Shown piece after piece: positions 1 to 64,000 of a stretch of DNA of 64,000 bases (position 1 is the first letter of the stretch; every line of letters begins with the position of its first letter). Position numbers and translations under genes: made by a program. The stretch lies in NCBI RefSeq assembly GCF_014698235.1, contig NZ_JACJSP010000006.1:124001-188000 (forward strand), given 5' to 3'. This DNA comes from Limnothrix sp. FACHB-406. Lineage in GTDB: Bacteria > Cyanobacteriota > Cyanobacteriia > CACIAM-69d. The notes under the pieces are model-generated. The model had not been told where the DNA came from and did not search any database. It saw nothing but the letters and a program-made list of their open reading frames with translations.

Positions 1-342
1 GCTGGTGACCCGCAAACCACCCAAGGCTCCCCGAAGCTTGATCAGGGGGTTTTTGGCGTAGTAAAACTCGAAGGCATTTTGCAGCGGATTGCCACCACGG
101 CCGCCCACGGGTGCATAGATCTGAATGTCGCGCCAGGAAAAAACCAGCAGGGTGGGCCGGAAGGCATCGATTTCCGCATCAAGGGCCGCTTTGAAGTCCA
201 AGGGCGGCACGGTTCCCAGGTCAAAAAGCCGCTGCTCGATCGCGGGAAACTGCTTGTGTACGTGGTCAGCGAGATAAACCACCCCGATCGGGAAGATGGG
301 GTTACAGGGCAGTCGGACGTACAAAATGCGATCGGCCATCAT
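1..342 (-). CDS. Cobalamin-binding radical SAM protein, N-terminal part (runs off the window)
   Basis: The first 114 codons of a minus-strand gene are present; the rest lies beyond the window edge. Two in-frame ATGs stand side by side (342 and 339), preceded by a GGGAAG-like ribosome site. The protein opens with RILYVRLPCNPIFPIGVVYLADH and continues with a segment containing LLVFSWRDIQIYAP, which fits the N-terminal Rossmann-like (B12-binding) part of cyanobacterial radical SAM enzymes. From memory it resembles a family called photosystem II high light acclimation radical SAM protein. The iron-sulfur CxxxCxxC motif would lie in the missing part, so the radical SAM assignment rests on overall resemblance and not on a catalytic motif. 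Confidence 0.6.
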   Translation of the reverse strand, partial: MMADRILYVRLPCNPIFPIGVVYLADHVHKQFPAIEQRLFDLGTVPPLDFKAALDAEIDAFRPTLLVFSWRDIQIYAPVGGRGGNPLQNAFEFYYAKNPLIKLRGALGGLRVTS

Positions 343-1020
343 CCACTTCCCTAACTGTCGCAACGGATCATTAAGGCTTGTTCATATAAGTTAACGATAG
401 CATCAGACCTTGGCCGGATTTCACCCGAGCCACCATTTCGGGCTAATTTTCTTCAAAAATTGGGCCCGCAAGAGTCGTCCCTGGAGTCTCCAGATCGTAG
501 CGGGTGGGTCTTGTCCGTTAGCAAATGGTGACGATTCCACACCTTGAATCGTCAAGCTCCCACGATTTCGGGAGCCTTGAGCTAGCATGAAAGAATAGAT
601 CAACTGGCAATTGAACCAATTGGTAAGAGTTGATCAAATTCATAGAATTTGCAGAGAACTTCACAAGAAATTCAAGGAAGTTTGAGGGAGATTTTATTTG
701 AATTTTTCAGAAAAATTAGGTTCTTTTCAAGACCTGTACCCAATAGAGCTTGGGTTGTGGGAGATTGCTATTGAGCCGCCACTTTCAGCTCAATTGAGAC
801 CCGTTTTAGTTGAGATTTGGTTGATCCTTAATCGAGCTTTGGTCGAGTCTTGTCAGGATCTTGATTTGGAAAATTGATGTTCGTTAGATTTTCTTAAAGA
901 TTCGAAAATTGAAAAGCCGCTCGTTGGTAATCGGGTTTACAGCTTGTCGGCAAAGGGGGTGTTAGCGTAGCAAAATCGTTCTATTCCCTTGATCTACCCT
1001 TGGCTCCTATCCCTGCAACC
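343..1020. other. Long AT-rich intergenic region
   Basis: This divergent region lies between the radical SAM gene (minus) and the DUF1830 gene (plus), so it should hold promoters for both. It is clearly AT-richer than the flanking genes. An inverted repeat ATTGAGC/GCTCAAT (770-776 and 788-794) could form a 7-bp stem with an 11-nt loop. I see no convincing tRNA, riboswitch or conserved ORF. Confidence 0.4.
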
Positions 1021-1380
1021 ATGGCACAAATTATCGATCCCATTCCCAATGACGATCGGCAAAAGCTCCTTTGCTGCTACGTCAATGCCACGAGCAAGAT
1101 TCAAGTTGCTCGGATCACGAACATTGCGAATTGGTATTTTGAACGGGTGGTTTTTCCGGGACAACGCTTGGTTTTTGAAGCGCTGCCAGAAGCACAACTG
1201 GAAATTCACACGGGCATGATGGCTAGCTCAATTCTTTCTGATCGAATTCCCTGTTCAGAATTGTCTTTTGAGGAAGACATGGAGAGTCTAATTGACTCGC
1301 CCGAGCGTGCGAATGAAACCGTTAATCGGGAAACCGAAACCCGTTCGGATCCGGAACCGGCCGTTTCGGTTGGGGCCTAG
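1021..1380 (+). CDS. DUF1830 family protein
   Basis: A small soluble protein of 119 residues from the ATG at 1021. The core (LLCCYVNATSKIQVARITNI followed by NWYFERVVFPGQRLVFEA and LEIHTGMM) matches the DUF1830 family, which is largely cyanobacterial and of unknown function. The family ends soon after the SSILSDRIPC segment; here a polar tail of about 40 residues rich in E, R, T and N follows. A TTG at 1000 is in frame, but the extra residues (MAPIPAT) do not look like the family, so the ATG is preferred. It stands alone, about 300 bp from the next gene. Confidence 0.8.
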   Translation: MAQIIDPIPNDDRQKLLCCYVNATSKIQVARITNIANWYFERVVFPGQRLVFEALPEAQLEIHTGMMASSILSDRIPCSELSFEEDMESLIDSPERANETVNRETETRSDPEPAVSVGA

Positions 1381-1678
1381 TGACCCATTAGTTGCTGGTC
1401 CAAAGACCGCCCAGAGGAGTAATGAGGCGGTCAGGGGGGACAGCTCGGATTGGGCTGGGTGTGATGGATACGACGCTGAAGGTGGTGCTGAGTTCTGAGG
1501 CCATGGCACTAGATGAGCAGCGCGAGACAGGCAGCGTAGATGTTAGGCTCGATGGAAGCGCTGTTATGGATCTCCGATGGTTAAGAAATGCTGTGACATT
1601 TTGTTAACTGATTGTTAATTCATCGGGTGCTCCATCTCATCTTGTCACTTCAGTTTTGAGCAACTTGAGCGAATTGAT

Positions 1679-2152
1679 TTGAACCTGCCGGATTTTTTGT
1701 GGCTGTGGCGAATTGCCGCATGGTCAATGGGCCTGACGCTGACGGCCTATAGTTTGCTGGGTGTGACGGGAGTGGTGTTGAGGCGCGATCGCTTAAGGTC
1801 TAGCGATCGCGCCTTAGCTATGACAACGACTATGGCAACGACCCTTCCAAGCTGGCTGCGCCCGCTGCACATCACCCTGGGCATTGGGTTGGTGGCGTTG
1901 GTGTTGCTGTTGCTGGGGGTGGGAATTGTCGGCACGCTGGGGCATTTTGGCAGCTTGGGCCACTCGCCCCACCTGCTGGCGGGATTGACCGTGGTGGGGT
2001 TGGTCGGCTTGTCGGCTTGGAGTGCGAGTCGGATTGCGATCGAGCGCCCTTGGGCCCGATCGCTCCATTGGCGCACTAATTTGGTTTTGTGCTTGGCCTT
2101 GCTGTGGGTATTGGGAACCGGTTGGACTGTGGTGCAGAAATACCTGCCCTAG
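1679..2152 (+). CDS. DUF4079 family membrane protein
   Basis: A 157-residue integral membrane protein. The N-terminal segment NLPDFLWLWRIAAWSMGL, the central LRPLHITLGIGLVALVLLLLGVGIVGTLGHFG and the C-terminal TGWTVVQKYLP are typical of the cyanobacterial DUF4079 family. About four hydrophobic segments are visible (residues about 8-32, 62-88, 100-118, 133-150). The start is TTG at 1679; no ATG lies nearby in frame, and the family begins at this NLP sequence. Residues 34-56 form a charged loop (RRDRLRSSDRALAMTTTMAT) that contains two HIP1 octamers in the DNA and may be an inserted low-complexity stretch. Function unknown. Confidence 0.75.
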   Translation: MNLPDFLWLWRIAAWSMGLTLTAYSLLGVTGVVLRRDRLRSSDRALAMTTTMATTLPSWLRPLHITLGIGLVALVLLLLGVGIVGTLGHFGSLGHSPHLLAGLTVVGLVGLSAWSASRIAIERPWARSLHWRTNLVLCLALLWVLGTGWTVVQKYLP

Positions 2153-2185
2153 CCCTTGATTAACCCTTAATGAATGAACCCTTGA

Positions 2186-3601
2186 TTAACCCTGTGGAGC
2201 AGCGATCGCGGTCTGATGTCGATCGCGGGCGGCGGCCAAGGCCTCTCGCACCTGCGCAAACCCCGTTCCCCCAAAGCTATTGCGGGCAGCAATCACCTGC
2301 TGAGGTGCGATCGCCCCATAGATATCGGCCTCAAACGCCGGGTGCAGCGCCTGCCATTCTTCGAGGGTCAGATCCTTCAGCAGCTTGCCCGCTTCCAAAC
2401 AGGTGCGCACCACCTTGCCCACCAGGTTGTAAGCTTCCCGGAAGGGTACGCCCTTGGCGGCCAAGTAATCAGCCACATCCGTCGCATTCGAGAAATCTTC
2501 GCTGACGGCCGCTTCCAACCGAGCCGTGCGGAAGCTCAATCCTTCGGAGAACAGAATGGTCATGGCTTCCAAGCAGCCTTGAACCGTCTTCACCGTGTCA
2601 AAGAGCGCTTCCTTATCCTCTTGCAGGTCTTTGTTGTAGGCCAGGGGCAAGCCCTTCATCAACACCAATAGGGCTTGGAGATGGCCAAACACGCGCCCGG
2701 TTTTGCCGCGCACCAACTCCGGCACGTCAGGGTTTTTCTTTTGGGGCATGATGCTGGAACCGGTGGAGCAGGTGTCGCCCAGTTTCACAAACCCAAATTC
2801 TTCAGAACACCAGAGGATCACTTCCTCGGAGAGGCGTGACAGGTGAACCATGATCAGGCTGGCGGCGCAGAGGAACTCCACGGCAAAGTCCCGATCGCTC
2901 ACCCCATCCAGGCTGTTGGCGTAGGGGCGATCAAACCCCAGCAGTTGGGCGGTGTAGTGGCGGTCGATCGGGAACGTTGTGCCTGCCAGGGCCCCGCTTC
3001 CCAAAGGACAAAGATTGGTGCGGCGGCGAATTTCGCCCAACCGTTCCCAGTCGCGAGCCGTCATTTCCACATAGGCCAGCAGGTGATGGGCGAGGCTCAC
3101 CGGTTGGGCCCGTTGCAGATGGGTATAGCCCGGAATCGGCGTTTCCACATAGGTTTCCGCCAAAGTCAGCAGGGCCCCTTGAAAGTCCAACAATTGCTGG
3201 CGAATTTGGTCAATCTGGTTTCGCAAATACAGGCGCGTATCGGTTCCCACCTGATCATTGCGCGATCGAGCCGTGTGCAGCTTTTTGCCCGCATCGCCAA
3301 TCAGTTCCGTGAGCCGTCGTTCCACCGCAAAGTGGACATCCTCCGCTTCCACACCCGGGTTGAACTGACCGGCGCGATATTCCTGGCGAATTTGCTCTAA
3401 ACCCGCCACAATTTGCTCGGCTTCCTCGGGGGCAATAATCCCCTGGTGACCCAACATCCGGGCATGGGCCTGGGAACCGGTCAAGTCATATTCAATTAGT
3501 TCAATATCAAACCCGATACTGGCATTAAAACGGGCGATCGCCGGATGCAACGCGCTTTCAAAACGTTGACTCCAGGTTTGGGTTTGGCTGGAATTGCTCA
3601 T
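2186..3601 (-). CDS. argH: Argininosuccinate lyase
   Basis: Cleaves argininosuccinate to arginine and fumarate, the last step of arginine synthesis, as a cytoplasmic homotetramer. The 471-residue product is of normal length. It carries the fumarase/aspartase superfamily signature [12 protein letters not shown] (about residues 281-292, with the catalytic serine), the THLQ histidine segment near residue 160 and [13 protein letters not shown] near residue 110. The ATG at 3601 is chosen; a TTG at 3610 would add only three residues. It is the last gene of the minus-strand run that begins at nusB. The order nusB-ftsY-phosphatase-argH is, as I recall, conserved in many cyanobacteria. Confidence 0.96.
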
Positions 3602-3746
3602 GGTGGGCAAAGGATCGACCGCCGCTCACGACAGTCAAAAGTGGCAATCAGGAACGGCAATCAGTATCCCATGCCAACGTTAAGGAAATGTGCTTATTGC
3701 GACGACAATCCAAAGCTTGCTGCCCGCCATCGAAGCGCCATCTTCC

Positions 3747-4094
3747 TTAGCCGTAGGTGGTGGCTTGGCGAATGATGTATCCCAACACGAGACCAATCAA
3801 TAGGGCCCAAATTTGCCCCGTTTGCACAAAATGAGACCAAAATCGCTGGATTTGCCCCATGAAATCGGGAGTTTCAAACTGAGCCGCAAAAAGGGTGGGA
3901 TGGGCCAAGCTGGGGCCGCCGGCCATCGCCCCTTGGGCCAAGCTGCCCAGCAGGAACACCACTAAGCAGCCAATCACAGCCCAAAGCAAGGTGCTGACCC
4001 AGCTCGATCGTCGATCGAACCGCAGCCAGCGCCGTCGCCCAGTGGAATTAACGGGCGGCTGGGAAGACGTTTCATAATCCATGGGATGACGCAT
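3747..4094 (-). CDS. Small two-helix membrane protein, unknown function
   Basis: A 115-residue protein with a basic, polar N-terminus (RRRWLRFDRRSSW) and two predicted membrane helices: WVSTLLWAVIGCLVVFLLGS near residues 32-51 and a C-terminal IWALLIGLVLGYIIR. The loop between them is about 40 residues. By the positive-inside rule both ends are probably cytoplasmic. The ATG at 4094 has an AGAGG ribosome site at a good distance; GTG 4100 and ATG 4082 are alternatives. It lies between the phosphatase gene and argH in the same direction. I do not recognise a family. Confidence 0.6.
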   Translation of the reverse strand: MRHPMDYETSSQPPVNSTGRRRWLRFDRRSSWVSTLLWAVIGCLVVFLLGSLAQGAMAGGPSLAHPTLFAAQFETPDFMGQIQRFWSHFVQTGQIWALLIGLVLGYIIRQATTYG

Positions 4095-4329
4095 AATCAC
4101 TACCTCTGCGACAACGATCCTTCAGGGCACCCCCCTCGGGTTGAGTGCTTCCACAGTAACCAGTTTGCGAGAAAATTCAACCGATTTGGTCAATCGTCAG
4201 GAGTTCTGGCCGGGGAGCCTGACCTGCAAACCCAGTGGGCAATCTGCCTGGGAAATACTCGCTGATCTTCAGCAAACGCTGCTCTTCAGCAAAGTTGATT
4301 AACTCTCCAAAATATTCCTGAATCTTGCC

Positions 4330-5838
4330 TCAGACTAACTGCATGGCGGTCGATCGCGGTAAGTCTGGCAGTTGCGGTTCCTGGGTAATGCGCAGAACAA
4401 TGCCGGTCATGTCGTCGGAATTGCGATTTTCGGAACCGATGAACTCCTGCACCCGATCGAACAAGTGATTCAGAATTCCTTGGGCGTTGTCGTAGTTGTG
4501 GCAAGCCCAATAAAACCCATCCCGCAGGCGATCTTCCTCAAACCGTTGGCCACGGGGATCAGCCGCATCGGTGAAGCCATCGGTGAAAAAGATGATCGTG
4601 TCGCCCGGATAAAGCTGAATTTGGGCATCGTTGAATTCACTGTTGGCATCTAGGCCAATCAACATGCCTTCGGTATCTAGAGCCACGATTTGATCCGATC
4701 GCGATTGCCAAAGCAGCGGTGGGTTATGGGCCGCGTTGCTGTAGGACAGAATCCGCGTTTTCGGGTCATATTCCGAATAAAACAGGGTGACGAACCGGTG
4801 GGAATTTTCCAAGTCCGCATACATCACCCGGTTCAGATGGTGCAAAATTCGTGCGGGGGAATGGCCGTTCAACACCTCAGCCCGCAACATGCCCCGGGTC
4901 ATGGTCATGATCAGGCCAGCGGGCACGCCTTTGCCCATCACATCCCCGATCGCGATGCTCCAGGGGGTGGTTTCCGTGCCGCCGAGTTTTGTTTGGGCGT
5001 TGCGACCCAGGCTGGGGGAACCATTGCGACAAACGGGAATGAAGTCGTAATAATCGCCACCCACCCGATCGGCCGTTTCGCAACGGGCCGCCAGATCAAC
5101 ACCTTGAATTTTGGGATATTGGCGCGGCAGCAACCGCAGTTGAATTTCGGCCCCAATTTCCAATTCCCGATCGAGCCGTTCCTTTTTCCGCAGCTCAACG
5201 GTTAAGTCGGCATTGTCGATCGCCACGGCCGTTTGATCTGCCACCAGTCGCACCAGTTTTTGGCGCTTGGAAGTCCAGGCAAAATCCGGCGCACAACAGA
5301 AGGCATAGAGCCGGCCCCGCTCCACCTCGTTCACCAAAATGGATGCCCCAAAAACCCGCACACCGGCTCCCAAGGAATCGGCCACGGTTTGATCCAACAG
5401 GGCGATCGCGCCGGGATCAAATTCCACCTTGTGATCCTTGGTGGCATTGGCCGTCAGCACCCCTGTCACCTTGCGTGTGGCCAACTCCAGGGCCCGCCGG
5501 ATGGGCCGCACCTGACAGCGGTGATCCCCTAACTCCTGACAGTGCAACTGTTCTAGGCGTACTTGCCCATTGGGCCGAAACAGCACCAACGCCCCGCCGT
5601 CCGCATCGGCAACTCGGGTGGCAATCAAGGGAATCAGTTCCAGAAACTGATTCAGATTTTTGAAGCTCCGGAGGGCGAACCCCAGGGAACTGAGCAGGTC
5701 TTGGACTTTGTATTGTTCGCGGTTGAGACGGGCAACCAGTTCCTTCAGGGCAAAGACAGGGGTATTGTCGCCCGCCGCTAACAGATCAGCCGGGTCAGGA
5801 GGTTGCGATGAGGTGTGAGGGGCAGGGGCAGCGGACAT
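4330..5838 (-). CDS. GAF domain-SpoIIE/PP2C serine phosphatase (RsbU-like)
   Basis: A 502-residue protein phosphatase of the SpoIIE/RsbU branch of PP2C, which dephosphorylates anti-sigma-factor antagonists in partner-switching pathways. An N-terminal GAF domain (about residues 55-215) precedes a linker helix and the catalytic domain (about 235-475). Metal-binding motifs are intact: DRVGGDYYDF, IAIGDVMGKGVPAGL and FFTDGFTDAADPRGQRF. The ATG at 5838 gives a typical length. The gene follows ftsY by about 195 bp. Its substrate and the ligand of the GAF domain cannot be read from the sequence; no STAS antagonist or anti-sigma kinase gene is adjacent, so partners must be elsewhere. Confidence 0.88.
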   Translation of the reverse strand: MSAAPAPHTSSQPPDPADLLAAGDNTPVFALKELVARLNREQYKVQDLLSSLGFALRSFKNLNQFLELIPLIATRVADADGGALVLFRPNGQVRLEQLHCQELGDHRCQVRPIRRALELATRKVTGVLTANATKDHKVEFDPGAIALLDQTVADSLGAGVRVFGASILVNEVERGRLYAFCCAPDFAWTSKRQKLVRLVADQTAVAIDNADLTVELRKKERLDRELEIGAEIQLRLLPRQYPKIQGVDLAARCETADRVGGDYYDFIPVCRNGSPSLGRNAQTKLGGTETTPWSIAIGDVMGKGVPAGLIMTMTRGMLRAEVLNGHSPARILHHLNRVMYADLENSHRFVTLFYSEYDPKTRILSYSNAAHNPPLLWQSRSDQIVALDTEGMLIGLDANSEFNDAQIQLYPGDTIIFFTDGFTDAADPRGQRFEEDRLRDGFYWACHNYDNAQGILNHLFDRVQEFIGSENRNSDDMTGIVLRITQEPQLPDLPRSTAMQLV

Positions 5839-6033
5839 TTCAAGGATCGATGAGCGATCGTGCCAGAGCGCCCAGTTTTGAGTTAGCTATGGTAGCGCCA
5901 AATCACTGGACTGCCAACAAAACAACAGAATTCAGAGAGGGCTTGTCAGTAGGACTGTTCGATCGGGTGTTGGGTTTTGTTGGTCAATCCCACCCCCCCA
6001 ATTGCCACGGACTACCCGTTGACTAACCATCGC

Positions 6034-7797
6034 CTAACCGTTGAGCAGCGCCTCTACAAATTCGTAGCTAGAGAAGGGGCGCAGCGCTTCAATGCTTTCC
6101 CCCGCACCAATGAACCGGATGGGGAGATTGAGCTGCTGGGCGATCGCCAGGGCAATCCCCCCCTTAGCGGTGCTGTCGAGTTTAGTGAGGACTACGCCGC
6201 TCAGTTTAGCGGCTTCTGCAAAGACCTTAGCTTGCTGGAGGCCGTTTTGTCCTTGGGTGGCATCCAAAACCAACAGCGACTCCACGATCGCGCCGGGGGC
6301 CTGCTTGTCGATGATCCGGCGAATTTTAGCCAGCTCATCCATCAAATTCTTTTTGTTTTGCAGACGGCCAGCGGTGTCCACCAACAGCAATTCCGTTTCG
6401 CGGGCAGTGGCGGCGGTAATCGCATCGAAAACCACGGCGGCGGGGTCGGTATTTTTGCCGGGGTTAGCGATCGTTTCCACACCGGCTCGATCGCCCCAAA
6501 CTTTCACCTGCTCCACGGCGGCGGCCCGGAAGGTGTCCCCCGCTGCAATCAGACAGCGGTAACCGGACTTGCTGCCCAGGCGGGCCAACTTCCCGATCGT
6601 GGTGGTTTTGCCTGCGCCATTCACACCCACAATCAGCCAAATATTCAGCTTGCCTTTTTCGGGAGCCAATAGGGGCAAGGTATCTGCGCCCGCCTCGCGG
6701 ATGGGGCGATCGAGCAAATCCCGCAAGATCTGTTTCAAATAGGCGATCGCCGCTTCGGGGGGCAGGGCTTCTTCGCGCACCTTGTCTTGCAAAGCGCCAA
6801 TGATCGCATCCGTCGCTTCCACGCCCGCATCGGCCTGGAGCAGCAGGGCTTCGATTTCTTCAACCGCATCCGCATTCAGCGGCCCCTGACCAACCAAAGA
6901 CTTGAGCTGATTCACCAGGCCGCGGCGGGTTTTGTCTAGCCCTTGGCGCAAACGGGTGAGCCACTCAATTTCCTCGGCGGAAATGTCTTCCGGGCGACGA
7001 CCCTGGGCCGCCAAAATTTCCGCCGACCACAGGAAGTTTTCATCAAAAACGATCGCCCCCGGTGGCAGGGCTGCCGGTTCCGCTTCGGCCACGGGTTCCG
7101 GCTCCGGTTCCGGTTCCACAATCGCCTCGGCCTTGACCCGTTCCAGCCGTTCCGCGCGATCGGCCTCGGCCCGCTCCAGCAAGGAAGCCGACTCCGAAAG
7201 GGTGGGGCTAGCTGCCGCGATCGGTTCCGTTGGCTCAACGGGTTCCGGTTCCGGCTCTGGGGCAACTGGCGGTTGCTGAAGGTTTTGGTAAGCCGCTTTG
7301 GCCCACTGCAACAACTCATCCGCGTTGGAAGGAGCTGTTATCACTGGTTCCGGCTCTGGGGCGGGTTCCGGCGCTTCAGCCACCAACGGGGGAGCGGCCA
7401 CGGGCGCAACCGGTGCGGCGATCAGTTCCGGCTCCGGTGTTGATTCTGGCTCGGTTGGTTCCGGTAATTCTGGTTCGGTTACTTCTGGCTCTGGGGCGAT
7501 CGACTCCGGCTCCGGTTCTGGCTCCGGTTCCGGCTCCGGTTCCGGCTCCGGTTCCAAAGCAGCGATCGGTTCCGGTTCTGGCTCCGGGGTCAACTCCACC
7601 GTCAGCACCTCAACCGCGACCGGCTCCGGTTCTGGCTCGGACTGAGGCTCAGGGTCGGGTTCCGCTTCCCCTTCTGGAGCCGTGGGGGTCGTTTCCGGGG
7701 CTGTTTCCGTGGGCTGTGCATCCGTGGGCTTGTCGGAGTCAAACTCAACGTAAAACTTCTCTTGGGAAAACTGACGTTGGAACCAGTTAAAAACCAT
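6034..7797 (-). CDS. ftsY: Signal recognition particle receptor FtsY
   Basis: The membrane-associated GTPase that docks the SRP-ribosome complex for co-translational insertion of membrane proteins. The C-terminal NG domain is complete: P-loop [10 protein letters not shown] at about residues 391-400, [17 protein letters not shown] and a GGIALAIA closing motif. The ATG at 7797 ([10 protein letters not shown], the usual cyanobacterial start) is preferred over an upstream in-frame start at 7845. The N-terminal A domain, about residues 17-270, is very acidic and made largely of Glu-Pro dipeptides encoded by a GGTTCC/GGCTCC-type DNA repeat. Product 587 residues, longer than usual because of this region. 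It is 75 bp downstream of nusB. Confidence 0.96.
7071..7662. repeat. Simple repeat encoding the Glu-Pro-rich A domain of FtsY
   Basis: Hexamer-based repeats of GGTTCC and GGCTCC (plus-strand view), densest at 7507-7556, encode alternating Glu-Pro on the minus strand. Such repeats expand and contract by slippage, so the length of the acidic arm is likely to differ between strains. Confidence 0.8.
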
Positions 7798-7872
7798 CGA
7801 TCGCGACCTTAGCAGTGACAGGAAGGCAAAGGAGCCAGGAAACAAAAAGTTAAAGACAGAGTAGCGCGGCCC

Positions 7873-8511
7873 CTAGGCACGGGTGGCCTTCATTTGGTCG
7901 ATCGCCCGGCGCAACACACCGTTAATGAATCGGTAGCTGTCGGCCTCACTGTAGCGCTTAGCCAGCTCCACTGCTTCGTTAACCGCCACTTGCGGTGGCG
8001 TTTTCAGATAACAAATTTCCGCGATCGCCATGCGCAAAATATCCCGATCGATCCGTGCCAATCGGCTTAATTGCCAATCCACCATGCTGTCCGTCAAGGT
8101 TTGGTCAATCTCCGCCTGGTAGCGAGCCACCTTTGTCACCAAATCCAGAGCGTAATCTTGCACGTTCAGTTGTCCCGCCGCTTGCAGCATCTCTGGCAGT
8201 TCAACAGCCATGCCCAAGCGATTGATTGCTGACTGAGTAAACTCGATCGCCTCCTTCACCATGGCCACCGATCGCTGAGCATCGCTGGCCCGAATTTCCT
8301 CCCGCAACAGTTCCGTTTTGAGCAAACGCTCATTGCCCCGTTGCAATTCTGCGCTGGCCATCTCCAGGGTTTCCCGCACCTCAGCCATCAGGGTACGCAC
8401 GGCCGCTTGCAACAGATCTTTTAGATCACGGTCTTGGAGTTTTTCAGGTTTATTGGGGAGCTGGCTAATGCTGAGGAGAGCCAGTTCACGGGCAATTCGG
8501 CGAGCTTGCAT
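7873..8511 (-). CDS. nusB: Transcription antitermination factor NusB
   Basis: An RNA-binding component of the antitermination complex that acts on rRNA operons with NusE (S10). The 213-residue product starts with QARRIARELALLSISQ, the conserved NusB N-terminus. It ends with the typical core: AEICYLKTPPQVAVNEAVELAKRY followed by RFINGVLRRA. An internal segment of about 60 residues (about 30-90, heptad-like with EMASAELQRGNERLLKTEL) is larger than in proteobacterial NusB, as is usual in cyanobacteria. The ATG at 8511 is chosen; the open frame continues to 8589 but upstream residues do not look like NusB. First gene of the nusB-ftsY run. Confidence 0.93.
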   Translation of the reverse strand: MQARRIARELALLSISQLPNKPEKLQDRDLKDLLQAAVRTLMAEVRETLEMASAELQRGNERLLKTELLREEIRASDAQRSVAMVKEAIEFTQSAINRLGMAVELPEMLQAAGQLNVQDYALDLVTKVARYQAEIDQTLTDSMVDWQLSRLARIDRDILRMAIAEICYLKTPPQVAVNEAVELAKRYSEADSYRFINGVLRRAIDQMKATRA

Positions 8512-9101
8512 GGGGTTGAAGGGAAAATGCAGGGTGAAAGAAGCGCGATCGCCCAGGATAGCGCTCTTTGCCGCACAGCGATCCGTCACGCGGCCAGCAC
8601 CATCAAGGGCGGCTAATTGCTCTCAAGTGTTGCACCGGTCGGAACCGCCGACAAGGTACGGAACTCACCCACCAAGCGATCACGCGCCCTAACGGGTTTT
8701 AGCGTTGTTCAGATTACTGGTTTCGATCGCCTGTTCAGGGGCCGCTGGCAACGTCTTTTGCGATTTTTGCGATGTCAAATTTTGCGATGTCAAACCCAAG
8801 GCCAGCAACCCTCAGGAAAGGGAAGCCGAAGCCACATCATCAAATTGCCTTTAATCTTGATGTTCTGATTGGGCGATCGTCAGGGGCAAGGGGCTTAAGC
8901 CCCTTGTCTTTTTTGACTGTTGGAGTTAGTAAAGGATCGATTTTGGATAGTCAGATTTGAAATTTCAAACAGGCTTCTTAATCAGCAGTCGCAGCGCCGA
9001 ATTGCATGTTAACCAACCGCCGCTCATGGCTAATGCTTCAGATCAATCCCAGACCAATTGCAGATCAATTCCCCATTAATTTGCAGAAACTAACTTGCAG
9101 A
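8512..9101. other. Intergenic region with a palindromic repeat
   Basis: This holds the upstream region of nusB and the downstream region of ssb, both on the minus strand. A direct repeat TTTTGCGATG with TTTTGCGATG lies near 8763-8790, and the 20-bp palindrome at 8887-8906 is annotated separately. No conserved ORF or RNA gene is visible. Confidence 0.4.
8887..8906. repeat. Dispersed 20-bp perfect palindrome, copy 1
   Basis: The sequence is CAAGGGGCTTAAGCCCCTTG, a perfect inverted repeat. This copy is 195 bp past the ssb stop codon. Five bases to the left and four to the right are also identical to copy 3 (27951-27970). A T-run follows on the plus strand, but the neighbouring genes are on the minus strand, so it is not a simple terminator for them. 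Confidence 0.9.
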
Positions 9102-9479
9102 TCAAAATTCGTCGTAGTCGCTATAGCCGCCACCATTGCCGCCCCCTTCACTGGCATCCCGCTTGGAACCCAAAAGCTGCAAATCTCGCACCACCACCAC
9201 GGGACTAGTCCGCTGGGCCCCAGACTGGCGATCGGTCCAGGTATCAATTTTTAGGCTGCCTTGCACTGCAATTTCCTTGCCCTTGCGCACATAGTTGGCG
9301 GCCACCTCAGCGGTTTTGCCCCAAATTTCCAAATTGAACCAATCGGGCCCATCATCGCGATTGCGTGAAGGGCGGTTCACCGCCAGGGTCAAGCGACATT
9401 TCACCGATCCAGACTCGAAATAGCGCACATCGGGATCACTGCCAGCGCGGCCCACCAGATTGACAACATTGATGCTCAT
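9102..9479 (-). CDS. ssb: Single-stranded DNA-binding protein, paralogue 1
   Basis: Binds and protects single-stranded DNA in replication and repair. The 125-residue product has the bacterial SSB OB fold (NVVNLVGRAGSDPDVRYFESG, WFNLEIWGKTAEVAANYVRKG, IAVQGSLKIDTW). A Gly-rich linker follows, then a short acidic tail ending DYDEF. The tail keeps acidic residues and a terminal Phe but lacks the Ile-Pro of the usual DDIPF tip that recruits partner proteins. A second SSB with a canonical tip (ending DEIPF) is at 44998-45459. The ATG at 9479 gives the family start MSINVVNLVG. Confidence 0.92.
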   Translation of the reverse strand: MSINVVNLVGRAGSDPDVRYFESGSVKCRLTLAVNRPSRNRDDGPDWFNLEIWGKTAEVAANYVRKGKEIAVQGSLKIDTWTDRQSGAQRTSPVVVVRDLQLLGSKRDASEGGGNGGGYSDYDEF

Positions 9480-9623
9480 GGTAACTACCGATTACAGCCA
9501 TTTCATTCAAGCAACTTGCGGCAGCCAATTCAACTGAATACTGATGAATACTCAGCAAATACTCAGCACATGCTAGGCAATTTGTAGGGCCAACGGAGAA
9601 AGATTAAAAGATTAATCACAGGC

Positions 9624-10370
9624 TTAACTGCCCAGTTGGAACCAAAACGACACCAGATCATGCTTGCCTAAGGCAATCCGATCGCCCGGCCGCAGCCGAT
9701 GCCGATTGCCCGGAGCCAAAAACAACCCGTTGACATAGGTTCCATTAGCGCTGCCCGTATCCTCCAAGTAATGGGCATCGCCCTCCACTCGAATGTCCGC
9801 ATGGATCCGAGACACCACTTCCGCGTGGGGAAATCCTGAAACATCAATGTCCGGCGGTACGCGATCGTTGGGTTTACCCAAATGGATGAGACTGATCTGC
9901 TCCGGTAACATCACAACCGCGCCGCTATGAACATGCACCAATCGGGCGATCGTCCGCTGCAATTGCGTCACGGCTCCCGGAATGGGCGCTGCTTCGGGGG
10001 TGGCTCCCATCAAGGCCGTGGGCGGCTCGGCGGGATCGCCCAAAGACCCGATCGGCTCGATTTCGGGACTGACTGGAAACAGCGATGCCCCGATCGGCTG
10101 TGTGAGATCGGTGATCTCTTCGTCACTGTCGGGGTGTGCTGGCGGCGCTGGCAAGGGAGGCGGAGCCGCCACGGGGCTGGGGGCCGGCAAGGGCGCGATC
10201 GAGGGAGCCGCCTGAAGATTGTGACCACATTGCCCACAGAAGTTGGCATCACTCAGAACCGGCGCACCGCAACGGGGACAGCTTTGCAGAGTGGGAAGAG
10301 CCGTGAAGCAGGCTTCACAAGTTACTGCATCATCGGGGTTGGCGTGATTGCAATTAGGACAATTAACCAT
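9624..10370 (-). CDS. Zinc-ribbon and FHA domain protein
   Basis: A 248-residue protein with two N-terminal zinc ribbons (CPNCNH...CEACF, then CPRCGA...CGQCG, within about residues 3-55). A Pro/Ala-rich linker of about 100 residues follows, then a C-terminal FHA domain (about 150-245). The FHA core is intact: GFPHAEVVSRIHADIRVEG, then TGSANGTYVNG, with the Arg, Ser-Arg-His and Asn-Gly that contact phosphothreonine. It probably docks onto a Ser/Thr-phosphorylated partner; the kinase is not in this window. The ATG at 10370 is chosen, as it starts directly at the zinc ribbon. Confidence 0.86.
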   Translation of the reverse strand: MVNCPNCNHANPDDAVTCEACFTALPTLQSCPRCGAPVLSDANFCGQCGHNLQAAPSIAPLPAPSPVAAPPPLPAPPAHPDSDEEITDLTQPIGASLFPVSPEIEPIGSLGDPAEPPTALMGATPEAAPIPGAVTQLQRTIARLVHVHSGAVVMLPEQISLIHLGKPNDRVPPDIDVSGFPHAEVVSRIHADIRVEGDAHYLEDTGSANGTYVNGLFLAPGNRHRLRPGDRIALGKHDLVSFWFQLGS

Positions 10371-10507
10371 GGAGCCGATCGCGCCTGGGCGCTTGCAAAG
10401 GAGCAAAGGAACCAAAATTCAGTCGTTCAGTCAATTACGGACGAGTTCGGATGATTTCGGACTCCAGACCACCGGGCTTGACCGCTGATGAACCGATCAG
10501 CCAGCGC

Positions 10508-11389
10508 CTAGAACTCCAGTCGCTCTCCAGCCGATTGATCAAACAGCCACCACAGTTCCCCCGACACCGGGCGCACCAATCGGGCTGGATAGGTTTGGTC
10601 TAGCAAAGCCGCCAAGGTGGGATCGTCACAAGGTGCAAACACCTGGGCGATCGCGGGTTGCTTGCTTTCCCCCGAGACCAAGAAAATCGTACAGCTTGCC
10701 TGGTTCAACACCGGCACGGTCAGGGTAATGCGGGGATCGTCACCCCGATTGCCCACCGTCACCCACCGATCGCGCACGGCCAAGGCAGCGGTGTTGGGAA
10801 ACAAGGAAGCCGTATGTCCATCATCTCCCAAACCCAGCAACACCAGATCCAGGCTGGGAAAGTCTGCCTCTAGCCCCCACTGGTCGCAAAACAAGGCCCG
10901 CAATTGAGCCTCATACCGCGCCGCATCCTCCGCTGGGCTGGCTCCGTCGGTGGGCATGGGCCAACAGTTGACGGCGGGAATGGGCACCCGATCGAGCCAA
11001 GCCTCCCGGGCCATCCGCTGGTTACTGTCTGGGCTGGTGGGCGGCACATAGCGCTCATCTCCCCAAAAGATAAAGAGCTTTGACCAATCCAAATCCGCTT
11101 GAGCCAACTGTTCATAGAGTGGCTTAGGGGTGCTGCCGCCGGCCAGAGCCATGGTGCAACGGCCCGATCGCTTCAGGGCATGGTCAATTTGACTCAAAAC
11201 CACTTCCACAGCCCGCTCAATTAGCTCAGGGCGATCGGGCCAAATTTCCACCGTTGGCAGTTGGGCCGGAAGCGATTCAGCAGGAAATGGGAATGATGGA
11301 CTAGACGAATTCACCGACTCCGATCGGGCATCGGCCCCGGAAGCCGCATCCGTTGCCCCACTGGCAGGATCTGGGAACGCTGAGGTCAT
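10508..11389 (-). CDS. pgl: 6-phosphogluconolactonase
   Basis: Hydrolyses 6-phosphogluconolactone to 6-phosphogluconate in the oxidative pentose phosphate pathway, which cyanobacteria use in the dark. The family motifs are present: MALAGGSTPKPLYEQLA (substrate phosphate site), FWGDERYVPPTSPDSN and LVLLGLGDDGHTASLFP (active site). The 293-residue product has an unusual Ser/Ala/Pro-rich N-terminal extension of about 45 residues before LPTVEIWPD; the family is usually about 240. No better internal ATG fits, so either the extension is real or a downstream non-ATG start is used. Confidence 0.92.
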   Translation of the reverse strand: MTSAFPDPASGATDAASGADARSESVNSSSPSFPFPAESLPAQLPTVEIWPDRPELIERAVEVVLSQIDHALKRSGRCTMALAGGSTPKPLYEQLAQADLDWSKLFIFWGDERYVPPTSPDSNQRMAREAWLDRVPIPAVNCWPMPTDGASPAEDAARYEAQLRALFCDQWGLEADFPSLDLVLLGLGDDGHTASLFPNTAALAVRDRWVTVGNRGDDPRITLTVPVLNQASCTIFLVSGESKQPAIAQVFAPCDDPTLAALLDQTYPARLVRPVSGELWWLFDQSAGERLEF

Positions 11390-11842
11390 GATCGAAAAAT
11401 GCTAAAGACCCGAGCCGCCACCCGGCCCGGTCAACTCCCCTAGCCTAACCGATTGATCGGAAATTCAATAACAGCTAATCGAAAGACCCGCCCAAGATCC
11501 ACCAAAATTAAGATCCACCAAAGTTCGAAGCCAAAATTGGGAGCCAAAATTGGAAGTGTAAAATTTCATCGAAATCAGCGGGCGATTATCCTAAGTTGCT
11601 GAAACAATAGGGCACGGGAAAAGCCATGAAACGCTGACTTCAAATTTTGGCCGCAAACTTTGGCCGACCTTGGCTCAAAAACTTTGGCTGCAATTTTTGA
11701 TCTCATTCGATCTCAATCGTGGCTCGCAACCCATTGCGATCGCCCGTTGGCCTGGCGCAATGGTAGCCGGTTCGATCGCCTCCTGATTTGGCTGCCGGCT
11801 CTTGTAATTCCCTTCTGTAACAGCGCTTCCTAAGGACGCTCC
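11390..11842. other. Intergenic region upstream of the HpsJ-like pair
   Basis: A divergent spacer between pgl and the first HpsJ-like gene. It contains a short tandem duplication around 11528-11553 (a 13-bp GGGAGCCAAAATT-like unit) and ends with a good TAAGGA ribosome site before 11843. No other feature is apparent. Confidence 0.4.
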
Positions 11843-12655
11843 ATGACGACTAGTACACATTCCTCCCAGACTTCCGCCCCCATAGCGGCCGTTGTGCTGC
11901 AAATCGGGGGCGCAGTGGCGATCGCCCTTGGATTAATTGATTTCCTTTCCGTTGCCGTTCCATTCGATTTTGCCAACCGAGGCTGGGTGATTGACACCAC
12001 CCGCCAATTGATCGATCGGGGCATCGTGCCAGCCATGGGTGTCAGCCTCCTGTTTTGGGGCTTCTGGATTGAAATCAAATCCGGTGTCAGCCGGTCTTGG
12101 CGTAGGGGTGTGGGTGTTGCGACCCTGGCATTTTCGGCGCTGATGGGACTGTTGTTTTTGGTGATGGCCCCCACGCACCTACTGTCTGTGCGGGCCGAAG
12201 CCCAATCCACCCTCGCCGCCATTACCCGCCAATCGCGGGAAGCCGAAAAACAAATTGATACACCCGAATTTAAAAACAGTTTGCAGCGCCAGCAACAGGT
12301 TTTTCGGGAGCAGATGCAGTTTTTGCTGCAAGACGATGCTCGGTTTAATGAATTTATTAACAGCCCGCAGTTTGATGAACGCCAGAAGGAGTTCATGCGG
12401 CGGCTGAAGGCAAATCCGGCTGACTTGGAAACGGTGATTCGCCAGCGGGTGAATGATTTTCCCCTGCAATTGCTGGCCCGCATTCGATCGCGGCGGCAGG
12501 AGCTAGAAACCCGCGCCAGAACGACGGCCCTGCGGTTGGGCGTGCAAACAGGAACCAGCGGCATTGCCCTATCGGTGGCCTACCTGGCGATCGCCTGGTT
12601 AGGGCTGGGGGGATCGGGTGGTCGCCCTGCCCCGCGCCGCCGTCGATCGGCTTAA
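11843..12655 (+). CDS. HpsJ-like membrane protein, copy 1
   Basis: A 270-residue integral membrane protein. It has hydrophobic segments near residues 14-38, 58-76 and 90-108, a long helical, charged region (about 115-235, rich in Gln, Glu and Arg) and a final segment near 240-260 with an Arg-rich tail. The layout and the motif RGIVPAMG resemble HpsJ, a protein of the hormogonium polysaccharide system, and related cyanobacterial proteins. It has a TAAGGA ribosome site seven bases before the ATG. The next gene is its paralogue and a glycosyltransferase follows, which supports a role in exopolysaccharide production. The family call is from memory. Confidence 0.65.
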   Translation: MTTSTHSSQTSAPIAAVVLQIGGAVAIALGLIDFLSVAVPFDFANRGWVIDTTRQLIDRGIVPAMGVSLLFWGFWIEIKSGVSRSWRRGVGVATLAFSALMGLLFLVMAPTHLLSVRAEAQSTLAAITRQSREAEKQIDTPEFKNSLQRQQQVFREQMQFLLQDDARFNEFINSPQFDERQKEFMRRLKANPADLETVIRQRVNDFPLQLLARIRSRRQELETRARTTALRLGVQTGTSGIALSVAYLAIAWLGLGGSGGRPAPRRRRSA

Positions 12656-12667
12656 GTTCGCCTTCGG

Positions 12668-12719
12668 TTCGACCCAATATTTCGACTCAATGTTTCGACT
12701 TAACATTTCGACCCAATAT
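12668..12719. repeat. Four tandem 13-bp repeats between the HpsJ-like paralogues
   Basis: Four consecutive units of the form TTCGACYYAAYRT (12668-12680, 12681-12693, 12694-12706, 12707-12719); the first and last are identical. They start 12 bp after the stop of the first HpsJ-like gene. Confidence 0.88.
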
Positions 12720-12828
12720 TTCAATGCGAACCTCAATCTTTTGACCCTTGTTTTGGCTCTTTTTCGCCCTTCTTGACCATTCCGATCCAGACGTTCTGCG
12801 TAACCCGAGAGTTTGAGAGTTTAAGACT

Positions 12829-13602
12829 ATGACGAAAGCTGGTAAACGCCCCTCGCCCCCTTTGGCCGCCCTGATCGCCATTGTGGTTGGAACCGTGTTG
12901 GTCATTTCCTCGCTGCTGGACTATTTAATTCTGATCTTCCCGCCGGATTTGCAAAATCCTCAATGGTTGCTCAACACTATTTCTGAAATTGTGGGCCGCG
13001 GCATTGTGCCCATGGTTGGAATTTGCTTCCTGTTTGCGGGGCTGTGGATGAATTCCCGATCGGGCTTGCCCTCCGCCAAGAAAACATCGCTGATGAATCC
13101 TCGGCTTTGGGTTTTGATTTTGTCGAGCGCCTTGGGTGTGTTGTTCCTGGTGCTATCACCGATTTACATCAACGGCGTGAACAAGGCCAGCGCCAAGGAA
13201 GTGGAAAACATCGAAGCTCAAGCCAAGGCCGCCCTGGATCAGCTAGGAGAACCGGCGGAGCAATTTCGCGATCGGCTGAAAACCCTGCTGAAAAATCCCC
13301 AAGAACTCGATCGGTTGATCAAGAGCGGTCAAGTGCCGCCGCAAGTGGTGCAACAACTGGAACAGGCGCGATCGAACCCGGCCGTTTTGGATTCTCAATT
13401 CAACCAATTCAAGCAAGAACGGCAACAGGAGATTGACAAGCGGAAGACCGAGCTTGTGCAGCGCACCAAAACCGGCTCCATGAAAACCACCCTCCGCACA
13501 GGTCTCAGCAGCCTGGTTTTGGGTGTCGGTTATTTGTTCATGAGCTGGATGGGCTACACGAAACGCGGCTCCCGCGCACGTCCGGCCAGCCGAGCCAGCT
13601 AG
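12829..13602 (+). CDS. HpsJ-like membrane protein, copy 2
   Basis: A 257-residue paralogue of the preceding gene with the same plan: three N-terminal hydrophobic segments (about residues 10-35, 54-72 and 87-105), a charged helical region (about 110-220) and one C-terminal hydrophobic segment before a basic tail. Shared residues include D-x-L in the first segment, RGIVP and LFLV-SP at the end of the third. The two genes are 173 bp apart with tandem repeats between them, which fits an old local duplication. Function is inferred only from the HpsJ resemblance and from the glycosyltransferase downstream. Confidence 0.65.
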   Translation: MTKAGKRPSPPLAALIAIVVGTVLVISSLLDYLILIFPPDLQNPQWLLNTISEIVGRGIVPMVGICFLFAGLWMNSRSGLPSAKKTSLMNPRLWVLILSSALGVLFLVLSPIYINGVNKASAKEVENIEAQAKAALDQLGEPAEQFRDRLKTLLKNPQELDRLIKSGQVPPQVVQQLEQARSNPAVLDSQFNQFKQERQQEIDKRKTELVQRTKTGSMKTTLRTGLSSLVLGVGYLFMSWMGYTKRGSRARPASRAS

Positions 13603-13955
13603 GGCAATCTTTGGACTGGCTTAACTGACCGGCTTAACTGACCGGCTCGCCTCGCTCATTGGATTCAGTTTGAATTCAGTTCAGGTTGATTTTGAATTGG
13701 AGAGAGTGGATTGGAGATTGATCGCGACTTGAACACCGCGATCAATCTTCCACAAGCGGCCAGCCTGATCATGATCCACCCCACTTACAGACCAACTTAC
13801 AGACAAAGCCGACTTCGCCACGCCATAACAGGAAGCATCCTGATTGCAGTACTCGTTAGCGAATTACAGCAATTGTTGGGAAAGTCATAACGGAATTAAC
13901 GGTGCATCGACTCGATCGGCCATCACCGCTCGATCGCCCACCGATTCAAATCACC
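13603..13955. other. Intergenic region with short tandem and dispersed repeats
   Basis: This contains a 13-bp tandem duplication (GGCTTAACTGACC, 13618-13643). It also contains an 87-bp segment (13806-13892) that is about 70% identical by eye to 46030-46117. No ORF of note. Confidence 0.45.
13806..13892. repeat. Degenerate dispersed repeat, copy A
   Basis: Hand alignment to 46030-46117 gives about 70% identity over 87 bp without large gaps. The best-conserved blocks are GACTTCGCC, CAGGAAGC and TCCTGATTGC. Both copies lie on the plus strand upstream of plus-strand genes (64 and 109 bp before the start codons). Origin unknown; an old mobile-element remnant is possible. Confidence 0.5.
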
Positions 13956-14831
13956 ATGTTTTCGATCTATATCCTCACCCACAACGAAGAAATCGATATT
14001 GCAGATTGCATCGAGTCTGCATTGCTGTCCGACGACATCATCGTCGTTGACTCCCTCAGCACCGATCGCACCGTGGAAATCGTGCAAGACTACGCCCAGC
14101 GATCGCCCGTGCGGTTGGTGCAACATGCCTTTGAAAGCCACGGCAAACAGCGCACCTGGATGCTCGATCACATTCCCACGCGCCATGACTGGGTTTACAT
14201 CCTGGAAGCCGACGAACGGATGACCCCTGAACTCTTTCAGGAATGTTGCCAAACCATCCAACGGGCCCACCATGAGGCCTACTACGTGGCCGAGCGGGTG
14301 ATGTTCATGGGGCAATGGATTCGCCGCAGCACCCAATATCCCCGCTACCAATTACGACTGTTTCGGAAAGATGCCGTCCGGTTTGATGACTACGGCCACA
14401 CGGAGCGGGAGGTGGTGCAAGGAACCACGGGTTTTTTACAAGAAACCTATCCCCACTTCACTTGCAGCAAGGGCCTGAGCCGCTGGCTGGATAAGCACAA
14501 CCGCTACTCCACCGATGAGGCCCAGGAAACCTTGGCCCAACTGACGCGGGGCAACGTGTCTTGGCGCGACTTATTTTTCGGTAAAACGGAGGTGGCAAGG
14601 CGGCGGGCCCTCAAGAATTTGTCCCTGCGGTTGCCCTGTCGCCCCCTGGTGCGATTTGTGTATATGTATTTTGTGCTGGGGGGCTGTTTGGATGGACGCG
14701 GGGGATTTGCCTGGTGTGTGCTCCAGAGTTTTTACGAGTACCTGATTGTGCTGAAGGCTTGGGAGATGCGCTATGGCACAACCACATCCCGATCGACCCC
14801 GCGCCTAGGCAAGAAATTACGCAAAAAATAG
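13956..14831 (+). CDS. Family 2 glycosyltransferase
   Basis: A 291-residue GT-A fold glycosyltransferase that transfers sugars from nucleotide sugars during polysaccharide or lipopolysaccharide synthesis. It begins with IYILTHNEEIDIADCIES and DDIIVVDSLSTDRT, the nucleotide-binding part, and has EADERMTPEL as the DxD-like metal site. The C-terminal part (KHNRYSTDEA, KTEVARRRALKNL, LVRFVYMYFVLGGCLDGRGGF) matches the WaaE/KdtX-like subgroup, with an amphipathic or membrane-touching helix. The ATG at 13956 starts directly at the catalytic domain. The HpsJ-like genes upstream suggest an exopolysaccharide role. The sugar donor cannot be told from the sequence. Confidence 0.88.
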   Translation: MFSIYILTHNEEIDIADCIESALLSDDIIVVDSLSTDRTVEIVQDYAQRSPVRLVQHAFESHGKQRTWMLDHIPTRHDWVYILEADERMTPELFQECCQTIQRAHHEAYYVAERVMFMGQWIRRSTQYPRYQLRLFRKDAVRFDDYGHTEREVVQGTTGFLQETYPHFTCSKGLSRWLDKHNRYSTDEAQETLAQLTRGNVSWRDLFFGKTEVARRRALKNLSLRLPCRPLVRFVYMYFVLGGCLDGRGGFAWCVLQSFYEYLIVLKAWEMRYGTTTSRSTPRLGKKLRKK

Positions 14832-15052
14832 GGTTAGTCAACGGCTCTCAGCGGCCAGCCTGTGAGCAGCCGGCCTGTCAGCAGCCGATCGCCCAGCAGC
14901 AGACTCGGGGTCGATCGCCTGGATCAGCACCAAACTGATGCCCGATTCAATTCCCGGCAAATTCCCAAAAATCACGAATCCGGCGCTCGGGCAATGGCAG
15001 AATGGTGAAACGGCGGTTGCGGCCCCCTTGCCCCTGCCCAAGTCCTAAAGCA

Positions 15053-17119
15053 ATGTCTGAAACGGATCGCATGGAAGGCGCTCCTCCTGTGGGTTCTTCA
15101 ATCAATCGTGCCCGCCGTTCCAGATCCTCGAAGCGGGCGGGTGGGCCTCAGCGGTTGGCTGGGGTCAAAACCGCGTCAATTCTGGATCTGCTGTTGGGCC
15201 AATTGCCGCAACTGCGCACCCAAAGCTATTTCAAAGCATCCCTGACGGCCCTTTCCCACGCGATCGAGGATTTGGTGTTGGCGGGGCCGGGCGATCGCCC
15301 CTTAGTGATTGCCAGCTTTCAGCGAGAACGGTTCTATCGTCAGGAAGCCCGCCGCTACCATCGGATTGCGCACCAGAGCGATCGGGTTTATGTGCTCTCG
15401 GCCCCGGAGGCGGAGTTTCGCAGTGCTTCGGGGGAATACGAAACGGTGGCCTTTGAACCCACCGATGCGTTGGCCAACGAGTGGCACTTGGTGGTGTTGG
15501 GCGATCGGTATGCGGCCTGTTTGATCTGTGCGGAGCGCCAGGGCGGTGAGTCCCAGGCCGATCGGGCCGGCAGCTTTGGGGCAGATGATCGGGTGCGGCG
15601 GTTTGAGGGGGTCTGGACGTTCGATCGACAGGCCACCCAAGTGGCCGCCAGCCTCTTGTTGGAGCGAATTCGCACCTACCGCCCCGAGTTGGGTGACAAG
15701 ATCGATCGCACCCTGGCCGAGTTTTCCGAAGGTGGCGGCCCCACCCTGCCCGAAATTGACCCGGAACCCTTTGCCCACCGGCTCGTTACCTATCTGCAAG
15801 CGGGGCAATACAAGCTTCTGAAAGCCTATCGCTCCATTTCCACCCAAGAGCGCAAGGAGCGGTTAATTAACCTGATCACCTCAGCCATCCGCCAATCTTT
15901 GGATCCTTCAGAGGTGATGGGGGTGGCCGTGCGCCAATTGGGCCAAGCTCTCCGCTCTTGTCGCTGCATTGCTTACCGCTGCAAGGACGGAGATGCTACG
16001 GCCACGGTGCAGTATGAAATGTTGGGAGCCGCTGTGCCCTCCCTGTTGGGACAATCCTGGCCGCTGATTAGTCAGGACTGTTTTCAATCGGCCCTTCAGA
16101 ACCATGGCGGAGTTTGCGTTCTGGATTTGAATGAGGAACCCCAACCGGGCTTGGTGCAGGCGATCGCGGAACAGTATGCGATCGCCTCCTGGTCGATCGT
16201 GCCCGTGTGCTATCGGGACAAACTGTTGGGGGCGATCGAACTGCATCACTGCGGGAGTTTGCCGCGCCTTTGGTCTGCCGATGAAACGGGGTTGATGGAT
16301 GCGGTTGCCACTCAGTTGGGTGCGGCCCTGATGCAGGCCCAAACCTACGCCGATCTCGAAGATCTCAATCAGCAACTGGAAGCGCTCGATCGGACCCGTA
16401 GCAACCTGATTGCGATCACCGGCCACGAACTGCGCACGCCCCTTTCCACGATCCAGGTTTGCCTTGAAAGCTTGGCCTCGGAACCGGATATGCCCCTGGA
16501 ATTGCGCCAAGTGATGTTGGATACGGCCTTGGGCGATGCGGAGCGAATGCGCGTGCTGGTGCAGGATTTTCTCACCTTGTCTCACCTGGAAAGCGGGCGC
16601 GTTAATTGGAACCTGGAAGCCTTGCCGCTCACGGAATGTGTGGAACTGGCCCTCAGCAGTGTTCGGGCCCGCGTGCCCCGCGATCGACTGCCCCGCATTG
16701 CCTCGCAAGTGTCTGAAGCGTTGCCCCCCGTGCGGGCCGATGGGGAATGGTTGGTAGAAGTGCTGTCCAAGCTGCTGGACAATGCCTGTAAGTTCACCCA
16801 GCCCGAAGGAGCCGTGACCATTGAGGCGGGCCCCACCCCGGACGGGGCGATCGAGGTGGTGATCACGGACACGGGGCGCGGCATTGAACCGAACCGCCTG
16901 GAAACCGTGTTCGATCGGTTCTATCAAGAGGAAGGCTCCCTCCGGCGCACCGTGGGCGGAACCGGCCTGGGTTTGGCGATCTGTCGGCAAATTATCCTCG
17001 GTCTGGGCGGGCAAATTTGGGCCGAGTCAGACGGCAAAGATCGCGGCAGCCAATTCCACTTCACAATCCCAGTTTTTGAGGGCGATCGACCCAGTTCTCT
17101 CAGCGACTTGATCGGTTAA
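15053..17119 (+). CDS. DICT-GAF sensor histidine kinase
   Basis: A soluble two-component histidine kinase of about 688 residues. The N-terminal third (about residues 35-260, SILDLLLGQLPQLRTQSYFKASLTALSHAIEDL and what follows) fits the DICT sensory domain found with cyanobacterial kinases and diguanylate cyclases. A GAF domain follows (about 275-430). The catalytic core is intact: H-box ITGHELRTPLSTIQ, N-box DNACKF, G1 DTGRGIE and G2 GGTGLGLAI. No membrane helix is seen. The start is uncertain: ATG 15002 is also in frame but adds a proline- and arginine-rich stretch. No response regulator is adjacent, so it is an orphan kinase. Confidence 0.85.
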   Translation: MSETDRMEGAPPVGSSINRARRSRSSKRAGGPQRLAGVKTASILDLLLGQLPQLRTQSYFKASLTALSHAIEDLVLAGPGDRPLVIASFQRERFYRQEARRYHRIAHQSDRVYVLSAPEAEFRSASGEYETVAFEPTDALANEWHLVVLGDRYAACLICAERQGGESQADRAGSFGADDRVRRFEGVWTFDRQATQVAASLLLERIRTYRPELGDKIDRTLAEFSEGGGPTLPEIDPEPFAHRLVTYLQAGQYKLLKAYRSISTQERKERLINLITSAIRQSLDPSEVMGVAVRQLGQALRSCRCIAYRCKDGDATATVQYEMLGAAVPSLLGQSWPLISQDCFQSALQNHGGVCVLDLNEEPQPGLVQAIAEQYAIASWSIVPVCYRDKLLGAIELHHCGSLPRLWSADETGLMDAVATQLGAALMQAQTYADLEDLNQQLEALDRTRSNLIAITGHELRTPLSTIQVCLESLASEPDMPLELRQVMLDTALGDAERMRVLVQDFLTLSHLESGRVNWNLEALPLTECVELALSSVRARVPRDRLPRIASQVSEALPPVRADGEWLVEVLSKLLDNACKFTQPEGAVTIEAGPTPDGAIEVVITDTGRGIEPNRLETVFDRFYQEEGSLRRTVGGTGLGLAICRQIILGLGGQIWAESDGKDRGSQFHFTIPVFEGDRPSSLSDLIG

Positions 17120-17266
17120 TTATGGGGACTGGAGAGATATTTTTGCTAAGAAAAATTGCTTTAGGCGGTTAAAGTTTTTGAGCAATGCAGCCTTTACTTA
17201 AAACAATTAGCCTATCATCTCACAGGTAATATCAAGGTCAAAACCAATCAACAAAAGGAAATGATC

Positions 17267-17605
17267 ATGAGTCCAGTGAAAGTCTATATCGTTGATGAAG
17301 GTGATGTTATCCGTCAAGAGGAGGGCAAGTTACCCTTCATTGGTGAACAAACTTGTCTTGCGACTGACCTGAAAGATGTCGTTCTCAAACAGGTTTTCAG
17401 GTACGGTGAAACAGATGCGCGTCATCAAATTTTCTCCCAAGGTATTGAATGTGTAATTTTGCGTCCTGGCGATAAAAGCTGGTTATCAGGCAAATTACGC
17501 TTCGTCTTGGAGCTACACTTGGATCTACCCCAGGAGATTGATTCAGAAGTAGAGACCAATCAGTCATCTTCACTCGATGAACTTTGTCGTTTAGCCAATG
17601 GTTAA
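17267..17605 (+). CDS. KGK domain protein, copy 1
   Basis: A 112-residue protein with the layout of the cyanobacterial KGK family: a short N-terminal strand, EEGKLPFIGEQTC, a variable centre, then GIECVILRPGDKSWLSGKLRFVLEL and an acidic tail ending in LDELCRLANG. The family function is not known. In this copy the namesake Lys-Gly-Lys is Glu-Gly-Lys. The ATG at 17267 lies seven bases after AAGGA; ATG 17261 is too close to it. The gene is five bases upstream of a paralogue and sits in a stretch clearly AT-richer than its neighbours. Confidence 0.8.
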   Translation: MSPVKVYIVDEGDVIRQEEGKLPFIGEQTCLATDLKDVVLKQVFRYGETDARHQIFSQGIECVILRPGDKSWLSGKLRFVLELHLDLPQEIDSEVETNQSSSLDELCRLANG

Positions 17606-17610
17606 TTCTT

Positions 17611-17961
17611 ATGACTTCTGAAGAAAAGTTGCCAGAATCACACAGATTGTATCGACTAGACAATGGCGATATTTTGCGAGTCGATAAAGGGAAATTGCCT
17701 TTCGTTGGCGGTAACACTTGCCTAATTGAAGATCTATTAATTTCTCAAAGAAACCGATTCTCTGGGGATTGCCCAGAGTGGAAGATTTTCAAGGATGGAT
17801 TTGAATGCAGAATTCTGCGGCCAGGTTCTAAAAACTGGGTGAGCGGAAAAGTCAGGTTCTATTTGGAAATTTCAACCAATACAGACAATGTGCCGCAGCT
17901 CACAGAGGATGAACCTGATGAGTCGCCACTTGATGCAATTCGCAAGTTGGCTGACGAGTAG
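17611..17961 (+). CDS. KGK domain protein, copy 2
   Basis: A 116-residue paralogue of the preceding gene, with the KGK motif complete (VDKGKLPFVGGNTC) and the second block conserved (GFECRILRPGSKNWVSGKVRFYLE). The ATG at 17611 is five bases after the stop of copy 1, so the two are surely co-transcribed. An upstream in-frame start (17584) would overlap copy 1 and adds no family sequence. It ends nine bases before the convergent LCP gene. The two copies differ enough to suggest an old duplication or separate roles. Confidence 0.8.
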   Translation: MTSEEKLPESHRLYRLDNGDILRVDKGKLPFVGGNTCLIEDLLISQRNRFSGDCPEWKIFKDGFECRILRPGSKNWVSGKVRFYLEISTNTDNVPQLTEDEPDESPLDAIRKLADE

Positions 17962-17970
17962 CGCTCAACA

Positions 17971-19359
17971 CTAGGGTGCGGCATCACTGCCCAGGCGCAC
18001 CGTAATATCGGAACCTAAATCGCCCGTCGCCGATCGATCCAAGGAACCGTAGCCTAGCCGCCGTTGCACCAACTCAGCCAGATCCAGATCGCCGCCCTGG
18101 ACAATGATTTGGGTGTCCCGTTGCACTTGGGGCCAAGCATCGATCGCTCGCACTTGCTGGAACCCCGCCCGCCGCAATTGGGCGATCGCGGCCGCCGATC
18201 GGGCCGGATCGCCGCTGGCATTTTGCACGGAAATGCGGCTGAAGGTTTGGCCATATTGATCGCGGGCGCTGGCGCTGAGGAGTTTGGTGCGCCGACCAAC
18301 GCCGGGTCGATCGGGCGGAAAGTAGCTTTCCAACAGGCGGGCAACGGCCTTGGGATCGGGGTTCCAAAAGTTGCTGGCATCCATCTGACCCGGCAACAGC
18401 AACAGACGCACCTGCTCCGGCTCCTGCTGAATCAACAGGTGAACGAGGGCCAGCACCTCCGGGCGCGCCAGATCCGTGCGCAGGTATTTGTGAACCCGTT
18501 GGGCAATTTGGGGCAACTGGGGCAACACACTGGGGCTAAGGGCCCGATCGCGCAGGGCCCGTAACAGCAATTGCAACCGCTGCACCCGATCAAGTTCGCC
18601 CCAAGCACTATCCACTCGGTAGCGGGCGAACTGTTCAGCAGCACTGCCATCCAAGCTTTGCCAACCGCCATCCAGTTGAATTTTTAGTTGTCCCACCCGA
18701 TCGCGGTAGCGCATCGCCTGGGGCACAGACAGTTCCACCCCACCCAGCAGATCGACCAATTCTCGCAAGCCTTCGGGGTTCAACCGCACGGTGCGATCGA
18801 TCCGCAACCCGCCCAGGGTGTTGCTCACGGACTGCTGCACCAGGGCCGTACCGCCGATGCTGTCCGCTTCGTGCAATGCACCCACAGCTCCGCTGGGAAA
18901 CACCACCCGCGTATCCCGAGGCAACGACATCACCGTCACAGTGTCATCGGTGGGATCAAATCGGGCCAGCCAAATGGCATCCGCATGACCATTCAAGGCT
19001 TCCGGCGCACCCAGAGGAATTCCGGGCGAAGGCTCCACCCCCAAAACCAAAATGGTGAGCGGTTGCAGGAGGCGATATTGCAACCCGCTGCGCCACAGGT
19101 GCTCTAGGGTTTCGTGGCGCATGAGGGGCATCACGGCCGGATCCAGGGGCATGAACAGGGCGGCGGCGGCTCCCAAGGTGGCTGAAATCGTGCCGATCGC
19201 CACGCCGGCCATGCCCCAAAACAGCAAGCGGGCCAACCAGCCCGATCGCGGCTGTTGCCAATCGGCAGCCATCCACCGCCCCAGCCGATCGGAATAGGGA
19301 GTGGCGGGCGGCTGAGCCGGTTGATCCGTGGGGGAGGAAAAGGGAGAAAACTGACTCAA
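17971..19359 (-). CDS. LCP (LytR-CpsA-Psr) family protein with LytR C-terminal domain
   Basis: LCP enzymes transfer polyprenyl-linked glycopolymers to peptidoglycan or other acceptors outside the membrane. The 462-residue product has a Pro-rich cytoplasmic N-terminus and one membrane helix (about residues 44-70, LLFWGMAGVAIGTISATLGAAAALF). The LCP domain follows (about 95-290; HADAIWLARFDPTDDTVTVMSLPRDTRV, then DLLGGVEL and LDGSAAEQFARYR). A C-terminal LytR_C domain (about 365-455) begins at SRISVQNASG. The key Arg and Asp residues that bind the lipid pyrophosphate are present. It fits the polysaccharide genes nearby. Confidence 0.9.
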   Translation of the reverse strand: MSQFSPFSSPTDQPAQPPATPYSDRLGRWMAADWQQPRSGWLARLLFWGMAGVAIGTISATLGAAAALFMPLDPAVMPLMRHETLEHLWRSGLQYRLLQPLTILVLGVEPSPGIPLGAPEALNGHADAIWLARFDPTDDTVTVMSLPRDTRVVFPSGAVGALHEADSIGGTALVQQSVSNTLGGLRIDRTVRLNPEGLRELVDLLGGVELSVPQAMRYRDRVGQLKIQLDGGWQSLDGSAAEQFARYRVDSAWGELDRVQRLQLLLRALRDRALSPSVLPQLPQIAQRVHKYLRTDLARPEVLALVHLLIQQEPEQVRLLLLPGQMDASNFWNPDPKAVARLLESYFPPDRPGVGRRTKLLSASARDQYGQTFSRISVQNASGDPARSAAAIAQLRRAGFQQVRAIDAWPQVQRDTQIIVQGGDLDLAELVQRRLGYGSLDRSATGDLGSDITVRLGSDAAP

Positions 19360-19663
19360 CGCTGACCTTGGACCCTAATTACGAATTGAAATTTACGAAA
19401 TGGGATTTGAGATTTAGGATTTGGAATTTGGAATTTGGGACTAGGGCGTGTCGTCAAATCGTCTGAAACCTTGATTCCGCCGTTGGCAGATCGTGGGGGA
19501 CAAGGGGCTTAAGCCCCTTGTTACAACGACTGGGACATGAACTGGGACATGGACAATCAATCGTTGCCACCTGATCCTAGGAAATGACGACAGTCCCTAA
19601 TAAGAAAATGTGATTTCTGGTTCTTTTTCCTGCTCTTTGGATGAGTTTTCTAGCCGATCGCGC
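19360..19663. other. Intergenic region with a palindromic repeat
   Basis: This lies upstream of the LCP gene and downstream of the TonB-like gene, both on the minus strand. It has a short run of imperfect repeats (GATTTGGAATTTGGAATTTGG near 19415-19440) and the second 20-bp palindrome. Nothing else is recognised. Confidence 0.4.
19501..19520. repeat. Dispersed 20-bp perfect palindrome, copy 2
   Basis: Identical to copy 1 (CAAGGGGCTTAAGCCCCTTG). It is 143 bp past the stop codon of the TonB-like gene. Confidence 0.9.
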
Positions 19664-20704
19664 TCACGTCTTGGGCGACAAGCGCATTGTAAGCCGTAAA
19701 TAGATGGCGATCGGCTGACCTGTGGCAGTGAGGGCCGGCAAAAATCGCAGTTGGGCGGCGCGGGCTTCGAGGGCCTGTTGGGTTGTCGCACTTAAACCCG
19801 GGGTCAGCAATCCTGCAAAGCCAACGGAGCCATCGGCCATTACGGCTAACCGTAAATCCACCGCTCGATCGGCCCAATTGGCTAACTCTGGGTAGTCTCG
19901 CAAGTTCAAACTCGGCGGCGCGGATTGCAACTGGGGCAGGCGACTCAGGTCGGCCGCTTGGACGATCGGGCTGCCATCTCCCGGTGTGGTTAGTTCTAAC
20001 CCAACAATCGCCAGGCCGAATGCTTGGTTTCCCCCCTGGCCTGGATTGGGGTTGGTGCTTGGGCCGCCGGAATCCCCGGCATTGGGAGCGGGCGGGCGAT
20101 TGGGATTTGGCCCCGTGCCATTGGGAGCAGAATTCGGGGCGATCGGGCGATTTGGGGGCGCATTTTGCCAACCGGGAGCGGCATAGTCCGGGGGCATGTT
20201 CGGATCGATCGGGTCGGGGTTGAAGGGCCGATCGGGAATCGGGGCCCCACCAGTCGGCTCGCCGGGCCAGCGGGGTTGGCTGGCGGCCCCCGAGCCTTGC
20301 AGTTGACCCGGATCCACTTGCCGCAAGGGAGCCAACGGCCGCAACGGTTGCCCCGCAGTGGGATTTACCGGAGGAGCACCGGAAGCAGCCGGATTAGCCG
20401 CCACAGCACTCGCGGGATTAGCGGGAACGGGGTTGGCGGGATTATTAGGGGCGATCGGCCCCGTTGAAGTTGCCGAGCCACCGGCCGCTGGCAAGGTCAC
20501 CCGCACCACCGGCAAGGGCCCCGCCGTCGGCCCCGCTTGGGCCCCCGATCGCCCCACACTCCAGAGGGCTAAACCGTGAAGGGCGATCGCCCCCAAGGCC
20601 GCTCCCCACCAAAACCGGCGCGATCGGGTTGCCGGTTGGTAGTGAATGGGCAAGCCTTCCGGAGCAACAACATGGGTCGATCGAGCAACGGGGCGATCGG
20701 GCAT
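19664..20704 (-). CDS. TonB-like protein with Pro/Asn-rich linker
   Basis: A 346-residue protein with one N-terminal membrane helix (about residues 30-50, FWWGAALGAIALHGLALWSV). A long periplasmic linker rich in Pro, Asn and Ala follows (about 55-240), then a C-terminal domain resembling the TonB C-terminus (LANWADRAVDLRLAVMADGSVGFAGLLTPG and LRFLPALTATGQPIAIYLRL). TonB proteins pass energy to outer-membrane transporters. The C-terminal YP box that contacts the TonB box is not obvious, and no ExbB/ExbD or TonB-dependent receptor lies nearby, so TonB-like is as far as I would go. The linker contains the run NPANPVPANPAS. Confidence 0.65.
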   Translation of the reverse strand: MPDRPVARSTHVVAPEGLPIHYQPATRSRRFWWGAALGAIALHGLALWSVGRSGAQAGPTAGPLPVVRVTLPAAGGSATSTGPIAPNNPANPVPANPASAVAANPAASGAPPVNPTAGQPLRPLAPLRQVDPGQLQGSGAASQPRWPGEPTGGAPIPDRPFNPDPIDPNMPPDYAAPGWQNAPPNRPIAPNSAPNGTGPNPNRPPAPNAGDSGGPSTNPNPGQGGNQAFGLAIVGLELTTPGDGSPIVQAADLSRLPQLQSAPPSLNLRDYPELANWADRAVDLRLAVMADGSVGFAGLLTPGLSATTQQALEARAAQLRFLPALTATGQPIAIYLRLTMRLSPKT

Positions 20705-21009
20705 GGTCTTTCACCAACTGTCCAACTTGATTCCAAATTCGTCCGTTGATTCAGAAAACCATTCGGACAATCATCCCGAGATTCAGCCCAAGATTTCCGG
20801 CAAAATCCAAAGTGGGGTTTCCTGCTGGTCGCCACCTGTTTCAAAATTAACGATTAATCAAACCATTCATCAGCCCATTCGCTAGCCGATTCATTTACCC
20901 GCAATTCTGCCACCGCGCTTTCGCGTCTTCAAGAATCCCACTTTGGCCCGCTGCCCAAGCGACTTCAAACCGGTCTCAACCTGTTAATTAACCTTTGCAA
21001 ACCAATCCT
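20705..21009. other. Divergent intergenic region
   Basis: The upstream region shared by the TonB-like gene and cpcS. Short repeats of the form ATTCATTT/CCATTCATC occur around 20860-20900. No clear promoter or RNA element is visible. Confidence 0.35.
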
Positions 21010-21627
21010 ATGACCGCCACCAGCACCGCACCTCAGCTCACCAGCGCCCTCGACTATTTCCGCCAAAGCGCCGGTCAATGGCAATCCCAGCGGGTCACCC
21101 ACCACCTGGCCTTTCGGCGGGCCGAAGTGGGCGAATCGGAAATTCAGGTGGAAATGCTAGAGGTCACCGATCCGCGTTTGGCCGAAATTTGCCAGATGTA
21201 TGACATTGACCCTGCCGCCGCGGCCGGTGGGGCCCTGGTGACCTGGAAAAGCTTGATGGCCTGGGATGCTTCCGAAGAAGACAACCACGAGGGACAAACG
21301 GTGATGGTGATTGTGCCGGATGCCACGGACGATCGCCGGGGCAAGCTGCTGCGGGAACGGGGCTATGCGGAAACGGCTCCCGTAGCCGGTGAATATCACC
21401 TGGACGAGGAAGGGGGCATGGTTTTAACCACGGAATACGAAACCATGAGTTCCGTGGAGCGTTTTTGGTTTCCCAATCCGGATTTACGGATGCGCACCAG
21501 TGTGCTGAAGCGGTTTGGCGGTTTCAACACGGCCACGTTTTGCACGGAAGTGCGGGTGGGTTGTGATCAATCGGCGGTGGCGGCCGGGGGCGATCGGGAG
21601 CAGGCGATCTCGGCCCTGGGTTGGTAA
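21010..21627 (+). CDS. cpcS: CpcS/CpeS-type phycobiliprotein lyase
   Basis: Attaches phycocyanobilin to the conserved beta-subunit cysteine (Cys82/84 type) of phycocyanin and allophycocyanin. The 205-residue product has the lipocalin-like CpcS features: ALDYFRQSAGQWQSQRVTHHLAFRRAEVGESEI at residues about 12-45, and VERFWFPNPDLRMRTS followed by GGFNTATFCTEVR near the C-terminus. The ATG at 21010 starts close to the conserved YFRQSAG; an upstream start at 20995 adds five residues. It is 450 bp upstream of cpcG on the same strand, which supports a phycobilisome role. CpcS subtypes differ in specificity; the exact subtype is not assigned. Confidence 0.86.
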   Translation: MTATSTAPQLTSALDYFRQSAGQWQSQRVTHHLAFRRAEVGESEIQVEMLEVTDPRLAEICQMYDIDPAAAAGGALVTWKSLMAWDASEEDNHEGQTVMVIVPDATDDRRGKLLRERGYAETAPVAGEYHLDEEGGMVLTTEYETMSSVERFWFPNPDLRMRTSVLKRFGGFNTATFCTEVRVGCDQSAVAAGGDREQAISALGW

Positions 21628-22080
21628 TGCCTGAGTGGGTCACGATCGGGTTAGCCAATCCCGGGTTGGCCATCGAGGGGCGATCGCCCGCCAAATTCCT
21701 CAGAATCCGACTTGGTTCGTGAAGAACCACCAGCGACGCGAAACGCTTTGGTACAATTTGCGATAGCTAGCAATGCTTTTAAACAGTGGAGTGCTTCGGC
21801 GCTTCTGCTGACCGGGCGATCAACGCCTGGCCCCATCCGGCCAACACAGGCGCGATCGCACCATTCCCACAGCGAACCATGCGCGGCTCCCCGTGCATGT
21901 CAAGCTTTATTAAGCGTTTTTCAGGAACCGTGCTTGCCCTCGCGGCAATCTCGTAACCTGAAAAATGGCAAATTTGGCAGCGTCACCTTGTTGGTTCCTG
22001 CCAGCCGATGTGCCTTTAACAAGCGCACGTTAACAAAGCCCGTGACTTTTTGAGACTACCGAGACTACGGAGATTCTGAC
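21628..22080. other. Long leader region upstream of cpcG
   Basis: 450 bp between cpcS and cpcG. A TACAAT hexamer at 21752-21757 could be a -10 element, which would give a 5' leader of over 300 nt, but no good -35 element is seen. The inferred long leader is unproven. No conserved ORF. Confidence 0.35.
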
Positions 22081-22842
22081 GTGGCTATTCCTGTATTGAG
22101 CTTCTCCCCTTCTTCGCAAAACCAACGTGTGGCTGGTTACGAAGTGGGCAGTGAAGAGCAACCGAAAATTTACGCAATCGAAAACGTCTTCTCTGGCGGT
22201 GACATGGACGAGCTGATCTGGGCGGCCTATCGCCAGGTCTTCAGCGAGCACCAAAACATCGCTAACAACCGCCAAACCTTCCTGGAATCGCAACTCCGCT
22301 ACGGTCAAATCACCGTTAAGGATTTCATCCGGGGCTTGGCCACGTCGGATAGCTTCCGCCGCCTGAACCTGGACACCAACAGCAACTATCGCTTCGTGGA
22401 AATCTGCGTCCAGCGGATTTTGGGCCGCGACGTGTACAGCGAGCGGGAAAAGATTGCTTGGTCGATCCTGCTGCCCACCAAGGGCCTGCAAGGTTTCATC
22501 GATGCACTGGTGGATAGCGAAGAATACGCCGCTAACTTTGGCGACAACACGGTTCCTTACCAGCTTCGTCGTGTGCTGCCCCAGCGCACCGGAGGCGAAA
22601 CCCCCTTCAACCTGAAGACTCCTCGCTACGAGGCTTACCACCGCAGCCAACTGGGCTTCCCGCAAGTGGTGTGGCAAAACTCGGTGCGTCGCTTCACTCC
22701 CCAAGAGAAGAAGGTTGGCGCTGGCAGCCCCGCTGGGTTCCTCGGCATGGCTCGTTCGGTGACTCCCTCGCTGCCGGTGGTGCCCCGCACGCCGTTGGCC
22801 AACATCAACATCGCTACCGCTGTGCCCTATCGCAAGCGCTAA
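22081..22842 (+). CDS. cpcG: Phycobilisome rod-core linker CpcG
   Basis: Connects phycocyanin rods to the allophycocyanin core of the phycobilisome. The 253-residue product starts at GTG 22081 with [27 protein letters not shown], the family N-terminus. It contains the PBS linker domain (about residues 30-175; [71 protein letters not shown]). The C-terminal part is basic and soluble; there is no hydrophobic C-terminal helix, so this is the core-binding CpcG type and not the membrane-bound CpcL type. A strong terminator follows at 22956, so it is monocistronic or the end of a unit. Confidence 0.95.
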
Positions 22843-22955
22843 TCGCAAGTGCTAGGTGGGGCGATCGGGCGATGACTGCCAGGGTCTTGGGGCCCCTAGT
22901 CATTGCTCGGTTTCTGGGTTTTGCAGGACGAAGCTCAACAACTCACCACAATGCA

Positions 22956-22992
22956 ACAGAGGGCCGGGATAATTCCTGGCCCTCTGTTTTTG
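22956..22992 (+). terminator. Rho-independent terminator of cpcG
   Basis: Perfect 10-bp stem ACAGAGGGCC (22956-22965) pairing with GGCCCTCTGT (22978-22987), followed by a T-run. It is 114 bp past the cpcG stop. Confidence 0.9.
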
Positions 22993-23051
22993 CGTTTTTG
23001 CGTTTGCCTCAACGTCTCCGCAATCGAGACTCAGTCACTAAAACTCAATTG

Positions 23052-23069
23052 CTGATGCGATCGCATCAG
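23052..23069. repeat. 18-bp palindrome centred on HIP1
   Basis: CTGATGCGATCGCATCAG is a perfect inverted repeat that extends the HIP1 octamer by five bases on each side. It lies between the cpcG terminator and the end of groL. Confidence 0.8.
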
Positions 23070-23133
23070 TGATCGCTGATTCAGTGTTTGAGCTGGGGCG
23101 CTGGCAAGCTTTTGGATGATGGGAATTGCGGTC

Positions 23134-23153
23134 GGGCCCATCTTCATGGGCCC
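23134..23153. other. Stem-loop downstream of groL
   Basis: GGGCCCAT (23134-23141), loop CTTC, ATGGGCCC (23146-23153): a perfect 8-bp stem. It lies 43 bp past the groL stop. No T-run follows on the minus strand, so it may stabilise the transcript end rather than act as an intrinsic terminator. Confidence 0.6.
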
Positions 23154-23195
23154 AATTGCAGCTAGGGAAACTGGAACGGGCGATCGAGCCAGGAA

Positions 23196-24911
23196 TTACA
23201 TCCCGAAACCGCCCATACCCATACCGCCCATACCCATGCCACCCATACCCATACCGCCCATGCCACCCATACCACCCATGCCGCCCATACCGCCCATGGG
23301 ATCACCACCAGCGGGAGCAGCGGGTTTCGGTTCGGGTTTGTCAACCACGATCGCCTCGGTGGTCAGCACCAAACCGGCGATCGAGGCGGCATTTTGCAGG
23401 GCCGTCCGCAACACCTTGGCCGGGTCAATGATCCCCGCCGCTTGGGTGTCTTCGTAGGCTCCGGTCAGCGCGTTGAAGCCGATGTGATCGCCCTGGTTAC
23501 GCACCTTTTCAACCACCACAGCGCCTTCGTAACCGGCGTTTTCGGCAATTTGGCTGAGGGGCGTGGTCAAGGCTTGGGCCACAATACCGGCCCCGATCGC
23601 CTCTTCCGCGTTCAGGGTGGCCTTGAAGCTTTCGGCCAGTTTGGCCAGGCGCATCAGGGTTGCCCCACCACCGGCTACCACCCCTTCCGCGATCGCGGCT
23701 TTGGTGGCGTTCACGGCATCTTCAATGCGCAGCTTCCGTTCCTTCAGTTCGGTTTCGGTGGCCGCGCCCACTTTAATCACAGCCACACCGCCCACCAAGC
23801 GGGCGATCCGCTCTTGCAGCTTTTCGGTGTCGTAGTCGCTGTCGGTGGCGGCCAGTTCGTCCTTGAGCTGTTGCACACGCGCGGCAATGGCGGCTTGATC
23901 TGCCCGATCGCCCGCCACGATCGTGGTCGAGTCCTTGGTGATCGTCACCTTTTGGGCATATCCCAAAACGCTGGTATCACAGGATTCGAGCTTCGTGCCC
24001 GTCTCTTCGCTCACCACCTGGCCATCGACCACAAGGGCGATATCTTCAAGCATGAACTTGCGACGCTCGCCAAAGCCCGGAGCTTTCACAGCGGCCACGT
24101 TCAGCACGCCCCGCAGTTTGTTGATCACCAAGGTGGAAAGCGCGTCACCTTCAATATCTTGGGCAATGATCAACAGCGATTTGCCATCGCGCACCACTCC
24201 TTCCAGAATGCTCACAATTTCCGCGAGGCTATTGATTTTGCCGTCTGTCAGCAGCACAGCCACGTTGTGCAACTCCGTGATCATCCGCTCGGAATCGGTC
24301 ACGAAGTAGGGCGAGGTGTAGCCGCGATCGAACTGCATCCCTTCCACCACATCCACTTCGGTGGTCAAGGATTTCGACTCTTCCACGGTGATCACGCCGT
24401 TTTGGGTGACCCGATCGAAGGCGTTGGCGATCGTGCTGCCGATTTCTGGGTCGCTACCGGCGGCCACGGCGGCAATTTGGGCGATCGCCTCGTTGCTGCT
24501 GATCGGTTGCGCCAGCTCGTTAATTTCCGCCACCAACCGGGCAACGGTTTTGTCAATCCCGCGCCGCAGGGCCACGGGGTTGGTACCGGCGGTCACATTT
24601 TTCATGCCCTCACGCACCAGGGCTTGGGCCAACACGGTGGCCGTCGTGGTTCCGTCACCAGCAATATCTTTGGTTTTGGTGGCCACTTCGCGCACCAGGC
24701 GAGCACCCGTATTCTCCAGGGGGCTTTCCAGTTCAATTTCTTTCGCGATCGTGATGCCGTCATTCACGATGCTGGGAATGCCAAATTTCTTTTCCAGCAA
24801 AACGTTTCGGCCTTTAGGGCCCAGCGTGACGCGCACGGCATCGGCCAAGGCGTTAACACCGTTTTCGAGGGCGCGGCGCGATTCGTCGCTGAAGGAGACG
24901 ATCTTAACCAT
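23196..24911 (-). CDS. groL: Chaperonin GroEL (stand-alone copy without groES)
   Basis: 60-kDa chaperonin subunit that folds proteins in a double-ring cage with GroES. The 571-residue product is complete. Conserved segments include [55 protein letters not shown] and the glycine-rich [12 protein letters not shown]-type loop (here [15 protein letters not shown]). The C-terminus is a long Gly-Gly-Met repeat tail, as in chamber-lining GroEL tails. No groES lies next to it. Cyanobacteria usually have a groES-groEL1 operon and a separate groEL2, so this is likely groEL2. A CIRCE operator sits 60 bp upstream, so HrcA repression and heat induction are expected. Confidence 0.95.
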
Positions 24912-24971
24912 AGGGGTGTGGGGTCGCTATCCGTGATTTACCAATGGTTCACCCCAAGACTGTATGCAAAT

Positions 24972-24998
24972 TTGGCACTCTCGGAAAGGGAGTGCTAA
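24972..24998. promoter_or_regulatory. CIRCE operator (HrcA binding site) of groL
   Basis: TTGGCACTC, nine-base spacer, GAGTGCTAA: one mismatch from the consensus TTAGCACTC-N9-GAGTGCTAA. It lies 61-87 bp upstream of the groL start codon. HrcA binding here represses chaperonin genes until heat stress. The hrcA gene is not in the window. Confidence 0.93.
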
Positions 24999-25151
24999 CC
25001 GAACCTATGGCTTGCCATTAATTGCCCAGCTTTCCCGATCGCTCGCTCGATCACGTGGCGTTTGCAGGATTATTCGCAGGGTTAAAGCGGCCATTAGTCC
25101 TTCAGTCCCTCCCTCAAGTCCCATCTCTCAACTTGTTTGCCCGATCGCGCC

Positions 25152-25936
25152 CTAAATTTCCTCAAAGCGAATGTTGGTGTTCATGGTGTCAGGAGACAGC
25201 ATCGTTCCTTGCAACACCAACACCACCGAGGGGCTGCCACTGCCTTGAACCGTCACTTGGTCGCCCACTTCCAGGGTGTTGCGCGGGGCGGTGCTACTGG
25301 GTTTGAGGCCCAAGCTGGCCGGCGGGTCAAAAACAATGCTGAACCCCCATGGCCCGATCGTGGTGTTGGTGGTGCGTTCGGTGTAGCCCAAGCGGCCGAG
25401 CGCTTGGCGATAGAACTGGATGGCAGCTTCTGCGTTGGATTTGCTCTGGAAGTTCAGGCTTTGCTGACCGTAGGCATTAGACCTCTTGCATCAATCAAAA
25501 CCCTCACCCTAAATCCCTCTCCCAAGTCGGGAGAGGGACTTGGCAACCAACAACGAAATCGCCGTTATTCCCGATTTCTGGCTCCCCTTCGCCCTCCTTG
25601 GGAGAAGGGGTTGGGGGATGAGGGCTGTTAACTGATTCGCGCAAGAGGTCTATTGGCCGCAAAGATGGCGGGCCGGTTGGCGGGGGCGGTGGTCGGTTGG
25701 GGCAACCCGCGCAGAATATTGAGGACGTTGGGGGCGCTGGGCTGGCTAGGGCGGGTTTGGGCGATCGCCCGGGGGGCTGATAAATTCAAAATCCCGATCG
25801 CCCCGCCGAGCATTCCACCGGTCACCAGCAAACCCAACAGCCCGATCGCCAGGGGATTCGCCGGGGAATTCGGGGTTTGGCGCTGGCTTGTCTGGCCCAG
25901 ATAGCTGGTCTCAACCGTTTGAGGTTCGCTCATCAT
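25152..25936 (-). pseudogene. Membrane-anchored protein gene interrupted by a MITE
   Basis: Two minus-strand open segments flank a 171-bp element. The first (25936-25653) encodes about 95 residues: a polar N-terminus, one membrane helix (PLAIGLLGLLVTGGMLGGAIGIL) and a Pro/Gln-rich linker. The second (25477-25152) encodes about 108 residues, from NAYGQQSLNFQSKSNAEAAI through IQFYRQALGRLGYTERTTN to a C-terminal domain ending NIRFEEI. Removing the element and one TA restores one in-frame ORF of about 205 codons (...IFAAN-NAYGQQ...), so the insertion caused the break. As it stands, translation stops within the element after residues LARIS. I do not recognise the family. Confidence 0.78.
25480..25650. 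mobile_element. MITE with GACCTCTTGC terminal inverted repeats and TA duplication
   Basis: 171-bp element. It begins GACCTCTTGC (25480-25489) and ends GCAAGAGGTC (25641-25650), perfect 10-bp inverted repeats, flanked by TA on both sides (25478-25479, 25651-25652). Inside are two further hairpins: CCCTCTCCC/GGGAGAGGG (25515-25537) and CCCCTTC/GAAGGGG (25583-25610). The CCCTCACCCTAAATCCCTC-type core is a known kind of repeat in cyanobacterial genomes. It has no transposase. A TA target duplication fits mobilisation by an IS630/mariner-like or an IS5-group enzyme encoded elsewhere. Confidence 0.88.
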
Positions 25937-26114
25937 TAATTAACCAAATCCTAAGGCCAGGATCTTAGGCCAGAAAACAAGCGGGCGATCGCCCGATGCT
26001 CTATCCTTTGATGGGACGGGTGATGATTTCAGCCGATCGCTTTGCGATTTTTTGGCGCATTCGGCGAATTCATCAAACCCAACTCCATGCCGCCTTTCTC
26101 AATTGTTTTCAGCC

Positions 26115-27119
26115 ATGACTGCCACCCAGGTCAGCGACCTCGAAGCCCAACTGAGCCAACTGCAAGCCGAAGCCCAAAGCGCGATCGGCCAAGCCCCTGA
26201 CCTCGACGCGATCGAGCAGTTGCGCGTTGCCTTCCTGGGCAAAAAAGGCAAAATCTCCGCCGTGCTGGGGGGCATGGGCAAGCTGCCCGCCGAAGATCGG
26301 CCGCGGATTGGAGCCAAGGCCAACGAAGTGAAAGACGCGGTGCAAGACCTGCTCGATCGCCGACGGGCAGATCTGCAAGCGGCGGCCATTCGGGCCCGGC
26401 TGGATGCGGAAACCTTGGATGTGACCGCGCCGGGAACCTATCGCCCCTTAGGCCGCAAGCATCCCCTCGCCAGCACGATCGACCGGGTAGTCGATATCTG
26501 CGTTGGCTTGGGCTACACGGTGGCCGATGGCCCCGAAATGGAAACGGACTATTACAACTTCGAGGCCCTGAACACGCCCGCCGACCACCCGGCCCGCGAC
26601 ATGGCCGACACCTTCTATTTGCCCGATGGCAACCTGCTGCGCACCCACACTTCCGCCGTGCAGCTTCGCTACATGGAAGAGCGCGAACCGCCCATCCGCG
26701 TTGTGGCTCCCGGCCGGGTCTATCGACGCGACACGGTGGATGCAACCCATGCGGCCGTGTTCCACCAAATTGAGCTGCTGGCGATCGATGAGGGCCTGAC
26801 CTTCACGGACATGAAAGGCACGATCGAAACCCTCCTGGGCGAAATTTTCGGGGAAGTGGAAGTGCGGTTCCGCGCCAGCTACTTCCCCTTCACGGAACCC
26901 TCGGCGGAGGTGGATGTGAAGTGGAAAGGGCGCTGGCTAGAGGTGCTGGGTTGCGGCATGGTGGATCCCAACGTGATGAAATCCGCTGGGCTGGATCCGG
27001 AGGTCTATTCAGGCTTTGCGGCGGGCTTTGGGGTGGAGCGCTTCGCCATGGTTCTGCACCAAATCGACGATATTCGCCGGGTTTATGCAAGCGATCTCCG
27101 GTTTTTGCGCCAGTTCTAA
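26115..27119 (+). CDS. pheS: Phenylalanine-tRNA ligase alpha subunit
   Basis: The catalytic subunit of the alpha2-beta2 enzyme that charges tRNA-Phe. The 334-residue product has the N-terminal tRNA-binding coiled coil (about residues 1-85) and the class II core. Motif 2 is [32 protein letters not shown] is motif 3. [13 protein letters not shown] and [20 protein letters not shown]-like segments are also present. The ATG at 26115 ([13 protein letters not shown]) is the family start; the frame is open upstream to 26052 but that part is not conserved. pheT is not adjacent. Confidence 0.96.
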
Positions 27120-27175
27120 GCAGGCCTCACCCAATCAGGTTTAATTCCCATCAGGTTTAATTAATTGTGCTCCCG

Positions 27176-27913
27176 ATGGCGACGAGCAACGATGGGGCCG
27201 ATCGCTGGCGATCGCTGATGGTGGGAAATTCGCGCTGGCATTGGGGCGATTGGACGGGCGATCGGCTCGATTGCACCTGGGATGATGCACAGCCGCCCCC
27301 GGATCACCTGGCCCTAGAGCGACCCGTTTGGGCCGCCTCAGTGGTTCCGGGAGCACTCGATCGATGGAGCGATCGGGCTGACTGGCGCATCATCACGTTG
27401 GCCGATCTCCCGATCGGGGGGCTGTATTCCACCTTGGGGATCGATCGCGCCTTGGCTGTGCTGGGCGCAGGTCAGCGCTACGGCTTCCCGGCCCTGGTGA
27501 TTGATGGCGGCACGGCCCTGACCGTGACGGCTGTGGATCCAAACCGGCAACTGATCGGCGGGGCGATCGCGCCGGGATTGGGGTTGCAATTGCGCAGCCT
27601 CACGGAAAAAACTGCCGCCCTGCCGGCCGTGCTGCCACCCACCCAACTCCCAACCCTCTGGGCCCAGGACTCGATCGGGGCGATCGCCAGTGGGGTGGTC
27701 TGGGGCGTGGCCGTCCTGGCGCAAACTTGGTTGCAAACCTGGCGATCGCGCTATCCCCACGGCACGGCAGTGATTACCGGCGGCGATGGCCCCGCGATCG
27801 CGCAATATCTCCGGGCAATTGACCCAACCCTCACGGTTGATTTACACCAGGATCCTTCCGTTATCTTTGCAGGCATTCAAGCCGTTCGTTCTGAAAGGAT
27901 ATCTGAGAAGTAA
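27176..27913 (+). CDS. coaX: Type III pantothenate kinase
   Basis: Phosphorylates pantothenate in the first step of coenzyme A synthesis. The 245-residue product has the ASKHA-fold motifs of CoaX: an N-terminal phosphate loop (MVGNSRWHWGDW), VIDGGTALTVTAVD and GGAIAPGLGLQLRSLTEKTAALP, and a C-terminal VITGGDGPAIAQYL. The first loop starts V-G-N-S instead of D-x-G-N-T, as is common in cyanobacterial CoaX. The ATG at 27176 is used; GTG 27167 is possible. It is 56 bp downstream of pheS. Confidence 0.9.
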   Translation: MATSNDGADRWRSLMVGNSRWHWGDWTGDRLDCTWDDAQPPPDHLALERPVWAASVVPGALDRWSDRADWRIITLADLPIGGLYSTLGIDRALAVLGAGQRYGFPALVIDGGTALTVTAVDPNRQLIGGAIAPGLGLQLRSLTEKTAALPAVLPPTQLPTLWAQDSIGAIASGVVWGVAVLAQTWLQTWRSRYPHGTAVITGGDGPAIAQYLRAIDPTLTVDLHQDPSVIFAGIQAVRSERISEK

Positions 27914-27950
27914 CTTGGGGTACTTGTAAAGGTGCTAGTAGCCGCAGGGG

Positions 27951-27970
27951 CAAGGGGCTTAAGCCCCTTG
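27951..27970. repeat. Dispersed 20-bp perfect palindrome, copy 3
   Basis: Identical to copies 1, 2 and 4. It is 37 bp past the coaX stop. With copy 1 it shares a longer block that adds AGGGG on the left and TCTT on the right. Confidence 0.9.
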
Positions 27971-28203
27971 TCTTCGTCGATCAATACAACCCACAAGGTA
28001 GTAGTTTGGGCTTTTTGGACATCCTCTCAGAACAAGCCAGAATTTTTCCAAAGCCCTTGAGCGCTCATCCGCTACCGATCAACCACAGATGAGCCAGAAC
28101 GTAACAGAATATTAATAATCAGTTTAAACTGCTTAATTGCGTTGTTTTGAACTCGTTGGGTCGCGATTGCCCAGGACATTCTGATACTTTATTTCCCCCA
28201 ATC

Positions 28204-28977
28204 ATGACCCAAACTCAAGGTACGGCACTGGTTACGGGTTCCGCCATTCGGCTTGGCAAGGCGATCGCCCTCGGCTTGGCCAAAGCAGGCTACAACATTG
28301 CCCTGCACTATGGTTCCTCCCACGATGCAGCCCAAGAAACGGCGGCGGAATTTCGCGCTTTGGGAGTGGAATGCGAGCTGTTTCCCTTTGACTTGCTCCA
28401 TGAACCGGACATGCAGTCTTTGATCGATCGCGTGCGATCGCGCTTTGGCGATTTAAACCTGTTGGTTAACAGTGCTTCCGTGTATGACGCAGCCCCGATC
28501 GCGGAGACAACGCCTGACCTGTTTGCCAAGCAATTTAAGGTGAATTTTGAAGCCCCCTACTTCCTCACCCAAGCCTTTGCCAAAAACGTCGGAACCGGCT
28601 GTGTGATTAACATCATCGACAACAAGGTGGCTTTCAACCAATATCAATATTCGGCCTATTTGCTCTCCAAAAAAGCCTTGGCAGAATTTACAAAATTGGC
28701 GGCGATCGAACTGGCTCCCCAAGTGCGGGTTAATGGCATTGCTCCGGGTGTCATTTTGCCCGCCGGGAGCCGCACCAGTGACTATATTCAGTGGCGAGTT
28801 CAGGGCATTCCCGTGAAGCAACAAGGCTCTACGGAAAACATTTCCCAAGCGGTGAACTATATCCTGAATAATCCTTTTGTGAATGGGCAAATTTTGTTTG
28901 TGGATGGGGGCGAATCCCTAACCAATGTGGGGCAAAATGCCGTGACCTACGAGCAGACCACCCAAATTAAGCAATAA
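28204..28977 (+). CDS. Short-chain dehydrogenase, pteridine reductase-like
   Basis: A 257-residue NAD(P)-dependent SDR. The nucleotide site is TGSAIRLGKAIA; an arginine at this place (TGxxxRLG) is typical of pteridine reductases and FolM, which prefer NADPH and reduce dihydropterins or dihydrofolate. The catalytic tetrad is present: NSAS, a serine- or aspartate-bearing strand (NIIDNK, with Asp instead of the usual Ser) and YSAYLLSKKAL (Tyr-x3-Lys). An Asp in that place also occurs in pteridine reductases. The next gene is folK, which supports a folate or pterin role. The ATG at 28204 begins at MTQTQGTALVTG. The C-terminus is QILFVDGGESL, a normal SDR end. Confidence 0.82.
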   Translation: MTQTQGTALVTGSAIRLGKAIALGLAKAGYNIALHYGSSHDAAQETAAEFRALGVECELFPFDLLHEPDMQSLIDRVRSRFGDLNLLVNSASVYDAAPIAETTPDLFAKQFKVNFEAPYFLTQAFAKNVGTGCVINIIDNKVAFNQYQYSAYLLSKKALAEFTKLAAIELAPQVRVNGIAPGVILPAGSRTSDYIQWRVQGIPVKQQGSTENISQAVNYILNNPFVNGQILFVDGGESLTNVGQNAVTYEQTTQIKQ

Positions 28978-28981
28978 ACAC

Positions 28982-29014
28982 AAGGGCGATCCCAACCGGC
29001 GATCGCCCTTTTTT
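28982..29014 (+). terminator. Rho-independent terminator after the pteridine-reductase-like gene
   Basis: AAGGGCGATC (28982-28991) pairs with GATCGCCCTT (29001-29010), loop of nine bases, then a run of T. The right arm includes a HIP1 octamer (GCGATCGC). Confidence 0.85.
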
Positions 29015-29073
29015 CCAGCGATCGCCTGTTCCCGTTTAACCAACATTTGATCCCGCTTCTGAGGCTAAATTCC

Positions 29074-29484
29074 ATGTATCAAGCAATTTTGTCCGTTGGT
29101 TCCAACATTGAACCCCAGCACCATTGCCAGCAAGCGGAGCAAATTTTAGCCCAGGAACATCAACTGGTTGATAAATCCGCTTACATTGTGACCGCTCCCG
29201 TTGGCTATCAAGATCAGGATGATTTCTTGAATGGGGCCTATTGGGTATCCACCCACTTAAGCTATTTGGAATTTAATCAATATTTGAAGGATTTGGAAAA
29301 GCGCCTAGGGCGTGTCAAGGGGCCAATTAAATCTGGTCCCCGGACGATCGACCTTGATATCATCATTTGGGATGGGCAAGTGGTGCATGATGATTTCTAC
29401 AGCAAGGATTACACCAAGATTCCGGTGCAAGAGCTGCTCGATCGCCACGGAATTCAATTGGCGGCATCCCAGGCGATCGGCTAA
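29074..29484 (+). CDS. folK: 2-amino-4-hydroxy-6-hydroxymethyldihydropteridine pyrophosphokinase
   Basis: Transfers pyrophosphate from ATP to 6-hydroxymethyl-7,8-dihydropterin in folate synthesis. The 136-residue product has the start AILSVGSNIEPQHH, LVDKSAYIVTAPVGYQDQDDFLNGAY and the signature GPRTIDLDIIIW. It is slightly shorter than the usual 150-160 residues because the C-terminal part is trimmed. The ATG at 29074 gives the conserved MYQAILSVGSN. The terminator upstream suggests it either has its own promoter or depends on read-through from the SDR gene. Confidence 0.92.
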   Translation: MYQAILSVGSNIEPQHHCQQAEQILAQEHQLVDKSAYIVTAPVGYQDQDDFLNGAYWVSTHLSYLEFNQYLKDLEKRLGRVKGPIKSGPRTIDLDIIIWDGQVVHDDFYSKDYTKIPVQELLDRHGIQLAASQAIG

Positions 29485-29560
29485 ATTTTCGGTGAATTTC
29501 CTGACCCGATCGCGTAACCGATTGCATCACCCATTTTCGGTGAATCTCTGGTTCAAAAAC

Positions 29561-30415
29561 CTACTCAAACACCACCGTGCGGTTGCCATACACCAACACC
29601 CGGTTTTGTAAGTGCAACCGCACCGCTCTGGCCAAAACCACCCGTTCTAGATCTTTCCCCTTGCGGACCAAATCCTCAACGGTGTCGCGGTGGCTGACTC
29701 GGGAAACATCCTGTTCAATAATCGGCCCTTCATCCAGATCTTGGGTGACGTAGTGGGCCGTTGCGCCAATCACTTTCACGCCCCGATCGTGTGCCCGTTG
29801 GTAGGGATTGGCTCCGGGAAATGCGGGCAAAAAGGAATGGTGAATGTTAATTGCATTCGGGAAAGCCGCCACAAATCCCGGGGTAAGAATTTGCATATAT
29901 TTCGCCAGCACCACCAAATCAATTTGATATTCCCGCAGTAGCTCCAATTGTTTAGCTTCAGCTTCGGCCTTGGTGTCTTTGCTGATGGGCACGTGGTGAT
30001 AGTCGATGCCAAATTGTTGGGCGATCGGGGCCAAGTCCGGGTGATTGCTAATAATGAGAACGATTTTGGCGGGAATTTCACCGGCTTTGTTCCGCCACAG
30101 CAAATCCAGCAGGCAATGATCTTGGCGGCTAACCCAAATGGCCATCCGGGGCACTTCGTCAGAGAAGTGAAGCTGCCAAGTTGCGCCGAGGGGTTTGGCG
30201 ATCGCCCCAAAGGCTGGATCAATTAAATCGCGGGGCAAATTAAACCCATCCAGTTGCCATTCCACCCGACTCAAAAAGAGATTGGCTGTTGGGTCTTGGT
30301 GTTGGTCGGCGTGCAAAATATTGCCACCGTTGGCATCAATAAAACTGGCAATTTTGGCGACTAAACCCCGTTGATCTGGACAGTTAATGAGCAGTGTTGC
30401 AGTGGCTAAAGACAT
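29561..30415 (-). CDS. purU: Formyltetrahydrofolate deformylase
   Basis: Hydrolyses 10-formyltetrahydrofolate to tetrahydrofolate and formate, balancing one-carbon pools. The 284-residue product has an N-terminal ACT domain (LLINCPDQRGLVAKIASFIDANGGNI, residues about 8-80) and a C-terminal formyltransferase-like domain. The catalytic segment is NAINIHHSFLPAFPGANPY with AHYVTQDLDEGPIIEQDV; the Asn, His and Asp residues are in place. It is convergent with folK, 76 bp apart, so three folate-linked genes sit together. Confidence 0.95.
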   Translation of the reverse strand: MSLATATLLINCPDQRGLVAKIASFIDANGGNILHADQHQDPTANLFLSRVEWQLDGFNLPRDLIDPAFGAIAKPLGATWQLHFSDEVPRMAIWVSRQDHCLLDLLWRNKAGEIPAKIVLIISNHPDLAPIAQQFGIDYHHVPISKDTKAEAEAKQLELLREYQIDLVVLAKYMQILTPGFVAAFPNAINIHHSFLPAFPGANPYQRAHDRGVKVIGATAHYVTQDLDEGPIIEQDVSRVSHRDTVEDLVRKGKDLERVVLARAVRLHLQNRVLVYGNRTVVFE

Positions 30416-30495
30416 GTTTGCAAAGGTGGCAGGCGCGATCGAACCTTTGAATTTTAAGCGAAACCCTGACGAACACAGGGCCGTAGATTCCGTAG

Positions 30496-30737
30496 GGGCG
30501 TACCGATGTACGCCCTCCGCTGTACGCCCTCCGCTGTACGCCCTCCGCCAGGATCAATCGCTTGATCTCCTTTGGGTATTGGGGGATCTGGCGTACCGGA
30601 GGGCGCATGGCGATGCACCCCTGCGGTGAGGCTGCGGGCGATCAGGGTTGATCGCCTGATCTCGGTTGGGTATTCGAGACTTGGCGTACCGGAGGGCGCA
30701 TGGCGATGCGCCCCTACGGTGAGGCTGCGGGTGATGG
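30496..30737. repeat. Cluster of hairpin and tandem repeats (14-bp x3 and ~93-bp x2)
   Basis: A hairpin GGGCGTAC-CGAT-GTACGCCC (30496-30515) runs into three tandem 14-bp units TGTACGCCCTCCGC (30507-30548). Two copies of a unit of about 93 bp follow, each with GGCGTACCGGAGGGCGCATGG (from 30590 and 30683) and a GGGCGCAT...ATGCRCCC hairpin. The second copy runs into the 3' end of the DUF4340 gene and supplies its stop codon. Confidence 0.85.
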
Positions 30738-31418
30738 TGAGGTCGTGGGGCTGGGGCTGGCTGTGGGACTAGCCGTCGGGCTGACTGTGGGGCCGGCTGT
30801 CGGGCTGGGCGTGACCGATCCACTCGGGCTGGGACTCGGGGGCGGCGGCGGTTGCTTCCATTCCGCCAAGGGCCGATCGACCGTGGCGAGCTGGAAATCC
30901 TTGGGGATTAAGGCCACAGACACCTTGCCCGGCAAGGGTTGGGGCGGATCCACCAGCGCATAGAGAAAAGAATCGTCAAACCCAGCCTGCCCGATCGCCA
31001 GTCGATGTTGCTGGCCGGTTTTCAGGCGCATCGTGATTTCGGCACGGGGGCGATCGAGGCCCAATTCTGCAAGCTGGGCGGGCGATCGCTCAATGGTGCG
31101 ATCGCGCTGAGACGAGGCCAGCAAACTGGTCAAAAACGCCACGGCTCCATCGCTGGCCGGTTCCGCTGCACCTCTATTCAACCGCAGTTCCCACAGGGTT
31201 TGCCCCGGTTGGAAGTTGGCCCGGCGATCGAGCTGCACGGTTCGATCGCCCAGTTTCAGGGTCAACTGTTGAATATCGGCTTCCGCAAAGCCAAACAGCT
31301 TGGCCTGTTGCTGTTGTTGGGCTTGTTTTTGGGTGGATTGCGTCTCAAACAAAGCCACGCCACCGGCCACCCCCAGGGCGATCGCCAAAATCCAAAGGGT
31401 CGAAGATTTGAGCTTCAT
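30714..31418 (-). CDS. DUF4340 domain protein with Ser-Pro-Thr tail
   Basis: A 234-residue protein with one N-terminal membrane helix or signal anchor (STLWILAIALGVAGGVALFE), then an extracytoplasmic DUF4340-like domain. That domain includes LTLKLGDRTVQLDRR, LWELRLNRGAAEPASDGAVAFLTSLLAS and HRLAIGQAGFDDSFLYALVD. The last 45 residues are a Ser-Pro-Thr repeat. DUF4340 proteins usually follow GldG-type ABC genes, as here. The stop codon TAG at 30714-30716 and the last residues come from the dispersed repeat, so the native C-terminus may have been altered. Confidence 0.78.
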   Translation of the reverse strand: MKLKSSTLWILAIALGVAGGVALFETQSTQKQAQQQQQAKLFGFAEADIQQLTLKLGDRTVQLDRRANFQPGQTLWELRLNRGAAEPASDGAVAFLTSLLASSQRDRTIERSPAQLAELGLDRPRAEITMRLKTGQQHRLAIGQAGFDDSFLYALVDPPQPLPGKVSVALIPKDFQLATVDRPLAEWKQPPPPPSPSPSGSVTPSPTAGPTVSPTASPTASPSPTTSPSPAASP

Positions 31419-31431
31419 GGTCGTTCGCTCC

Positions 31432-33231
31432 CTAGCGTCGCTTCCACCACATCACACCCGCCAAGGTCAGCCCCCCGATCGGGAACACCCCCAACGCCAA
31501 CAGCAGCAACAGCGCAGACTGTTGATTCGTGATGGTGAAACGTCGGTTATTAGGTTCGCGCGGCCGAATGGAAAGGCTGCTTTCCGCGCGATCGCCCAAC
31601 CAACCCACCGAATTCAGAAACACATCGCCATTGAGCTGCTGGCTAAATAGCCCATCCGCCATAAACGACGAGTTACCAATCACCACCAGCCGAGCGGCTT
31701 TCGGAGGGGCCGGGCTGGGGGAAGGACTCGGCGAAGGACTAGGGGCCGGGCTGGGACTGGCCGTCGGGGATGCGGTTGGGGATGCCGTCGGGCTGGGGCT
31801 AGCCGTCGGGGATGTGGTCGGAGATACCGTTGGAGATACGGTCGGACTTGGGCTGGCCGTTGGGGATGCCGTTGGAGAGGCGGCTGGGCTGGGGCTGGCC
31901 GTCGGGCTAGGACTGGGGGAGGGACTCGCGGCCGGTTCAGGGGCGATCGCTCGTTCCAAGGCAACCCCCAAAACCAACGGCCCTTGGCGATCTTGCGGGG
32001 GCGTGAAGGTGAGCTGTTGGGCGGTGGGTTCGCTTTCAGCCCAACTCTTTTCGTCGGTTTTGATGAGAGGTGTAGCCGTGATGCCGCTGGTGGTGACGAT
32101 TTCGAGCGATCGCGCCACCGGGTAAATCGAAACCCCGCCTTTGAAATCCTGGGTGATTGGGTGGTCACCATATTGGGTGACGATCGGGGCATCGGGGCCT
32201 AAACCGGCCAACTGACCCGTTCCCGACGCATCCACCACCAGGCGGTTATCCAGCTTCACCCCCCAACGGGTCAGCAACTGGCTGAGGCCGCCATCGGACG
32301 CGGGATCCAACAGCGCCAACAGCCGCCCACCCCGCTGCAAATAGGTTTCCAGCAGCACCAATTCCCGATCGAGCAAAGGACGTTGGGGGCCAATGATCGC
32401 CAAGGCAATGCCATCTTCGGGAATTTTGCCCTCGCGAATCAGGTTCAAGGGTTTGGCGATGAAGTTTTTGGTTTTCAGGCCCGTCACCGCTTCCGTCAAA
32501 CCGCCCTGCTCCCCTTCAATTGGGCGCTCTCCATGACCTTGCAGGAAATAAATCGTTGCTTGGGTGGTGCTGGAAAGCTGGGCGATCGCGTTGGTTAACT
32601 CCGTTTCCTTCAGGCGACTTTCGGGCCCCAAGGTGGTCACTAAGCGTTTTTGTTCACCTGCTTCCAAATACACTTCCCCAAAGGATTTGACCTTAAAACT
32701 TTGGGCCCGGCCAAAATCCACCTGTGGATCCACTAATTCATAGGTGAAATTGGGATTTAATTTGGCGTAATTATTCAGCAGTTCCCGATCGGTATCAGAG
32801 AGCGATCGATCAAAAACCAAGATTTTGATTTTTTGACCCAAATTGCGTACCGTTTCCTGGGTTTCGGGAGCCAGCGTAAACAGTTGAGTTTCGGTTAAAT
32901 CAAACTTGGTACTGTAACGAGATCCCAAGAAATTGATCGCCCCAAAAATTAGCAACGCGGCCAAGGTCGCCAACAATGCATTGGTGTTGGATTGGGTCGA
33001 TCGCTGGCTCCAAGTGCGGCGCAAATTACCGTGGGTGACCAGCCAAATCCCGATCGCCACAATGCCAGCCACCATCAGCCCCCCAGCCAAGGGGCCCCAG
33101 CCACCCATAAAGCCCGCTGACAGACCCGCCGCCATCAGGAACAGGCCCACGAAAATTAGATATTTACCGAGATATCTAAGCCCAGATTTGAGATAACGAG
33201 GCAACAGTTGCCGCACAGATGCCAGTTTCAT
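31432..33231 (-). CDS. GldG family ABC transporter-associated protein
   Basis: A 599-residue membrane protein of the GldG / ABC-type uncharacterised transport family. It has two or three N-terminal membrane helices (about residues 20-70 and 85-105) and a large extracytoplasmic domain ([21 protein letters not shown], then [22 protein letters not shown]-like and [23 protein letters not shown]). It ends with a C-terminal helix ([25 protein letters not shown]). An insert of about 75 residues made of Ser-Pro-Thr repeats interrupts the domain before [19 protein letters not shown] 33231 or GTG 33237 can start it. It sits between the permease and the DUF4340 gene. Confidence 0.85.
31690..31932. repeat. 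Simple repeat encoding a Ser-Pro-Thr linker in the GldG-like protein
   Basis: Repeats of GGGCTGGGGCTGGCCGTCGG-type units (plus-strand view) encode alternating Ser-Pro-Thr-Ala. The same repeat type ends the DUF4340 gene (30730-30840), so the two neighbours share a linker. Confidence 0.8.
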
Positions 33232-33436
33232 AGCCACTAAATCAGTTCCCCCTGAATGGCAAACAAGCCAGAATTAATACTGAATTCGCTCAATTTCACT
33301 TGCTCAATTTCACGCGCACAATTGCATTTCCCTAGTCGATTTTCTCAATTGCATTTCCCTAATCGCACTCAGGCGCTTGAACTCAGGCGATGAAATTTAG
33401 GCGATCGCCCCAAAATCCAGACTGCTGAGGATATGC

Positions 33437-34273
33437 CTAAGAGCGCTGAAAACGGAAGGTTTCCACCGATTGAGCCGTCAAGAAAATGCCGAGTAGGATA
33501 TAGCTCAAAAACAAAATTACACTGCCTGTTTCGGGCACACCACGCACCGCCGCTTCGTAATGTTTCAGCAAAGATAAATGCCCGATCGCCTGACCCACAT
33601 CACCCCCGATCGCATTAGCCAATAGATCAATAATCCAGAGGGAAAGATTGAGGGCAAAGGTCATCATCGCCGCCAAAACCGTGCTAGCCGTCAGGGATGA
33701 CAGGAACATTCCCAGAGACAAAACGCCACCCCCCATCAGCAACAGCCCCAGGTGTCCTGATACTGCCACCCAAGGAGAAATGGGTGGATTAGAGGCCGCC
33801 AAAACAATCAATTCCAGCAACAGAATCGGAGCCAAAATGCTGGCAAAAAAGGTCAGCACCCCCAAGAGCTTGCCCAGGGCTACGGCCCAGTTCGTAATTG
33901 GTGATGTGGCTAATAGCTCGATCGTGCCGCGTTTGCGCTCTTCGGTATAGAGACTCATGGACAAAATCGGCAGAATGAAAAGGGATAGTGACCCCAAACT
34001 CCCCAAATAAATTTTCAGAAATTCATAGGGAACATCGATCGGCGGCACAGGAATGCCCATTTGCTGGCCCTGCATATCGCGCATGGCCGATTGGGCAATG
34101 ATGCCCGCCGGCCCCAGCAGCACCGCCACAAAGAAGATGCCTGCAATTAACCAAAAAATACTAGCCACTCCATAGGCTAAGGGAGAGACAAAATAACTCT
34201 GTAATTCCCGTTGATAGATGGCCACAATATTGGCCAAAATCACTCGCAATCGATGTCCTAAGTTAACAGCCAT
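33437..34273 (-). CDS. ABC-2 type transporter permease (GldF-like)
   Basis: A 278-residue integral membrane permease with about six helices. It starts AIYQRELQSYFVSPLAYGVASIFWLIAG, contains LYTEERKRGTIELLATSPITNWAVALGK (a typical ABC-2 coupling segment between helices) and ends ILLGIFLTAQSVETFRFQ. It pairs with the ATPase at 34570-35679 and the GldG-like protein downstream. In Bacteroidetes, Gld proteins serve gliding, but related clusters occur widely with unknown substrates, so no substrate is assigned. Confidence 0.88.
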   Translation of the reverse strand: MAVNLGHRLRVILANIVAIYQRELQSYFVSPLAYGVASIFWLIAGIFFVAVLLGPAGIIAQSAMRDMQGQQMGIPVPPIDVPYEFLKIYLGSLGSLSLFILPILSMSLYTEERKRGTIELLATSPITNWAVALGKLLGVLTFFASILAPILLLELIVLAASNPPISPWVAVSGHLGLLLMGGGVLSLGMFLSSLTASTVLAAMMTFALNLSLWIIDLLANAIGGDVGQAIGHLSLLKHYEAAVRGVPETGSVILFLSYILLGIFLTAQSVETFRFQRS

Positions 34274-34569
34274 GCCTCAGTTTCAACCATCCTTGAGAAA
34301 AATCTAAAAGTTAGCCGTGAAAGATGCGCAAGCAAAATCGAGAAGCCAGCATTCAGAATTGAAAGTTGAGAAGTAAGAAGAATCAGTCGTGGCAATTAAA
34401 GCAGGAAAGTATTAGGAAACCAGGTCAGGAGAAGACGCTCGAAGAAGGCAATCTTTGATTATGCAATTCATTGATTAGCCGATTGCCGATTCTGTCTCCG
34501 TAACTCGCCAGCCATGGGCAGAAAAGCTGGCAGCTCAAAACTGGTATGACAGATCAACCCAAGCGGGCC

Positions 34570-35679
34570 TTATTCAGCCGCTTCCGGGGGCGAGTCCGGG
34601 GAAATAGCAAGGTCGATCGGTTCGGGATCCGCAGCCACCGGATCATGGGAGTCGATCGCCCCAGTTATCTCCGTTGGGGTTGTCGGTTCCTCCGTGGTCA
34701 AATCCAAAAACACATCTTCCAAGGTGGCTTGGCTGCGGCGCAATTCACATAGCCCCAAATCGGCGGCAATGACGGCGCGGGCAATTTCCTGGGCCGGTTC
34801 CGTATCTCGCTCGATCGCCACTTTCAACCGCAATCGATCGGGTCGATCGCCCGGCGATCCTTGGGGCGTGACCGATCGGACTCCCGCCAACGTTTGCAAC
34901 CGCTCCACCAACTGGGCCGCCCGATCGAGCAATTGCGGCGGCTCTCCTTCCGTCAGGGTCACCAACGCCGACTCAGCGCCATCAATTTCCAAGTCGTAGG
35001 CCGCGCCGCCCACACGGCCCGCCATCAGGTTGTCGGGGGTGTCGGTGGCCACCACTCGCCCACCGTTCACGATCGCCACCCGGCTGCAAGTCATGCTCAC
35101 TTCCGGCAGGATGTGGGTAGACAAAATTACCGTATGGTCGCCCGCCAAACTTTTGATCAGGTTACGGACTTCCGCAATTTGGCGCGGATCCAGACCCACC
35201 GTTGGCTCGTCCAACACAATGGCCGGTGGATCATGCACGATCGCCTGGGCAATCCCTACCCGCTGGCGATAGCCCTTCGACAATTTATTAATGATGGTTT
35301 TGCGGCGATCGCTCAAACCACAGCGCTCGATCGACCAGCGCACCCGCTCCGCCCGATCGCCCGCCGAAACGCCCTTAATTCGCGCCACAAAGTTCAAAAA
35401 TCCCTCCACCGTCATATCTGGGTAGAGAGGCGGCGTTTCTGGCAAATAGCCAATCCGTTCGCGCACCGCCATCGAATCGTCATGCACATCAAATCCCGCC
35501 ACCCGCGCCGTGCCACTGGTGGCCGGTAGATAGCCGGTCAAAATTCGCATTGTGGTGGTTTTGCCTGCACCGTTGGGGCCCAGAAACCCCAAAATTTCTC
35601 CCGGCTCCACAGAAAACGTCACCTCGCGAATGGCTACGGTGCTGCCGTAGACCTTCCGCAACTGTTCCACTTCAATCAT
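34570..35679 (-). CDS. ABC transporter ATP-binding protein (GldA-like)
   Basis: A 369-residue ATPase that powers the adjacent permease. Motifs are complete: Walker [13 protein letters not shown] (about residues 34-45), signature LSKGYRQRVGIAQAI, Walker B AIVLDEPTVGLDP and H-loop LSTHI. The ABC domain ends near residue 220. The remaining 150 residues include a DUF-type regulatory region (VERLQTLAGVRSVTPQG, LRLKVAIERDTEPAQEIARAVIAADLGLCELRRSQATLEDVFLDLT) and an acidic tail. The order ATPase, permease, GldG-like, DUF4340 on the minus strand reads as one operon with gaps of about 300, 200 and 15 bp. Confidence 0.92.
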   Translation of the reverse strand: MIEVEQLRKVYGSTVAIREVTFSVEPGEILGFLGPNGAGKTTTMRILTGYLPATSGTARVAGFDVHDDSMAVRERIGYLPETPPLYPDMTVEGFLNFVARIKGVSAGDRAERVRWSIERCGLSDRRKTIINKLSKGYRQRVGIAQAIVHDPPAIVLDEPTVGLDPRQIAEVRNLIKSLAGDHTVILSTHILPEVSMTCSRVAIVNGGRVVATDTPDNLMAGRVGGAAYDLEIDGAESALVTLTEGEPPQLLDRAAQLVERLQTLAGVRSVTPQGSPGDRPDRLRLKVAIERDTEPAQEIARAVIAADLGLCELRRSQATLEDVFLDLTTEEPTTPTEITGAIDSHDPVAADPEPIDLAISPDSPPEAAE

Positions 35680-36070
35680 GGCGAGCGATCTCGGTCAAAA
35701 ATCCCAGTCGATCGGCCCCAAAGCCGAGACCACGCCCCATTATGCCGCACGGCTTCCCGAACGACATGACCCGATCGTCAACCGGTTCGATCGTTTCAAT
35801 AATGGTTAATGGTCGGGTCTATCAAGTCGATCGATCAATTTGTGGGTTTTAAGGTTTATCTTTTAAGCTTTATTTTTAAGGTTTACAGTCTTTACCTAAA
35901 ATAATTGGCACGCCATATCGCAAATGCCATGAAGCAACAATTCAGTGGGCATTGCCCACCCTACGGGCTAACGAAGACAAGGGGCTTAAGCCCCTTGTTC
36001 CGATGATTTTCAATTCAATTTTTTCGGTTATTGAATCACGGATCCTATTTCAAGCTTCCGGATCAAAGGC
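35680..36070. other. Intergenic region with a palindromic repeat
   Basis: This lies upstream of the ABC ATPase gene and downstream of desC. It contains the fourth 20-bp palindrome. Just before that is a GTGGGCATTGCCCACCCTACGGGC segment (about 35945-35968) with its own GTGGGC/GCCCAC hairpin, a type often seen in cyanobacterial intergenic DNA. AT-rich near 35840-35890. Confidence 0.45.
35978..35997. repeat. Dispersed 20-bp perfect palindrome, copy 4
   Basis: Identical to copies 1-3. It is 74 bp past the desC stop. Confidence 0.9.
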
Positions 36071-36922
36071 CTATGATTCCAGTAACTCCGGCGGCTGATG
36101 AATATTGCGCGCCAAGCCCAAAATAGACAGCACCCAAATCGCCCACCAGGTCATATCAATTTCCCACCAACGCCAACCACATTTCGCCACATGGGGGTAG
36201 GCATGGTGATTGTTATGCCAACCTTCGCCATAGGTCAAAATGGCCGCCCACCAGAGATTGCGGGTGGTGTCTTCAGTCGCAAAGGGACGATAGCCCCCGT
36301 ACAAATGGGTTACGGAATTGATGAACCAGGTGGAATGCCAAAGCAAAACGGCTCGCAGGAAAATGCCGTAAATCACAAAAGACCAACCACCCCAGAAATA
36401 CAACCCGATCGCGATCGGGAGTTGCAGCCACAGGAAGTTTTGATTTAACCACCGATAAACGGGGTCGCGGGCCAAATCCGGCGCGTAGCGTTGGTATTGA
36501 TCGTATTCAAAAAACTCCGGCCGCGGATACAACATCCAGAGCATATGGCTCCACCAAAAGCCGCGCCGAGAGGAATAGGGATCCTTGTCTTCATCTTCGG
36601 TGAAAGCGTGGTGCAATCGGTGACCCGCAACCCAAAAGATTGGCCCCCCTTGCAGCGCCATGGAGCCAATTAAGGCAATCAAATATTCTAGGGGTTTGGG
36701 CACTTGGAAACTGCGATGGCTGAGGAGGCGGTGAAAGCCGAGACAGATGCCAATGCTGCCAAATAGCCAGTGCAACAGGAGGCAAACTCCCAGTGCTGAC
36801 CAAGAGAAAAACCAAGGAGCAGAGAGGGCAACAAGATGAAAGACAGCAAAGAAGCCCACGGCCCACAGGTTTAATTGAACCGGTGGACGATCGGTTGATA
36901 GCTGTTTCCAAATAACGGTCAT
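36071..36922 (-). CDS. desC: Acyl-lipid delta-9 fatty acid desaturase
   Basis: Introduces the first double bond at the delta-9 position of membrane-lipid acyl chains, using oxygen and ferredoxin. The 283-residue membrane enzyme has the three histidine boxes of the DesC type: HRLLSH (64-69), HRLHH (101-105) and HNNHH (236-240). Four membrane helices in two pairs are visible. ATG 36922 has a strong GAGGAG ribosome site eight bases upstream; GTG 36928 is the alternative. It is 270 bp downstream of nothing on its strand except psbA, and both are read in the same direction away from cbiT. Confidence 0.92.
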   Translation of the reverse strand: MTVIWKQLSTDRPPVQLNLWAVGFFAVFHLVALSAPWFFSWSALGVCLLLHWLFGSIGICLGFHRLLSHRSFQVPKPLEYLIALIGSMALQGGPIFWVAGHRLHHAFTEDEDKDPYSSRRGFWWSHMLWMLYPRPEFFEYDQYQRYAPDLARDPVYRWLNQNFLWLQLPIAIGLYFWGGWSFVIYGIFLRAVLLWHSTWFINSVTHLYGGYRPFATEDTTRNLWWAAILTYGEGWHNNHHAYPHVAKCGWRWWEIDMTWWAIWVLSILGLARNIHQPPELLES

Positions 36923-37157
36923 GAACACAACTCCTCAAGAGCCACAAATAAACCGGTGATTTCGGCTAGGGTGGTTTGGCCGAACAAAAAGGGGAGGTGC
37001 GATCGCGCAGTCTCCCCCATTCAATGAGTGCTGAGAATGACGAATCCGAGAAGTTAACCTGAGAAGTTAATCTGTTGCGCTTCTACGGGGTAACGAATTC
37101 ATGCCAACCATGACATTGATTCATCATTTCCATCAGCCTCAAGACCAATTTCGACAC

Positions 37158-37201
37158 CACAAACTTTCAGTTAGCCTGTCACAAACTTTCAGTTAGCCTG
37201 C
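37158..37201. repeat. 22-bp tandem duplication at the psbA stop codon
   Basis: Two consecutive 22-bp units (37158-37179, 37180-37201) start CACAAACTTTCAG and contain TTAGCCTG. The right-hand unit includes the psbA stop codon, so the duplication copied the end of the gene into the 3' region. Confidence 0.9.
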
Positions 37202-38320
37202 GATTGCGGGAGCTGTCAGGTTAGCGGGTTGAAAGTCCGCTTGAAAGTCCGATTGCAAGGCCGAAACGGGTTGAAAGTCCGCCGAACTTGCCAAATCTAA
37301 AGGAAACTGGTGTGCGTTCCGTTCGTGCATCACTTCGATGCCCAAGTTGGCTCGATTCAGCACATCAGCCCAGGTGTTAATCGGGTGTCCTTGGCTATCC
37401 AAAATGGAGTTATTGAAATTAAATCCATTCAGGTTAAAAGACATGGTGGAAACGCCCAAGGCGGCGAACCAAATGCCAATCACGGGCCAAGCGGCTAAGA
37501 AGAAGTGCAACGAACGGGAATTGTTGAAGCTGGCATATTGAAAAATCAACCGGCCAAAGTAACCGTGGGCTGCCACGATGTTGTAGGTTTCCGTTTCTTG
37601 GCCGAACTTGTAGCCATGATTAGGCGATTCGTTCATGTTGGTTTCCCGTACCAAGGAAGAGGTCACCAACGAGCCATGCATGGCGGAAAACAGTGCGCCC
37701 CCAAAAACACCAGCCACGCCCAACATATGGAAGGGGTGCATCAGGATGTTGTGTTCCGGCGAGAACACAATCATGAAGTTGAAAGTGCCAGAAATGCCGA
37801 GCATCATGCCATCGGAAAAGCTACCTTGCCCGATCGGGTAAATCAACAAAACAGCGGTGGCAGCAGCGACGGGAGCCGAAAAGGCCACGGGAATCCAAGG
37901 ACGCATTCCCAATCGGTAGCTCAGTTCCCATTGGCGACCCAGGTAGCTGTAGATCGCAATCAGGAAGTGGAAAACGATCAGCTCGTAGGGGCCACCGTTG
38001 TAGAGCCATTCATCCAATGAGGCGGCTTCCCAAATGGGGTAAAAGTGCAACCCGATCGCAGCGGATGGGGGAATCACGGTGGCGGAAATCAGATTGTTGC
38101 CATAGAGCAGGGAACCGGCAACGGGTTCGCGGATGCCGTCAATGTCTACGGGCGGCGCGGCAATGAATGCCAGGATAAAGACGATCGCGGCGGTCAGCAT
38201 GGTGGGGATCATCAACACGCCAAACCAGCCCACATACAAGCGGTTTTCGGTGCTGGTGATCCAGTTACAAAACCGATCCCAGCGACTAGGCGCGGGAGTC
38301 GATCGCAAAGATAGGGTCAT
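37193..38320 (-). CDS. psbA: Photosystem II D1 protein, D1-prime type, with extended C-terminus
   Basis: Core reaction-centre subunit of photosystem II. By alignment from memory to the standard 360-residue D1, numbering is unchanged to residue 344. Tyr161, His190, the manganese ligands (Asp170, Glu189, His332, Glu333, Asp342, Ala344) and chlorophyll/iron ligands His118, His198, His215 and His272 are all present, so it should be active in water oxidation. It carries Ala80, Leu158 and Ala286, the three changes known for micro-oxically induced D1-prime, and Gln130. After Ala344 the pre-protein has 31 residues instead of about 16, built from DFQP/DFQA repeats and ending LTAPAIAG. The 5' end has an AGAGG ribosome site. 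Overall it is more divergent than housekeeping D1. Confidence 0.95.
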
Positions 38321-38815
38321 GGATGATTACCTCTGTCAAACCTTGGTTAAGGTTGGTATTCTGGGGACTCAGAAAGCCCACCAGACTTGGGGTTATGGCT
38401 ACTGGAGGCCGGGTAAGCAGGAATTAAATGGGGGCACAGGGGCGATCGAACAAGTCGAAAGCGATTCCCTATGCCCCTATGGGACTAGCACTCCAGTGAC
38501 GGGCAATGCCTTAGATTCAGAGAGCTAATGCTTTGAGCAACCCGCAAGCGATCGCCCAGTCAGCCTTCAGCCTTTGATTCCGGGCATTGCCCATTGAGAT
38601 GGGACGCTCAATCTCCCAGGAATTGAGTGACCCCAGCCCGAACCTGTATTCGTTTTATAACTATAAAGCGATTGAAGAATCAAGCATCATCCAATCAACT
38701 AATGAAACCAATCTTGATTAATCAGAATTATTAATTTATAAATCAGCCCATTCCGGGGCGATCGGCCAGTCGATCGAAACCCCAGTTCTCGAAACCTTGA
38801 TATCGTTGAATTTTT
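38321..38815. other. Divergent intergenic region between psbA and cbiT
   Basis: About 500 bp holding the promoters of psbA (minus) and cbiT (plus). The half next to cbiT (about 38640-38750) is AT-rich. A GGGCATTGCCCATTGAGATGGG segment lies near 38583. I cannot assign promoter elements with confidence and see no RNA gene. Confidence 0.35.
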
Positions 38816-39421
38816 ATGACCACACCTCTTTGGCCCTACGTCACACCCGGCATTCCCGATGATTTGTTTGAGCGGTTGCCGGGCATTCCGATGACCAAAC
38901 GCGAAACCCGGCTGGCGATTTTGTCCATGTTGCGGTTGTCGGCCAATTCCGTGCTGTGGGATATCGGCGCAGGAACGGGGACGATTTCGGTGGAAGCCGC
39001 TTTGATGATCCCGCAAGGGCGAGTGGTGGCGATCGAGCGAGATTCCGATGTGGTGCAACTAATTCGGACTAACTGCGATCGCTTTGGGGTCAAGAATGTG
39101 CGGGTGGTGGAAGGCAGCGCGCCGGACTGTTTTGGCCTGCTGAAGCAACCGCCCGATCGGGTCTGCATCGGTGGTGGGCGGCCCCTGAAGGACTTGTTGG
39201 AAACGGCGTGGGAGCGGCTGCCTTTGGGGGGGCGCGTGGTGGCCCTGTCTACCAGCCTGGAGGGTCTATACGCCCTTTCGGAAGCCCTGGCGGAGGTGCA
39301 AGCGTTGAACATTGAGGTGGTGCAAGCGGCGGGCAATCGCTTGGAGCGGCGGGCCAATAGCCAGGTTTTGGCGGCGATCGACCCGCTGTTCATTCTCTGT
39401 GGCGAGAAGGGTGAAGGTTAG
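38816..39421 (+). CDS. cbiT: Cobalt-precorrin-6B C15-methyltransferase (decarboxylating) CbiT
   Basis: Methylates C15 and decarboxylates the acetate side chain of precorrin-6B/7 in corrin ring synthesis. The 201-residue product has PGIPDDLFERLPGIPMTKRETRLAILS, the conserved CbiT start, and the SAM-binding motif VLWDIGAGTGTISVEAA. ERDSDVVQLIRTNCDRFGVKNVRVVEG and IGGGRPLKDLLE follow. The partner domain CbiE is not fused here. The gene stands alone; a CobT-like gene is at 53.6 kb and a cobalamin-binding radical SAM gene at the left end. Confidence 0.93.
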   Translation: MTTPLWPYVTPGIPDDLFERLPGIPMTKRETRLAILSMLRLSANSVLWDIGAGTGTISVEAALMIPQGRVVAIERDSDVVQLIRTNCDRFGVKNVRVVEGSAPDCFGLLKQPPDRVCIGGGRPLKDLLETAWERLPLGGRVVALSTSLEGLYALSEALAEVQALNIEVVQAAGNRLERRANSQVLAAIDPLFILCGEKGEG

Positions 39422-39544
39422 GGGGATAGGCGGAGATTTTTAGGCAATCTATGCCGGCCTCGTCAGAAATGGTTCGTATTGCGCTATATCCTTGGGCATT
39501 TCCGTCCCTGCGGTGAACATGCGATCGAACGGGCAGCAAACACC

Positions 39545-41350
39545 ATGACACGATCCCCAGCGCCCCTATCCGGCGTTTTGGCCAAATCCCAAGCCTTAGC
39601 CAAGCCAGTCAACCAGCCATTCAACCAGCGATTAACCCAGTTATTCAGCAAGCCATTCCACAAGCCATTCACCAAGCCGTTAGGGTTGGGCAGGCTATTG
39701 CCGGGCACATTACTCTCGGGCACATTACTCTCGGGCGCGATCGGGGCGGGGCCCCTGGCGCTGGGGGCGATCGCAGCTCCCACCGATGGCGGCGATCATT
39801 GGTCGCGAAGCTGTTTGGCAGCTTTGGCCGAGCGGCGATGGTTACCCCTGAACAGCGCTGGGCAATTTCAGCCCGATGAGCCAGCCACCCCGGAAGATTT
39901 GGCGCGGCTGCTGAATCAGGCTGTCCCAGAAGGCCCCCCGATCGCCCGCACCGGCAAGGACAACGAACCCCTGCGCCGCGATCGAGCAATTGCCATGATC
40001 ATGACCCGCTTGGGCTGGACGGATAACGCGGCTGACCCTCGGGCCGGAACCCTGTTGCGCCAAACCTTTGAAGATGGTGAACGGGTGGAATTTCCAGTGC
40101 GACCGGCCGTGGCCGCCGCCGTCCGGGCCGGCAAGGTGGTGAGCTATCCCAACCCCCGTCGCTTGGAACCGGAGCGATCGGTCACCCGAGGAGAGGCCGC
40201 CGCTTTCCTCTGCCAAGCCCTGAATGATCGGTTGGAAACCCCCGCCACCGATGCCTTCACGCCCTTCGTGGCCCGGCCGCCGGAAACACGCGGCGCTTGG
40301 TTAACCAACATTGACAGCGATATCTTGTTCGATCGCGATCGCCTGCGTCAGGCCCTTGAAAACCTGAAAGCCGCCAACTTCAACACCGTTTACATCACCG
40401 TTTGGAACGGTGGCTACACCCTCTACCCCAGCGACGTGGCCGAACGGGCCAGCGGCCAACGCATTGACCCCCACCCTGGTCTGCAAGGGCGAGACATCCT
40501 CGCCGAGGCGATCGCTGAAGGTCGTCGTTTAGGTTTGGCCGTTGTGCCCTGGTTGGAATTTGGGTTAATGGCTCCGGCCAACTCCGAGTTAGCTCGGCGG
40601 AATCCAGGTTGGATTGCCCAGCGCCGTGACGGTTCCAACCGGTTTCAGTACGGACGCGATACAAGGGTTTGGCTGAATCCTGGCCACCCGGATGTGCAGA
40701 AATTCATGACCGATTTGGTGGATGAGCTGGCCGCTCGCTACCCGGTGGACGGCATTCAATTTGATGACCATTTCGCCTATCCGGTGGAGTTGGGCTATGA
40801 CCCCACCACCTTGGCCCAATACGCCCTGGAGCGAGATGGCCAAACCCCGCCGGATTTAGCCACAGATCCAGACTGGATGCGCTGGCGATCGGGTCGGCTA
40901 ACGCAATTGATGGGGCAAATTCAACAAACCCTCAAGGCCAAGCGATCGACGGCGATCATGTCCCTTTCGCCCAATCCCCAACCCTTTGCCTACAGCACTT
41001 CCTTGCAATCTTGGTCAGACTGGGTGGGGCGCGGCTGGATTGATGAACTGATTGTGCAAATTTACCGGGAAGATCCGGCCCTCTTTGAGGCGGAACTGCT
41101 CGATCGGGATTTACAAATTGCCAGTTACAAAATTCCCGTCAGCGTCGGCATTCTCACGGGGCTGAAGGTCAAGCCCATGCCAATCGATCGCGTGGCCACC
41201 CAAGTGCAACTGGTGCGCCAAAAGCAACTGGCCGGCGTGTCCTTCTTTTTCTATGAAAGCCTCTGGAATTTGACCTCTGAGAACCGAGAGCGCCGCCAAC
41301 AAACCATCCGCCGACTCTTTTTCAATCCCGCCTTCCGCTCCAATCGCTAA
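39545..41350 (+). CDS. Secreted GHL10 (DUF187) family glycoside hydrolase-like protein with SLH-like repeats
   Basis: An exported 601-residue protein. The C-terminal half (about residues 245-560) is a TIM-barrel GHL10/DUF187 domain: ETRGAWLTNIDSDILFD, NFNTVYITVWNGGYTLYPS, GLAVVPWLEFGLMAP, WLNPGHPDVQKFMTDLVDELAARYPVDGIQFDDHFAYP, which includes the usual acidic DDH. Before it, about 75-235, are S-layer-homology-like segments (LAERRWLPLNSAGQFQPDEPATPEDLARLL; SVTRGEAAAFLCQAL) of the kind that bind cell-wall polymers. The N-terminus before the hydrophobic core is about 45 residues and made of repeats (KPVNQPFNQ..., KPFHKPFTKP). The ATG at 39545 is preferred to TTG 39479. Confidence 0.86.
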   Translation: MTRSPAPLSGVLAKSQALAKPVNQPFNQRLTQLFSKPFHKPFTKPLGLGRLLPGTLLSGTLLSGAIGAGPLALGAIAAPTDGGDHWSRSCLAALAERRWLPLNSAGQFQPDEPATPEDLARLLNQAVPEGPPIARTGKDNEPLRRDRAIAMIMTRLGWTDNAADPRAGTLLRQTFEDGERVEFPVRPAVAAAVRAGKVVSYPNPRRLEPERSVTRGEAAAFLCQALNDRLETPATDAFTPFVARPPETRGAWLTNIDSDILFDRDRLRQALENLKAANFNTVYITVWNGGYTLYPSDVAERASGQRIDPHPGLQGRDILAEAIAEGRRLGLAVVPWLEFGLMAPANSELARRNPGWIAQRRDGSNRFQYGRDTRVWLNPGHPDVQKFMTDLVDELAARYPVDGIQFDDHFAYPVELGYDPTTLAQYALERDGQTPPDLATDPDWMRWRSGRLTQLMGQIQQTLKAKRSTAIMSLSPNPQPFAYSTSLQSWSDWVGRGWIDELIVQIYREDPALFEAELLDRDLQIASYKIPVSVGILTGLKVKPMPIDRVATQVQLVRQKQLAGVSFFFYESLWNLTSENRERRQQTIRRLFFNPAFRSNR

Positions 41351-42438
41351 TCCTTGCCCAAGCGCGGCCGATCGATGGGCTGCATCAGCCCCTTCAGCAA
41401 CCAGCCCCATTGCGTCCTGTGGGGATTGGTTGCTGCCAAAATCCGTCTCCACCCCTCCGAAAACCTGACTTCTCCCTTTAGCAAAAGTGATGGATAAGCA
41501 AACTAATTTTGTCGATCTTATTTAAAGATTGCTTGAAGATTGGAGAGATAGATTGAGTTTTTATGGATTTCGCCAAATAATGGATGAATCGTAATTTAAC
41601 GACAACCCAAGAATCAACTCAAGATGGGTTGTATGGGTGCTGTGAGGATAGTGCGCGGCACAATTCAAGAAAGTCTGTCAGGAAGCTGTGGCCATACCCA
41701 TTGGTCAACGTTTGGGGTCTAAATTAGGCTGAAGTTTGGATGGTGTTTTTTCTAAATCCAACTTTGTCCTTGTTGCTTCATAATCGCAACAAAGCCTGAA
41801 TTGATCAAATTCAGGTTAAATCCCATACTTGGCCGATTGTTGCGGTCTTCTTTCTAAGCACCTAATTGCAGACTGAATTGAGGCGATCGCTCCTCTTTTT
41901 TGCAGATCTCGAATTTCCCAGATCTCCATGTGTCAATCAATACCCGATCGCCTCGGATCAGATCCTGATTTGATTCTGGGCTGGTCAGGATATGATCGAA
42001 CGCAAGCTTTGCTCTTTTCCTAAAAAGACAATTTAAAAACCCCCTTAGAAACCACCGGACTGTTGGTTCTAGGCGGAGATAAATGAGTTCTAGGAGATTG
42101 CCAATGTGGCATTGGGGCAATGAAATTTCATGGGATTGACATCGACAGGGACGTGATTGCTAGGTGGGCAAAATTTAGTTAGCCTTCCCGCAATTTTCCC
42201 TATCGATTGTTATCAACCATGGTGTTGAGTGTTGATCGATCGCTAGGTGACCAGACACCCCATCCCCCAAAGACCCCCAAAAGAGTCCCCATCGGGGGCC
42301 TCAAACGCACCCCAGAAAATGCCCGAGACTGAGGAGGCTAATCAACAGTCGGCACAGGTGTGAAGATGGTTAGCATCAAGGCAGTTCGCTGCTGTTGATG
42401 GGTGGTTGGTGTTCCTAAAGATTGTGGCCCCGTTGCTC
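41351..42438. other. Longest gene-free region (about 1.1 kb)
   Basis: No conserved gene is visible. An open frame on the minus strand (41854-42120, 88 codons) has no recognisable motif and uses this AT-rich DNA without a clear ribosome site. Near 42262-42300, CCCCCAAAGACCCCC and GTCCCCATCGGGGGCC could form a short hairpin. The GNAT gene leader occupies the right end. This is the best place in the window to look for an unannotated RNA. Confidence 0.4.
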
Positions 42439-43038
42439 ATGCTGATTCCCCAAAACCTGGTTCGATCGAGTTACCCATGCACTGACCTGCCTTTGCAAAT
42501 CCGACCGGCGGAGTTTCGAGACTTAGCCGAGTTAGCCGATTTGTTGGCGGACAGCTTTCACCGACGACAAGGCTGGTGGCGTTGGCTGTTCCCCCTGTTG
42601 CGGGCTGGCATCTACGAAGATTTGCGAACGCGACTGCAATCCCAGCGCGATCGCTGTCTGTGTTTGGTGGCTTTCACGGCCCCCACGGCGGCGACGGGTC
42701 GGGTTCAGCATCCTGAGCTGATCGGCACGATCGAGATTGCAGCACGCTCCAATCTGCCTTGGCGATTGAACCAACATCACTATCCCTACATTTCCAATCT
42801 GGCGGTACGCACCGACTATCGTCGGCGGGGAGTTGCACTCCAACTCCTGTCCGCTTGCGAAGAAGTGGCACGTCACTGGGATAGTTCCGCCCTGTATCTT
42901 CATGTCCTGGCCGATAATTGTGCGGCGAGGCGGTTATACGATCGAGCTGGCTTTGTCCCCAGCGGGCGATCGGGCGGTGGTTCTCGACCCAGTTGGCAAC
43001 GTTCCACACGTCTGTTGTTGCAAAAGCCATTGGGGTAA
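42439..43038 (+). CDS. GNAT family N-acetyltransferase
   Basis: A 199-residue acetyl-CoA-dependent acyltransferase. LQIRPAEFRDLAELADLLADSFH starts the fold. YISNLAVRTDYRRRGVALQLLSACEEVA is the acetyl-CoA binding motif A (R-R-x-x-G pattern RRRGVA), and LHVLADNCAARRLYDRAGFVP is motif B. The substrate (a small molecule or a protein N-terminus) cannot be told. ATG 42439 is chosen; a TTG at 42406 is also in frame. The next gene starts nine bases after its stop, so the two are co-transcribed. Confidence 0.85.
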   Translation: MLIPQNLVRSSYPCTDLPLQIRPAEFRDLAELADLLADSFHRRQGWWRWLFPLLRAGIYEDLRTRLQSQRDRCLCLVAFTAPTAATGRVQHPELIGTIEIAARSNLPWRLNQHHYPYISNLAVRTDYRRRGVALQLLSACEEVARHWDSSALYLHVLADNCAARRLYDRAGFVPSGRSGGGSRPSWQRSTRLLLQKPLG

Positions 43039-43047
43039 GCTACGACC

Positions 43048-43572
43048 GTGATTCGCCTCTCTCTCTCTCCCGATCGTTTTTCTACCGCCGCCCATCGAGA
43101 CCCGTCCCACGTCGCCTCTGTGTTTCAGCTTGACCCGCCGCCCCTCGACCCGATCAACCCCGAATCGCCCCTCGGCCGTGTTCTGAGTGGTCAGGTTTGG
43201 ATTGTCAACAATCGCCGCCGCAACGGCTTGTTGTTGATCAAAGAGTTCTATGCCGAATTTGCGGGGCCCGGGGCAGCGGTGGGCGGTCTGGTGGATCAAG
43301 ACTGTCAGGCGGTGATTCCGTTGGGAGATTTTGAGCTGTTGCTGCCCAAGTCTTTAAAGGAGCAGGAAACAGGCTATCGAATTCGGTTGCAATGGCTGAA
43401 GTTGGTGGAACGATTCACGGCGCGGGGCGATGCCAAGCAGCGGGCCCGCAAACTGCTGGATCAGTTTGAAGAATTTTTCGATCGCTCAGATATTGACAAG
43501 TTACCGGATCAAGTCCTAGCGGCGGCCGTTGGTGTATTGCCCCACGTGATTCGTGCGGCCCGCCACAAGTGA
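43048..43572 (+). CDS. Conserved hypothetical protein
   Basis: A 174-residue soluble protein beginning at GTG 43048, nine bases after the GNAT gene. An N-terminal strand-rich part (GRVLSGQVWIVNNRRRNGLLLIKEFYAEFAG, GGLVDQDCQAVIPLGDFELLLPKSL) is followed by a helical C-terminal part (KLVERFTARGDAKQRARKLLDQFEEFFD, LPDQVLAAAVGVLPHVIRAARH). No signal peptide or membrane helix. I do not recognise a family. Its good coding character, close spacing and normal base composition support a real gene. Confidence 0.65.
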   Translation: MIRLSLSPDRFSTAAHRDPSHVASVFQLDPPPLDPINPESPLGRVLSGQVWIVNNRRRNGLLLIKEFYAEFAGPGAAVGGLVDQDCQAVIPLGDFELLLPKSLKEQETGYRIRLQWLKLVERFTARGDAKQRARKLLDQFEEFFDRSDIDKLPDQVLAAAVGVLPHVIRAARHK

Positions 43573-43748
43573 TCCTAGAAGATATCTAAGCATCTTCTAA
43601 TGAGCGCCCATTGGAGTATTCGTTAGCAGCATAAGCTTCAGTCCCCCGAACGAACGGGTTTGCACCGGCACAACGAATTTGCGGTGCTTGGGAGAGGACG
43701 TTTGGTGTTTTGATGGTTGGGTTCTTTTCGATCGCCCCGGTCGCCGTC

Positions 43749-44903
43749 GTGTATCTCCAGCGTCTGCATCTGCGCCAGTTTCGGAACTATGCCGAGCAGT
43801 GGGTTGAATTTGTTGCACCCAAGACGATCCTGGTGGGGGACAATGCCCAGGGCAAATCCAACCTCTTGGAGGCGGTGGAGCTGCTGGCCACCCTGCGATC
43901 GCACCGCACCAGCCGCGATGGAGATTTGGTGCGATCGGCCCAAGACTGCGCCCAAATTACCGGTTGGATCGATCGAGCAGCGGGGCCCCTGGAACTGAGC
44001 TTGAGCCTGCGACGGGTGGGCAGACGCACCCTGGTACGGAGCGGCGAAACCCTGCGGCGGCAACTCGACGGACTGGGATCCCTGAATGCGGTGGAATTTT
44101 CCAGTCTTGATCTGGACTTGGTGCGGGGCGGGCCGGAACAGCGCCGCCGTTGGTTAGATGGCTTGGTGATGCAACTGGAGCCAATCTATGCGCACCTGTT
44201 ACGCCAATACGAGCGAGTGTTGCGCCAACGGAATGCCCTGTTGCGGGATTGGGCCAAGCAACGCCGCCAGGGTCAGGCCTTGAGCGATCGGGCGGCAGAG
44301 CTGGCCGTTTGGGATGCGCAATTGGCGGCCACGGGAACCCGGCTAATTCGACGGCGGGCCAGGGCGATCGCCCGGTTAGCCCCCTTGGCCAGTCGTTGGC
44401 ATGGGGCCATTAGCGGCCGCGTGGAAACCCTGACGTTGACCTACGCGCCGAATGTGGCGATCGCGCCGGATGTGTGGCAATTGCCGGCCCTGGAAGAAGC
44501 GCGGGCCATTGAAGCCACCTTGCTGGCCCAAATGCGCGATCGGGGGGAAATTGAGCAATACCAAGGCACATCCCTGGTGGGCCCCCACCGGGATGAAGTG
44601 ACCCTGGCGGTGGATGATGCCCCGGCTAAACAGTACGGCTCCCAAGGGCAACAACGCACGTTAGTTTTGGCGCTGAAGCTGGCGGAACTTTGCGCGATCG
44701 AGGCCGTGGTGGGGGAACCGCCGCTGTTGCTGTTGGATGACGTGTTGGCGGAACTGGACTTAGCCCGCCAAAACCAATTATTGGGGGCGATCGCCGATCG
44801 GTTTCAAACGATTGTCACCACCACGCACCTGGGAGCCTTTGATGCTCGCTGGCTGGATTCGGCCCAGGTGCTGACGGTGCGATCGGGCGAGATCGTAGCC
44901 TGA
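43749..44903 (+). CDS. recF: DNA replication and repair protein RecF
   Basis: ABC-type ATPase that helps load RecA at single-strand gaps with RecO and RecR. The 384-residue product has [19 protein letters not shown], Walker [16 protein letters not shown] (near residue 25), SLVGPHRDE, the signature [17 protein letters not shown] and Walker [16 protein letters not shown] 43749 gives the usual family start (V/M-YLQRLHL); ATG 43713 upstream would add 12 residues that are not typical. It is convergent with an ssb gene, 94 bp apart. Confidence 0.94.
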
Positions 44904-44997
44904 CGGCCTGATTCAAGGAGTTTCAGTTCGGAAGTTTGAACCTTTGAATTCGGCTAAATTCAACTAAATTTGACTGAATTTAACTGAATTCAACTCG

Positions 44998-45459
44998 TTA
45001 AAACGGAATTTCATCATAATCCAGCTCATCACTTGGAGCCGGAGCCGGGGTCGGAGCCGGGGCCGGACGAGGCGGCACGGTGGCAGCCGGCGGCGGCGCC
45101 GATCGATAGCTGGCATTGGTGGGCGGGGCCACGGGCGCGGCCATGGCTGAGCTGGCCAGCGATCCCAAGCTGTGAACACGGCCCACCCGCAACTCGGCCC
45201 GTTTTTCCTTAAATCCTTCGGGACGATCGATCGTGGTCATGGTGAGTCGGCCTTCCAAAATCACCCGATCGCCCTGATGGCAAGACTGCTGAATTTCATT
45301 GGCCAAATTGCCAAACCCCACCGCCTTAATCGTCGCGGACGGATCTTCAGGGCGCTGCCCCGGAAATTGCACCAACATCTCCGCGATCGCCAAGTTATCC
45401 GGCGTGTAGCGCAGTTCGGGATCCTTCACCACCTCTGCCATCAACACACAGCTATTCAT
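44998..45459 (-). CDS. Single-stranded DNA-binding protein, paralogue 2
   Basis: A 153-residue SSB-fold protein of the cyanobacterial type starting MNSCVLMAEVVKDPELRYTPDNLAIAEMLVQFPG. OB-fold segments continue with IKAVGFGNLANEIQQSCHQGDRVILEGRLTM. A Pro/Ala-rich linker (about residues 105-145) ends in ELDYDEIPF, the canonical partner-binding acidic tip. The ATG at 45459 matches the family start. The window also holds the shorter paralogue at 9102-9479, which lacks the IPF ending; division of labour between the two is likely. Confidence 0.88.
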   Translation of the reverse strand: MNSCVLMAEVVKDPELRYTPDNLAIAEMLVQFPGQRPEDPSATIKAVGFGNLANEIQQSCHQGDRVILEGRLTMTTIDRPEGFKEKRAELRVGRVHSLGSLASSAMAAPVAPPTNASYRSAPPPAATVPPRPAPAPTPAPAPSDELDYDEIPF

Positions 45460-46225
45460 GACGCGATCGCCTCCAAAATTACGAACATTAATCAATATCT
45501 AACCTTACGCCTAACCTTTAGACCCAGCACTTTCTCTCTCCCTCATGCCAAGCCTTGGTCTCTAGTTTCAAGGCCCTCGCCGCCAAAAGCAAATGGTTGG
45601 GGTGATCAGGACGAATTACAGCCCACCGGAATCGCCACCCCATCAGAATTGCATGAGAGACCCAGTTAGAGGTTAGGATTGGCCGCCGATCGGCCCCCGG
45701 CCAGTTGTTAAAGATAGTTAAAAAATCGCAAAACCACCAGCAAAGTAGGCGTGAATTGAGCGCAAGGACAACCGCGCCTGGCGGTGACCATGCCCTTCTT
45801 TGGGGCCATCGTGATTCTCTGGCCCTCTTTGGGGTTAATCAACGGTCTATCTCCCCTTCAAGCGACCCAGCGCGATCGCTCGTCAATGGGCAGGGTGATC
45901 GCACCCGCGCCCAGGGATATTGAACAAGACCCAAAAGGGACAAAGCCAGCGGCTGACCGGCGCGTTGGTTGATGTCTGGGGTTGTAGCTGTTAGAACGTA
46001 AGGGTTAATCAACGGTGATTGAGCGGATGAAGCTGACTTCGCCGCAATAAAGCAGGAAGCCTCCTGATTGCCGCATTTGCTGGCGAGTCGCAGCCATGAT
46101 TTAGAGAAGCCGTAACGAAAAGAAGCAGGAACCCGACTCGCGAGGCTCGGGAATCGCCGCCCATCAGGGGTGGAGAAGATGTCAACAGCGCTGTAACCAA
46201 AACGTTTGGGTAAGGGTTTGTCGTC
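45460..46225. other. Gene-free region before the giant acidic protein
   Basis: About 765 bp without a convincing gene. It holds the second copy of the degenerate dispersed repeat (46030-46117). After that, 46124-46183 contains hairpins and ends GTGGAGAAGATGTCAAC, which resembles the right end of IS200/IS605-type tnpB elements. The open frame 45839-46240 on the minus strand shows no family and is probably spurious. Confidence 0.4.
46030..46117. repeat. Degenerate dispersed repeat, copy B
   Basis: Partner of 13806-13892 (about 70% identity by eye). It contains a short inverted repeat in GCAGGAAGCCTCCTGATTGC (AGGA and TCCT arms). Confidence 0.5.
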
Positions 46226-49200
46226 GTGACGCTCGATCAAGACTTGGAAATTAAAAGCCTTTTGGCCGACCTAGACGCGGCTCTTGCTGCGGCTGGTAAC
46301 GATACAACGCAGGTTCAAGCGCCCCGAGCCTTAATCGAGCAGGTGCGAAGTCGTTTAACCCAATTGGCGACTCCGACCACGGATGCCGGTGAGGTAGCGA
46401 TCGATGAGGCCCTGTGGGTTCAGCAGTCTTGGGATGCGCTCGCGCCGGACTTGCAAACGGAACCACCGGCCACCACCACCGTGCAAGCCTTGGCCCAAGG
46501 ACTGTTGCGATCGATGCAGCAGGAGATTGACCAACTGCGCCAAGGGGCGATCGCCCCAATCCAGTCAGATTTGGAGTCTCTGCGTCAACAGCGCCAAATT
46601 CTGAGCGAAGAAATTGCCCAACTGGAAAATCAGCGCCAGTATTACCAATCCCTGGCCCAGCAGCAGGCGAACCAAGAGCAGATCATCGGCGACTTTTTGC
46701 AACAAGTGCGCGATCGCCTGCAAACCAGCATCACCGACCAAGTTTCGCAGCTCGTGGCTCGTAAGGAAGCGGCCCCTAGCTCCCAAGACCTCACGGAACT
46801 GGACAGCTCCGCCAGCAGCATTCTGGAGCATTTGCAAACAACCCTCAACGCCATCACCAGCACCCTGCAATCCAATTCGCAGCGCTACGAAGAGGCCCTG
46901 AATGCGGCCCTGGAGCGGATGCATGTGCTGGGCGAAGAAAGTGAAGCGGTGCTTGATCACTGGCTCAGTCGTTTGGCTTCGGCCCTGGGCCGCGATTTGC
47001 CGGCCGACGAAGCCGCGATCGAGGGACGTTCCGAGGCGACCAACGCGGCCGACGAACGTTCATCGGCAATCGCCACCAGTTTGGCCCTGTCGGCCCTGGG
47101 AGGTGGGGCGATCGCGGCCACGGCTGCGGCCACCGCAGACCCCGCCGACGCTACGGAAGCAGCACCCCTCGATTTGGATCTGAACTATGACTTACCCACC
47201 GATGACGCATCGGATTGGGCGGGGAGTTCGGGTTTCGGTGAACCTGAGGCCGCTGAACAGGGGAGTGAGCTGACAACGGCCGAGGCTGGTCAAGCACCGG
47301 ATGCGCTGGATTTGGATCTAGACCTGGCGATCGATTCCACAGTCCATGACCCCACGGCAGATCTGAGCACGATCGCCCCGATCGAGGATCTTCCCAATTC
47401 GGAAGCTGATTTCAGGGCTGAACTGGATCCGTTGCTGGCTCCCGATCAAGACAACAGCGCCGCCACGGACGATCTCGGGGCCATTGATGATCAAGCCATT
47501 GCCGATCAGGCCGTTGATGATCAGACCATTGGCGACATTGACTTTGATGCCCTGGATCTGCCGCCCTTGACAACAGAATCGATCGCGGCGGGAGATTCAG
47601 CAATCGAACTGAACGAGGCGATCGCCACCGAAGCGCCCGCACCAACCGACAGCGACGATCTAGACACCAGCGATCCCACCTGGATTGGCTCCGAGGAAGA
47701 TATTTTTTCGGATGTGGATGCCATCTTCCGGTTTGATGACCCCGTGGAGCCGGAAACCACCGCCCCGGGTGATTCAGCCTCAGATGATGCCGACCCAGGC
47801 GATTGGGATCCTCTAGCCGCCGTGACAGGGGCCACCGTGGCCGGCGTTGGCCTGCTGGGCGTGGCCGCTTCAGCGGAAGCGGCCCTCCCGCCCGCAGACC
47901 TGCCGATCGCCCTCGATGCGATCGCTCCGCCCCCCTCTCTGGATTACGGCGCAGAGCCGGATCTCAGCGACAGCCCCCCCTTGCCCGATGGCCAATCCCC
48001 GGCGGACATCATCGACGCGGTGGATGCTACCAGCGAGGTCACCAATTTGGATCTGCCTTGGCAAGCAGAATCCACCGCCACGGCAGATTTGAGCAGCTTT
48101 AGCGGCGGTGGGGGTTCGTTCACCACGGCTGACGGTTTGGATCTGGATGAGCCAAGCCCGGCGCTGGGGTTAGACCTCCCTTCAGACCTCTCTTCAGAGG
48201 TGAATTTTGAGGCGATCGGGGAGCCAACTGCTGCACCGGAGGCGATCGAAGCGGCCGCCGCCAGTGAATTTAGCCCCCTCGCAGGGCTTGAGAATTGGTC
48301 GGTGGAGCCGGATTTGGAAGCGGTCGCCCCCGCCGATAGCGTTTTGCCGGAGCCTTGGCTGGACTCGGAACTCACGGGTGATGCAGACCTGGCCGAGGAC
48401 GTGAGCCAGTGGGATCAGATTGCGGTGGAAGCCCCGGATGCGGGTAGCTCGCCCCTTGAGCCGACCGATGCTTGGGATTTGGGGAATGAAGTTCCATCCC
48501 TGGAACCCGATGCCGAAGATTCCGCCCCCTCCGAGCCTGACCCCAGTGCTGGGCTGGATCTTGGTCTTGAGCTGGATTCGGAACCGGAGTTACCGCCGCT
48601 GGCCGCTGAGTTGGCTTCCGAGTCGGAAGATTTGGGCGGTGATTTGCGGGCGGAGCTGGCCGCTTGGCAGCAACCCAGTGATGCTGGGGTCAGTGATGAT
48701 CTGGAGTCGATCGCCCCGTCCATCGAAGATTCCTTCTGGCAAGTGGAGGAAGAGGAACAGCCGATTGAAAGCTCGATCGCTCCCAGTGATTTGGAATTGC
48801 CAACGCCGGAAGCTATTGCCACCTTTGATCCGCCCAATCAGTTTGACCAATCCCTTGAGCAACCCCCTGAGGAATCTTTTGAGGAATCTTTTGATCAACT
48901 GCCTGAACCGTTGCTCGATCAGCCCGAGGATGATCTGTTCGCGCAGGATCTTGACCCAGGCATTGACCCAGCGATCGACCCAGCGATCGAACTAGAGCCA
49001 GAGTTGATGTCTGCCTTCGACGGCACACCCGACACCAGCTTGGTGGCAGAAGAAACGCCCGGGTTTGAAGGATCCTGGTCAGATGAGCCTTCCGATCTGC
49101 TGGCGGCGGAATCGGCGGCCCCAGCAGATCTCCTGGGAGGCGCGGCGGATGATGACCTTGGCCTTGACCTCGCGCTAGATGTGGCCAGTGATAGCGACCT

Positions 49201-51490
49201 CGGAGCGATCGACCTATCCGGCAATGTTGAATCGCTGCCCTTGGGCTTAGGGGCTGACCCGGACGCGGGCGACTTGGCAGACTTGGGAGTCGCTGATCTG
49301 GGAGCGATCGAACTGGAGGGCGATGGGGCGAGTGATCTGGGTGGTGATCTGAATGATCTGAATAATGATTTGGATTTGGACTTGGCCACTGATCTGGCTG
49401 ACGACCCAGGTTCGGATCTGGAAGCGGCCTTGGGCACAGACTTGGGCGCGGATCTCGATCAATCCACTCCGGCCGATGAACTCAACACCCCAGGTTTCGA
49501 GAACCTGGAATTCTTGGCCGCCCCCATCGGTAGCCTGTTGCCCCCCGACCAGGGACAACCGATCGGCGAAACCGAAGAGGCAGTAACGTTTGATTTCTGG
49601 GACGGCGAAACGAACCAGCCAGCCCCGGAACCCGAGTTGGCATCCGACGGGGCGATCGAGCCGGGCCTCGAAGGGTCGGATTTAGGCGATTTGGCATTAC
49701 CGGAAGATTTGGTCTTGCCGGAAGACGGTTCCGGGTCTGATCTTGGCGCAGACTTTGGCGATGATCTGCTGCCGGGTTTGGATTTGCCGGTGGATGAGGC
49801 GATCGAGGAACCCAATGATTTCACAACTGACGCGGCCATCGGTTCCGCGATTGATTTGACCTCAGAGGCAACCGATTTTGCGATCGCCAGCTCCGGGGAT
49901 ACAGCCCTTGAGGCCCTGGAAACCCCAGATCTGGACTGGTCTTCCGATCCTCTGGACTCGTCGGAAGCCTCATTGCCGAACGAATTTGCAGAGGCATTCC
50001 CAGCCGAGTCGGCTGCTGTGGGCGACTTGGGTTTGGATCTGTCTTTGCCCGCCGATGAACAAACCCAGAGCGATCCCTTCGATGCCGGTTTAGAGGCGAT
50101 CGCAGGGTTGCGCGACGACCTGAGTTTCGGTGACATCAGCAGCGCCTTTGGCAATGCTCTAGATTCCAAGGTCACAGCGGAGTTATCGGAACTGGAAACC
50201 GACGCAGCCCTAAATCTCCCTGAGCAAGTGGATTGGGAAGCGGCCTTGGCGGAACCGGCTGTTGAGCAGGATTTGACCGCCGAGGCCTTGGCCACAGACG
50301 ACTTGGCCACAGAGGCGGCGACCACTGACGCATGGACTGATCTAGGCAACGCCAACGATCCAAGCATCAGCGCTCCTGTGGAGTTAGGTCAATTCATGAC
50401 TGACGCATGGACTGACTTAGACAACGCCAGCGATTCCAATGCCGATGAACCAGAGGAGTCCAGTGATCTTGCCGCCTATTTCGTGGAGTTCAGCGATCAA
50501 CCGTCAACGGCCGCTGAAGCCGAAGATCAACCGACATCCCTGGAGTCCCTAGACTTGGGCGATGACCTGGATTCCCCGATCGAGGATTTGGGCGACGATC
50601 CCGGGACGGCATTCGGCATCGAGGGACTGAGCGATGAGGTGGGGGATGATTTGGGCTTAGAGCCAAACTTCAGCGCTGACTTCAACCCGGGTCTAGGGGC
50701 CGATTTGGGATCCACTGAGTTCAACCCTTTGGCGGACTTGGAGACCAATCTGGAAACCGCTGCGGATCCTGATTTGTTGGCGGCGGTTGGTGAAGCCAAT
50801 GACGATCCGCTGCTGGAGTTTGCCAATGACTCAGGCTTGGAACTGCCGGAACTTGCCGCTGAGGATGAATCGGACTTCGCTACCGATCTGGATCTCGGCG
50901 CGGATCTCAACCTGGCCGCAGAAGCCAGCGCAGATGATTTTGATTGGGCCGCAGATTCCACGCCCCCGATCGTCCCGGAAGCTGACACTGCACCGCTGGA
51001 GATGGATAACCTGCTGTTGGAGATGGGGGAGGCCACGGATGATGGGGCGATCGCCCCTTCCCTTCTAGATTTCAATGCTGAAGCTGAGGATCTCGACTTT
51101 GGCGACGGGGCCACAGCCAACGCGGAGCCGCTGGCCGGTTTGGATCCGCTGGATTTGGATCTACCTTCCTTTGATGAGGCCATGGGTGAGCCGCTGTCGC
51201 TGGATGATGTGACGGCGAATCCCTTGGAAATCAGCAGCCTGGATCAAGCCCTTGACATGGGAATGGCGGCCTTTGAGCTGCCCAATGCGCCAACGGATGG
51301 ATCTTTGGATCCGATCGCCCTGGATCTGACCGGTGGGACTGATTTTGACCCAACGGCGCTGGATGCGGCCTTGACGGAATTTGGTGAATCATCGGTTTCC
51401 CCCTTGGGCGAACTGGATCCAGAGCTGGATGCGCTGCTGGCGGAATCCCTGCTGGCGGATACTGACCTGGACGAAACCAAGAAGGAATGA
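46226..51490 (+). CDS. Giant polyanionic low-complexity protein with N-terminal coiled coil
   Basis: A 1754-residue protein beginning at GTG 46226. Residues about 1-275 look folded and helical. About 90-150 (LRSMQQEIDQLRQGAIAPIQSDLESLRQQRQILSEEIAQLENQRQYYQSLAQQQANQEQ) is a coiled coil, and helices continue to ALERMHVLGEESEAVLDHWLSRLASALG. From about 275 to the end it is nearly all D, E, A, L, S, P, G and T, with repeats such as LDLDLDL, ADLGADL and DLGLDL. There I count about six Arg and three Lys in nearly 1,480 residues, and saw no Cys. Two Ala/Gly-rich hydrophobic patches (near 288-303 and 533-554) could touch a membrane. The stop overlaps the next start (ATGA), so the two proteins are translationally coupled. 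I do not recognise a family. Confidence 0.85.
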   Translation: MTLDQDLEIKSLLADLDAALAAAGNDTTQVQAPRALIEQVRSRLTQLATPTTDAGEVAIDEALWVQQSWDALAPDLQTEPPATTTVQALAQGLLRSMQQEIDQLRQGAIAPIQSDLESLRQQRQILSEEIAQLENQRQYYQSLAQQQANQEQIIGDFLQQVRDRLQTSITDQVSQLVARKEAAPSSQDLTELDSSASSILEHLQTTLNAITSTLQSNSQRYEEALNAALERMHVLGEESEAVLDHWLSRLASALGRDLPADEAAIEGRSEATNAADERSSAIATSLALSALGGGAIAATAAATADPADATEAAPLDLDLNYDLPTDDASDWAGSSGFGEPEAAEQGSELTTAEAGQAPDALDLDLDLAIDSTVHDPTADLSTIAPIEDLPNSEADFRAELDPLLAPDQDNSAATDDLGAIDDQAIADQAVDDQTIGDIDFDALDLPPLTTESIAAGDSAIELNEAIATEAPAPTDSDDLDTSDPTWIGSEEDIFSDVDAIFRFDDPVEPETTAPGDSASDDADPGDWDPLAAVTGATVAGVGLLGVAASAEAALPPADLPIALDAIAPPPSLDYGAEPDLSDSPPLPDGQSPADIIDAVDATSEVTNLDLPWQAESTATADLSSFSGGGGSFTTADGLDLDEPSPALGLDLPSDLSSEVNFEAIGEPTAAPEAIEAAAASEFSPLAGLENWSVEPDLEAVAPADSVLPEPWLDSELTGDADLAEDVSQWDQIAVEAPDAGSSPLEPTDAWDLGNEVPSLEPDAEDSAPSEPDPSAGLDLGLELDSEPELPPLAAELASESEDLGGDLRAELAAWQQPSDAGVSDDLESIAPSIEDSFWQVEEEEQPIESSIAPSDLELPTPEAIATFDPPNQFDQSLEQPPEESFEESFDQLPEPLLDQPEDDLFAQDLDPGIDPAIDPAIELEPELMSAFDGTPDTSLVAEETPGFEGSWSDEPSDLLAAESAAPADLLGGAADDDLGLDLALDVASDSDLGAIDLSGNVESLPLGLGADPDAGDLADLGVADLGAIELEGDGASDLGGDLNDLNNDLDLDLATDLADDPGSDLEAALGTDLGADLDQSTPADELNTPGFENLEFLAAPIGSLLPPDQGQPIGETEEAVTFDFWDGETNQPAPEPELASDGAIEPGLEGSDLGDLALPEDLVLPEDGSGSDLGADFGDDLLPGLDLPVDEAIEEPNDFTTDAAIGSAIDLTSEATDFAIASSGDTALEALETPDLDWSSDPLDSSEASLPNEFAEAFPAESAAVGDLGLDLSLPADEQTQSDPFDAGLEAIAGLRDDLSFGDISSAFGNALDSKVTAELSELETDAALNLPEQVDWEAALAEPAVEQDLTAEALATDDLATEAATTDAWTDLGNANDPSISAPVELGQFMTDAWTDLDNASDSNADEPEESSDLAAYFVEFSDQPSTAAEAEDQPTSLESLDLGDDLDSPIEDLGDDPGTAFGIEGLSDEVGDDLGLEPNFSADFNPGLGADLGSTEFNPLADLETNLETAADPDLLAAVGEANDDPLLEFANDSGLELPELAAEDESDFATDLDLGADLNLAAEASADDFDWAADSTPPIVPEADTAPLEMDNLLLEMGEATDDGAIAPSLLDFNAEAEDLDFGDGATANAEPLAGLDPLDLDLPSFDEAMGEPLSLDDVTANPLEISSLDQALDMGMAAFELPNAPTDGSLDPIALDLTGGTDFDPTALDAALTEFGESSVSPLGELDPELDALLAESLLADTDLDETKKE

Positions 51491-52839
51491 GCCGATCGAC
51501 CGATGGGCGCTGGTGTTTGGGCCTCAGCTTAGGAGACGGCCTCTGGGCAGTGGCCCTGCGCGATCGCCAGTCCGATCGGGTTGGGTTGCTCGGTCAAGTC
51601 CAAGTCAGTGGCGCAACCTTCGTTCAACCCTGGAGTTCGTTGGATGGGCAGTCACCGGAATCTGGCGGATCTCGGTTGCTGTTGGATGCAGGTTTGCCCT
51701 ACCGCAATCCCCAAACGGGCCAAGCGCATCCCCTGGTCACCTGGGCCGGTGAATTGCGACCCTTGCCACAATTGCTGGAGACACTAGCCGAGTCCCTGGC
51801 AAGGTTGCGGGATCCGGCGATCGCTTGGGTCACCGCCACCGGAAAGCCTGTGCCAAGCCAGGTGCTGCGATCGGTTGAGGACGTGGTAGTGGGCTATCCC
51901 GTCCCCTCCGGAGAAGCCTTCCGGTTCAACAGCCGAGAACTGGTGCTGAAGGCTGGCTTGGTCACCCATGGTCAACGGGTGATGACGGTGGCCGAAGGAT
52001 TGGGGGCGGCCCTGGGTTGGGATGGGCTGCAAGGTTGGGGCTGCTGCTGGGTGATTGATCTGGCGCTGCCGGGCCCTTTGCCCCTGACCCCATCGCCCAC
52101 CCCAGCCCCCTTAACCCAAGCTCACCTAACCCAAATCACCTTGCTCGATCGGGACTTTGGCCGACAACTGGGCCAAACCCACGGCTTAACTGGTCCATGG
52201 CATGGTTGGCCCCAATGGATTGAGACCCTAAATTCAGCCCTCAATCATTTGGCGGCCCAATCGGGCATTGCTCCCCAAAAGGTAGAACGGATTTTGTTGC
52301 GTGGCGCGATCGCCCAAGCTCCCCAATCGAGTGACCCCACCGGGGCCCTTCAGGATTACCTGCGTCAAAAATGCCCCAGCGCCACCCTCCATTGGGAACC
52401 CTCCTCCCAACCGCTCGGACGATTGGCCATGGGGTTGAGTCGGATGGTGGACTGTCCGCCCTGGGATGAGGCCAAGCCCTATGATGACTACTTTCTGTTT
52501 GCGGCCCTGTTGCGCCATTTGACCCCGGAACCTCAACCGCTCGATCGACTCTTGGAAGCCTTGGCGCAAGATGGCATCCACGGCCGCACCTGCCGTCGAT
52601 CGATTCAACAACTGCTGGCGGGGGAAATTCCGCCCGGTCTGTTACCCCATCCATGCTGGGCCCCCAACTCCCTGGCGGATCCGGACTATCAAGCGCTGGC
52701 GGCCCAATCACCATTTCAATGCTTGGCTAGCGGGTGGTATGCTCTCGATGCTTCGGCCGGAACCCGTTGGCGACGCTATTTAGGCCTGGTGTGGGGGCGA
52801 TCGAGCACGGCAGCTTTGGAACCGATCGGGGCGATCTAG
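51487..52839 (+). CDS. Putative actin/Hsp70-fold (ASKHA-like) protein, degenerate
   Basis: A 450-residue soluble protein whose ATG overlaps the preceding stop codon. The start (WCLGLSLGDGLWAVALRDRQ) resembles the phosphate-1 loop of Hsp70/actin-fold ATPases. CCWVIDLALPGPLPL aligns with the phosphate-2 strand, with Asp kept but the Gly-Gly-Gly lost. KVERILLRGAIAQAPQSSDPTGALQDYL followed by LGRLAMGLSRM resembles the adenosine motif of DnaK (V-x-x-V-x-L-x-G-G-x-x-R-x-P). I infer an ASKHA fold that may not hydrolyse ATP. About 100 C-terminal residues after MVDCPPWDEAKPYDDYF are specific to it. Coupling to the giant acidic protein suggests a physical partner. Confidence 0.72.
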   Translation: MSRSTDGRWCLGLSLGDGLWAVALRDRQSDRVGLLGQVQVSGATFVQPWSSLDGQSPESGGSRLLLDAGLPYRNPQTGQAHPLVTWAGELRPLPQLLETLAESLARLRDPAIAWVTATGKPVPSQVLRSVEDVVVGYPVPSGEAFRFNSRELVLKAGLVTHGQRVMTVAEGLGAALGWDGLQGWGCCWVIDLALPGPLPLTPSPTPAPLTQAHLTQITLLDRDFGRQLGQTHGLTGPWHGWPQWIETLNSALNHLAAQSGIAPQKVERILLRGAIAQAPQSSDPTGALQDYLRQKCPSATLHWEPSSQPLGRLAMGLSRMVDCPPWDEAKPYDDYFLFAALLRHLTPEPQPLDRLLEALAQDGIHGRTCRRSIQQLLAGEIPPGLLPHPCWAPNSLADPDYQALAAQSPFQCLASGWYALDASAGTRWRRYLGLVWGRSSTAALEPIGAI

Positions 52840-52882
52840 GGCCACTTGATCACACACCAATCTTCATCAATCGATTCAGCCC

Positions 52883-53581
52883 ATGACTGTTTCCCCTCCC
52901 CGATCGCCCGCCGATTTACCCCCCGAGCCAGAGAACCGCCCGCTTCAGCCTCCCCGCACAGACACGATCGCCCCATTAGCCCTGGTGGAAACGGCCTTCT
53001 TAGCCAGTGCCGCCAGCCTCATCTGGTTAGTCAATTTTTATTTCCCCCTTGGGCCGGCGCTCCGGGTCTTTTTTTCCCTCCCGATCGCCTTGGTTTATCT
53101 CCGATGGGGATCCCGATCGGCTTGGATGGCGGCCATTGTGTCCGGACTCTTGCTATCGGTGCTGATGGGCCCGCCTCGCAGCATCCAATACGTGATGCCC
53201 TATGGACTTCTGGGGGTCTTGCTAGGCTGTCTATGGCGGCGTGGCGTAGGTTGGGGACGTTCCATTGCCCTGGGAACGCTCCTGAGCGCCACGGGGCTGT
53301 TTTTCCGAATTGCGTTGGTTTCCACCCTGCTTGGGGATGATCTGTGGACTTACGTCACCGTCCAGGTCACCGGTTTGCTGGAGTGGGGAGCCACCCGGTT
53401 GGGCCTGCTTTGGCGGCCGGAACTGGGAGCGGTTCAAGGAGCAACGGTTTTGATGATCCTGGTCAATGCAGCCGTGTATGTGTTCGCGGTGCATTTGGTC
53501 TCCTGGGCCGTCTTTGAGCGGTTGGGCCTGCGGTTGCCACCGCCGCCGCGCTGGGTTCAAACCTTACTCGAGATAGACTAG
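52883..53581 (+). CDS. DUF2232 family membrane protein
   Basis: A 232-residue integral membrane protein with a Pro-rich cytoplasmic N-terminus and about six helices (for example LVETAFLASAASLIWLVNFYF and LVNAAVYVFAVHLVSWAVF). LRVFFSLPIALVYLRWG with WMAAIVSGLLLSVLMGPPRSIQYVMPYGLLGVLLG is characteristic of the DUF2232 family, related to small-molecule transport S-components and YybS. Function unknown in cyanobacteria. It starts 43 bp after the actin-like gene and ends 26 bp before the CobT-like gene, so all four plus-strand genes probably share a transcript. Confidence 0.82.
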   Translation: MTVSPPRSPADLPPEPENRPLQPPRTDTIAPLALVETAFLASAASLIWLVNFYFPLGPALRVFFSLPIALVYLRWGSRSAWMAAIVSGLLLSVLMGPPRSIQYVMPYGLLGVLLGCLWRRGVGWGRSIALGTLLSATGLFFRIALVSTLLGDDLWTYVTVQVTGLLEWGATRLGLLWRPELGAVQGATVLMILVNAAVYVFAVHLVSWAVFERLGLRLPPPPRWVQTLLEID

Positions 53582-53607
53582 GAACGCTTGATCAGGCGAT
53601 CTGCGCT

Positions 53608-54855
53608 ATGGCAATGATGCAGCCACAGGATATTCAGCCATTGTCGATCGATCAATTGCCAGCGGATAACTGCGACTCGATGCTGCCCCCGTCGTTGCAC
53701 ATTTTGGCGGGGGGCGATCGAGCACGGGCTTGGGTGCAATCACGACGTGGCCAACAACCGCTGTTTAGCTGTGTGTTGGGGTTCACGGAAACGGGGCTGA
53801 TTCCGGGCATCTCTGCGGCCGGGGCTACTCCGGCCGATCGCCGCTACACGGCCCTGGCCGATGCGGAATTTTTGGTGAATGGGCCCAGGGGCAATCCGGC
53901 CTATCCGCTCCCTCCCTTGGCTGGGGGAGCCTCACCGGTTTTGATTTCTCGGGCCATTTTGGAATCGCTCCATTGGCGATTGCGTGTGATTAATGCGGGG
54001 CTACAGGATTTGCCCTCCATTCCCCACATCCGCATGGGCGGACTGCCGGCTCGCTGTTTAAGCACGGGCTATGCGCTCGATCGAGCCGTGGTGGAGCAGC
54101 TCTTTGCAGCGGGCTATCGTTTGGGACAACAGCTCGCCACCGAGGGCAACCCCCTGCCGCCGGATTATTTGCTGATTTCTGAATGCGTTGTGGGCGGCAC
54201 TAGCACAGCCCTGGCGGTCTTGTTGGGACTGGGGATTGATGCCACCAACCGGGTCAACAGCAGCCATATTTTCTGTAACCATGCCCAGAAATTGGACTTA
54301 GCTCTTACGGGCTTGCGGCGATCGGGTCTGGGCGAGTGGCATCCCGATCGCCAATGCGTGCAAGGATCCCTCGACCAAGATCCGCTGGCCGTGGTGGCGG
54401 CGGTGGGCGACCCCATGCAACCGGTGGCGGCGGGCATGGCCCTTGCGGCCAGCCAAACCAGCGGTGTGCTGTTGGCGGGAGGAACACAAATGTTGGCAGT
54501 CTATGCCCTGGCCCGGGCGATCGCCCAACGCCGACAGTTGCCCTGGAAACCGGAGGCGATCGCCGTTGGCACGACCCGTTGGGTGGCCTACGATGCCAGC
54601 GGCGACACCCTTGGCCTGGCCAAGGCGATCGCCCCACCGGAGGAGGAACCGATCCTGCTCACAACCTTGCTGAATTTTGCCCAGTCCACTTGGACGCAAT
54701 TACGAGCTTATGAAGCCGGATTTGTGAAGGAAGGAGTTGGGGCCGGCGGGGCGGCCATCGCGGCCAGTTGTGCCGCCGGTTGGGACAGTGAGCGCTGTCT
54801 CCAGGCAATTGAAGGGTTGCTCAGTCGCTGGTCAACGGTGCTGCATAATCCCTAG
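53608..54855 (+). CDS. CobT-like nicotinate-nucleotide phosphoribosyltransferase (TIGR00303/UPF0284)
   Basis: A 415-residue protein of the family annotated as nicotinate mononucleotide-dependent phosphoribosyltransferase, related to CobT, which activates the lower ligand base of cobalamin. Conserved segments include SCVLGFTETGLIPGISAAGATPADRRYTALADAEFL, LLISECVVGGTSTALAVLLGLGIDA and DPLAVVAAVGDPMQPVAAGMALAA. SGVLLAGGTQMLAVYALARAI and KEGVGAGGAAIAA, where CobT has its catalytic Glu, complete the set. Many cyanobacteria make pseudocobalamin, and the true substrate of this branch is not settled to my knowledge. ATG 53608 fits; ATGs two and three codons on are alternatives. Confidence 0.85.
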   Translation: MAMMQPQDIQPLSIDQLPADNCDSMLPPSLHILAGGDRARAWVQSRRGQQPLFSCVLGFTETGLIPGISAAGATPADRRYTALADAEFLVNGPRGNPAYPLPPLAGGASPVLISRAILESLHWRLRVINAGLQDLPSIPHIRMGGLPARCLSTGYALDRAVVEQLFAAGYRLGQQLATEGNPLPPDYLLISECVVGGTSTALAVLLGLGIDATNRVNSSHIFCNHAQKLDLALTGLRRSGLGEWHPDRQCVQGSLDQDPLAVVAAVGDPMQPVAAGMALAASQTSGVLLAGGTQMLAVYALARAIAQRRQLPWKPEAIAVGTTRWVAYDASGDTLGLAKAIAPPEEEPILLTTLLNFAQSTWTQLRAYEAGFVKEGVGAGGAAIAASCAAGWDSERCLQAIEGLLSRWSTVLHNP

Positions 54856-54914
54856 TGAATATCAGTGAATATCACAGTGAATGTCACCTGATTGGACATC
54901 GAGGGCAGGCATTT

Positions 54915-55322
54915 CTAGAGCAATCCCTCCAATCGCCGTCGGATTCGCTCCAGCTCGGCGGCACTCATGGATCCGGCATCCTCTTCATTGGCCGTGGGAG
55001 GCGCTTCCCCCTCCACCTGCCAGCTCATTTCATCGGTCGATCGATTGGTTTCCATCGGGATCGCCAATTCCCCTTGGGCCACCAATTGGCACTCGTAGCC
55101 CGCTTCTTTGCAAAATTCCCGCACTTCGTCATCCTCGATCGGCTCCACGGTGGCCAGGGGAAAATCCTGGGCCTCCAGCAAGCCCGCATAGCGAGTGGCA
55201 TCGTCCTCATCTTCAAACATCAGGACGCAGTTACGTTCCACACCTTCCCCATCTCGCAGCCAAATGCTGTAGATGCCTTCATTTTCGGTGCGGGCGTTGA
55301 AGAGCAGAACGAAGACGCGCAT
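54915..55322 (-). CDS. DUF3110 family protein
   Basis: A 135-residue acidic soluble protein. The N-terminal part MRVFVLLFNARTENEGIYSIWL followed by NCVLMFEDEDDATRYAGLLEAQDFP and EDDEVREFCKEAGYECQLV is the cyanobacterial/plastid DUF3110 domain (function unknown). A tail of about 45 residues follows, ending in a charged helix (SAAELERIRRRLEGLL). The ATG at 55322 gives the conserved start. It is convergent with the CobT-like gene, 60 bp apart. Confidence 0.85.
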   Translation of the reverse strand: MRVFVLLFNARTENEGIYSIWLRDGEGVERNCVLMFEDEDDATRYAGLLEAQDFPLATVEPIEDDEVREFCKEAGYECQLVAQGELAIPMETNRSTDEMSWQVEGEAPPTANEEDAGSMSAAELERIRRRLEGLL

Positions 55323-55525
55323 AGTGAATCGTGAAATGGACCAAGGACACAACCCGATCGCCCGCAAGGGTCGCAGCCAGCCAACGGGCGATCGGGCGGT
55401 TAGCGCCTATCATCTTAAGGGGTCTGGCGGTGGAATTTGCGAACAGCGGCATTTGCCAAATTTGCCAACCGCTATTTCACCCAGCTTCTGACTACCGTTG
55501 ATTCCCCATTCCTGCGCCCGATCCC

Positions 55526-58300
55526 TTAAATCGACGAACTGGGACAGGGCCCCGATCGGGGCTGGTCATGGCTCACCAAGCTTTGATTGATCACGCTTCG
55601 CCGCTCCTCTTCGATCAATCCGGGATTTAAACCTTTGGTGAAGAACTGGTTCTCAATTTCCTGCGGTGGCAGCGGCTTGGCAAACCAATAGCCCTGGCCA
55701 AGTTCACAGCCCAATTGTTCCAGCCACCGCAATTGCTGTTGGGTTTCCACCCCCTCCGCCACCACATCCAAACCCAACTGATTACTGAGGGCCACGATCG
55801 TGCTGACCACCTGGAAATTGCGGTTTCCCTTTTCCATTTGCCCCACAAACGATCGGTCGATTTTTAAATAGTCAGCGGGCAAGCGGTGCAAGTAGCTTAA
55901 GGATGAGTACCCCGTCCCGAAATCATCAATGCTGATTTGAATGTGGTGACGTTTTAACTCCGTCAACAGCTCGATCGTCTGATTAATATCTTCAATTAAC
56001 ATACTCTCCGTAATTTCCAGCGTCAGATAATGAGGCTCCAAACCCACCTCATCCAACGTTTGCAAGATTTCTGAAACCATCGTTGGTTTTCGCAACTCCT
56101 GCGCCGAAAGATTCACACTCATCTTCAGGGGTGCAAACTCCGGGAAAGATCGCTGCCAGTGCAACAACTGTTGGCAAGCCTGGCGCAAAATCCACCGACT
56201 GAGCTGTTGAATCACGCCCGTTTCTTCCGCCACGGGAATGAATTCTGCCGGAGAAATCCAGCCCCGCGTTGCATGGTGCCAACGGGCCAAAGCCTCAAAG
56301 CCCACCAATCGGCCTTTGGCTAAATTAATCACCGGTTGATAGTAAACCCGAAATTCTTCTTGGGTTAGGGCCTTGCGCAAATCGGTTTCCAAGGTCAGAC
56401 GATTGATCGCCTGGTGATGCATTTCTGCTCCAAAAATTTTGTAGGTGCTGCGCCCCGACGACTTGGCGCGGTACATCGCAATATCCGCATCCCGCAACAG
56501 ATCCGATGGGTGATCGTAGTCGGCGCTGCCCAGCACAATGCCAATGCTGGCAGTAATCACAATTTCATAATCATCAATGGCGATCGGCTTTTCAAAGCTG
56601 CTGAGAATGCCCTCCGCCATGCGCACCGCCGCATCCAAGCTTTCCAAATCTTCTAAGAGAATGACAAACTCATCTCCCCCCACTCGGGCGAGAAAGTCGC
56701 TAAAGCGCAAATAGCTTTTGAGGTTTTGGGCCATTTGCACTAGCAGGCGATCGCCAATTAAGTGCCCCAAACTATCGTTAATCACCTTGAATTGATCTAG
56801 ATCTAAAAACAGCACCGCATAGCGATAACTGCTGACCCGCTTTGAACGGTTAATAGCTAACTCCAAGCGTTCCGTTAAGAGCGATCGATTCGGCAAATTC
56901 GTCAACAAATCATGTAGGGCATTGTGCAGAATTTGGGCTTCGGCTCGCTTCAGGGCGCTAATATCCGTCACCGTGCCCACATAGCCCACCACCTGATCTT
57001 GGGCATCGTATTCCGCCACCACTTGCCCAAAAACCCAAGGATCTTCGTGACAATCACTGCGCAAGCGATATTCCAACTGAAAAGGCCGCTGTTCATTCAC
57101 AAATCGCTGCCATTCGTCTTGGAATTTCACCTGATCATCCGGGTGAATATAATCTAGCCAACCCATCCCCATGGCCGCGCGGGTGGAGTAACCCGTAATC
57201 TGCGACCATCGTTGATTCACGTAAAGACATTGATGGTTGGCATCCGTGCGGAAAATTCCAACGGGCACTGCATTGGCCAGGTTGATGTAGCGCTGTTCGC
57301 TCTCCCGCAGCCGCACTTCCGTTTGTCGTCGTTCGTTTAGCTCCGTTTGCAATTGGTGATAGGCCTGGGCCTGTTGAAGGGCGATCGCCAATTGTGTTGA
57401 AAGCTGTTTTAAGAATTCCTGTTCTTCCGTGGGCCAATGCTCTGAACTTTGACAGTTAATGACGCTTAAAAATCCCCAGAGCTTTTCATTTTGCAAGATG
57501 GGCACGGCAAGCTGTTGACAGTGAGCTGTTCGTGGAAATTTTTCAGGACAATCGGTCATCAAATCCTGAAAATGCACCGTGGCATCATTGCCTTTTTCAA
57601 GCTGATAGGCTTGCAGTCTGACGCGGCTCAGATGAATTTGGTCACGATCTTTCAAGAGCGGAGCCATGGTCGGATCCTGGGCCGCGGCCACCACCGTGGC
57701 TACTTGGCTATTGTGATCCGCAATAGAGGATTGTAATTGCCAAATTGCAACCGCACGGCACTGGAAGAGCTGTTGCACTTCTTGAACCGTGGTTTCAACA
57801 ATTTCGTTGAAATCAAAGGACGCGCAAATCTGAGTAGCAATAATTGATAAAACCCGATCGCGCTCGGCCTTTGCTTGGAGCGCTGCGGTGCGGGTTTGGA
57901 CTTGCTGTTCAAGATCAATATAGGTTTGTTTAATTCGCAACATTGACTGCACGCGCGCTCGCAGTTCAATGCCATTAATGGGCTTAGTAATGAAGTCATC
58001 GGCCCCAGCCGCCATACAGCGGGCCAGGTCTTTTTTTTCCGTTAGCGCCGTAACAATGACGATCGGAACCGTGTGCCAATCGGGCATGGCTTTGATGCGA
58101 GCGCAAACCTCAATCCCATCCAGCCCGGGCATCATCACATCCAACAGGATCACATCCGGTTGGAAGAGGTCTAGGGACTCAAGGGCATCAATGCCGTTGG
58201 AAACGTAGTGTAACTGGTAAGGGCGATCGCTCAGTAACGATTCAATGACATCGAAATTATCCGGCTCATCGTCAACTACCAGAACTGAACTGTAAGCCAT
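55526..58300 (-). CDS. Receiver-GAF-PAS-GGDEF-EAL protein (cyclic di-GMP turnover)
   Basis: A 924-residue response regulator. Domains in order: receiver (1-125, phospho-acceptor Asp54, acidic pair Asp10-Asp11), coiled linker, GAF (about 150-310), PAS-PAC (about 330-460), GGDEF (about 470-625) and EAL (about 645-890). The synthase signature RVGGDEFVILLEDL and the phosphodiesterase signature FEALARWHH, together with LTLEITESMLIEDI and IDDFGTGYSSL, are intact. It could thus make or degrade cyclic di-GMP, which in cyanobacteria controls motility and aggregation. The receiver is nearly identical to that of the gene upstream. The GAF has no Cys-His bilin motif. Third gene of a co-directional signalling set. 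Confidence 0.94.
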   Translation of the reverse strand: MAYSSVLVVDDEPDNFDVIESLLSDRPYQLHYVSNGIDALESLDLFQPDVILLDVMMPGLDGIEVCARIKAMPDWHTVPIVIVTALTEKKDLARCMAAGADDFITKPINGIELRARVQSMLRIKQTYIDLEQQVQTRTAALQAKAERDRVLSIIATQICASFDFNEIVETTVQEVQQLFQCRAVAIWQLQSSIADHNSQVATVVAAAQDPTMAPLLKDRDQIHLSRVRLQAYQLEKGNDATVHFQDLMTDCPEKFPRTAHCQQLAVPILQNEKLWGFLSVINCQSSEHWPTEEQEFLKQLSTQLAIALQQAQAYHQLQTELNERRQTEVRLRESEQRYINLANAVPVGIFRTDANHQCLYVNQRWSQITGYSTRAAMGMGWLDYIHPDDQVKFQDEWQRFVNEQRPFQLEYRLRSDCHEDPWVFGQVVAEYDAQDQVVGYVGTVTDISALKRAEAQILHNALHDLLTNLPNRSLLTERLELAINRSKRVSSYRYAVLFLDLDQFKVINDSLGHLIGDRLLVQMAQNLKSYLRFSDFLARVGGDEFVILLEDLESLDAAVRMAEGILSSFEKPIAIDDYEIVITASIGIVLGSADYDHPSDLLRDADIAMYRAKSSGRSTYKIFGAEMHHQAINRLTLETDLRKALTQEEFRVYYQPVINLAKGRLVGFEALARWHHATRGWISPAEFIPVAEETGVIQQLSRWILRQACQQLLHWQRSFPEFAPLKMSVNLSAQELRKPTMVSEILQTLDEVGLEPHYLTLEITESMLIEDINQTIELLTELKRHHIQISIDDFGTGYSSLSYLHRLPADYLKIDRSFVGQMEKGNRNFQVVSTIVALSNQLGLDVVAEGVETQQQLRWLEQLGCELGQGYWFAKPLPPQEIENQFFTKGLNPGLIEEERRSVINQSLVSHDQPRSGPCPSSSI

Positions 58301-58435
58301 GACTGCGTAATCATAAATGAGGGAAAGACAACGGAAGCAGAGATTTCCCCTATCTTAACCTGTTTCCCATATTGTCCCTGTGATCTCGTGCCTGCCATGG
58401 AAAGTTAACTGTCCAGTCATGAACAAGCACCAACC

Positions 58436-59632
58436 CTAAACCATGGCCATTTGCGGTTGAACTGCGAGGGGTAATTTTGCCGTCACCGTGGTTTCTTGAT
58501 CCACAACACTTTGGATCAGGAGCGAGCCACCATAACGATCGATCAATTTTTGAACGATCGCCAACCCCAGCCCAAGTCCCTGTTGTTCATAACTGCGGCG
58601 CTCAAATTGAATAAATGCTCCAATTTGGGCAATTTGCAGCTCGGTCATGCCGCGCCCTTGATTCGTAATGGACAAGTACAACCAAGAATCCATCGACTCC
58701 GTTTTAATCGTAATCGGCGTACCTGCCTGGGAAAACTTGATAGCGTTGTCCAGCAATTCTTCAACAATGGTTTGTAAATGCTTGATCGACATAGACAGTT
58801 GCGCAGTAGCCAAATCCAAAACCAAATCAGCCGATCGCTTGACCGAGTTAGTCTGAGATGCTGAAGCGTTGGCAATCCATTCCGCACTGTCAATGGTTTC
58901 CAGCGCAATCTCGGAAGTTGTCGATGCGACATTGGCCGCCATGCTTGAATTACTGACCAATTTCAGACTACTGTCACGGACGAGTTGAATATAGTTAAGG
59001 TAGCGGCGACTAACCCGCTCTAGGCGCATGGTTGAGGTTTTAGCCAGTTGCAATAGCTCTGCGATTTCCTCATGATCCATGTCCTCATGTTCCTCAATGA
59101 GGATGCCCAGAACACCAAAAATTCCATTTAAAGGAGTATTTAATTCGTGAGGCAAACTCATCGATAAACTGCCTCGCAACTCATCAAGACTACCCTGAAG
59201 AATATCGATCGTTCTTTCTTGTAATTGGGATAGTTCTTGGATGCTTTGATACTGCTGCCGAATGCGCAGCATCGATTGCACTCGTGCCCTCAGTTCTGTG
59301 CTGTTAACCGGCTTGCTGATAAAGTCATCGGCTCCTGCTTGGATGCAACGGGCCAGATCTTCTTTGTCGCTGAGAGCAGTGACCATGATAATTGGCACTG
59401 ATTTCCATTCGGGCATCGCCTTAATTTTTTGGCAGGTGGTGATCCCATCTAGCTCGGGCATCATCACATCCAACAAAATCACATCAGGTTGGAAAACATG
59501 TAGAGATTTCAGCGCCTCTAGACCATTCCAGGCATAGTGGAGTTGATAATCCCGATCGCTCAAAAAAGCTTCAATAACATCAAAGTTATCCGGCTCATCA
59601 TCAACAACTAAGATGGAAGGAATGGTCATCAT
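58436..59632 (-). CDS. Receiver-histidine kinase hybrid
   Basis: A 398-residue protein with an N-terminal receiver (1-125, Asp55) and a C-terminal kinase. The dimerisation/phospho-acceptor segment is SLPHELNTPLNGIFGVL (H-box). The ATP-binding part has ELLDNAIKFS (N-box), TNQGRGM (G1, with Asn-Gln replacing the usual Asp-x) and QGLGLGLAIVQKLI (G2). Two ATGs (59632, 59629) follow a GGAG ribosome site; the longer frame to 59677 is unlikely. It is 51 bp downstream of the large hybrid kinase and 135 bp upstream of the GGDEF-EAL gene. The loss of the G1 Asp could weaken ATP binding. Confidence 0.9.
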   Translation of the reverse strand: MMTIPSILVVDDEPDNFDVIEAFLSDRDYQLHYAWNGLEALKSLHVFQPDVILLDVMMPELDGITTCQKIKAMPEWKSVPIIMVTALSDKEDLARCIQAGADDFISKPVNSTELRARVQSMLRIRQQYQSIQELSQLQERTIDILQGSLDELRGSLSMSLPHELNTPLNGIFGVLGILIEEHEDMDHEEIAELLQLAKTSTMRLERVSRRYLNYIQLVRDSSLKLVSNSSMAANVASTTSEIALETIDSAEWIANASASQTNSVKRSADLVLDLATAQLSMSIKHLQTIVEELLDNAIKFSQAGTPITIKTESMDSWLYLSITNQGRGMTELQIAQIGAFIQFERRSYEQQGLGLGLAIVQKLIDRYGGSLLIQSVVDQETTVTAKLPLAVQPQMAMV

Positions 59633-59683
59633 TTGTCTCCTGCTATTCTGTGCTGTTCCAAGAGATTTCAGCGTCATGCCTCG

Positions 59684-62600
59684 CTATTTAGCAGCTAATA
59701 GCTCTTGGATCTTGACTGCTAATTGCTTGAGCTTGATTGGCTTTGTGAAGTAGTCATTTGCACCCGCACTGAGACAGCGTTCTCGATCGCCTGGCATCGC
59801 CAACGCTGTGAGAGCAATTATCATTGTACTCGCCAGCTCTGGGGTTTGTCTAATTTGCTGCATTGCCGTTAAGCCATCCAGATTGGGCATTTGAATATCC
59901 ATGAGGATGAGATCGGGGTGATGCAGTTTTGCCATCTCGATCGCTTGCACACCATCCTTTGCTAGCAGAATTTGGTAGTTCTTAGCCTTTAAGTAACTGG
60001 AAATGGTATTAACATTGGCTTCATTATCCTCCACCAGCAAGATCACAGGTGGGCGGGGTTGATCCATCGCAATTGTGGTTGGGGAGGTCTCCAGTTGGGG
60101 CACAGGAACAGTGACTGGCGCGTTTGCCAATTTCATCACCGGAAAACAAACTTCAAAGCAACTCCCAACCCCAACTTCACTGGTCACAGACACCAGCCCT
60201 TGATGCATTTCCACCATGCGCTTGACTAGCGATAATCCCAGCCCCGTTCCAGCATATTGACGACTGAGCGAGCTATCAATCTGGATAAAAGGTTTAAAGA
60301 GTTTTTCAAGATCAACAGCAGAAATTCCAATTCCTGTATCCGTCACCTTGAAGGAAATAAACGATGGGGAGCGCTTGGTGTTTTGAGCGTGCGCATCTTG
60401 AATTTCTGTAGACTGAGAATCAGAATTCGTAAAGTGCTTTAAGGTGTTAGTGGGTCGTTCAAAAATCTGCGAAACCGTTAAGGTCACTTGCCCTCCATCG
60501 GCAGTGAACTTAATGGCATTGCTCAACAAATTAATTAACACTTGACGCACTCGGCGCTCATCCACAAAAATATCCGGGAGGTTGGGCTGAATAGTCACCC
60601 CCAGCTTAATTTGTTTTTTCAGCGCTTGTTGCTTAACAAAGGTAATGGTTGCTTGACAGAGTTGATTGATTTGCGTAGGTGCTCGATTCAGAAGAATTTG
60701 ACCTGATTCAATTTTGGCCAAATCTAGAATGTCGTTAATTAGTTCCAGCAAATGCGTGCCACTGCGCTCGATTGTTTTCAGAGCTTGCCCTTGGCGGTTA
60801 TTAATTTCTCCATAAATTCCATCTTGAATAACTTCAGCCATGCCCAAAATTGCATTCAAAGGGGTGCGCAACTCATGGCTCATATTGGCTAAAAATTCAT
60901 CCTTGAGCTTTGTGGCCCTGGCTAGTTGTAAATTGCTTTCTTGCAGTTGGGCATAGAGTTCCGATTGCTGAATAGCGATCGAGCATTGTTCAGCCAGCCG
61001 TTGCATAAATTCCACTTCCCCGGTACACCAATACCGTTGGGAACTACACTGATGGGCAATTAACAGCCCCCACAGTTGATTAGATTTTTGCTCAATAATT
61101 GGCACGGCAAGCTTAGCTCGAATTTGCAGGGTTTGCATGAAACTAGACAGGCAGTTAGCCAAATGCTCATGATCCCGGTCGGTAATGGTGCAAACATAAC
61201 CATTCATATATTTCTGATGGCAGCTATCCGGGAAAACCTCTGCACTAAATTCCATGCCCAAGAGGCTAGGGCAATGGTCAATCCGAGATTCAGCCACAAT
61301 TTTGCCGCTACTTTGTTCATAGACTTTGTAAATCACGACTCGATCAGCAAATAGAATTTGTCGAGCCTCTTCCGCCGTATTGAACAAAACAGATTCCAAT
61401 TCCAAGGATTGGCGAATTCGTCGGATTACGGAACTGAGCACTTTTTCCTTTTCAAATAGCCGCCGAAACTGCTCCTCACTGCTTTTGAGCGCTGTTGTTC
61501 GCTCCAGCACTTTCGCTTCCAAATCTTGGTTGAGTTGTTGCAGTGCTGCTTCCGATTTTTTCTGATTGGTAATATCCGTGATCGTGGTGATGTAGCCCAC
61601 CACTTCTTCATGGTCGGAATATTCGGGCACGGATTGGGCCAACACCCAACAAACACCAGCCTGATAACGCTGAATTCGGTATTCCAGCGAAAAGGGCTGT
61701 TTTTGTTTGCGGTAATGACGCATTTCTTCAATCACCCAGGCGCGATCGTCCGGATGGATTGAGCGTTCCCAGCCAATTTGATGAATAACCCTCGCCGCCA
61801 GTCCCAAAATATCGCAGAATCGTTGGTTAATATAAAGGCTTTTACCCTTTAGATTAGTTCGAATAATTCCTACGGGAATCGCTTTGGCTAAGCTGACATA
61901 GCGACGCTCACTCGCTCGTAATTTTTCTTCGGTTTGTCGTCGTTCATGGAGTTCCGTTTGCAGTTGTTCATAGGCCGTTGCCTGCTGAATAGCAATCTCC
62001 AAATGCATGGCTAAATGCTGCACCAGTTGAATATCTTCCGATCGCCAATAGCGTGGATGATTACTTTCCACAACGGCCAGCAGTCCCCAAAAATTTTCTT
62101 GCTGAAACAGGGGGATCAAAATCTTGGCACGCACTTGCAACCGCTCAAGCAATTGACGATGACAAGGGGTCATTTGTGCAGCATAGATATCATTCACAAC
62201 GCGCACATGGCCTTGCTTAGTCAGGGGGCTGAGTCCTTCCATGAAGCAGCAGTCTTTCACAGAGTTGGTGGGCACAGCCAAACTGGGATCTAGCAAAGCC
62301 ACCGCCGCAATCACCATCGTTTGATCGGCTTGGAATTGCCAAATTTCGGCTCGATCGGACTGAACCAAGTTTCGCAGTTCTTGAACTGTAGAATTTAGAA
62401 TTTCCGATAAATTTAAAGACGATCGAATCTGGGAAGCCACATTGGCAATTAGTCGATCGCGCTCCGCCTGTCGTTGCAAAGAAGCTGTGCGATCAATAAT
62501 TTGTTGTTCCAACTCAGAAGTTCGCTGCTCCAAAAGCGCCAATTTTTCTGCTTCCAATTGAGAAATCTTATGCTCTAGGCTAATACCCCATTGGTATAGC

Positions 62601-63775
62601 TCTGAGGAATTCAGCAGTTTCAAAATGCTTCGTTGAGTCACCAAACCCAACAGCGATCCATCATCACGCACCACCACCACCTGTTGAATATCCTGGCGGG
62701 TCATGAATTGTTGCGTCAGCAACAACGAATCCTGAAGCCGAACTGGCTTTTCGATCGCCTGCATGACATCCTCAGCAATTACGCGCTCCGCCGACAAACC
62801 AAGGGTCTGAAACTGAACCAAATCCGACTCAGTAATCATCCCCACTGGTTTGGGAATCGGTGGATAGTCAGCCGCCAAGATATCCGGCTCCTGGAGCTGC
62901 ACCAGCACCACACAATCCGTATCCTGTTCCGCCATCAAACGAGTGATCTGAGCGACGCTGGCCCTAGTGGTCTCGCAGGCTACTTCAGTCACCAAAGCAT
63001 CCGCAACAGAGCGCGATCGCAACCAGTCCACAGGGTTGGTAATTCGCCGCAATCCTTCATCATTCAATAACCCAATGAGCTGCCCTTGATCATCCACTAA
63101 AGGCAGATATTCCAGACCAAACTGATCCATTAAATTAATAGCAACCAGCGCATTTTTAAATTCTGATTGCCTTAAAACGCAAGGAATAGGCGACATCACT
63201 TCGCCCACTTTGACCTGATGAAGATTCACCCCTTTGGCCAGCAGCCGAACTACCGTTCGATCGCTCAAAATTCCACAGAGCTGACCCCGATCGACCACCA
63301 CCACACAGTGAACCTCCGCAACCGGCAAATCAGCCACGGCCGCCTCAGAAGTCAACTCGGAATTCAACTCAGAATTTAACGGCGAATGACTAGCCTCCAA
63401 CCGATCGCCCCCCAAGCCACTAGACTCGCGATCGCCCAAGGACAAATTCGGTTCAGCAATGGCTTGAATTTGATCGCTCGCTGTCACTGCGGCAGACCCA
63501 TTGAGCAAGGAGCCTGAAACATGCGTTGCCAAGATATCATCCGCTGGACAACTATTCTTTGAATGGGTAGAGTTGGCAGTTAGTTCTTGATGAGAAAATT
63601 CGAGATGGATAATAGGGCGATGATGATCATGATCTTGTGCATTCAGAGAGCAGGATCGGCAATTTTGATACATTTGCCCAACGGCATCCCAAAGGCTCGT
63701 GTCCAATTCAACCTGGATTGGATGTCGCATAATGGCTTGATCCGCTTCTGCGTCCACGAGCAAGTTAGTAGCCAT
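59684..63775 (-). CDS. CBS-GAF-PAS-GAF hybrid histidine kinase with possible bilin-binding GAF
   Basis: A 1363-residue soluble hybrid kinase. N-terminal CBS domains (about 1-395: SDRTVVRLLAKGVNLHQVKVGEVMSP, PLVDDQGQLIGLLNDEGLRRI, VVVRDDGSLLGLVTQRSILKLL) contain an unconserved insert at about 60-145. Then come GAF1 (about 440-600), PAS-PAC (620-740), GAF2 (780-945), HisKA (His967 in NMSHELRTPLNA), HATPase (INLLSNAIKF, DTGIGIS, GTGLGLSLV) and a receiver (Asp1293). GAF1 has Cys538-His539 in MTPCHRQLLERLQVRAKILIPL, the position of the bilin-linked Cys in phytochromes and cyanobacteriochromes. CBS domains usually sense adenine nucleotides. First gene of the three-gene set. Confidence 0.92.
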   Translation of the reverse strand: MATNLLVDAEADQAIMRHPIQVELDTSLWDAVGQMYQNCRSCSLNAQDHDHHRPIIHLEFSHQELTANSTHSKNSCPADDILATHVSGSLLNGSAAVTASDQIQAIAEPNLSLGDRESSGLGGDRLEASHSPLNSELNSELTSEAAVADLPVAEVHCVVVVDRGQLCGILSDRTVVRLLAKGVNLHQVKVGEVMSPIPCVLRQSEFKNALVAINLMDQFGLEYLPLVDDQGQLIGLLNDEGLRRITNPVDWLRSRSVADALVTEVACETTRASVAQITRLMAEQDTDCVVLVQLQEPDILAADYPPIPKPVGMITESDLVQFQTLGLSAERVIAEDVMQAIEKPVRLQDSLLLTQQFMTRQDIQQVVVVRDDGSLLGLVTQRSILKLLNSSELYQWGISLEHKISQLEAEKLALLEQRTSELEQQIIDRTASLQRQAERDRLIANVASQIRSSLNLSEILNSTVQELRNLVQSDRAEIWQFQADQTMVIAAVALLDPSLAVPTNSVKDCCFMEGLSPLTKQGHVRVVNDIYAAQMTPCHRQLLERLQVRAKILIPLFQQENFWGLLAVVESNHPRYWRSEDIQLVQHLAMHLEIAIQQATAYEQLQTELHERRQTEEKLRASERRYVSLAKAIPVGIIRTNLKGKSLYINQRFCDILGLAARVIHQIGWERSIHPDDRAWVIEEMRHYRKQKQPFSLEYRIQRYQAGVCWVLAQSVPEYSDHEEVVGYITTITDITNQKKSEAALQQLNQDLEAKVLERTTALKSSEEQFRRLFEKEKVLSSVIRRIRQSLELESVLFNTAEEARQILFADRVVIYKVYEQSSGKIVAESRIDHCPSLLGMEFSAEVFPDSCHQKYMNGYVCTITDRDHEHLANCLSSFMQTLQIRAKLAVPIIEQKSNQLWGLLIAHQCSSQRYWCTGEVEFMQRLAEQCSIAIQQSELYAQLQESNLQLARATKLKDEFLANMSHELRTPLNAILGMAEVIQDGIYGEINNRQGQALKTIERSGTHLLELINDILDLAKIESGQILLNRAPTQINQLCQATITFVKQQALKKQIKLGVTIQPNLPDIFVDERRVRQVLINLLSNAIKFTADGGQVTLTVSQIFERPTNTLKHFTNSDSQSTEIQDAHAQNTKRSPSFISFKVTDTGIGISAVDLEKLFKPFIQIDSSLSRQYAGTGLGLSLVKRMVEMHQGLVSVTSEVGVGSCFEVCFPVMKLANAPVTVPVPQLETSPTTIAMDQPRPPVILLVEDNEANVNTISSYLKAKNYQILLAKDGVQAIEMAKLHHPDLILMDIQMPNLDGLTAMQQIRQTPELASTMIIALTALAMPGDRERCLSAGANDYFTKPIKLKQLAVKIQELLAAK

Positions 63776-64000
63776 AGTCTTAGCGATAAGCCCTAAATCC
63801 CAGAAATGCCGAGATTATCTTATTATCCTTTTAAACAAAAATTAGCAAACTTTGATAGCCGTCCTTGCCACAAAAATTAGCAATTACTTTCCTGTTAAAT
63901 TACATTAATATTTTCGATCAGAACCAAAGGGTATTTTAGGGAACTGAAACCCGAAATCGAGAAATTTATAGTGCAGATCAGAAAATTGACGAAAATCTTA
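63776..64000. promoter_or_regulatory. AT-rich upstream region of the signalling gene set
   Basis: The sequence beyond the kinase start to the window edge is AT-rich compared with the rest of the window, as expected for a promoter region. I cannot mark -10 and -35 elements with confidence, and no gene starts here. Confidence 0.35.

Follow-up and report, generated by a model that had tools for sequence, protein, structure and literature searches.

In filamentous cyanobacteria, the ASKHA-fold protein FcmB is encoded next door to its partner FcmC, and its description traces it to plasmid-partitioning actins of the ParM type (PMC12645912). A specialised cyanobacterial Hsp70 system, DnaK1/DnaJ3/GrpE, has been linked to type IV pili in Nostoc punctiforme (PMC9239167), and the Hsp70-like CnuD units of CoCoNuT, which belong to McrBC-type defence loci, are repeatedly fused to or split from their partners and carry degenerate nucleotide motifs (PMC11090510). 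The locus analyzed here lies in a 64,000-nucleotide stretch (hereafter the window; G000:C6:124001-188000) of a 4.5-Mb cyanobacterial genome, and all features given below are on the + strand. It comprises a gene for a giant acidic protein of 1754 residues with a GTG start (P0001; 46226..51490; ORF call and homologues) and a gene for a 450-residue protein with an ATG start, hereafter the Hsp70-like head (P0002; 51487..52839; ORF call and structure model). A sequence-only reading of this DNA had put the pair forward as a candidate for an undescribed system. We found no account of the coil-acidic-head family in the open-access papers searched, although it may have been described earlier under a locus tag, and the family matched no curated Pfam or NCBIfam entry at a score above cut-off.

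The giant protein does begin at its GTG codon, since its first residues align with the MT(S/D)Qxxx starts of its relatives. The protein has a calculated pI of 2.7 and a charge of about -400. It opens with a coiled-coil-rich N-domain conserved in cyanobacteria (residues 1-270; 46226..47035; profiles and selection), which falls slightly on the folded side of the charge-hydropathy rule. The N-terminal coiled coil noticed earlier is predicted from the sequence and from weak generic coiled-coil profile matches; among solved structures, the candidates for the fold of the N-domain (Max, IncA, ZapB) matched as generic coiled coils only and were set aside. The remainder is a polyanionic region rich in D, A, L and E (residues 276-1754; 47051..51487; composition and charge-hydropathy rule), with a net charge per residue of -0.25 and a predicted position on the disordered side (H of 0.473 for a boundary of 0.504). 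The last 1480 residues hold 232 Asp and 150 Glu (382 acidic residues) against 5 Arg and 3 Lys (8 basic residues), for a net charge of -374, and no Cys, so that the earlier count was exact for Lys and Cys and close for Arg, given there as about six. Runs free of K and R reach 487 residues. The D/L/A repeats are also borne out, as "DL" occurs 78 times compared with 30.6 in shuffles (shuffle maximum, 44) and "DLDL" 7 times compared with 0.7 (shuffle maximum, 3). Inside the acidic region, a hydrophobic Ala/Gly/Val/Leu segment, LAAVTGATVAGVGLLGVAA (residues 530-548; 47813..47869), reaches a Kyte-Doolittle value of 1.89 over 19 residues and is found too in both congeners; it is possibly a membrane or self-association segment.

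The two ORFs overlap by an ATGA stop/start (46226..51490 and 51487..52839), as had been noticed, and a purine stretch encoding the C-terminal KKE, AAGAAGGA (51479..51490), stands directly before this overlap. This arrangement makes translational coupling of the giant protein and the head likely, and KKK/KKE ends are present in other split relatives as well. A DUF2232 membrane protein gene (52883..53581) follows the head gene after 43 bp, and a gene for a homologue of the CobT-type NaMN phosphoribosyltransferase (TIGR00303; 53608..54855) follows after another 26 bp. Given the common strand and these short gaps, we infer that the pair and both downstream genes are likely carried by one transcript. 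The same two genes are recurrent neighbours of the system elsewhere (DUF2232 in 70 of 99 loci and the CobT-like gene in 53), along with DUF3110 in 40 and a divergently transcribed CRP/Fnr-type regulator in 72. In the genome of the window, the CRP/Fnr-type gene (76% identity) is unlinked to the pair, on G000:C1; the neighbourhood is therefore suggestive only, and the idea that the conserved neighbours form one unit was dropped.

The 450-residue protein had been read as a degenerate actin/Hsp70-fold protein, and the fold search on its predicted structure places it in the ASKHA fold, specifically with the nucleotide-binding domain (NBD) of Hsp70. The AlphaFold2 model of the window head (pLDDT 78, pTM 0.81) matches Hsp70 NBDs with a Z score of 18.3 (3.6 Å over 251 residues), and that of an intact relative, L057 (pLDDT 81, pTM 0.84), matches the Hsp70/DnaK NBD with a Z score of 23.3 (3.9 Å over 372 residues). 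Hsp70 structures top the fold rankings for both models and Foldseek agrees; matches in a viral fold library to Hsp70s of giant viruses and closteroviruses were uninformative. Sequence profiles of the head are weak (DnaK, E of 6e-4; MreB, 2e-3; PilM, 0.03). The window head had no hit to Pfam HSP70, for which the intact relative scored 12.9 bits at a gathering cut-off of 20.6, and none to PilM_2, where the relative scored 19.3 bits for a cut-off of 27. PilM and MreB were consequently rejected as identities of the head, being below curated cut-offs. The C-terminal region, helical apart from a small beta hairpin (residues ~325-450; 52459..52836; structure models and family conservation), is conserved in the head family and occupies the place of the Hsp70 substrate-binding domain; no such domain (beta-sandwich and lid) was recognised in the models, in which this region is predicted to be helical with one hairpin.

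The three Hsp70/actin-like segments that had been recognised in this ORF are supported by the NBD match and by the family alignment. In the window, the phosphate-1 segment WCLGLSLGDGLWAVALRD is degenerate (51511..51564; WYLGIDFGTTGLSAVLLD in relatives), the phosphate-2 segment is collapsed to CWVIDLAL (52045..52068; TLVINAGATTTELALVNL in relatives), and the adenosine segment is degenerate (ILLRGAIAQ...; 52291..52383) with YLRQKCPSA kept. The best-conserved head segment, DVVVGYPVPSGEAFRFNSRELVLKAGLV (51880..51963), contains the family hallmark NxRE. The genus of the window displays GLSLGDGLWAVAL (with GLSLGDG in the window head), an 8-residue phosphate-2 remnant and LLRGAIA in the family alignment, in which intact relatives retain GIDFGTTG and CTGGTAS, and the motifs of relatives read WYLGIDFGTTGLSAVLLD, IEDAIAA and (N/S/D)AGAxxTE. 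According to this motif table, phosphate-1 and adenosine are mostly intact in relatives, and phosphate-2 is altered throughout the family, the Hsp70 aspartate being N, S or another residue in most. The loss of catalytic glycines described earlier therefore holds for the genus of the window but not for the family, which is not defined by motif loss. A second lineage (f3; G007, G031 and G058), which lies apart from the genus of the window on the head tree, combines a 4-bp overlap and a giant protein with 26-27% acidic residues with a shortened head in which phosphate-1 is retained and the C-terminal region has been lost.

Scanning GTDB-representative genomes, with confirmation by tblastn, revealed 331 loci encoding a head relative. 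Among the best 80 of these, a sample biased toward relatives of the query, the giant protein and the head form a single polypeptide in 64 and a separate adjacent pair in 3; the remaining 13, mostly on short contigs, had no giant protein within the examined stretch and could not be judged. Fused ORFs run from a coiled-coil N-domain of ~270 residues through an acidic region (220-1600 residues, with 16-30% D/E and 1-7% K/R) to the Hsp70-like head. Fusion in relatives is direct evidence that the two proteins of the window act together, and the functional pairing proposed earlier is thereby strengthened, as is the adjacency in other cyanobacteria, where both adjacent pairs and fusions were found. 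The view of a basically two-protein system did not survive, the window carrying the split form of what is fused in most of the best loci. In a more diverse whole-genome sample, fused and adjacent-split forms occur in similar numbers. In a phylogeny of 73 heads, well-supported branches imply at least five changes between the fused and split states, and the best tree has 10; as the tree carries no inferred root, no ancestral state is claimed, and some long branches leave placements uncertain. A strong head match was present in about 150 of the 291 genomes of the class sampled and in none of the small-genome families. A head is missing from some genomes that carry a giant protein or N-domain (G192, G038), and no N-domain was detected in others that carry a head (G191, G164).

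The two genes of the window were compared with those of the nearest congener, at a dS of about 0.14-0.24. The N-domain (dN/dS of 0.028), the head (0.10 at a dS of 0.24) and the acidic region (0.21) are all maintained by purifying selection, the values for the neighbouring DUF2232 and CobT-like genes being 0.04-0.05, and the reading frame of the head is intact in all three congeners. Given the low dN/dS at the genus level and the widespread homologues, the two ORFs are not chance ones.

A profile search with the N-domain uncovered a second family, mostly proteins of 560-820 residues in which an N-domain module precedes an EamA transporter domain (Pfam EamA E of 1e-14 to 1e-20 in carriers including L179, L181 and L185). 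The module common to both families spans profile positions ~82-282 and ends in RMHxLGQQGExxLxxLVxRLxQQL; hhalign relates the two N-domains with a probability of 99.4 (E of 5e-21, 182 columns). The genome of the window has its own N-domain-EamA copy (L194; G000:C2:380104-381909; EamA E of 1.6e-18), and over 110 of the 291 genomes have such an ORF, almost always together with a giant-type N-domain (exceptions include G025 and G142). This joint occurrence tracks genome size and phylogeny and therefore does not count as independent evidence of contact. In three genomes (G004, G010 and G013), 3-7 kb separate the two genes, which are mostly unlinked elsewhere. In a group of f16 genomes (e.g., G051, G114, G196 and G250), the N-domain protein has just 350-440 residues, no full head was detected, and the EamA match has no N-part; in f32 (Nostocales-like) genomes, the N-part of the EamA protein is more diverged. 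The homology with a transporter is indirect evidence for a putative membrane link of the system. The sequence-only reading had suggested an arrangement perhaps at the membrane, as a filament, condensate or cell-surface/division structure; of these ideas, the membrane one alone gained such support here.

Protein-level conservation of the acidic region proved to be partial: its sequence is poorly conserved and not alignable between families, and what is kept is its charge, with one or two short motifs. The first motif, [DE]xhDxLYxSLFG (YxSLFG), occurs once per protein, in most cases 90-250 residues past the N-domain. Its simple form was found in 66 of 93 giant proteins compared with 0.1 expected from shuffles, its looser form in 71, and a second motif, YIPASPxENLL, in 22; as the set includes close relatives, these counts do not represent independent events. 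YxSLFG also recurs in most head-linked giant proteins outside the set from which it was derived. It is kept in the f3 lineage and missing from the family of the window, the f23 group and some others. We considered binding of YxSLFG to the ATP domain of the head, tested as joint loss, and rejected it, as the loss of YxSLFG and that of the head ATP motifs showed no significant association in independent pairs, with phylogeny considered.

We tentatively propose, at somewhat less than an even chance, that the products of the two genes form a single functional unit, in which a self-associating coil, an acidic tether and an Hsp70-like head follow one another, probably with a membrane-linked foot. 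This proposal builds on the domain order, the repeated fusion, the predicted Hsp70 NBD fold, the purifying selection and the N-domain/EamA homology established above. The N-domain would form a self-associating coiled coil, possibly together with the N-domain of the EamA paralogue, which would put the unit at the membrane. The acidic region could serve as an unfolded and strongly hydrated spacer that determines how far the head can reach, and in most lineages it may carry YxSLFG as a short docking peptide. The head of most relatives would bind nucleotide and act on a partner in the manner of a switch or clamp, as suggested by the lack of a recognised Hsp70 substrate-binding domain. In the genus of the window, gene fission would have made the head a separate subunit, translationally coupled and with a decayed nucleotide site, presumably held by the giant protein non-covalently; given this decay, the head should work there as a nucleotide-independent binding subunit. 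A fuller version, which we regard as possible but doubtful, is a hitherto undescribed cyanobacterial membrane-associated scaffold whose common coil gathers the EamA transporter and a giant tether presenting a nucleotide-responsive head, with docking through YxSLFG and, after fission, a nucleotide-independent head in the lineage of the window.

The common N-domain could alternatively mean that the giant protein and the EamA transporter form one complex regulating membrane transport, with the head gating or positioning the transporter. The joint occurrence of the two N-domain proteins, the 3-7 kb spacing of their genes in three genomes and the frequent DUF2232 membrane protein neighbour would fit; nonetheless, we hold this to be unlikely, since the genes are usually unlinked, a common coiled-coil module can reflect domain shuffling, and the EamA N-part has diverged further in f32 genomes. 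Some acidic disordered proteins keep client proteins soluble, and the extreme charge of the giant protein together with the NBD fold of the head could accordingly describe a specialised chaperone, whose polyanionic region keeps clients soluble while the head aids folding or release. We consider it a little less likely still, because no canonical substrate-binding domain was recognised in the head, whose C-terminal region is predicted to be helical with one hairpin, no J-domain or GrpE gene was recognised among the recurrent neighbours in the 99 loci, and the ATP motifs are lost in the genus of the window while the head stays under selection.

PilM binds a short PilN peptide. In a PilM-like or FtsA-like adaptor, to which we assign the same low likelihood as to the chaperone, the head would bind a short peptide within some membrane machine, be it the type IV pilus or a complex for division or cell shape, and the giant protein would recruit it. 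Such a role is consistent with the weak matches of intact heads to the PilM_2 profile, with the conserved short peptide in the acidic region and with the lack of the system in many small genomes. Hsp70 structures lead the fold rankings for both head models, however, and no pilus, division or rod-complex genes were recognised among the recurrent neighbours in the 99 loci, where the CRP/Fnr-type regulator, DUF2232, CobT-like and DUF3110 genes are found instead of a pilMNOPQ neighbourhood. A defence role was rejected, as padloc returned weak coiled-coil matches to LmuB/JetC only. Finally, the lost phosphate-1 residues, the collapsed phosphate-2, the shortened head and the missing YxSLFG could be taken as signs that the head in the lineage of the window is a decaying remnant without function; this is very improbable and already disfavoured by its dN/dS of 0.10 between two species at a dS of 0.24, its intact frame in all three congeners and its retained C-terminal region.

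The coil-acidic-head proteins, often 1200-2600 residues long and found in about half of the sampled cyanobacterial genomes, combine an Hsp70-like head with an extremely acidic tether, and their N-domain foot is shared with a membrane transporter. They raise the questions of what role an Hsp70 NBD plays when its usual substrate domain is missing, what purpose a 1000-residue acidic spacer has, and whether a membrane complex is assembled by a common coiled-coil module; the natural series of fused, split and split-with-dead-ATP-site forms offers ready-made variants. FcmB/FcmC resembles this system as a cyanobacterial ASKHA-fold protein with an adjoining partner gene and is set apart by its described ParM-type origin, the heads here matching Hsp70. 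DnaK1/DnaJ3/GrpE is a DnaK-type chaperone with a J-protein and GrpE, partners that were not recognised near the heads, and CoCoNuT CnuD shares the fusion, splitting and degenerate motifs but belongs with McrBC-type defence genes, none of which occur here. FcmB, DnaK1 and the CoCoNuT Hsp70s were thus rejected as identities of the head because their descriptions or gene context differ. PilM of the type IV pilus and MreB, both of the ASKHA fold, give weak profile matches below curated cut-offs, and the heads have no recognised pilus or rod-complex neighbours. The closest likeness in fold is to Hsp70/DnaK, including the atypical Ssz1 and Sse1/Hsp110, with which the heads share the NBD (Z of 18-23) and, in most relatives, recognisable phosphate-1, connect-1 and adenosine segments. 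The heads differ in that no canonical substrate-binding domain was recognised, a helical C-terminal region being found instead, in that the phosphate-2 aspartate is mostly replaced and the window head is without ATP motifs, and in the long acidic region and N-terminal coil to which this family of Hsp70-like heads is attached.

Separate, adjacent genes for the giant acidic protein and its Hsp70-like head also occur in a second lineage, represented by loci L178, L182 and L183 (genomes G007, G031 and G058, respectively). In these pairs, which overlap by 4 bp, the giant is very acidic and the head is shortened; the phosphate-1 motif of the head ATP site and the YxSLFG motif of the acidic region are retained, and the C-terminal region of the head is gone. 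The loss pattern of this lineage is the opposite of that in the window. A second conserved short motif of the acidic region, Y(I/V)PA(S/A)PxENLL, is carried by the giant of L057, an intact relative (residues ~807-820), and by 21 other giants, and is missing in the window's giant. Several minus-strand open frames of 130 to 300 aa lie opposite the giant gene (window 46565-51183); they look like shadow ORFs produced by its biased composition and do not count as signs of genes.

The giant's N-domain is also borne by an EamA transporter (G000:C2:380104-381909; L194:6093-7961, minus strand), whose family is found in more than 110 of the 291 sampled genomes. In f16 genomes (L184:6737-7951, minus strand; also G051, G114, G196 and G250), the N-domain protein is only 350-440 aa long, no head was detected, and the EamA match likewise lacks the N-part, an apparent joint reduction within a single clade.

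Judging the sequences by eye rather than by family search, we found a polysaccharide sugar transferase-like gene next downstream on the same strand in a Nostocales locus (L129:10210-10917, plus strand) and in 23 others, with nucleotide-sugar genes beyond it.

Within the window, a DUF2232 membrane protein gene adjoins one for a CobT-type phosphoribosyltransferase (52883-54855), and tens of cyanobacteria retain these two genes side by side. The two possibly constitute a cobamide lower ligand transporter and its activating enzyme; the DUF2232 protein shows weak similarity (E 0.04) to ThiT/YuaJ-type ECF S components.
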